Origin: Acrasis kona
Lineage: Eukaryota > Heterolobosea > Eutetramitea > Acrasida > Acrasidae
Assembly (NCBI GenBank): GCA_026419775.2
Contig: JAOPGA020000837.1
Span: 1 to 33,396, forward strand
Direction of reading: 5' to 3'
Length of the DNA: 33,396 bases
Made by a program: the position numbers and the translations under genes. Under the pieces are notes generated by a model. It was not told the DNA's origin, ran no database searches, and was given only the letters and a program-made list of their open reading frames with translations. This document shows, one piece after another, positions 1 through 33,396 of the stretch. How positions within the stretch are numbered: position 1 is the first letter of the stretch; every line of letters starts with the position of its first letter.

Positions 1-271
1 AATGGTTTTCAACTTAACAGACGCAACCACCTCAGTCTTAACAAGATCATTAAACCTCCGATTATCATTCCTCTTCCTCTTCTTTGGTTCTGGAGTCTCA
101 TAACTACCATCTTCCGGTAGCGCACGTCGTTGAGAGCTGTTGTTGTTATTTGGCAAGTCACAGGGGCTACAGGTTCTGCTACTTGCCTGTGAAATGATGT
201 TCGCTGCAGGTTCTGCTACTCACATCCTTGCCTCCACGTTGCGTTTGATTCACAGCTTTGTTGCTTTTCAT
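1..271 (-). CDS. N-terminal part of an unrecognised nuclear protein (runs off the window)
   Basis: The best model is two exons on the minus strand: 271-224 (16 codons, starting MKSNKAVNQ) and 186-1, open to the window edge. The 37-nt intron 187-223 begins GTGAGT and ends TTTCACAG. The second exon encodes an Asn/Ser-rich stretch, then PKKRKRN, a classic basic nuclear localisation signal, so a nuclear role is inferred. I recognise no family. The sequence AGTAGCAGAACCTG occurs both inside the intron and just after it, so both sides could encode SSRTC; this local duplication makes the intron call less certain. Upstream ATGs in another frame run into a stop. The rest of the protein lies outside the window. 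Confidence 0.42.
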
Positions 272-482
272 TAAGTTTGTTCATCATCATGTTTGATACT
301 TTTCGGTTGATTAAACGGACAACTTTAAGCGCTCATTGACATAACCTCTTACAAGGGCAAATACAGTGTGGCTATAATAGCGAAGGTTCTCACATCAATC
401 AATACCAGGATAATGCTATAAATAATAATTAATTTGCCAGTTTGTATATAGAACATAACTTCACAAACAATTTAAATGCAAA

Positions 483-979
483 TCAATTTTTATGCTTTTT
501 CTTTTTTGGCTCTCCGTCATGTGGTGTACTTTTTCGTTTCAAACTTTTTATCTCCTTTGCCAAACTATCCAAATCGTCATCCTTTGCAAAAGTGATCCGT
601 TTTGGCAGAGCAGGCTTCTGTGGATGTGAGCCAGGGGACTTGAGTGACTTGAACTTTGCGGGTGTCTTTTTGGTCGGAGTTTCTGGCACTGAGGGTGTGC
701 ATAATGATCAAAGTATTCATTATAATTGTTATTAATGATACCAATCACATCATTAACACTATCTGAATCATATTCAATTTGCACATTGTACAAATCAAAA
801 TTGATACCACTCTTGATGCTATCTTTGATAATAGATAAATTGATCAACAATCTTGGCCCACACAACCAATCATCAGGCTGCTCTAGCGTAGGTATATTTC
901 GGTACTTGAATGTATAATCGGAACCACCATTCGTTTCATATTTGTATCGCTGTACACAATACTCTGCAACCCGTTGCAT
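483..979 (-). CDS. Unrecognised gene with basic C-terminus, 5' end beside the MULE insertion
   Basis: Two exons on the minus strand, 979-742 and 688-483, join across a 53-nt intron (689-741, GTATCA...CTCAG) to give 147 aa. The join restores a smooth frame (NDVIVPETPTKKTP). The tail is Lys-rich and ends GEPKKKKHKN, a likely nuclear localisation signal; I recognise no domain. The frame stays open upstream of this ATG to the MULE terminus at 1014. The gene may therefore once have started further upstream and been cut by the insertion. If 1014-4580 is removed exactly, the flanks join to form an in-frame ATG-ATC-AAC 34 bases upstream of this ATG. The intron donor is weaker than those of neighbouring genes, so a frameshift is the alternative. 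Confidence 0.45.
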
Positions 980-1013
980 GCTGTTTGTAGCGCATTGACA
1001 CAGAGTGTTGATC

Positions 1014-1144
1014 GCGCAGGCATTATTTTTTACGAAACATAATTGTTTTCTACGAATAAAATAATCTTTTCTACGAAAATTATAATATGACCCTACTTGC
1101 ATTGAGAATAATGAATATCGACACCACATATGTTGTAAATATAC
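1014..1144 (+). repeat. Left TIR of the MULE
   Basis: Reverse complement of 4448-4580 with few differences. It holds three TACGAA hexamers at 1031, 1051 and 1072, spaced 20 and 21 bp apart (two helical turns), which is a plausible transposase binding array. Confidence 0.88.
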
Positions 1145-1331
1145 TCCAAACATATAGTAGAATAGGATGTTCACATAAAGAAAATAGCTAGTACAACTAC
1201 ATATGTTTTGTAAATTATTTGAATGTGAAGGCGCACTTTAGAAGAGTATACCGCCATGATCATGTGATTGTTAATCGACAATACACTGTAGTGATGACTA
1301 TGACGGTTTCCGTTAAAGTTTGTTCCCACTG

Positions 1332-1339
1332 TATAAAAG
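1332..1339 (+). promoter_or_regulatory. TATA box of the MULE transposase gene
   Basis: TATAAAAG lies about 32 bp upstream of the transposase ATG at 1372, inside the element. The same octamer precedes the short gene of the neighbouring element at 7120. Function is inferred from sequence and position. Confidence 0.5.
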
Positions 1340-1371
1340 CACGATGAAACTTTAAAACTTTTATAACAAGC

Positions 1372-4325
1372 ATGGCAGGGAGTCGGTATGTAAAGACCAG
1401 AAATGCTCTCCATTCCAATTGTTCTGAAGATGAAAGATCCGAAGAAGATGACATGTCGGATATTGGTTCAGATAGTGATATCAGCAGCGATAGCCTTGAC
1501 AACGAAGACAACAATGACCGTAGTTCCGACAACAACGGGAAGGACGAAAGTGATGAAGATGAAGATCCTTTGGTCAAAAGCAAGAGGTGGGACAAATCTG
1601 ATGAATGTGGCTGTAAGAAGTGCTCAGCTGACAGCGGACACTCTGGTTATTATGTCAATTCTAAGCTTCTTCAAGAATACAAGGATAACCGAAGGAAGAA
1701 AAAGTTCATGTTTCCAGAGTTGGGAGGAAAGAAAACAAGTCTTGCTTCAATGTCCGTCCATGAGATCCATCAGTTCCTCTACAAACATCCATTCTGCCAA
1801 TCACAGTGGTCTTGGACCAAACACACTCATTCTAAAAAAGTGATTGATGAACATGAAGTCAACAATACTCCCCTACCAGAGCCACCAATAAAGTCTGGAA
1901 AGTGTGACTACCTTCTTCCATTCCATCCCAAGTTGTTGTAAGGTTCAGACATCATACGGAATTTGTTTAGACAGAACATGCAAGTACTTTGGTGATTGTA
2001 CTGCAAGGCTACAAATCAAAACTAGTAGGAACAAAGAAGGTTAATGATATGCGAAATTATTGGTTCTGGTTCCCACTCACCATCCTTCCACCCCAAGTTG
2101 GACCTATTAAAAAAGTGCCCGGTTGTGAAGAACAAGGTCAAGAAATTGCTTTTGGAGGGCCATTCAAATTTTGATATCCAAACCACCTTAGTTGAGGAGT
2201 ACAAAAGGGACAAGGATACTTTGCTTGATGGTAGATTTGACTACTCCATTCCTGAGCTTACAAGCTACCGCCACCGCTTAAACAAGAANAAAAACAAAGC
2301 ACGGGACGTGCGATACGAAACCGCCATCCAAATACTTCAAAGCCTTTCAGATGAGGATGAGGATATTATTGTAATGGAGGAAGTCCATGGATTAAAAATA
2401 GAGGACATGACACCAGAAAATTATCAATTTGTCTTTATTTCAAAGAAAGAACTTGCAAAGTGTAGGGCTCAAATTAAAGAAATTGTTGGTGTTGATGCTG
2501 TATTCAAACTGTGTTGGGATGAATTAAAATCCAACCGTAGTGACCATAGTGTGCCTGTTCAAATTTGGACTGTGCAAGATAAAAATAAATGTACTCGTGT
2601 TCCTTTTGTTTCTATAACTTCTGTCCACAATTCCGAAAATCTAGAGTGTGTTATAAAAGGAATAGAGGATTACCTTCGGAACATGGTTGACCCAGTTTTA
2701 CAGGAGGGTGAAGAGTGGGATGTGACGTTTATGACAGACGACAGTGCTGTGGAGAAGCTTGGAACTCACCTTGCTGGGAAGAGAAACATCATCTGTGTTT
2801 TCCACATCAAACAAACCATCCAAAGATGGTTGAAGAGCAAGAGGAACAAAGTTGTATCCAAAGCTGACATAGATGAAGTAATGTTAATTGTTGCTCACAT
2901 GATTGCCTCAAAATCCAAAGCAGAGTACCTTGTCCACTATAAATTAATGAGGAAAGAGTTCAGAGCATTTGTTGACACTTACTTTAATCCAAACTGGCAC
3001 AACGTACAGCATGGAGAACCGTTTTACAATAAATGGACCTCTATCAACCGCCTCAGCTCTTATGGATTGTGGTACACTAACAACATTTGCGAGGCCAGGT
3101 TTAGGTAAGATTTTAATTGCTACGGTTGACTAATAAATAAAATAGGGTATGGGCGAGGATAAGAAGGTATGTCAAGCTGAATGCCTTGGATAAGCTTGTC
3201 CGTCAAGTGGTGTCCTTTATGAAAAACAAGGACTACAATGAACGGTTCAAACCCACATCTCGCCGCTCAAGATCGGACAGACATGCAAAGAAAAGACTTG
3301 ATGACGCCAGAAAAATTATGAGGAAGGGACTAAGGAAGTACTACACAATCAGGAGAGCTCGCAACGCTCCAGCATANGTTCACGAAGTAACCAATTTGAA
3401 GAATCGCTTCCAGTACCACACAGATGCAAGGAACTTTGATTGTTCATGTTCGGATTACCTATATGGTGGCGGAAAGCCCTGCAAACATCTCAACTTGCTT
3501 TGCTTGGACTATATAGACAAGAACAAGGTGGTTGTTGATATGAAGGATCCTGATGCTGTTCACAAAGTCCTTATGTCCCATTATTGGCCAGACCTAGTCA
3601 AAAGCCCACACACAGTGCACCTCCTAACAAATCCAAGAGCAGCCAAACGGTTAATGACCCCTGCAAGAGGTTATTCAAAAAGCCCCAACCGACAGAGACT
3701 TCTTGCTCAATTAAACACCAGGAATGTTGCAAAGAACATGGGTAGAGATGAAAGTGACGATGATGTTAACACGTCTCAAGAATCTATCAGCACAACTTTT
3801 GGAGGGGCCGACGTTTATAACGACTTGATGGACTTTGAAGCAAACAAAGATGATGCCGAGGAAGCAAACCCAACAGTGGGTGTTGGTCAGGTTGAGGAGG
3901 AACAAATTGACGCTGAAGATGCCAACTCAACAACACCAATTAAACGAAGACGAAGGCGATCTACCAACTTTTATGGCAACAAATTAAAAGTTGTAAAGAG
4001 GAAGGCCCCTGAGCAACAACAACACACTCCAAAGCGCAGGAAGGTTACAAATACACCAAACGCAACTGTTGATAGTGATCTAGTCACTATTGTGGACAAT
4101 GGTGTTGAATTAGGGGAGGCCACATTCATAGGAGACGAGTCACAATGGCACAACCAGCAGCTACCTAGGAAATATGGACTGTTTGGGATTACAAAAATTA
4201 TCTCAAGCGCCAATGTTGTTTTACCTCATCCTGAGCCTGGAATAGAGAAAAGAACATCATGGTCAGAGTTTCATGTAAATGATATGATTGGCCTTCCGCT
4301 TACTTGGATTCGTCTACGGAAATAA
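1372..4325 (+). pseudogene. MULE transposase (DDE, SWIM zinc finger), frame-broken
   Basis: Cut-and-paste transposase of the Mutator superfamily. Segments are 1372-~1936 (acidic N-terminus), ~1937-2040 in another frame, ~2041-3104, intron 3105-3145 (41 nt, GTAAGA...AATAG, with a CTAAT branch), and 3146-4325. The short middle frame encodes a Cys-bearing motif with CLDRTCKYFGDC, as in the zinc-binding N-terminus of MULE/FAR1-type proteins, so it was coding. The likely catalytic residues are Asp at 2494 (VDAVF), Asp at 2737 (MTDD) and Glu at 3091 (TNNICEA). HIKQ follows the second Asp, as expected. The SWIM motif CSCSDYLYGGGKPCKH is near 3440-3490. The C-terminus has Lys/Arg-rich stretches that look like nuclear localisation signals. 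N bases are at 2289 and 3377. Two frameshifts make this a pseudogene or a poorly sequenced copy. Confidence 0.85.
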
Positions 4326-4447
4326 ATTTATGTTTTGTTGCAACCCTTGTCTTTATTGTTTCTTTTATATGACAATTCACTCTGTAAGATAACCTTGTCT
4401 CAAGAGTTAAAGTTTCAATGTATCCAAGTACATTTTCTTGTTCTACT

Positions 4448-4580
4448 GTATATTTGCAACATATGTGTGGTGTCGATATTCATTATTCTCAATGCAAGTA
4501 GGGTCATATTATAATTTTCGTAGAAAAGATTATTTTATTCGTAGAAAACAATTATGTTTCGTAAAAAATAATGCCTGCGC
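4448..4580 (-). repeat. Right TIR of the MULE
   Basis: Inverted copy of 1014-1144, including the three TACGAA motifs in the opposite orientation. The outer end is TGCCTGCGC. The last matching bases are at 4580 and the sequence diverges after that. Confidence 0.88.
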
Positions 4581-4728
4581 ATATTTAAATCTTCTAATAC
4601 TAGCTATTGTCTCCATATTGAATTGGTTAAAAGTAATACTTGCTTTTCATGTTTACAAAAACCATGTTGTGCATGACGATGTGGTATACAGAAAAGATAC
4701 TTGTAACGGGCTTTTATATGTTGTAACG
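4581..4728. promoter_or_regulatory. Remnant of the intergenic region between the minus-strand gene and Dicer
   Basis: These 148 bp separate the two transposable elements and belong to neither. With both elements removed, the minus-strand ATG at 979 and the Dicer ATG at 7957 would lie about 190 bp apart, head to head. This stretch is therefore probably the original shared promoter. TTGTAACGGG occurs twice here, at 4701-4710 and 4721-4730; the second copy spans the edge of the inserted element. Confidence 0.5.
4720..4728 (+). repeat. Left 9-bp target-site duplication (GTTGTAACG)
   Basis: GTTGTAACG directly abuts the GGGAAATG terminus of the 3.2-kb element. An identical copy lies at 7940-7948 directly after the other terminus. 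An exact 9-bp direct repeat at both edges fixes the boundaries and indicates transposition. Confidence 0.9.
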
Positions 4729-5242
4729 GGGAAATGAAGTCAACCATACATCGTAGTATACAAGACATCATACATGACTAATAACACACTGCGTCCTATC
4801 AGGGATAAGAACCTGTTTAGGCCTGTCAGGGATAAGAACCTGTACAGAGGCTACTGGGATACGAACTAGTATGCTTAAAAGCCTATTGGGATACGAACCA
4901 ATACCTGTTTTTTCATTAAAAAAATCGCAACTGTAAAGATGTTAATCATTATCCTACATCATAGACTACTAATTAAACCTCTACTAACAAAATTACACTT
5001 ACATTACCGAAAGTTAACATTTCTTAAAAAATTAACATTATTATCTATCATACTAATAGACAAACAAAGATTTATCTTCAAAGAAACGAAACCACATTCA
5101 TATAAATACATTTTGAGAAATCCACACTATGAACAGAAATTTAAAAGTTTCATAACTCAATAAACAAAAACTAGTAATCGTGATACACATAAATACACAC
5201 ACACACACATAAATACAATAAAAATTTTTATTTTTCACATCT
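4729..5242 (+). repeat. Left long TIR of the GIY-YIG element
   Basis: Matches the reverse complement of 7416-7939. The 225-bp stretch 4939-5163 translates to the same 74 residues as its partner. Relative to the right arm it has about 12 extra bases near 4750 and lacks about 20 bases near 4903, including one of the internal 11-mers. The inner end is a (CA)n tract followed by TTTTTATTTTTCACATCT. Confidence 0.9.
4802..4898 (+). repeat. Four subterminal 11-mers GGGATAmGAAC in the left TIR
   Basis: GGGATAAGAAC at 4802 and 4829 and GGGATACGAAC at 4856 and 4888, all in the same orientation. Spacing is 27, 27 and 32 bp. Iterated short motifs inside TIRs commonly bind a transposase; that role is inferred here. 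Confidence 0.85.
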
Positions 5243-5389
5243 TCTCTAATTCATTCTTGATCACTACAAGTGTACAGTAAACTTTAAAAATAACTCATTA
5301 AAAATTTATAACCATATATATCACACTCCTAAATGTCTTCAAACGACAATAAATTTTTCGACAATTCTCAATAAAACCAAACACATCAC

Positions 5390-6238
5390 ATGACTAAACT
5401 TTCACGTACACACACTAAGGCTACTATCTATAAGGCATATCATGACAAAAACATTAAAAGTTTACTAAAGTCACATGCACACATAAAAGGATCAACTCTA
5501 CCCAAATATTGTAAAGACAACATAAAATACTGGAAAAGACTTGTATTATCACTCTATGACCAGAAATCACGCCCATTTCTACCCACTCCATCAGGTTTAA
5601 TGGAATACGGTGAATTCATCGACAAAACCAAATCATATCATAATAGGCTACATCTACATATGGATGCACATGTCAAGAAATTTAGAAACTACAAACCATT
5701 GGTTGAATCAAGTTATAAATTTTTGACAACATACGTTTGGGGTAAAAACCTTAAAATACCACAGTTCAACATGAAGCAATTAACCTTCTACTATAAACAT
5801 GAGGATGGAACTATCAGAGATAATACCCATACCGTAATAGAAGACAAAAACGTTTTAGAATGTGCCACTGCTTTGGAAAAAGTTATACCAATACAGGCAC
5901 AAACACAACAAACACTAAAAGACAAGTATGCACAATATGGTGTAATACAACATTTACCGGATGAGTATTACGCAGCATACATTGGTCAAGGTCTCACTAA
6001 ACGATGGGAAAAAGCATTCTCCACCACAAAGAAGACTCGCAAATGTTCAGACTCCTTTTACATCAACATAGTAGCGGCCAATTTAAACAAGGACAAAATG
6101 ATTCCGGGGGCTTTTATTATAGCCACCACAAATAACAAAAAGTTAAAGAAAACTCAAGAAAAGGTCCTTATTAACCAAGCTATGGAAAGAAAGGACAATT
6201 GGTTCAATAACATTTTTTTATTAAATAAAAGAACATGA
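5390..6238 (+). CDS. GIY-YIG-like nuclease gene A of the TIR element
   Basis: 282 aa, Lys-rich and basic, with its own ATG and a single uninterrupted frame. In the C-terminal third, YGVIQHLPDEYYAAYIG fits the GIY...YIG pair with normal spacing, followed by GLTKRWEKAF, which gives the expected Arg. A downstream KKTQEKVLINQ could supply the metal-binding Glu. The first ~190 residues match nothing I know and could be the DNA-binding part. The gene ends 15 bp before the convergent gene B. GIY-YIG domains cut DNA in homing endonucleases, UvrC and Penelope-like retroelements; a role in excision or integration of this element is inference. The domain call rests on motif reading alone. Confidence 0.6.
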   Translation: MTKLSRTHTKATIYKAYHDKNIKSLLKSHAHIKGSTLPKYCKDNIKYWKRLVLSLYDQKSRPFLPTPSGLMEYGEFIDKTKSYHNRLHLHMDAHVKKFRNYKPLVESSYKFLTTYVWGKNLKIPQFNMKQLTFYYKHEDGTIRDNTHTVIEDKNVLECATALEKVIPIQAQTQQTLKDKYAQYGVIQHLPDEYYAAYIGQGLTKRWEKAFSTTKKTRKCSDSFYINIVAANLNKDKMIPGAFIIATTNNKKLKKTQEKVLINQAMERKDNWFNNIFLLNKRT

Positions 6239-6253
6239 AAAACATCACCAATG

Positions 6254-6883
6254 TTAATTAATACGTTTATTAAACACAAGATACTCAACATCGGTAGTAT
6301 TCTCACATATCCCCACAAGCTGTTTCAAAAACTCCATTTCCCAAAATTCCGCCTCAGCCCGACTAACATGTTGACTCAACATTAGCACTTTATAATCAAA
6401 ACTAGGCCTGTCTTTCGAGAAAAGCAATAACAATTGACCGACATCATAATAAGTAGAGAGTAAATTATAACGATAGAAAATACGTTTAGGAGATTCACTA
6501 ACTCCAACATATAAACCAATAGTCGCATCATCCAACTCTTGTACCAGCAAATAGCAATATGGTTTGCATTTACCTACGGTATCCAAACTAAAATCAAAAG
6601 TAGAGTAACACATATCTTCCAACAAATTTGAAAAGTGCAAATACTTTGATGAATCTTCAACTGACTCATTACTAAAAGTTTTCCCATCATAATCGCGAGA
6701 ATACAACTCATTTCCTACTCTATACAAAAAAGATACTACATCAGTTTTCAAATTAAAAACTAAATTATCATCCTTGTAATAGGTCAATAACTTTTGAAAA
6801 TTTCTACGAAGAACAACAGATATCTCTTCTTCTTCATCAATCACAACCGTGTCGTTAGACAACACACAAAATGCCTTAGACAT
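6254..6883 (-). CDS. GIY-YIG-like nuclease gene B of the TIR element
   Basis: 209 aa on the minus strand, ATG at 6883, acidic overall and so unlike gene A. CYLLVQELDDATIGLYVG places a GIY-like strand before a YVG, then SESPKRIFYRYN gives the conserved Arg. RAEAEFWEMEFLKQL looks like the helix carrying the catalytic Glu. The N-terminal half is unrecognised. The gene is convergent with gene A and divergent from the 7170 ORF. Two different GIY-YIG-like proteins in one element would be unusual. One may be a nuclease and the other a partner or regulator, but nothing in the sequence decides this. A non-nuclease protein with chance motif resemblance remains possible. Confidence 0.55.
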   Translation of the reverse strand: MSKAFCVLSNDTVVIDEEEEISVVLRRNFQKLLTYYKDDNLVFNLKTDVVSFLYRVGNELYSRDYDGKTFSNESVEDSSKYLHFSNLLEDMCYSTFDFSLDTVGKCKPYCYLLVQELDDATIGLYVGVSESPKRIFYRYNLLSTYYDVGQLLLLFSKDRPSFDYKVLMLSQHVSRAEAEFWEMEFLKQLVGICENTTDVEYLVFNKRIN

Positions 6884-7119
6884 CTCAATATTTTAAATAA
6901 TTTCCATAAAAGTACTGGAATTCTATACATAGGAAATTATTTATACAAATATAGTCATACGACACAAAAATTGATAGTGCATCAGATCTCTAGAAGATCA
7001 CAAAACTGCATCTATTGAAAATTGAACAAACTAAGAATGCCGCCACACTCAAACAACATAAACCAATAGAAAAAATTTATTTTATTATTGAATTGACTAG
7101 ATATAACGACTAGTCTGGC

Positions 7120-7127
7120 TATAAAAG
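7120..7127 (+). promoter_or_regulatory. TATA box of the short element gene
   Basis: TATAAAAG is 43 bp upstream of the ATG at 7170 and identical to the motif before the MULE transposase gene. Confidence 0.45.
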
Positions 7128-7169
7128 CAAAGTTTACTTTGCTTGGACTTATTACCAATTGGAAACCAA

Positions 7170-7430
7170 ATGACCACTAAGACTACTACTACTACTACTA
7201 GTTTAAGCAACAACAACATCCATGAAGATGGTGAACAATCTCCACTGTTCGATGATCTCTCCTTACTGCAATTCTCTCAATTAGAGTCTACTCCACAAGG
7301 AGCATCCAACAATGAGGAAATGAAAGCTCTAGCCACTAAATTAGAGGCTAAGTATAGACACCAACTGAAGGTCGTATCCGAATTACAAACAAGTCTGCAA
7401 GAAGTAAAACTAAGCAGATGTGAAAAATAA
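7170..7430 (+). CDS. Small Thr-rich coiled-coil protein of the TIR element
   Basis: 86 aa from the ATG at 7170. An earlier in-frame start would have to be TTG, so I prefer this one. The N-terminus is a run of Thr encoded by ACT repeats. The C-terminal half (from EEMKALATKLEAKYRHQL) has regular hydrophobic spacing typical of a short coiled coil. The last five codons lie inside the right TIR, so the stop is supplied by the repeat. I recognise no family. A DNA-binding or dimerisation accessory role would fit but is a guess. Confidence 0.5.
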   Translation: MTTKTTTTTTSLSNNNIHEDGEQSPLFDDLSLLQFSQLESTPQGASNNEEMKALATKLEAKYRHQLKVVSELQTSLQEVKLSRCEK

Positions 7431-7939
7431 AAATTTTTATTGTATTTATGTGTGTGTGTGTGTATTTATGTGTATCACGATTACTAGTTTTTGTTTATTG
7501 AGTTATGAAACTTTTAAATTTCTGTTCATAGTGTGGATTTCTCAAAATGTATTTATATGAATGTGGTTTCGTTTCTTTGAAGATAAATCTTTGTTTGTCT
7601 ATTAGTATGATAGATAATAATGTTAATTTTTTAAGAAATGTTAACTTTCGGTAATGTAAGTGTAATTTTGTTAGTAGAGGTTTAATTAGTAGTCTATGAT
7701 GTAGGATAATGATTAACATCTTTACAGTTGCGATTTTTTTAATGAAAAAACAGGTTCGTATCCCTGATTTTCAGGTTATTGGTTCGTATCCCAATAGCCT
7801 TTTAAGCATACTAGTTCGTATCCCAGTAGCCTCTGTACAGGTTCTTATCCCTGACAGGCCTAAACAGGTTCTTATCCCTGATAGGACGCAGTGTGTTATT
7901 AGTCATGTATGATGTCTTGTATGGTTGACTCCATTTCCC
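7416..7939 (-). repeat. Right long TIR of the GIY-YIG element
   Basis: Inverted copy of 4729-5242, ending GGTTGACTCCATTTCCC. It is slightly longer because it keeps a fifth internal 11-mer. Its outer end is 17 bp upstream of the Dicer ATG. Confidence 0.9.
7754..7878 (-). repeat. Five subterminal 11-mers in the right TIR
   Basis: Minus-strand GGGATACGAAC or GGGATAAGAAC at 7754, 7782, 7814, 7841 and 7868, spaced 28, 32, 27 and 27 bp. The innermost copy (7754) has no counterpart in the left TIR, where the sequence is about 20 bp shorter. Confidence 0.85.
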
Positions 7940-7948
7940 GTTGTAACG
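7940..7948 (+). repeat. Right 9-bp target-site duplication (GTTGTAACG)
   Basis: Exact copy of 4720-4728, directly after the element terminus. Only 8 bp separate it from the Dicer ATG. Confidence 0.9.
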
Positions 7949-7956
7949 ATTGTTAA

Positions 7957-10900
7957 ATGAACTCAAACAAGAGAAAGCAGGATGACAGGCAATCAAAAGT
8001 TGTAGATGTTCACGATGGGAATGTGATCATAATAGGAGACACACCTACTAGAAACGACTACTTAGTATCTTATATCAAGCAGATTATAGACAGAGACGCA
8101 CACAGAAAAGTGTTCCTGCTATCAACAAGCAAAGACAAAGTTTCAGATTATGCCAACGCTATAACGGAGAGTGTACCAAACTGCCGCATAAGTGTATTCA
8201 CTGGTAGTGAGACCAAACTGGATATTGTTCAGACCACTCACCAACCGATTTTAAAGAAGATCAAATATACAATCAAGAGCAGTTCCGACGCATGGATCGA
8301 CCAAATAAAAAATAATGATGTATTAGTTACCACGGGTAAGTAATTTAAGTATAGTTAATTAATTCACAATTCCAGCCCCACTTTTTCAAGATATCCAGTC
8401 CAAGGGTTTTGTTCCAATTGAGTTGCTTGGAGCGATCATTATAGATGAATCAAACCTTTGTGTTGGAAAGCACCCATACAACAAAATCATTACCAGCTAC
8501 GCAGACTTAAACAAAGACCAACAACCAAGAATTCTTGGTTTGGCTGCAAAATCCGCATCAATCGATGCCACAAGATGGAAGACCAATATGCTATGTGAAG
8601 AAATCATTGACCAACTGCAAACAATTACTACATTTGATGAAACTGTAGAAGTGAGTGAAATAAATGGTATTGAGTGTTTTATCCATTCTTTGGGGGGACC
8701 AAACGACGTTTCACACGTTCTTGATAAAATTTATTCATCCATTACCATACCCAATCCAAGGACGATCTTTTTAACACATTCATCATCCTTAGCCAACAAG
8801 TACTACCAACTGACTCTCCAACAACATTCCAACCTAAAATGTCGTTGCGTGATAAACACAAAGAGCAAGGAAGCATTAGAGAAAGTCCCATCAGAACAAG
8901 TCACACAAGAGTTTATGGACCTGAGCTGCAATGTAGTATTTTGTACTGACATTTTTAACATGGACCTGCTTAAAGAATGTGACGTTCTAACATTTTCAGA
9001 TCGCAATACATACACAAGAACAATTACCAAACTAGTAGATTATACATCAAGAATCATTGTCATGGTAGACAGAGACAACAAGCAAGACCTAAAGTGGTCA
9101 ACCAACCCCTCACAAAAACCAAACAACAACAATGCGTTACTAGACAACCACTCACCTCAAGTCAAAACAACAAGAACCAAACCAAGCATACTTTATTGCA
9201 CTTTTAATCAATTCAGGGATCAAGCAGTAAATGGAAAAGGACTCTATCTTCATGTTATTAATTCCGACGACCCGCAAGACCCGACGAGATTAGGATACTT
9301 GACTCATCAAGAACTTTCACTGGACCAAGTACCTGGTCAATCACTTTTAAATGCGAAAAATAAATCAATCATCATGGATTCATCCATGATTTTTTCGGAA
9401 CTAAAACTCACTAACGAACAATTTAATGATTTAAAAATGTGTCATGACATGTTGCTTTCTATTTGTTTAAACACTTGCATTTCACAACCACTCTCCACAC
9501 AAGCAATGAATACTGTCAACAAGTACTATTTATATGTCCCTCTTGACTCCACGAAAACATCCATTGACTATCAAAATGTTTCTCAAATATTACAATTATA
9601 TCACTTGGGCCAACCACCATCACTACCAGTCAAGTCTATCCAACAAATCAACGAATACGTTGCCATCCCAAAATATGGAACAGACCCGAAAGTCTATGGA
9701 TCGTTGGGAAAGAACATTTACCTTGTAGAAAATGAAAGAAGTGACTTGAACATGCATTCAAGAGTTTATGATTCTCCACAGTCCTCTACTTTTGAGGAAT
9801 ATTACAAGAAGAAACATGGATTAGAGATGAGTAGTCAATCCATCATTTTGGATGTCCACCCAGTGCGTAAGAGTGTGAATGGACTTAATGTGAATCAATC
9901 ACAACCCATCAAGCCAATCATTGCTCAACGAATTTGCATGGAGTTTTGTCACTTTTATCCAATAAGTCATTTATTCCGTAGCATGGTCATGATGCCTTGC
10001 TTCATGTGGAGTTTGGAAATGAATTTAATTGCATTAGAATTGGGTCACTTGTTGAGGAGAAAACTACCAAAAGAGATATTCGTAAATGACAAGAACAAGG
10101 ATTTAAATTCACTTTTATTAAGAGCATTAATTAGTAAATCATCTCAATTGAATGAAAATTATGAAGTATTAGAGTTCTTGGGTGATGACTTGTTTAAACT
10201 TGTAACATGTTGGTCATTGTATCAAAATAAAGATTTATTATCGGAGGGTTACATGTCTCAACAAAAAAGTAGAATTGTGTCTAATCGTCATTTTTCTAAT
10301 GTGGCCGTTGACATTGGTCTTCAAGAATTTATGATTGCCGATAATGCTGCTCAATTGAATTACTCTGCTCCGTTTTTGAATTCTTCTGATGTGAATTGTG
10401 TGAGTGTTATTTTTGGCGAACAAAAAGATTCAACTTCCATGGCGGTCAGCACTTGTGGTCATTTGATATTGTATGAAAAAAATGTAGCAGATGTTGTGGA
10501 GGCTTTGATGGGTGCCATGTATGTTTATGGCGGTTTGAATGCTTGTTGTCATTTTGTAAATTACTTGAACATGAGGCAGGATATTAATGTAAGCTTGTTG
10601 TTGAGTAATGCGAACGTAATAAATCATCAAGATGTTTGGGACTATGTTCCCGTTGATTGTGGAGGTTTGACTGCTTCTGATGTTTTTTGTGGTGTTTGCT
10701 TAAATCATCAATATGAATTCAAAAATCCAGATTTGTTAAAATATGCATTGACACCTGGCGGTATTTTGTTTGAAAGGTTAGAATTTATTGGTGATGCTGT
10801 TCTTGACTTTATTTCCACAATCTTGTTGATGAAAAGTGTTGGTGATGACTCAACACCTGGTATATTGACCAATCTACGTGCGACCGCTACTTGCAATTAC

Positions 10901-11425
10901 ACATTTTCTATCATGTCCACCAGGCAGTCTTTCCATAAATATATTCCTGCCACCCAAACAAATAAAATTGAAAACTTTATCTTGACACATGGTGATGCAA
11001 TCGAAGATTGTGATTGGTATCCATTGGGACCAAGTGAAGAGGGACCAAAGATACTTGGTGATGTGTTTGAGGCTGTAGCTGGTGCCATCTTTATTGATTC
11101 TGGAATGGACGTCAATGCTGTTGCAACTGCTTATTCACAATGGATTGATGTGGTTAGATCAAAACTGAAGCCAGAAACGTTCAAGAACCATCCTGCCACC
11201 AAATTAATGATCATGTGCCAAGATGAAAAGTGTCAACAAAGCACGTTCGAATATCAACTACAAGATCCAGTCAAAAAGGCTATTTTCATGGTTCATGGTA
11301 AACAAGTTGGAGTGGGAACTGGACATAACAAGAAGAGTGCCCGAAGAGAAGCGAGTGCGAATGCATTGCAATTAATAGAGAAAGATGCTGTAACATTTTG
11401 GAAGATTTGTAATTGTTCACATTAA
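7957..11425 (+). CDS. Dicer-like ribonuclease III with degenerate helicase
   Basis: Exons 7957-8335 and 8376-11425 flank a 40-nt intron (GTAAGT...TTCCAG); the protein is 1,142 aa. It makes small RNAs from dsRNA. The N-terminal helicase fold is recognisable, but Walker A reads GDTPTRND instead of PTGSGKT. Motif II is DESN (150-153) instead of DECH, and the C-terminal helicase arginines are missing. GKHPYNKI and PRILGLAA still match Dicers. A PAZ-like segment (FEEYYKKKHGLE) is near 598. RNase IIIa starts near 720 (LEFLGDD, later ADVVEALMGAM) and IIIb near 920 (RLEFIGDAVLD, later LGDVFEAVAGAIF), so the catalytic acidic residues are present in both. A dsRNA-binding domain occupies about 1065-1130. 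The gene starts 8 bp after the target-site duplication of the GIY-YIG element, which has probably displaced its promoter. The fold assignment is firm; loss of ATPase activity is inferred. Confidence 0.93.
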
Positions 11426-11766
11426 ATTCTGTTCCCGTTGATTACGTTCTTTAATGTATGTCTGCTTGACCATATATCTTGTTCCAGCTTTAGTAATCTA
11501 GTAGATAAATGTTAATCAGTATGTTGGAGAAGCAACATGAGCTATGATAAACTTCATCGTATGTTTATTTCTTTTCATTGATGTCTTTTGTTGCTTCCTT
11601 TTCTATTCCTTTTTGTTTATCGACTATGATCTCAGTTTTCTCGTCTTTGTTAATGTGCTTCTTTATGGTATCCTTTACGTCAGGCATTGTTGATATATTT
11701 TTAAATTGTTTCCGTTTCAAAAATAGTGCGACAAAATTGATCAAACTATTTTACAATAACTCAACA

Positions 11767-12215
11767 ATGAAACGTAAGGTAGAGTCAGAAGATACACGTT
11801 CAAAGAAGTTCAAAGCCGGCGCAATCAACTTCCCTTTAGACTTGGTACAACGAGACATTAAAAAAGTATAGAGCTTGTGTGCAATGGAGAGGAAATTAAA
11901 TTTGACACAAAGTTTTTTTATGAAAAGACACTCTTGTTTTATAAAAATAACATGCAACACATATGTGTAGATGAACGCATAGATTATTGTATTGAATTAG
12001 ATATATTTTTAGATTCCATTCAACCACATCTCCACAATGTCCAAACAAGAGAAGAAATATTACAAGCTATTTTACATAAGCAATATACTGGTTACTCATT
12101 TACAACACAAAACGAATATGAATTTCAAGTTCAATTTTATTTAACATTGTGCAATCTCAACACAACTATTTATGATTTCAAAATTGTATTGCACTTTATT
12201 CCAAAGTTGATTTAA
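11767..12215 (+). CDS. Small unrecognised gene broken by a one-base A-run shift
   Basis: The ATG at 11767 opens MKRKVESEDTRSKKFKAG (a likely nuclear localisation signal) and runs to a stop at 11869-11871. The frame ending at 12215 continues naturally from there (SIELVCNGEEIKFDTKFF). One extra A in the six-A run near 11863 would join them into about 149 aa. The second part is rich in Tyr, Phe, Ile and acidic residues and has no ATG in a suitable place. I see no known domain. The 341 bp between the Dicer stop and this ATG hold only an ATG-less extension of this frame. The next gene is convergent, 61 bp downstream. Confidence 0.5.
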
Positions 12216-12276
12216 AAGTTAACTTTGGCTGAAGCATTTTAATCTTTTGTTGTTAATTGAAAAGATTTTAAATATT

Positions 12277-12996
12277 TTATGTATTTATTTCTGTTGTTAC
12301 AACATTTAATAGTTCTTTTTGGTCGTACTGATTACGAACTCCACTCTTTTCTATTAAATATCCAACACATTGTGGCAATGTATACTCATTCGATTCCATC
12401 ATACCCTTGAAAATGGTTCTAATGTAATTCTCAGATGGTCTCACGCTTGGTTGGTTTATTTCACTACTCGTGAAAGATAAGATTGGGAACCCATCTCTAT
12501 AGCCGAGAAAAACTAAATTATCATAGTATGTACTGGTTGGCAGAAGTGAGCTCATAAAAAAAGTATTGCTCAATGTTTTATCACCATCCAAGTTATTCAG
12601 AAAACCATCTACTTTCGGCTCCAATGTTTTGGTTATGTAATCTTGACTTAATCTATTTTCTTGACCCACAACGTCAACAAACTGTTCTTTTGTGATTAGA
12701 TACATCCTTGCTATCGTCCCTCCGCCTTTATAATTTTCTCTTATAAAACACTTAATATTGTTATTTGAAACAAGAAAGAGACTTACAACACCACCATTTT
12801 GCCAAGATAGTGATTGGCGGGCAAAGTACAACTCCACATGCGGTAGAAATGTAAACAAATGAGATTTCGGAGGGGTTGGGTCTCGACATCCGTGATGTTT
12901 TTTGTTAGTTGCTCTTGCATTGAGCGAACCCCCTATGATATACTTCATAAATCTATCTTTGTTCAAGTTCGACCCATAGGAAAGATACCAAATCAT
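12277..12996 (-). CDS. Gamma-glutamylcyclotransferase-like protein
   Basis: 239 aa in a single exon. The N-terminus MIWYLSYGSNLNKDRFMKYI carries the YGSNL loop that defines the GGCT-like fold and precedes the substrate-binding pocket. GCRDPTPPKSHL, LYFARQSLSWQNGG and ARMYLITKEQF match a broad subfamily of stand-alone cytoplasmic members sometimes misannotated as histone deacetylases. Such enzymes act on gamma-glutamyl amines or peptides; the exact substrate cannot be read from the sequence. There is no signal peptide or membrane segment. It is convergent with the 11767 gene. Confidence 0.75.
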   Translation of the reverse strand: MIWYLSYGSNLNKDRFMKYIIGGSLNARATNKKHHGCRDPTPPKSHLFTFLPHVELYFARQSLSWQNGGVVSLFLVSNNNIKCFIRENYKGGGTIARMYLITKEQFVDVVGQENRLSQDYITKTLEPKVDGFLNNLDGDKTLSNTFFMSSLLPTSTYYDNLVFLGYRDGFPILSFTSSEINQPSVRPSENYIRTIFKGMMESNEYTLPQCVGYLIEKSGVRNQYDQKELLNVVTTEINT

Positions 12997-13128
12997 CTCC
13001 TGTTGTAATATTTAGTAAACCAAGAAACGATGTTGACTGCACGTGTTTTAGTAATGTAAGTGGGGATCAAGCACATCAAAAACAGAAGATATCAATAAAT
13101 AATCCATATTTGTTTATTTTATGCATAT

Positions 13129-13347
13129 TCACATTGCCACCATTAAACGTTTATCAATCGGGTGTACAAATCTCTTTCTCCTCATCCTAGCAATCAAAGC
13201 TGTAATAACAATGAGCATGACAACCATTACCGCAAGGTTATTCAAATTGAAGGATCTTTCTGTAGCAGAAATGGTTGGTTTTACTTCAGTTACATAATTG
13301 TGACCTTCTGGTTGGTATTGGGAGATCGCAACGTCGAAGCTTATCAA
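13129..13347 (-). CDS. Membrane-anchor C-terminus of an unrecognised protein
   Basis: The frame gives 72 residues and stays open about 27 bases further upstream, but with no ATG, so a missing 5' exon is likely. It contains one strong membrane segment, LAVMVVMLIVITALI, followed directly by RMRRKRF, the usual positive cytoplasmic side of a type I or tail-type anchor. The upstream part is polar with a possible Asn site. Family and partner are unknown. This may be the last exon of a gene whose 5' exon I could not place. Confidence 0.35.
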   Translation of the reverse strand: MISFDVAISQYQPEGHNYVTEVKPTISATERSFNLNNLAVMVVMLIVITALIARMRRKRFVHPIDKRLMVAM

Positions 13348-13440
13348 TACTGCAGCCGAAGATGAACTAGAACATGTTTAATCTAAGAAGCTTTAATAGC
13401 CTATTTACTTAAGATCGCTAAACCCCTGGGAAAGAAGGGC

Positions 13441-13765
13441 TCTTATTCATGTGCTAATAGTCAGATAATCTGTTACAGACTTGTAGAGAAATACGTATAC
13501 CCAGATCGAGATTCCGAAGCACTGCGTAAAAGTAAGGTAGCGTCGCGACTAGTCTCGAGGCAGTAGTAGACAGATAATAGATTGCAGCGCTGCGCGTAAA
13601 GATGGTATACTCGGATTGAGATTTTGAACCACTGCGCAAAAGCAAAGGAAGTGTTGCGGCTAGTCCTGATGCGCTAATAGACAGATAATAAATTGTATCG
13701 CTGTAGACAAAGATAATATATTTGAATTGAGATTCTAAACTAAATAAAAGCAATATTACATTGAT
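13441..13765. repeat. Three diverged tandem copies of a ~110-bp unit
   Basis: CAGATAAT landmarks at 13462, 13571 and 13682 give periods of 109 and 111 bp. Each unit also carries a GAGATT(C/T) block and an AAAAGYAA block at matching offsets. A GCAGCGCTGC palindrome sits at 13584. A 99-codon minus-strand ORF runs through all three units, but copies differing by 109 and 111 bp do not favour conserved coding. No known element family is apparent. Confidence 0.6.
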
Positions 13766-13774
13766 AATTTTTTA

Positions 13775-14502
13775 TTAGTCCGATGATGAATAGTAAAAAT
13801 TAGTGGACGGGGAGGGGGGTCGATTCACGCGCTCGAACATGCGCCTTTTCGCTGCACAGTTGGGTTCGACTAATTGATCTCGAGGTCGACGTCGGGCTGG
13901 AGGTTGAGGTTGGGGTTGAGGGTCGCGGGGGGACAATAGGCGGCCATCGAGGAGACACTTTGGCTCGTGGGTGCAGATATGCTCCGGACGATTATTTACC
14001 ATCATCCAGGCACGGCAGTGGTCTCTATGAGCTGCAACTTACTTGGGGTCGCAGGTGATGTGCTCATGGCGGATGCAATCCGGGGTACCACATGTTTGAG
14101 TGAACACGTGTTGGTTGCTCAACACCATGTCGAGCGCCTCTTGGTTGTCCCAACCGCTCTCCGCGAGGTAAGCGAGCTTGACCAAGCTCACTCTTGTGGG
14201 GTTCTTAGCCCCCGGGGCCTTGATTGTGGCCATTGGAACTCCCTTATACGAGAAGTGTCGATGCCTCCAACACGTATAAGAGGTTCTGGGAAAAAATTCG
14301 ATTCTGGAATCATGCGCAAGGACGCGTCGGATAACTTGTCCTTTATTTCTTGTGGGTTATAAGACTCCTGTCTTCTTTGGAGGTCGAACTCCCACTGTTC
14401 TTTTAATTCTTTCTTCTTGTCCTCGTTTTCAATAACTTGAAACACTTTCTCCACCTCTGCACTGTCCGGGTTCTGTAATAACAAAAAGATTGTCTCTCGC
14501 AT
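13775..14502 (-). pseudogene. His-Me finger (zinc-loop, I-PpoI-like) endonuclease remnant
   Basis: One ancestral minus-strand frame can be followed from the ATG at 14502 through a one-base shift near 14240 and an in-frame TAA at 14041-14039 to the stop at 13775. The segment around that TAA has the zinc-loop spacing of His-Cys box homing endonucleases: CGTPDC, then RHEHITC, then HRDHC, then ICTHEPKCLL. Compared with I-PpoI, Cys, His and Arg fall at the same spacing, but the catalytic Asn position is Ala and the expected catalytic His is Gln. The region is visibly GC-rich compared with its neighbours, suggesting foreign origin. The N-terminal helix-rich part is unrecognised. It is broken, and probably catalytically dead even if read through. 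Confidence 0.62.
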
Positions 14503-14640
14503 CAAAAGGCTAGTCTCGTCAGATGCGTTACAGAGTTATTATTGTGAAATTTGTTGAAACGTAATGTAGTTTACCAAAATTTTCTCCAAGTATGGGTTTT
14601 ACAACAATCTGTCACCACAAGATCCATTGACCAAGATACA

Positions 14641-15183
14641 CAAACGAAGACCAGAGTCAATCTCGAACATTAACGATGGACCAGAATGACTAAGAGACTC
14701 AGGATTTCGGGCAAAATTCTGACGAATTTGAGGATAGCGAAGAAGAATACATTTCCACCCAAGAAACGCAAATCGTCGCTGATTCTTCACAAAAAAAGAT
14801 TCGCCCTCCAAGAAGCGCCGTTTGAAAGCATCGCGCCGAAAGAATTCTAGACAACCCAAGGGTATGGTGATAGACCGATCATTCGTGGCGAGGACACACA
14901 ACGAAAGCGAGATTGGACGACAGGTACGACAAGCTCATGGATCTGCCTGACAAGACTTGTCGACACTGCGCATTATCCCTTGACTGCTGGCAGAACGAAA
15001 CAAAGCCTCATATCTTGCCATACTTGTGCATTGGATTACAGAGGAGGGAAAAGTTTTATATTTGTAAAGATAAAAAGCGCTATTCCAGATGTGGATCGAT
15101 GTCTTAATGGTAACAAAACTAGGTTGAGCGTGAGTGATAAAAAAACATTTGATCTTCTAGAATGGTGGAAAACAAACAAGTGA
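14641..15183 (+). pseudogene. Decayed Cys-rich coding sequence
   Basis: Three plus-strand frames in turn look protein-coding. An acidic Gln/Glu-rich stretch (DFGQNSDEFEDSEEEY) follows a TAA near 14698. A Cys/His-bearing stretch (DKTCRHCALSLDCW, then FYICKDKKRYSRCG) follows at about 14900-15100. A tail ending FDLLEWWKTNK closes at 15183. No single frame spans them, and no intron of normal length connects them. The Cys spacing hints at a zinc-binding module, but I cannot name it. It may be part of the same GC-richer foreign segment as the endonuclease remnant. Confidence 0.35.
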
Positions 15184-15599
15184 GAGCTCCCAATAATGGC
15201 AGAAGTCGCTCGAAATTATTTGTGTATCCCTTGTTCATCAGTTTCGGTAGAACGATTGTCGTGACATATGGTCTCCGTAGGCATTGTTTGTCACCGAGTC
15301 CCTCGTACATTCTTTAATAAAGGTTGATTATTTTGTTGAATATTAAAAGTCACAGGTTGCTTCCCTAGAGTACTAGTCGAAGTTTATTTTTAAAAGTCAC
15401 AGGGGGTGATAATTCCCGTCGTGTTTGTACCAAGTTCAAAAGATTGATCCATAAAAATTCCATCATTGAATACGTTGTAACCTTTCTATCGAAATCTACA
15501 TTTTGATGTTCATTGTACACTAAATAAGGCGATCTTCTTTTTTAGGCTTACTTAAAGAGAACTCTTTAAACTTCCTTGTTATCTGTCAATCAAAGAGAA
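15184..15599. other. Intergenic, no gene seen
   Basis: No supported gene lies here. AAAAGTCACAGG occurs twice, at about 15344 and 15392. The first copy continues into TTGCTTCCCTAGAGTACT, which resembles a sequence near 30367. Confidence 0.5.
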
Positions 15600-16395
15600 A
15601 TGAACTCAGACAAACAGTACTACTATCGTGGCTTGCATACAAACAAATATTGTCCAGAGCCAAACACAGTAACACTGTCGTTATTTGCATCGTACGTTGC
15701 TTTAAAAAAAGTCATAGATGATTTGGAGGCAGGAGAGCGTGTCAAAGTAGAAATGTTAAAACTCAAAGAAATTGTATTATGTGGGAATAAAAACATTTGT
15801 TCTTTTTGGAATCCAGATAAATACGAAATTGAAAACGCACTCATTGCTCTTCAAGCATTCTACACAAACTGTTATTCGCGGGACAAAAAATACAAAGAAT
15901 TGTTCGTAATAGGAGTCAAAGTAAATCCACCAAGAAGTAGTGCTAAAAAGACGAGGATAAGTTGTTTCTGGGTAGATTCTGCATTTATGAATTTACAAAT
16001 CAACAGCTACAAGATCTAAAACCATTAGATGTGGAAGCGCTCATGACCAGAAGAAATTTCGCATTCATCCACACATTGTTCATGAAAAAGAAGTGTCATT
16101 TCCTGGATACATCCCAGCTGAGAACTACGTAAAGTGTTTTGACGCGTACTTGCCACATTTACGCATGTACGACGAGAATTTTCACAACCAAGAGTATGGA
16201 ATTGACGAGCGCAAGTTCAAGAAGTTAAGGAGCTCCAAAAACAATAGTCAGACGTTGGAAAAAATTCGTGATTGTATCATCAAGAAGGTAACAAAGGATG
16301 CAGAGAGATGGATGACAGAGAACGAAGTATGGATTACGGCATCATCTGATATGTTGCTAAGATATCTGAGATTTGAAGAACTAAACTTGTTGTGA
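15600..16395 (+). CDS. Unrecognised gene with two A-run frameshifts
   Basis: The ATG at 15600 opens a frame that is natural up to VNPPRSSAKK near 15950. Coding character then continues in a second frame (DEDKLFLGRFCIYEF...) to about 16090. A third frame (EVSFPGYIPAENYVKCF...) follows to the stop at 16395. Both switches fall in runs of five A, and in each case one extra A restores the frame, giving about 265 aa. The product is mixed charged and aromatic with no signal peptide or membrane segment; I recognise no domain. It is either one intact gene with two assembly errors or a recent pseudogene. The RhoGEF gene follows 235 bp downstream. Confidence 0.55.
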
Positions 16396-16630
16396 AATTT
16401 GATGTGAAATAACATTTTAGTTTGATTTCAAGTAGTGCATGATTATTATTGATGCTGTCATTTAATCTATTTCCATATCCCTAGGGAAACTCATTGTTCA
16501 TTTTTTATTGTAAATCCAAAGAAGTCATTGCGCATTCTGTCTGCCATGTTTGGTGTACTCGTTTTTGTCCATTTTACTCATTGTAAAAAAAACACTTTGA
16601 CACTTGAGGCGATTGACAGTAACCCAATAA

Positions 16631-18207
16631 ATGTCCACATGCGCAAAGCCACCAACTGTGACATCATTGGCTATAAAGCGTTTGCAGCAGCTCATCTATG
16701 ATGAGGATACTAAAACCCAACAAGTTGTGACTGCGTCGCCGACCGACCCAATGTCCTACACCGTGTCTCTTATAACAAGAAGGGCAACCACGCCTCTTCC
16801 AACACTTTCAGAGGAAGAAATTGAAACAATAACTGCAACAGAAATGGATTTGAATCGTGTTCCCACTAGGACTCGTAGATTGACGAAACAAATGATTCAA
16901 AATCAAAAGAGCATGGCAGAGGATGAACTTAATCGTATAATGAACTTTGATGATGGAGATAGATTAATTCAGGACAGAATTCTAGTTCTTGAAGAAATTA
17001 TAAGTAGTGAGAGGGCATATGTGCAGTTTCTAGATCTTCTGTATGATATGTACTATGCACCACTATGTGAGGGAAAACCGGATAAATACAAGAGGGACGA
17101 CGGTGATGTGCCTGGCATATCCGAAGATGCTAAAGATTTGATGTTTCCCCCCAACTTTACCACAATTGCAAACATTAATAAAAAATTCTTGGAGAAACTA
17201 GAGGAGAGGTGGGAAAGTTATTCGGACATTCCATATTTTATCACCATTGGTGATATTTATGCAGAAATGGCCCCATTTTTAAAAGTGTATGTTTCTTTTG
17301 TGACCAACTTTGAGAGGAGCGTCAAGTTCATTAAAAAACACAGACAATCAAATCCACAGTTTGATCTATGGTTGGACCGTAGAAAAAAACATCCGGATAG
17401 TAATGGACTTGACTTGATGAGTCTCTTAATTATGCCTGGTAAGTATGCATTGCTTTGAGTCAACCTAATCTTTAAATAGTCCAAAGGGTTCCAAGGTATC
17501 CGATTCTTATAAACGCCCTATTAGATAAAACCAATGTAGGCCACCTTGATTACAATCTACTCCGAGAGGCCGGTGATGCTGTTTCTAGCGTCGCAGAGTA
17601 CCAAAATGCCAGAGTAAGAGAAAGCAAGAACTGCAGAAGAGTTCACCAGATCAGTAAGAAATGCAAAATGAACAGCATTGTATCCCCCTCTAGACGCATC
17701 ATAAAAGAAGGAAGGGTTGTAGTTCGCAACTCCCCAATGAGTGCTTATTTATTTAATGACTTGTTGGTCCTCGACCCTAATGATAAAAGAGGACAGTTCC
17801 AGATAGAGGTTTTTAGTTTGATAGATTGCTTTATAGCGGGTGGTGACGAGTATAGTGTTACATTATCTATAACGGAATCAGAATCTACAAGTGAAATTGA
17901 AATTCACACGGAAACATATGAGGATAAGCAGCAATGGTTTTCGACATTAACAAATGTTTTATCAGCACTTCGATTTAAAGAAAATGACCTCATCATTCGT
18001 CACGTTGACGACCCAGGCGAAGTATCAACGGTGTCAAGAAGTGCAAGGTCAAATAGTATGCTAAGACAGAAACTGAATGTGAGATCTCCAGAGAGCGACT
18101 GGACATTGACCACACCAAGACTCAAATCAGGATCCTCTATCTCTAATCCGAGAAGGTTTTCCATTACAAGGTTATCTTTTTTCAACGAAGATGATGACTT
18201 GTTGTGA
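16631..18207 (+). CDS. Rho guanine nucleotide exchange factor (DH-PH)
   Basis: Exons 16631-17438 and 17480-18207 flank a 41-nt intron (GTAAGT...AATAG); the protein is 511 aa. The DH domain starts near residue 116 with LEEIISSERAYVQFLDLLYD. Its third conserved helix, LLIMPVQRVPRYPILINAL (about 263-285), is split by the intron and restored by splicing. A PH domain follows, roughly 330-440 (IIKEGRVV..., SAYLFNDLLVL..., ending with a helix containing QQWFSTL). The tail is Ser/Arg-rich with RRFSITRLSF, a possible phosphorylation region. DH-PH proteins exchange GDP for GTP on Rho-family GTPases at membranes. A Rho-like GTPase lies 3.6 kb away, but pairing is not shown. The N-terminal ~110 residues are unrecognised. 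Confidence 0.95.
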
Positions 18208-18254
18208 ATTGTACAAGATATCAAGAAATGTAATTACTATAATAATACATTTTA

Positions 18255-18484
18255 TTAGTCTTCTTCATCTGAACTTGTTTCATCTTCTTTACTAGTCACT
18301 CTTTTTACTTGAGCGAATAACTGACTACAGGTTTTGCATTTTCCTCCAGTGGCTTCAAATATTAGGATTTGACGGCAGGTTACTTACCTTGCTTCATGGC
18401 ACACTGTTTACATAGTGTTGCGTGTCCACACGGAACGCATTCATATTCAACCTCTGCTTTATTGCAGGTCTGACAAATCGACAT
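18255..18484 (-). CDS. Small RING-type zinc finger protein, 64 aa
   Basis: Exons 18484-18388 and 18352-18255 flank a 35-nt intron (GTAAGT...TTGAAG, with a CTAAT branch). The frame joins exactly to 64 codons plus stop. Cys/His order is CQTC, then CVPCGHATLC, CKQC, then CKTC, which is the C3HC4 RING spacing in compressed form. The tail is acidic (KEDETSSDEED). RING proteins of this type usually act as E3 ubiquitin ligases; a stand-alone RING this small would need a partner or dimer. It is convergent with the RhoGEF (47 bp between stops) and too short to appear as a single long ORF. Confidence 0.75.
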
Positions 18485-18603
18485 AATAATAAATTTAATA
18501 ATAGATTTTGTAACAGTCTTAATTCAACCACCTCATGTATGGCATATTATCTCTTGGCTTGTATGAAGATGAAAACCTGTGTTTTTGAAGCTTCACGTTT
18601 AGG

Positions 18604-19163
18604 TTATAATACATTAAAGCGTTCGCTTACATTGCGTCGTGTTTGCTTATTGTATCGAAGCGCCAGATAGTACAACACTAGAACAAGTGTGCCAAGTCCT
18701 ATGTATTTGAGAACAGTCAATACACTTTTAAAATCCCTCCATCTAACATCTATTAAAGAAAGAAGCAAGAACAGATGATTATTACTGATGGGTACATATC
18801 GAACAGAAAACAAGTTCGGAGTTTCAAGAATACTAGTTGAGGAACTAGATGGCATTGCTACTCGGATTTGATTTAGTTCATCTTTACATGACTCATAAAT
18901 GTAAGCTAGATATGCTTCGTTTGGGCCGTCCAAGACCATCTATCACTCAAATCCAATTTAAAATCTATTATGCTTACTTGCTCTGGTTTGAATTCGGATA
19001 AAAACTTTGTGATTTGAATGATGTTATCACTTTGATGTTTGCGATCAAACCACTGTTTTCTGTGTTTTAATGCAATAAATAATGTATGTAAAGGAGCTTT
19101 TATATCTTTATCATTTGTAATCTCTTCAATCTTTGAAGCAACAGCCCCCGAGCCCTTCTTCAT
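18604..19163 (-). CDS. Unrecognised single-pass membrane protein, 173 aa
   Basis: Exon 19163-18978 (62 codons) and exon 18939-18604 flank a 38-nt intron (GTAAGC...GATAG) in phase 0. The N-terminal part is charged and helix-forming. A hydrophobic segment, YIGLGTLVLVLYYLAL, sits near the C-terminus and is followed by RYNKQTRRNVSERF, consistent with a tail-anchored or single-pass protein with a short basic cytosolic end. A weaker hydrophobic stretch (HLFLLLSLI) precedes it. No family is recognised. The ATG is only 27 bp from the divergent LRR gene. Confidence 0.68.
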
Positions 19164-19190
19164 TTTAAAGTGATAGTTGATTCTTACAAC
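19164..19190. promoter_or_regulatory. 27-bp divergent start region
   Basis: Only 27 bp separate the ATG at 19163 (minus) from the ATG at 19191 (plus). Any core promoter must overlap the coding sequence of one or both genes, or 5' UTRs must overlap. No TATA motif is evident in the gap. Confidence 0.5.
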
Positions 19191-20771
19191 ATGAAAAATT
19201 TAAACGCGGGAGCTTTAGGTTTGGTAATACCTTTCCTTGACACAACAACACTACTCACCCTATCTCATTGTTCGAAGAAACTGAACAATGAACTAAGAGT
19301 ATCGGAGTACAATTTTGAATTGACTGGGGACCAAGGGTCGGAGGTCTCTACAACTTTAATACAGCATGTTTTAAATACACCTTATTTCTCGGACAACTAC
19401 CAATTGCGCTTCAAGATCGATCGGAATCAGTACTCAGAGGTTATTGAGGCATTATTTCACAATCCTAAAATTCTTTTAAACATGACGTCGTTGGAAGTTA
19501 GCCCTTGGTACCAAGGAATTGAACTCGATCAAACATTTATGATGATATCAGCTCTAAAGAAAATACAAGTTCTCCTTTTGCCACAAAACGGAATTACAGA
19601 TGAAATTTTAAATCAAATATGCGATTGTAGCACGCTAAAGCAACTCAACATACAAGGTAATCCTGACATTTCCGAAAATGGATTTCAACACATTACACGT
19701 TTAAAGAAGCTGAACAAAATTGACGTATCTGAATCAGCAATTTCAGATTCAGTTTTCAGTGAAATTATTAAACAATTGTCAAATCTAGAAGAGATTCACA
19801 TCTCTCGCACATGTATCAGTGGTCAAACCCTGTTAGAATTGTTTGAACATCAACAACATCTTCACCAAAAGTTGAAGAGGCTTAACGTACTTCAATGTCC
19901 CAACATTACAGATTTGTCTTTTTTAAATTACCAAAACACTGGTACGGCATCATGTCTAGAGTCTTTCATGTGGGCAGAGACTCCTACAACAGCAGTTTCC
20001 ACAATTGATTTTATGGCACTTTCCAAGCATGTAAATCTCAGAGATCTTGTTTTAGTTAATGTATCAAAATTAAATAAAAAGTCAATAAACTATCTCTCTA
20101 AGCTCATCGAGCTGCAGTCACTTTGTTTGTGGGTAAATACAAATATAGAACAGCCTAATTATACTCTCAAACTGCTCGGGAAACTCTCAAAGCTTACAAG
20201 ACTGGATATCCAAGTGAATCAAGATATTGTGTCGGAAAAGCTTTTTTGTTGCCTACCGTCCTTACCAGAGCTAAAGCATATTAATATTGGTACAAGTTAT
20301 CGTGCCTCTTCAAATTGTGAGGGTCATTTAGATGAACAGATTGAATGTTTGTTCAAGTATAAAAATCTCAAAAGTATTGTTTTATCTACGCCCGGTTATT
20401 TTGTTCAGACCAAAGAAGTACTTTTAAAAATATTGGACCACATCAGAGTGATTAGAGTAAAAGAAATCAATTTACCAATCTTTGGAACAAACGTTGAGTG
20501 TGAACTACAGGAAAACAATACATTAGAGTCATGTACTATTTCTACCAATAGTGGTAGTGGTGAGGCATTAATAATAAAGTTTTTAAAGTCAACCACTGCA
20601 CTGATCAGGCTTGTGATTGAAGATGAGAGGTGTGTTGTTGGTATTGATACAATAAATGTTATTGTCACATCGTGTCAAAAGCTAAAGCTACTTGTGTTGC
20701 CAAGTCACCTCTCGACAATGCAGACAAAGATAAAGGAGTTTATGACATGCACTGAAGTTATTTTTCAATAA
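19191..20771 (+). CDS. F-box-like leucine-rich repeat protein
   Basis: 526 aa in a single exon from the ATG at 19191; an earlier in-frame start would have to be GTG. The N-terminus, LGLVIPFLDTTTLLTLSHCS, resembles an F-box, the SKP1-binding helix pair of SCF ubiquitin ligases. The rest is a chain of about 25-residue LRRs with LxxLxIxxNxxI-type units (for example LKQLNIQGNPDISENGFQHI and LEEIHISRTCISG), giving a curved solenoid that would bind a substrate. There is no membrane segment. This pairing is typical of F-box/LRR adaptors; the F-box call is weaker than the LRR call. Its 3' end is convergent with the secreted-protein gene, 47 bp away. Confidence 0.8.
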   Translation: MKNLNAGALGLVIPFLDTTTLLTLSHCSKKLNNELRVSEYNFELTGDQGSEVSTTLIQHVLNTPYFSDNYQLRFKIDRNQYSEVIEALFHNPKILLNMTSLEVSPWYQGIELDQTFMMISALKKIQVLLLPQNGITDEILNQICDCSTLKQLNIQGNPDISENGFQHITRLKKLNKIDVSESAISDSVFSEIIKQLSNLEEIHISRTCISGQTLLELFEHQQHLHQKLKRLNVLQCPNITDLSFLNYQNTGTASCLESFMWAETPTTAVSTIDFMALSKHVNLRDLVLVNVSKLNKKSINYLSKLIELQSLCLWVNTNIEQPNYTLKLLGKLSKLTRLDIQVNQDIVSEKLFCCLPSLPELKHINIGTSYRASSNCEGHLDEQIECLFKYKNLKSIVLSTPGYFVQTKEVLLKILDHIRVIRVKEINLPIFGTNVECELQENNTLESCTISTNSGSGEALIIKFLKSTTALIRLVIEDERCVVGIDTINVIVTSCQKLKLLVLPSHLSTMQTKIKEFMTCTEVIFQ

Positions 20772-20818
20772 ACTAAATCGTGTTAGCGCAACACAAATCA
20801 TGATAAATTTTATTTTTA
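20772..20818. terminator. Shared 3' region of two convergent genes
   Basis: These 47 bp lie between the two stop codons and contain overlapping TTTTATTTTTATT and ATAAATTTTAT. They could supply AT-rich poly(A) signals on both strands. Confidence 0.4.
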
Positions 20819-21648
20819 TTACACGGGTGGTACGAACGTGTTCACAATTGTGTTAAAGTAGGTTGTCAAACTGTATTGTCTGAAGTTCTGAGGTAAGTAA
20901 CCGGCACTCTCCAATTGAGCGTCATTACTGGCTGTTCCTTGGAAGGCTAAGAACAGATTCACGTTCCGCTCTTCATTTGAAGTGGATTGTGCGTACGCTT
21001 TTCCACATTCCAAACCTCTAATGCAAGGAAGACCAAAGGTAAGAAGGCATCCAAATCCACCAACGTCACAACCATTTTGGAATATAATACTGCTAGAATT
21101 GTTGTTTCCGTCAACTTTTGTTACTAATCCACCTGACAAGTTAATGACCGCTGTGAAGTATGTTGCGAAGTTTTTTTGATCCTTGTTGATGTAAATCATT
21201 TGGAATTAATAATGCACTTACAGGACTATTGTAGTAATGCGCTTCTGATGCTTGATCTCCGGCCCAAATTCTTATGAAGGAGGTGTTGCTTTGATTCATG
21301 ACTAGATAAGCTATACCAATAAGCTACAATGTTTCATTACTAGGACTTACAATCAAGAACTGTCAATTGATAAAATGTATCTGTCTTGACGCAAAAACCA
21401 TAGTATGTAGAAGTGCTAGAATTAAATGAAGGGTTCGTAGAGTTTCCGACGACCCCGTTATTGTTAGAACTAATACCGTCGTTAATTTCGATAGTAACTG
21501 TCATTTCTTGATTGTATGAACATTTCTTTGTCTTTCCATCGCACATGTCCTCTTGTTTGCATGCAGTTTTAGACGGACCTGCTGCGACGCATAATAATGT
21601 ACAAACAATTATGAATAGACTGATAAGTCTCGTTCCAAGTGACAACAT
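20819..21648 (-). CDS. Secreted Cys-rich protein, 249 aa
   Basis: Three exons, 21648-21351, 21310-21222 and 21181-20819, flank two 40-nt introns, both starting GTAAGT. The N-terminus MLSLGTRLISLFIIVCTLLC followed by VAAGPS is a clear signal peptide with a plausible cleavage site. The mature part has paired Cys (CKQEDMC, KKCSY, CDVGGFGC, PCIRGLEC) and many Asn-X-Ser/Thr sites, fitting an extracellular disulfide-bonded glycoprotein. No membrane anchor follows. I do not recognise the family. Splicing restores a continuous frame at both junctions, which supports the model strongly. Confidence 0.8.
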
Positions 21649-21810
21649 TTTTGACCCTTCTCCCGACAATTCAACGGTCAACTTTCGGTGTGACAGCTAA
21701 CAGGCATAATGATTGTAATGGGAATTTCATACTATTGGCCAAAGCTTGATAGTTGAAAGGTTGGTCATAGTTCTGTCAACCATCAACAAAACTTCATTCG
21801 ATAGCACATC

Positions 21811-22582
21811 ATGGCGGACACAATTTCTAGCATCAAATGCGTTAATATTGGTGACTCAGGAGTAGGAAAGACCTGGTAAGAGTTTATTTTTAAGCCCTCA
21901 TTAAAACAAAAAGTGTTTTGGTATCTTACGTTGAAAATGAATTCCCTGAAGAGTAATTATATTCTTTTATTCTCTAGTAACATTAAATAGACACGTGCCC
22001 ACAGCATTCGACAATTATACTGCAATCGTGGATCATAATAAGAGACCAATCACTGTTGGTCTATGGGATACCAGCGGTGTTGCTAGTGACACAATGCGTC
22101 CATTGAGCTACAATGACGCTGTAAGTGTTTTTAATTGATTTATATTCACAACTGTAGAAAGTTTTCATAATTTACTTTTCACTTGTTGATAGAGATAGTT
22201 TCAACCACGTGGAATTAAAGTGGGTTAAAGAACTCGAACAGAACAAACGTAAATTTAAAAAGGTTGCATTCTTCAAATATAACACCAAATAGATCTCGGC
22301 ACTCCATACTTACTTGTCGGCAATAAATCTGATCTTCGTGATGATGCCGATGCATGTAAAACTCTAGGTGTGACACCCATCAGCAAGAAGGAGGGACAGG
22401 AGCTTGCCAAAAAAGTCGGTGCTTACGGATATTTTGAATGCAGCGCTAAATTACAAACTGGTTTGGGTGAGGTCTTTGAAGCAGCTGTTGCTGCCGTTGT
22501 AGAGCCGACAAAACTTTTGAGCGAGAAAGACCTCAAAAAGATTGTAGACAAGAAAAAGAAAGGAGGTTGCAAAAATCAATAA
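21811..22582 (+). CDS. Rho-family-like small GTPase, 204 aa
   Basis: Five exons: 21811-21875, 21914-21952, 21991-22120, 22158-22248 and 22293-22582. The four introns are 38, 38, 37 and 44 nt. G1 is GDSGVGKTC (residues 14-22) and the switch I Thr is in HVPTAFDNY. G4 is NKSDL and G5 is ECSAK. The order VPTAFDNY...WDTSG...MRPLSY is Rho/Rac-like, and the C-terminus KKKKGGCKNQ is polybasic with a terminal CaaX-type Cys, so membrane attachment is likely. G3 reads WDTSGVASDTMRPLSY, not DTAGQE: the catalytic Gln is absent and the loop is one residue shorter, so GTP hydrolysis should be slow. The stop overlaps an AATAAA. The tetraspan gene is convergent 18 bp on. Confidence 0.9.
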
Positions 22583-22600
22583 AAACAAAACTATCTTTAC

Positions 22601-23305
22601 TTAAGCAATTACATCTCCTCCATCCTCTTCTTGGTTGGCCATCTCTTCTCCATCAATGTCCATCATGAGCGGCGTGCGGACAACTCTTTGGTCTGGCGTC
22701 TTGATCTTTTCTTCAAAGTCTGGAACCTTGTCCTCGCGTGACAGTGCTCTTAATCTGATGCACACCACGATGATGGTGATCAAAAATAGAATGGAAGTTA
22801 TGATGAAGACTGCAATTCCGACGCCCATTAATCGATCCTCATTGTAGGGGAATAAGAATCCAGCGGTAATGAGTTGTGCGACTCCGAAAATGATTAAGGA
22901 GGCGAGATAAATCCAAGTTAAAACCCTTTGTTCGAGTCTTTCGTATAAGCTGATTGATACAACCAAGTATCCCAATGCGACGCAAATAACGCTTAGTGTG
23001 GCCACTCCTAGGTTAGCGGCTAATCTGTCTTCTTTCTCATACTCAAAAATGTTGATGTAGTCGTTGAGGAGGACTGAAAACATTATAATCAATGCTATTT
23101 CATATAGCAGAATTAAAGTGTTCAGTATAATCAAGGCTAACGCGATAATGTTTGATAATCTGAACTTGTGAACAGTCACAGTTGTGTTGTGAACTGTGGC
23201 TTGTACCGAAGAGTCTGGTCTGTGCTTCAAGATACTAATAGGTCCGACCTTCTGGTCGTTAGGTGTGCTCCCAACAACTTGGTTGGATGGTGCTAGGTTT
23301 GACAT
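22601..23305 (-). CDS. Four-helix integral membrane protein
   Basis: 234 aa in a single exon. Four hydrophobic segments sit at about 52-80, 97-121, 128-152 and 160-185 (for example NIIALALIILNTLILLYEIA and MGVGIAVFIITSILFLITI). The N-terminal ~50 residues are polar, and the C-terminal ~48 are acidic and cytosolic-looking (FEEKIKTPDQR, ending GEEMANQEEDGGDVIA). The large-loop Cys motifs of true tetraspanins are missing, so I leave the family open. It is convergent with the GTPase gene, and its ATG is 94 bp downstream of the LAS1 stop. Confidence 0.75.
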   Translation of the reverse strand: MSNLAPSNQVVGSTPNDQKVGPISILKHRPDSSVQATVHNTTVTVHKFRLSNIIALALIILNTLILLYEIALIIMFSVLLNDYINIFEYEKEDRLAANLGVATLSVICVALGYLVVSISLYERLEQRVLTWIYLASLIIFGVAQLITAGFLFPYNEDRLMGVGIAVFIITSILFLITIIVVCIRLRALSREDKVPDFEEKIKTPDQRVVRTPLMMDIDGEEMANQEEDGGDVIA

Positions 23306-23399
23306 GCGTGTGGATACCGTTACGGGTTTTGGTATTGAAAATATTTTTGTTCAAATTAAGTCAAGGTAATGTCTGTCAAAAGTCACTTTACAAAATACA

Positions 23400-24821
23400 T
23401 TATTTTAGAATCCTCTTCTTACATAATGAAGCCGGTAAAAGCAAACCAGTAGAGAATTGTACGTCCTGAGAATGACCAATGGCCAAGCGATTGTTAACGC
23501 TCTTCCAACCAGAGAACGACTCTTGAGGTGAAGAATGTGCAGCATGAGCCTTGAACAACTTGACCAATTGATTCAACTTTTTATTATCTTGATGTGATTC
23601 ACATTGCTCAATCATGGCAATCATGTATTTGGAAATTAACTCCTCTTTCTCAAGATCAGAAACTACAATTTGATTCTTTTGGTTATGATGGCCCTTCTTC
23701 TTGGTAGTGGTGGTGGAGAAATCTTTAACTTGATCAAAACACAATTCTTTCAAGGATTTAAGAACTTCTTGAATCCACAAGAAGGCCATTTCAACATTAG
23801 AATCATTTATTATACAATCAGAAATACTTGACCCCGAGCGATGGTCCCTCACAATTTGAAACAGCGTATACAAAAGACTTGTTATAAACACATGCCTCCC
23901 CCCACATTTTTCAAAACAAGACATTAGAGGTAAAAGCAACACAGTTCTAATCTTTTTGATTTGATCCAAACAGTGGTCGCTACAAGGGTAATAAATAAAA
24001 TGCTTTTAAAAAAATCTTACATTTTTGTGGACTGTGTCGGTAGCAAAGCTCTCATTACAAACGCTCTGACAATCTCATCGTACGAATATCGATCTAGTAA
24101 TTCAACAACCCTATCAAGAGCACTTTGTTCGGAAACTGTTGGAAAAGAATTTAGAACAAGATGAAAACAAAATTAAAATACATTTTTTTTCTTTGCCAAG
24201 ACATGTTTTTGCAAAATCATTCATTCTCGTCATCACACTAAGTCTAAAATATTTTATTAATTGTTCCTGCTCTGACCAATAATAATGCTCTAACCACTGT
24301 AAGCCCATGCGAACAGAATTTAAAAGTATTGATTTTGAGGGAAGTATGCCGTGTGTTGCATCGTGTCTTAAATCAACAATTGCTTTTGGAAATCTAATAT
24401 TGGCCATTGAAGTGCTGATGCTCAATGCATATCGATTTTCGTCGCCCTGTAAGCTGTTTTTTTGTTGCTGTTGTTGAAATCCATTCACCATTCGAATCAA
24501 ACACATTGCAATGTGCTGCGCGGTCACATCATTCAAAATGCACTCAAACAAGTCCAAAGTAGCATCTACTGCGTGTGGAATGCGCGGTCTACTTTTCCAT
24601 ACTTTTAATCTATTCACGGCATGACACGTTCGAGAAGTATCCTGACTAAACAAACAATTTTTCACATACAACCATTCATCCCAATCATTCCAAGGCGTTA
24701 TATTACCAAAAGATTTTCTACATTTCATCAACAACAAACATTAAAAAAACACATACTTCAAGTTTTGCGTGGCATCAAATCGATCATGAAGAATCTTGGC
24801 CAAACGTTTTTCGTTCATCAT
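23400..24821 (-). CDS. LAS1: LAS1 pre-rRNA endonuclease
   Basis: Four exons: 24821-24757, 24717-24182, 24135-24021 and 23979-23400. The introns are 39, 46 and 41 nt; the protein is 431 aa. LAS1 cuts ITS2 in the pre-rRNA, working with the Grc3/Nol9 kinase in the nucleolus. The N-terminal domain is clear: WNDWDEWLYVKNCLF, LKVWKSRPRIPHAVDATLD, and AIVDLRHDATHGILPS near residue 135. RHDATH is the HEPN R-x4-H catalytic motif, intact. The downstream half is unlike any conserved block, as usual in this family. The ATG lies 31 bp after the VID27-like stop on the same strand. All three junctions keep the frame, so the model is good. Confidence 0.93.
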
Positions 24822-24852
24822 TACAAAAAAAAATAAATTACAAAAAAATATT

Positions 24853-27293
24853 TTATTTCCACGTCGTTTTATTCTTCTTGTATGGATTCTTGCTCACGTG
24901 AACCTTCTTCTCCAACAACACATCGCTTGGCGTAGCAACCAATATGGGAGCATTCTGACCAGGTTGATCCTGCCTCACGTTCGCAAATTGATTCTCCACG
25001 ATATTCTCAGATTCCTCCTTGATCACATAATCATTCAAATAACCCATCAACACCCTTCTAAAGTTCCAAGTGATCAAGAATCGACCGGTGTGAGTGACGA
25101 TCCAAACCTCGCCATCACATCCAGTATTAAACTTGGCACCGCCAAAATCAACCACTCCAGTTCTCTGCACGTCGGCAGTGGATAATTGCAACCTCCTGGG
25201 CGCAGGTTTTTGATTGCCCATGGGCACGCTGAATCCAGTCTTACCGTCGCCATCGGGCATCACGGTCTTGACCACCAACAAGTAAGAACGACAAGTGGCG
25301 ACCAAGTGTTTGCCGTCGGCAGTGACGTCTATGGACTTGATGGCGTCGCCACATCCAGGTAACAAAGTCTTTGCGCGGAACGCATTCTCTCCCTTGGATC
25401 CGCCGCTCTTCGGCATGCCCGGTATGCCAGTGTACAAACGAATTTCGCCGCGATCGCTTCCCACTGCCAAATAACCAGCGCTGCTGGTAGCAAAACAACT
25501 AAATTTGGGATTGCTCTTGTTGGTGATTTTATTAATGTCTCCGACGATTTTGCTCTGGGTGAATATTCTTGGATCCAGCGCGAATACTACGTTTTGGTTG
25601 AGACCGCCGAACAATGGATTGGATGTTTGCGGTGCGTACTTATCCACGGGTGCCAAATCTTGAATGGGCACCAAATCTTGATAAGTGTTGTATTCTTCCA
25701 CCACCTTGCCCTTCTCCAAATCCATCCTGTAAATCTTGCCCTTGCGAGATTCGTCCTGTTGATCGGGGTGGATCATGAGCAGGGAATCGTCTTGTTGATG
25801 CAACATGGCCTTGTGGGGAGTGAACAGCGTTCCGTCCAGGGTCTTCACGTCCTGAATGGTGTTGAGGTACTCTGGAACGGCATCTTCCTTGGTGCGATTG
25901 AACACTCCAATGTTGGGTCCTCTCACTACGAACGTGCGTCCGTGTCGATAACTATCCACCAACAAACTATTCTTCACGTTCTTCGATTTGCTCTTGACTG
26001 GCGATTTGAGCTTGCATTCTTCCTCTTCGTAATCCGATTCTTCGTCTTGTTCTTGGCGTTCGTCGTCGCCTTCTTCGTCGCTAGAATAGACGAATCCTCC
26101 CTGGTTCATGAAATCCATAAAATCTTGACTCTCCAAGTAATTGGAATCGGATCCGGATTGTTCCTTCTTGACGTTGACGCTCTCGTTGTAAAATTCTTGA
26201 TCCACCAATCCCAACTTGCTGAAATCCAATTGAGTGCCCGATTCGTACACGCAGCGATTCAACATTTTTTTGAACTCCATCTCTTCCTTTTGATCATGGA
26301 ACACGATGCTCCACGTGGTGAATGGTTCCAGGAGGTACCAAATGATGGAATGATGTTCTTCGTAGCATTGAACTCCCATGCGCGCTTCAATCTCTTGAGC
26401 CAATAACTTCTCTCCCTTCTTGTCTTCAATGTGTAAAATGTACGAAAAATCTTGGACTGCTTGTGAGTCGCTCATGGAAGTGATGACTGCGTTCACGTTG
26501 AGCATTTTTGGATCGAAAGTGTTGGTGGATTCGTTGTAATAGTAGAGATCGCAACGAAGGGCGCGGATGATTAGATTTTCTTCGAGGGTTTCAAAGTGGG
26601 CCACGGTTGGTTGCGGATAAATTGATTTGGAGGCCCTTGGTGGTGTTTCTACCAACTTGGAGGGTGATGGAACGGGTGATTGTGATTTTCTTGCAGGTGT
26701 GGTTAGTACTGGCTTGGGTGCTTGTTTGGGTTGTTGACTTGGAGGGACGAGGGAATTCATGGTGATCAAGTCAAAGGGCAAACTTAATGATCCAATGTTG
26801 ACGCTTAATTCGGCCTGGTCTCCTTCATCTTGGGTGTTGGGTGCCCTGTCGTAATTGTGTTCGAAAATGCACTCGCTGGCAATGCTTTGGAATTGCTTCT
26901 CTGATTCTTCGTTACTTTTATTGTTCTTGAAGACAAATGCATGGATGACGGTACCAGTTCTCCAGCAGTAGGCAATCACACCCTGATGTGTGTTGCTGAC
27001 TTTTGATAGTTGCATGACCTCGTCAAGAACGTACTCGTATTGTTGTTCTGTAGAGTTTTTAAGTAAGATTGAAGAATGTTAAAATTACCGTCGGTACTGC
27101 TGTCTTCTGTTGCTTCGTCGTTCTTAACAATCATGTTGGTATCAAAGTTGCTTGTGGTGCTTTTGTCGATTTTGAGGGTTGCTGTCATGAATAATGTCTT
27201 TGCTATTGTTTTATCAATAAGGATCAACGATCCATGTGCCTCAAATGATTTTGCACTGCTTCCCCATAACGATGTGGTTAGTCTTCTCCACAT
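24853..27293 (-). CDS. VID27: VID27-like WD-repeat protein, 799 aa
   Basis: Exon 27293-27089 and exon 27047-24853 flank a 41-nt intron (GTAATT...CTACAG). The N-terminus MWRRLTTSLWGSSAKSFEA and the C-terminal half match the VID27 layout. An acidic linker (DEEGDDERQEQDEESDYEEE) comes first, then a beta-propeller region with FNRTKEDAVPEYL, LFTPHKAMLHQQDDSLLMI, KFSCFATSSAGYLAVGSDRG, EIRLYTG and CDGEVWIVTHTGRFLITWNF. The length is close to the yeast protein. VID27 is a cytoplasmic protein of poorly defined role (vacuole import and degradation screens). An antisense ORF of 270 codons at 25594-26406 is a codon-bias shadow. The start codon's CATG is shared with an opposite-strand ATG. Confidence 0.88.
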
Positions 27294-27580
27294 GGTTCAA
27301 TTTCTTCGATCGAAATGGCGCGATTGGAACACTATTGTAACGGAAATGCAAGTTGGTTGCGTTGACCATTCTACAGTATTAATTGATTTGTTTTAGATTT
27401 GAGTTGAGGCAATATGATACAAGCGTTAATGAGACTATTCTTCGCATTTAATGCATATCGCAACAGCTGAAAATCCATCTCGAACAAACTCAACAGAACT
27501 TGCTAGAGCAGCGAAAACGATTTGCACGCAACAGAAAATATTTATCAAGATGTAAACCATCATCAGAGTCAGTAAGATAG
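27292..27580 (+). pseudogene. Coding-like remnant with coiled coil, frame-broken
   Basis: The plus-strand ATG at 27292 opens MVQFLRSKWRDWNTIVTEMQ and ends at a TAG (27394-27396). A second frame from 27397 (FELRQYDTSVNETILRI) meets a TAA at 27449-27451. It then continues as a clear charged coiled coil (QQLKIHLEQTQQNLLEQRKR) to the stop at 27580. The two parts share no frame, and no normal-length intron joins them in phase. It could be a decayed gene, a gene with sequence errors, or two unrelated pieces. Its ATG overlaps the VID27-like ATG on the other strand within a single CATG. Confidence 0.3.
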
Positions 27581-27881
27581 GCTATTTGTCACGAAATTAG
27601 TTTTATAAAAAGAGGTGATTTGATTCATTTCACCAATTGATTATTTAACACAACTCGAGGAAATACAGTAGATGATATATTTTGAAATTATCGCAAAGTT
27701 ATAAAACAATTTTAACAAAATTAATGTATGATTAATCTGATTTAGTTACAATTTACTTTTTCTATCCGTATGGGTTGGTGCCTTGTTCTTCTTTGCTTAA
27801 CAAGTCTAGTTCGTGATCAGTACGACCAAAAAGTGTTTTGAATCGTTCGATCACTGCTTGTATGCTGAGGCAATAAATAGA
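27581..27881. other. Intergenic, no gene seen
   Basis: AT-rich sequence with no supported gene, RNA gene or clear repeat. Confidence 0.4.
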
Positions 27882-28589
27882 TTATTGTAACCATAACCTT
27901 TTTTGAATAGATAGAAGTGGAAGGTGTGAGAATAACTTCTCACAGAATTTGAGGGAAGGTTGCTTCTTCTTGTTGGCGGCCTCATTTGACATAGGGACGG
28001 AGCGGGTGGAGGCGCCAATGATGAACCACTTGTTGTGCTCAACAACCGTAATATAATCGTCAGCATTGCAGACTTCAATAGTGAAGTCGGTGGCAAAGTG
28101 AGCACCAAGGTTGTAATTGATAGTGAGCATGTGTTTCGAAATATGAAGTTCGCGGAGAGTGGATTCGATGCGGGAGCATGTGGTGTCTCTGTTACATTTA
28201 AAGTCGGCCACGAAGCGGAATTTACCCTCCGCCGCGGGAAGGCAGGCAAGGTCGGAGAAGGTTGCTCTGCTGGCGTCCACAAATCGGCCGATCTGGTTTT
28301 GTGATTTCGCGAGTGATTCGGGGTCACAAAGGATCATCAGGTAGCGGTGAGATGCTCCGGANGGTTTAATTGTCGCCGAAAGTTCCTTAATATCCCAAAT
28401 GTGATGGTCGTCGGGAATTGATTGCATAAGCAAGCAGGAACAATGTGAAGCAGTCCAGGAAGCGTCGCATGCGAATGGTCCAACGTAGAATTGGGCGAGT
28501 TCCTTGGGGAAGGAAACAAATTCGAAGGTGGTGTTCACACAAACGCAGAATACTTCAACGAAGCTGGTTTTCACATGGGATACCTGCAT
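27882..28589 (-). CDS. Unrecognised GC-richer gene
   Basis: 235 aa from the ATG at 28589, with one N at 28362 (an undefined residue). Codon third positions are rich in C, unlike the A/T-ending codons nearby, and this argues that the minus strand is the coding one. The product has several Cys, a polar centre and no membrane segment: IGRFVDASRATFSDLACLPA, FVADFKCNRDTTCSRIEST and NYNLGAHFATDFTIEVCNAD. I recognise no family. A plus-strand ORF at 28035-28304 is its shadow. The start could also be the Met at 28427. Its codon usage suggests a different origin from the housekeeping block. Confidence 0.5.
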   Translation of the reverse strand: MQVSHVKTSFVEVFCVCVNTTFEFVSFPKELAQFYVGPFACDASWTASHCSCLLMQSIPDDHHIWDIKELSATIKXSGASHRYLMILCDPESLAKSQNQIGRFVDASRATFSDLACLPAAEGKFRFVADFKCNRDTTCSRIESTLRELHISKHMLTINYNLGAHFATDFTIEVCNADDYITVVEHNKWFIIGASTRSVPMSNEAANKKKQPSLKFCEKLFSHLPLLSIQKRLWLQ

Positions 28590-28726
28590 CCTGAAATTGC
28601 TTTGGATTTGTCTTCAAACAGGCAAAAAGTTGAAACCATCAAGAAAATGATCCGTGCATATGCGGTAAGTAATAATTTCATCAGTCACACTAATACTAAT
28701 GAATAGGTTGAAGCCTCTTTATCAAT

Positions 28727-29308
28727 ATGTACAGAGACGCTGGCTTCAAACCGGAGTTTTTCCTTGATCAGATCTACCAGCAAATCCCTCAAAGGTTTCC
28801 TCAGAGCGAAAGAACAGGTTTTGATCATCGCCCAATGCTCCCAAAAACAAAGACTGAGACGGAGCAGAAATATGAAGAACAAGATGGCAGAGCAATTGAG
28901 AAGAGGATGGCTGAAATTACAGCTCAAACTACTTCAGCCAATTCAACGTCTGCAGCATCAACTGCGACCACTCCAATGCCAGTGTTGACACCAGCCGCTA
29001 CTCCTTCTACATCAATCGCGCAGCCTGCTCCAGCAACATCTACTGTTCCAGAGCTGGCTCCAGCATCCTTGTCAACAACTGCTCCAGCGCCAGCACTTCA
29101 GTTACAGGTAGACCTGCATGCGCCTGTTTCACATAAGCAAAAGGCAGCTAAATCAGGCACCAAGAAGAAAGAGAAGAAGAGGGGAAGGCCAGCAAAAAAA
29201 AAGGTGTATAAAAGCGACGAAGATGATTATGAGGAGGAAGAGGAAGAGGAAGAAGATCGGCCAAAGAAAAAGAAAAAGTCATCTGCTTGTGAAGATGATG
29301 ATGAATAA
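28727..29308 (+). CDS. AT-hook protein with Ala/Pro-rich linker and acidic tail
   Basis: 193 aa from the ATG at 28727. The N-terminal ~60 residues (RDAGFKPEFFLDQIYQQI) look globular. They are followed by a Thr/Ala/Pro-rich linker, then KKRGRPAKKK (an AT-hook core that binds the minor groove of AT-rich DNA), then runs of Glu/Asp and Lys. A nuclear, chromatin-bound role is inferred. The 5' end is uncertain. A GTAAGT donor at 28665 can pair with acceptor 28706, giving a 5'-UTR intron. It can also pair with acceptor 28734, giving a two-exon start at ATG 28660 (192 aa, intron 70 nt). An upstream frame (YLHPEIALDLSSNRQKVE) also looks coding but joins only with a one-base shift. Confidence 0.55.
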   Translation: MYRDAGFKPEFFLDQIYQQIPQRFPQSERTGFDHRPMLPKTKTETEQKYEEQDGRAIEKRMAEITAQTTSANSTSAASTATTPMPVLTPAATPSTSIAQPAPATSTVPELAPASLSTTAPAPALQLQVDLHAPVSHKQKAAKSGTKKKEKKRGRPAKKKVYKSDEDDYEEEEEEEEDRPKKKKKSSACEDDDE

Positions 29309-29400
29309 ACAAACAGCGTTTGATCAACATAATTGTTTATACCAGAAAGGCCTTCATAAGTGTGAATAACCACCCTAACAAGAGCCCTTATCAATATTTA

Positions 29401-29480
29401 TAACCTCCACCTTTATGAATATTTATCATATCCACCCTTATGTTTATTTATTACCTCAATATTTATGAATATTTATTGAT
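29401..29480 (+). repeat. Three 25-26 bp tandem units
   Basis: Units start ACCTCCACCTTTATGAA, ATATCCACCCTTATGTT and ACCTCAATATTTATGAA, each ending TATTTAT. AAGAGCC near 29380 and GGCTCTT near 29513 form a weak outer inverted repeat, so this may be a small non-autonomous element. From 29309 to 29742 I see nothing else. Confidence 0.5.
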
Positions 29481-29742
29481 GTCCGGGGTACTTAGATATT
29501 CTTAAATATAAAGGCTCTTAAATATTCATAATTTTCTGCTAGGGCTTGTTGTATTGATAAGAAAATAGCTGCAGTTGAACTTCACTCATGAAAAGACCGC
29601 TTCTGCTGGACTATCAGGGGAATGCTCATGCACCTCTGTCGGTTGGTTGAAAAGTGCTTGCTGTACCTGTATTTTATATAATACTACATAGCTCAGCACC
29701 TTTTTTGGACACTAACCATAATAGAGGGAGGGATTAGATAAT

Positions 29743-30240
29743 GTGGAGCCACCACCTGAGCGTTGCCATTGGCAGAGATTCATCCCATATAATTCTGTGT
29801 CAAATGGGTTTGATCTAAAACCTAATGAGTTTGATGCCACAACACCAAACAATAGTAGTGGAGGTCCAATCAACATTGATAACGATACTCCATACAACTT
29901 CTACCGCCGCTTTTTAGATAATGAGGTTGTTGATCATTTTGTTGATAAAACTAACACTTATGAGGTGGAAAAAAATATTAAAGGAAGAGTGCATGTTGTG
30001 TCACGCTCATGCATTTTACTTTTTATTGGGGTTATCTTTGCAGCCAATCCCTGCTACAATGATTATTGGACAAAAAAAGCGCACTTGTTGTTTGGGAGTA
30101 GACTGATAAAATCAATTTGCACTCGCGAGTGGTTCAGAGCAACAAAACGAGCTTTCCATTGTGACATTGACTTTCTCATTGACAAAATCAATGAAAAGAA
30201 CAAAATGTATTGGCTGCCATTTATACAATGTGGTCAATAA
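29743..30240 (+). pseudogene. piggyBac transposase N-terminal fragment
   Basis: About 165 codons open to the stop at 30240, with no ATG. A TAG lies a few codons upstream, so the true start is missing. NDTPYNFYRRFLDNEVVDHF, VDKTNTY, IGVIFAANPCYNDYWTKKAH and CTREWFRATKRAFHCD follow the order of the N-terminal part of the piggyBac DDE domain. Full-length transposases are about 550 residues or more; everything after this segment, including most catalytic Asp residues, is absent. I did not find matching TIRs. It is a broken relic or a very short domesticated piece. Confidence 0.7.
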
Positions 30241-30877
30241 AACTTTGGTATTGTTCAAGGGTTGTTGGAGAGCTTGGCAACACGTTCGCGCAAACTCTCA
30301 AAAAATTGATGGTTTTGAACAGGAATAAGCACGTTTTTAATTAAATTATTTCTTTTTATTTTAGAGGTGACAGGTTATTTTCCTAGAGTAGTACTCCGCT
30401 GCCTTCTTTCTGTCATCAATTACTTTCTTTTTTATTTGCATACTTGAATATGTTGAACAAAACAAAATAGAAGCGGAATATTGTAATTGAAGTTTTGTTT
30501 GAATCTAAACGGAACAAAACCTAGCAAAACAAAACATAATTCCAGAACATATACTTTTGGTGGGAGCCCTAGTTCGTGTATGTCAGACCTACGAGGTTTC
30601 CAATGTTAAACGTACCAAAATATACTGTTTAAAAAGCATGATGGTCAAATCTTGGTAGTTTGGTGGCTTTGCATAAATAGTCTTAATCAATCAATGCTTG
30701 AAGCCTGCGTCCTCTAGAGCTGATTTGGTTCTCAATTTCAAATACGTCATGATTTGTTACACTCTGGATTAAACATTTTTGGATTTTCTTCATTCATCCT
30801 TTTTAAATTACAAAGGTGCTGCTGGTGATATCCATTCAGAATAAGATCGAAATGTTATTGATTGACAGGTGTCAAAA
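30241..30877. other. Intergenic with AACAAAAC runs, no gene seen
   Basis: No supported gene lies here. AACAAAAC-type motifs recur at about 30457-30537. ACAGGTTATTTTCCTAGAGT near 30369 resembles the sequence near 15352. ATTGACAG just before the next gene could be a splice acceptor of an upstream non-coding exon. Confidence 0.4.
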
Positions 30878-31840
30878 ATGTCTGAAGAACAAGATGAATT
30901 CCCAGTGAACGTGGTCGAACACAAAGATGACGACTATAATGACCAAGAGGAAAGTGATGACGATGATTATATAGAGCAAGATGACTTGAGGTCTGTAAAT
31001 AATATTCCGACGATTGAGAGGATACGTAGGTCAGCTCACAACAACAACAACAACAACCTACCACCACTTTCCCCAACAATTCCCACTGGCAGGTCAGAAA
31101 GTATTGGTAGCGCTTTCAATGCGAACAAAGGTGGGAAGATTGAAGCACCCGCTTCTAGTGGCATTGACATTGAGTCATTTGCGTCCAGGCAACATGGCAT
31201 CAATCGCTCAGGGGTACCTTCTTATAGCAGGGCCAACTCGGTTCCACCGAGAGGACCAAATATGAACGTCTCTTCAATGGCTCCTCACGAACAAGTGTCG
31301 AGAGTTTCTGGGCGCAGAGCGCGTAATCATGTTGTAATAGTACCGAGAGTACTAGATGCGCCACAGCTACCTGAACAAAATCAGGTTCAACCACCACAGC
31401 CACTAGTTCGACCACCCATTCAACCACCACAAGCACAATCTCAGCCACAATCAATAAGATCAAACCTTGTTGATATGGTTCAGGCTAACGCTAACAATCC
31501 CGCCAACTTACAAAATATGCGTCAACCTGGCGTCGTGAGAGTGGAAGAGATAGTGGCCATAACTAGAACGATTGTGGATCAGCTAAACTCGAACCAGCGT
31601 GCCCAAAATCGCCTGTTGAATATGATGGAGGAGCAACAGCGTGCCCAAAATCGCCTGTTGGATATGATGGAGGAGCAACAGCGTGCCCAAAATCGCCTGT
31701 TGGATATAATGGAAAACACCAGACAGGATATCAACAATAGTAGGCAGGATATCAACAATAGTAGGCAGGATATCAACAATAGTAGGCAGGACATATTACA
31801 ATTGATCGCTCTTGTACAGCAACTAAACAATCAGAGATGA
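30878..31840 (+). CDS. Acidic, Asn/Gln/Pro-rich protein ending in a repeated coiled coil
   Basis: 320 aa from the ATG at 30878. The layout is an acidic N-terminus (EESDDDDYIEQDD), an Asn run, a Pro/Gln-rich centre (about 165-200), then a C-terminal coiled coil. The coiled coil is built from three copies of QRAQNRLLxxMEEQ and three copies of RQDINNS. I recognise no domain. The near-perfect DNA repeats show recent unit duplication. An oligomerising scaffold or transposon-associated structural protein would fit, but neither can be shown. The neighbouring ORFs are transposase fragments. Confidence 0.6.
   Translation: MSEEQDEFPVNVVEHKDDDYNDQEESDDDDYIEQDDLRSVNNIPTIERIRRSAHNNNNNNLPPLSPTIPTGRSESIGSAFNANKGGKIEAPASSGIDIESFASRQHGINRSGVPSYSRANSVPPRGPNMNVSSMAPHEQVSRVSGRRARNHVVIVPRVLDAPQLPEQNQVQPPQPLVRPPIQPPQAQSQPQSIRSNLVDMVQANANNPANLQNMRQPGVVRVEEIVAITRTIVDQLNSNQRAQNRLLNMMEEQQRAQNRLLDMMEEQQRAQNRLLDIMENTRQDINNSRQDINNSRQDINNSRQDILQLIALVQQLNNQR
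31595..31720 (+). repeat. Three 42-bp tandem units coding a coiled coil
   Basis: Units at 31595, 31637 and 31679, each starting CAGCGTGCCCAAAATCGCCT and differing at a few bases. 42 bp is 14 codons (two heptads), so copy-number change keeps both frame and heptad phase. Confidence 0.9.
31721..31792 (+). repeat. Three 21-bp tandem units plus a partial copy
   Basis: AGRCAGGATATCAACAATAG units at 31721, 31742 and 31763, then a partial unit from 31784. 21 bp is seven codons, one heptad. Confidence 0.9.
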
Positions 31841-32208
31841 ATCCAAATTGTTTTTGTCCCGTCTATTAAAATCTCTTAACTTGTATTAACAAAATTATTG
31901 ACATTCGCTCTTAATGGTTCGAATTGTATTGTTTTGATGGATGGCCCGTTGCTTTGTCTAAATGTTTACTCCTCATTGCAAACTTTGCAATAGTGAAAAT
32001 AGTTTTTTCTGTTTGTTTCCTTGTTTTGTCCTTTTGACATCTCTTAATTTTCTTCACTTCAATACCTCGTTGTGACAAATTAAAGGCATCCGATAAAAAC
32101 AAGAACTAAATTCCTTTGTAAATTGAGATTGGGGTTCATGATTGAATTTAATTTGGATACGGTATCGTATTCGTAATCAGTCAATGTTGTGGTTCAGGTC
32201 AAAATTTA
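31841..32208. other. Intergenic, no gene supported
   Basis: A minus-strand stretch near 31970-32010 reads FHYCKVCNEE, like the start of a BED-type zinc finger, but the frame closes at once. It may be a relic; I do not call a gene. Confidence 0.3.
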
Positions 32209-32526
32209 TCAACTTGAAATCCAATTGTAATTGTTATTGTCGATCCTTGAAAAGCATGTCGGATTTTTGCCGACAACTAAAAGTGGGTTAGATTTGAGAG
32301 TTTGACCCTCTGGTCTACCAGGAGCAAGTGATTCTATTGTTCCGGCCTCATTATAGAGGTTGACATACTTTTTAACTGTTCGAACATCAACACCAAGTTT
32401 AGTGGAAATGTCTTTTAAACGAATCCTGCGTAGAAACATTCTAATTATTTGAACTTGTTTTGCATAGTCTAATTGTTTTCCATCAAGATATACTGTACCA
32501 AATCTATTCTCCGCTAGTTTGACCAT
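32209..32526 (-). pseudogene. Tc1/paired-type helix-turn-helix fragment
   Basis: 105 aa from the ATG at 32526. RIRLKDISTKLGVDVRTVKK followed by YVNLYNEAGTIESLAPGRPEG reads as a helix-turn-helix with the Gly-Arg-Pro linker seen in Tc1/mariner transposases and related paired domains. The second DNA-binding half and the DDE catalytic domain are missing; after GRP the frame runs into an unrelated tail (NNNYNWISS). It is most likely a transposase remnant. A small stand-alone DNA-binding protein is possible. Confidence 0.5.
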
Positions 32527-32604
32527 GTAAAATATCTTGGGAGAACAAAAGTCAACCAACAACTACTAATTGTAAATATAGAGATTTATTGTAAAAACAA
32601 CAAT

Positions 32605-32908
32605 CTATTGCTTTGGTTGTGTTAATTTGTTGAGCAAATCTAGCAATTCATTTAATTTCTCAGGACTGATATCTTGTGATAATTGTTGCACTGGTTTTTT
32701 ACCTTTGGTCCATTCTATTCTCCGACACAATATCTACTCTGTTATCACCATCAACAGCATTGTCTTGTAAATCCTTTAACGTAACTTTCAATGCCTCTAA
32801 ATGGGCTTGCGCTTTTTTTAGCTGCAAATTACGATACGCCAATGCCTCATCGTGCTTTTTAATGATCTCATTCATCAAATCAACTGTACACGTCATGTCA
32901 TTCAACAT
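32605..32908 (-). CDS. Small coiled-coil protein with a one-base shift
   Basis: The ATG at 32908 opens MLNDMTCTVDLMNEIIKKHD, a long amphipathic helix (ALAYRNLQLKKAQAHLEAL), and stops at 32699. The adjoining frame carries on as TKGKKPVQQLSQDISPEKLN and ends KLTQPKQ at 32605. Removing one base near 32710 joins them into about 100 aa. No homopolymer lies at the switch, so this is either a true mutation or a different kind of error. No family is recognised. Confidence 0.4.
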
Positions 32909-32940
32909 CTCCTCAGTCTTACATTAGACTTGTTGTAATT

Positions 32941-33030
32941 AATCACTTAATCTGATTATTTGGATTAATCGGATTAATCAGATTAATCTCTGGATTATGA
33001 TTATTTGGATTAATCTAGATTATGATTCTT
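32941..33030 (+). repeat. GGATTAATC simple array
   Basis: Repeated GGATTAATC, AGATTAATC and GGATTATGATTATT units with about 8-10 bp spacing. Each GATTAATC is nearly its own reverse complement, so the array is close to palindromic. Confidence 0.6.
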
Positions 33031-33059
33031 CTGAATAAAAATTTGTTGAATGAGTTCAG

Positions 33060-33396
33060 GGCGATATCCCTTCGTGTCAGCACAAACAGGCGCTACAAGA
33101 GAAACAGCTTCAAGTTTACCGCCAGGCACAGAACAAATCCATTAGAGAGGCCATGATTCTAAGGACGTCGGACATTGCGGATGTTGGTTTGAGAACATTA
33201 TTCTCACATATTACATCACACGTGGCAGCAATGCAGGAATTGGAAATTTCGTTGTCGGGTTTTGACAACAAGCCTCCAGGCGTGGTTAACGCTCTTTGTT
33301 CGATGAATAACTCGTTAAACACAGTGTCTGTGTACAGCTTTTTACTGGGTACTCATGGACAACAGGTAGCCGACAAGGAGTTCACTAAGAACGGTA
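33060..33396 (+). CDS. Partial unrecognised gene running off the right edge
   Basis: An open frame from an acceptor-like TTCAG at 33055-33059 to the window end, 112 codons. It begins GDIPSCQHKQALQEKQLQVY, a polar helix, then reads IADVGLRTLFSHITSHVAAM, LEISLSGFDNKPPGVVNALC and VYSFLLGTHGQQVADKEF. There is no ATG before an upstream in-frame TGA, so an earlier exon is likely. No domain is recognised. The minus-strand ORF in the same place is a shadow. Confidence 0.45.

Follow-up and report, generated by a model that had tools for sequence, protein, structure and literature searches.

The element at positions 4729-7939 of the window (the whole stretch analysed, 33,396 nucleotides of Acrasis kona contig JAOPGA020000837.1) is an internally deleted foldback copy derived from a reverse transcriptase-bearing family in Acrasis kona. 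This family, in which a reverse transcriptase (RT) is paired with two GIY-YIG-like nucleases at a fixed octamer, seems to represent undescribed retrotransposons.

Foldback structure and RT-bearing parent

The window copy carries inverted arms (4729-5245 and 7413-7939), genes A and B on opposite strands and a small third ORF (Table 1). The arms, which align over 343 nt at 100% and 146 nt at 99% identity (93% over 539 aligned columns), had been read in an earlier note as matching terminal inverted repeats of about 500 bp with exact boundaries. They are present in this copy, but their near-identity is a rearrangement of the window copy and not the native termini of the family. The copy C132 is collinear with 5620-7303 of the window element at 99.5% identity, with shorter blocks up to 7416, and beyond that point runs on through ORF1 and the RT to a native right end; the window copy is devoid of the C-terminal part of ORF1 and of the downstream RT gene. 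Because C132 continues into RT and a native right end, the parent of the window element is a retroelement. The earlier picture of an element without an RT therefore fails for the family, since the window element is a deleted derivative of an RT element. The ORF proposed to encode a small coiled-coil protein does exist, as a remnant of ORF1, its coiled-coil character having been judged by eye only.

Comparison of copies shows a predicted parent layout of inverted terminal repeat, A (rightward), B (leftward), ORF1 and RT (both rightward) and diverged inverted repeat, pieced together from several copies, none of which reads end-to-end with four intact genes and both octamers. The native inverted repeats span about 230 bp at about 71% identity in C149, C326 and C550, all of them internally deleted copies, and match in pieces in C9 (89 bp at 81%). 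A/B and RT keep a constant order and spacing across the diverged copies C770, C666, C132, C9, C38, C920, C317 and C603, and end sequences are common to the diverged RT/A/B copies. By BLASTP, the ORF1 proteins of C770 and C666 are similar to each other, and no mutual similarity was detected among those of distant copies. The absence of a known transposase, noted earlier, is upheld: no DDE transposase was recognised by Pfam in the tested ORFs, and in the larger copies, where such an enzyme or an additional ORF was to be looked for, the RT was found instead. The hairpin-like repeats of the left arm contain GGTTCGTATCCC, which we take to resemble a B box; a tRNA-like reading of them was rejected, the stretch 4600-8100 having no Rfam match up to an E of 1.

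Table 1. Features of the window element and its flanks (window coordinates)
Feature	Position	Strand	Basis or remark
Target octamer GTTGTAAC, left copy	4720..4727	+	Paralogous empty sites; G at 4728 assigned to the element end
Native left inverted terminal repeat	4728..5245	+	Arm comparison within the family
Hairpin-like short repeats (n = 4), loop GATA[AC]GAA	4795-4903		Inside the native left inverted terminal repeat
ORF A, 282 aa	5390..6238	+	N-terminal region, then putative C-terminal GIY-YIG-like nuclease domain (residues ~183-279)
ORF B, 209 aa	6254..6883	-	Second putative GIY-YIG-like nuclease, convergent with A
ORF1 remnant	7170..7430	+	ATG at 7170, end inside the right arm; coiled-coil-like by eye
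Inverted left-arm copy (foldback)	7414..7917	-	Stands in for the C-terminal end of ORF1, the RT and the native right arm
Native right-end tip, outside the foldback	7918..7939	-	Shared TGTAT (5 bp) at the junction
Target octamer GTTGTAAC, right copy	7940..7947	+	Flank comparison

Target octamer and flanking sequences

The octamer GTTGTAAC adjoins all eight family-1 left ends read, which represent six independent flanks, and is present once, element-free, in two paralogous empty sites. Since the same octamer stands at 8/8 left ends, the target is fixed and not a random duplication; a random 9-bp target-site duplication is ruled out by the common octamer at left ends together with the empty sites. 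The direct repeat GTTGTAACG, from which a perfect 9-bp duplication had been concluded, does flank the window copy (4720-4728 and 7940-7948), but the flank common to both sides comprises 8 bp: the ninth base, a G present at seven of eight family left ends, belongs to the left end, and the matching G to the right of the window copy looks like a coincidence. Mobility itself is confirmed by filled sites and their paralogous empty counterparts.

Duplications of 9 bp, for which every copy was to be checked, gave way to the fixed octamer, which is found on both sides in three of the five copies with both ends read and in its exact form at only 4/7 family-1 right ends. The two remaining two-end copies have unequal flanks, GTTGTAAC / GTATACAAC in C550 and TTGTTAA / TTGTAAAA in C213, which are not predicted by plain target-site duplication. 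C149 and C326 have 933 bp of left flank in common, so they were counted as one left insertion, and their right flanks differ, a pattern of chimeric assembly or recombination. The flank of C9 might be TAAGGTAGTC, a direct repeat of 10 bp noticed by eye.

GIY-YIG-like proteins A and B

The GIY-YIG signature comprises Tyr, Tyr-x-Gly, Arg, Glu and Asn positions. When 11 diverged A and B domains are compared, no column other than Y10, Y24, G26, E84 and N106 is invariant, and R32 is kept in 10 of the 11. Judged by sequence, both A and B are GIY-YIG-like with a retained putative catalytic signature, in line with the earlier recognition of two such proteins on opposite strands. Comparison of the A profile with the B profile gives a match of 97.7% (E 2.5e-12). 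In Pfam both stay below threshold, A reaching LEM-3_GIY-YIG at E 0.018 in one of five members and B reaching PF01541 at E 0.11 in one of six; the three places listed by a genome-wide PF01541 search include no A or B gene. No nuclease was matched in PDB profile searches with A, B or the joint domain, and the two structure models are of very low confidence (mean pLDDT 36.3 and 38.8), too low for a fold to be read from them. In the C9/C317 pair, dN of 0.22 versus dS of 1.00 counts for constraint on B; in the remaining B and RT pairs dN/dS, where it is defined, lies at 0.27-0.65, with dS above 1.2 and so too saturated for showing strong constraint. Profile searches with A and with the RT each returned one Acrasis kona protein and no relatives elsewhere; both depend on 5-residue words in common and may therefore overlook distant relatives.

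Reverse transcriptase and its genomic partners

Pfam RVT_1 is matched in C770 (E 1.7e-17), in C666 (E 1.5e-17) and in three distant copies (E 5.3e-16, 5.1e-12 and 1.9e-13), the RT frames being interrupted by two TGA codons in C132 and one TAA in C666. Against the PDB, the RT profile matched 206 sequences at E up to 0.01, the best 60 of which are retroviral, Ty3-type and similar polyproteins, headed by an "enzymatic polyprotein" (1.5e-14) that we take to be caulimovirid; some of the others are presumably foamy virus proteins. There is no telomerase among these best 60 of 206, and within them the predicted RT of the element has its matches in the LTR branch and none among telomerase-like RTs. 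The RT ORF, about 315 aa, contains no second Pfam domain. Of 127 RT hits, seven have RNase H (PF00075) within 4 kb, in a search that misses even Ty3-type elements and so lacks power; these seven comprise two fragments on the HNH-linked C625, one recombinase-linked, no rve-linked and four partnerless hits.

Four partners (GIY-YIG, HNH, tyrosine recombinase and rve) were scored within 4 kb of the strong RT hits (at least 95 bits, n = 35). A GIY-YIG partner accompanies 11/35 and an HNH partner 5/35, at distances of 0-1.6 kb; tyrosine recombinase was found at 0/35 and rve at 1/35, 3.6 kb away, and 18 of the 35 have none of the four. By Pfam, neither PF00589 (tyrosine recombinase) nor rve lies within 4 kb of the nuclease-linked RT hits, GIY-YIG or HNH. 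The HNH partners belong to distant relatives with the same RT, which carry double HNH-like nucleases with the motif Cys-Cys / D-R / N-V-x-P-C-C / C-N and 14 invariant columns in four repeats. Database support for these repeats is weak (PDB HNH proteins at E 0.005; PF01844 at E 0.045 in one of four), and at full length the proteins are not matched in Pfam.

Relation to known mobile elements

The family resembles DIRS-type elements in its Ty3/DIRS-branch RT, assigned by database matches and not by tree, in its inverted terminal repeats and in a short fixed integration sequence. It differs from them in that no strong RT hit has a tyrosine recombinase within 4 kb, no RNase H or methyltransferase is recognised in the RT ORF, and two GIY-YIG-like genes or one HNH-like gene are present instead. 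Internal complementary regions were sought with the terminal 20-mer (up to 3 mismatches), which was found at the ends only in the copies examined; shorter or more diverged regions could be missed. With Penelope-like elements (EN+) it shares the presence of an RT and a GIY-YIG endonuclease within one retroelement; in Penelope, however, a telomerase-like RT and the nuclease are joined in a single ORF (PMC11167929), whereas the Acrasis RT matches retroviral/Ty3-type RTs and each of the two nucleases has a gene to itself, one of them on the opposite strand. The kind of RT and the arrangement of the genes rule out Penelope membership, as the earlier note had anticipated. Ty3/LTR retrotransposons share the RT domain family, but the Acrasis terminal repeats are inverted and not direct, with no adjacent rve integrase or recognised protease.

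Nuclease-bearing eukaryotic mobile elements of other kinds offer more distant parallels. Tetrahymena Tlr elements encode a 1405-aa protein with a diverged GIY-YIG domain, with no RT partner described in the available part of the GIY-YIG superfamily paper (PMC1564403); the likeness was drawn from description and not from sequence. KolobokP resembles the family as a transposon with an additional homing-type nuclease, in its case a His-Me finger enzyme, but it has a DDE transposase, and no RT is named in the abstract (PMC9587614). Among the papers of the open literature that were listed, no description of an element such as the Acrasis one was found.

Proposed mechanism and alternative explanations

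The reading we favour, at a probability of roughly 60%, is cleavage of the octamer by self-encoded nucleases, followed by insertion of reverse-transcribed DNA, the window copy being a deleted foldback from this RT family. A and B, or in relatives the double-HNH protein, would nick both strands of the quasi-palindromic octamer; element RNA, perhaps packaged by the ORF1 protein, would be copied by the LTR/DIRS-type RT, and the new DNA would be joined to the break via target priming or octamer microhomology. The foldback of the window copy could be a product of template switches between short homologies in the course of such synthesis, and this copy would be movable only in trans because it has neither the RT nor the greater part of ORF1.

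The classes of eukaryotic retrotransposons reflect their mode of integration, for which they use a DDE integrase, a tyrosine recombinase, an APE/REL endonuclease, or a GIY-YIG nuclease alongside a telomerase-like RT (partly after PMC6681497 and PMC11167929). It is tempting, if still somewhat short of an even bet, to place the Acrasis elements in a new order defined by an LTR/DIRS-branch RT, inverted terminal repeats and a self-encoded GIY-YIG pair or tandem HNH nuclease cutting a fixed octamer, with modules exchanged between lineages. If true, the integration module would be replaceable by homing-type nucleases outside Penelope, and a little-studied eukaryotic branch would provide a natural site-specific insertion system.

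A DIRS-like parasite would account for the fixed octamer differently, and we regard it as unlikely: resident DIRS-type elements would provide, in trans, a tyrosine recombinase that integrates a circle of the element, with crossover in the octamer between circle junction and target, and the GIY-YIG or HNH proteins would serve processing or homing. Joined ends would place the inverted arms on either side of an asymmetric core of 8 bp, as in known recombinase sites; a core common to element and single-copy target is the expected product of such recombination, and the unequal flanks of C550 and C213 would fit as well. Weak RT hits (below 50 bits) that have a tyrosine recombinase at a distance of about 1.5 kb also mostly outscore the rve-linked ones. 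Among strong and mid-range hits, however, that enzyme lies within 4 kb of 0/35 and 1/31, respectively, the terminal 20-mer revealed no internal complementary region, and the nuclease genes hold a constant place at which their type switches between GIY-YIG and HNH, which suits a core role.

The long TIRs and the 8-9-bp flanking repeat are MULE-like, and a MULE or other DDE transposon with GGGAAATG-type ends that had taken up nuclease and RT genes, and whose movement depends on a transposase in trans, would explain them. A neighbouring gene (1372-4325) has a sub-threshold SWIM match and is MULE-like by eye, its main ORF being without a Pfam match; the inverted repeats of that neighbour (1014-1144 and 4447-4580), however, are by eye unlike the element ends. 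With a fixed octamer in place of a random flank, RT, A and B kept together in copies only 20-43% identical, and no DDE domain by Pfam in the tested ORFs of the window element and larger copies, such a transposon is improbable. Chance nesting, the RT being a neighbour and not a partner of unrelated mobile-element genes, could be favoured by the repeat-rich nature of the genome (16.8%; PMC11589745), its assembly in 1021 contigs and the 18/35 strong RT hits that have no scored partner. It is disfavoured, and to our mind very improbable, given the constant A/B-RT order and spacing in eight diverged copies and the ends that these have in common.

A reverse transcriptase family behind the window element

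The arms (inverted repeats at the element ends), three ORFs and flanking repeat of the window element (on contig C402 in the 37.35-Mb Acrasis kona genome of 1021 contigs) were all found as described in the earlier note. Its left arm has 27 genome matches, comprising the window's own two arms, six nearly complete arms elsewhere and 19 partial ones, 12 of which span only about the outermost 45 bp. The two GIY-YIG-like genes, A and B, gave 25 and 19 matches, respectively, at E up to 1. C497 bears a copy of A at 99%, and a 187-aa annotated A. kona protein covers 66% of the A query with 99% identity; open but diverged copies of both genes are 20-34% identical to the window proteins (family alignments A1 and A2), and the convergent A-B arrangement recurs in diverged copies on C6, C770, C666 and C9. 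Past B, the larger copies on C770 (L075), C666 (L072) and C132 (L077, L081) continue into ORF1, which looks coiled-coil-like by eye and is broken on the latter two contigs; a reverse transcriptase (RT) comes next. Among the ORF1 proteins, BLASTP similarity links C770 and C666 only (E 3e-23). Composition, gene order and ends of the family are shown, the full layout being pieced together from several copies.

The RT ORF, about 315 aa long, matches RVT_1 at E 1.7e-17 (C770) and 1.5e-17 (C666); its frame is uninterrupted in C770, C9 and C497 (there at the contig edge) and contains two stops in C132 and one in C666. With a profile of seven RTs, 206 matching PDB sequences had an E value of 0.01 or lower. 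Among the best 60 of these 206, an "enzymatic polyprotein", which we take to be caulimovirid, comes first (1.5e-14), followed by "Peptidase A9/RT/RNase H" and Pr125Pol entries, presumably of foamy virus, and by Ty3 and retroviral RTs.

The window element is a derivative copy of this RT-bearing family. Beyond their collinear part, C132 runs on through ORF1 and RT to a right end of its own, where the window carries an inverted left-arm copy 96-100% identical to seven other left arms; similarity of the window element to native right ends is confined to its last 22-30 bases, and the two junctions share sequence, about 1 bp at one and 5 bp (TGTAT) at the other. In three internally deleted copies (C149, C326, C550), the native arms measure about 230 bp at about 71%. 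Given this collinearity, the inverted left arm and the diverged native arms, the near-perfect 500-bp arms are a foldback peculiar to the window copy: the long matching repeats noted earlier are present, but not as native termini.

By eye, short hairpin-like repeats in both window arms have a constant loop, GATA[AC]GAA, and stems that vary in sequence yet stay complementary. Rfam returned no match for them; their reverse strand, as we read it, resembles a tRNA T-arm/B-box.

Coordinates of features in the window and in other copies
Feature	Location	Strand	Remarks
Window element	4729-7939
A	5390-6238	+
B	6254-6883	-
ORF1 remnant	7170-7430		forward ORF between B and RT in larger copies
Collinear with C132	5620-7303		99.5%, then shorter blocks up to 7416
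Inverted left-arm copy	7414 to about 7917
Hairpin-like repeats	4795-4903; 7748-7882		four; five (by eye)
MULE-like gene set (by eye)	1014-4580		ORFs 1372-1941, 2044-3108, 3186-4325 (SWIM match below threshold in the third)
Its inverted repeats	1014-1144 / 4447-4580		97.7%
Dicer-like gene	7957-11425		adjoins insertion; encodes two RNase III domains and matches PAZ and dsRNA-binding domains weakly; helicase-like region by eye, DECH-type motif DESN
Transposase fragment	29743-30240		DDE_Tnp_1_7, E 2.3e-6
Deleted copy L033	C149, 180976 region		RT C-terminal end adjoins N-terminus of A
Deleted copy L029	C497, 1-987		RT start overlapped by B C-terminal fragment
Short copy L018/L027	C213:38523-39645		1.1 kb, family's ends; unequal flanks TTGTTAA / TTGTAAAA
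Element L084	C575, about 3053-7482		ends TTGTAAAAGGG / TTTGTAAAACGGG, inverted orientation, unlike the direct octamer of family-1; possible 7-bp flank repeat AAACATT
Foldback L082	C843, 1-2333		separate foldback at contig start; arms 392 + 57 nt at 100%, enclosing an RT ORF alone

A fixed target octamer

The octamer GTTGTAAC precedes all eight left ends of family-1, the window element's family (C402, C149, C326, C341, C497, C911, C72, C550). Outer left flanks are common to C149 and C326 (933 bp) and to C497 and C911 (589 bp), leaving six independent flanks. Right ends of family-1 type have it in 4/7 cases (C402, C149, C326, C396); C132 shows one change, C550 has GTATACAAC, and C605 has the octamer inverted, also with one change. 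Of the 26 listed ends that match the terminal 20-mer, 24 (all except C550 right and C213 left) have TTGTAA beside them in one orientation or the other, and the outer bases vary between subfamilies, e.g., TTTGTAAT beside C666-type ends. In a search for empty sites using 12 of 20 flanks, the C497 flank, octamer included, recurred at four further genome places at 83-85% (C872, C661, C113, C64). The two of these that were read, over 120 bases each, both have CATA-GTTGTAAC-AGTTGTTATTG and no element, the filled counterpart in C497 being CATA-GTTGTAAC-GGGAAATG; the octamer therefore exists in a paralogous target without insertion.

The target of family-1 is thus a fixed octamer, and the repeat on both sides of the window element is not a random 9-bp target-site duplication. 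The genome search proposed in the earlier note returned copies with further ORFs. Three of the five copies with both ends read (C402, C149, C326) have the octamer on both sides, C550 and C213 having unequal flanks.

Two GIY-YIG-like nucleases

The GIY-YIG signature consists of Y, Y, G, R, E and N. In C-terminal domains aligned from diverged copies (five A, six B), Y, Y, G, E and N are invariant, and the R, Q and F columns are each kept in 10/11, which agrees with the earlier view that both proteins are GIY-YIG-like. Their profiles match each other across this domain (97.7%, E 2.5e-12). Database support is faint: LEM-3_GIY-YIG in one of five A members (E 0.018) and PF01541 in one of six B members (E 0.11). 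The window proteins have no Pfam match at E up to 1, none of the three places listed in a PF01541 genome search is an A or B gene, and PDB profile searches with A, B and the joint domain gave no GIY-YIG entry among their matches. AlphaFold models of both are of very low confidence (pLDDT 36.3 and 38.8). Between C9 and C317, B has dN 0.22 and dS 1.00 and looks constrained; remaining pairs, with dS above 1.2 or saturated and dN/dS of 0.27-0.65 where defined, are undecisive.

Relatives with another nuclease

Three further contigs (C33, C843, C575) carry RTs 31-32% identical to that of C770; their ORF1 is named by position. Just upstream of ORF1-RT, on the opposite strand, C33 and C843 encode a protein with two HNH-like motifs, with 14 invariant columns across the four repeats. 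These repeats weakly match PDB HNH proteins (E 0.005) and, in one of four, PF01844 (E 0.045); the whole proteins have no Pfam match. At the same position, C575 has a diverged GIY-YIG-like gene (motif by eye; Pfam found nothing), so nuclease type seems to vary while RT and gene position stay. The perfect-arm foldback in C843 indicates that such structures recur in the superfamily.

Partners of the reverse transcriptase and possible mechanism

The 127 genome RT matches were compared with nuclease, tyrosine recombinase (PF00589, all 61) and rve (PF00665, all 89) matches within 4 kb on the same contig. Nuclease rows comprised 21/25 for A (four weakest left out), all 19 for B, and further lists of all 20, 14/17 and 21/33 (omitted rows lay on contigs already included).

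RT rows by partner within 4 kb (rows include fragments of one copy and do not equal elements)
RT score	n	GIY-YIG	HNH	Recombinase	rve	None
>=95 bits	35	11	5	0	1	18
50 to 95 bits	31	4	2	1	2	22
<50 bits	61	2	3	9	10	37

No RT row has a nuclease together with recombinase or rve within 4 kb. Judging by their partners, the weak matches are in part DIRS-type and Ty3-type elements resident in the genome; recombinase-linked weak rows mostly outscore rve-linked ones. An RNase H match (PF00075) accompanies 7/127 rows at up to 4 kb, two being fragments on HNH-linked C625, and is missing even beside rve-linked rows, so its absence elsewhere carries no meaning.

A and B, or the HNH protein in the relatives, would be the cutting enzyme, DNA made by the RT would be the inserted molecule, and template switching may have produced the window foldback. 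The main competing explanation invokes a tyrosine recombinase supplied in trans: such genes do occur near other RTs, and joining the ends would bring inverted arms around an 8-bp core. We nevertheless regard it as rather improbable, because the 35 strong RT rows lack a recombinase within 4 kb and nucleases recur beside RT. Mobilization in trans by a MULE is unlikely, since the octamer is fixed and the neighbouring MULE-like gene has, by eye, unlike ends.

Repeats make up 16.8% of the A. kona genome (PMC11589745), and the main text of that paper does not contain the words "reverse transcriptase", "GIY-YIG" or "endonuclease". Defining DIRS features were taken from an overview that leaves Naegleria gruberi uncertain (PMC3266345), and Penelope features from PMC11167929. 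The consulted portions of these three papers, and of those on VIPER/TATE (PMC6681497), KolobokP (PMC9587614), ALOG/DIRS (PMC3537659) and the GIY-YIG survey (PMC1564403), hold no description of this combination of RT and nuclease genes.

At the insertion site, the element stops 17 bp before the first ATG of ORF 7957-8343.
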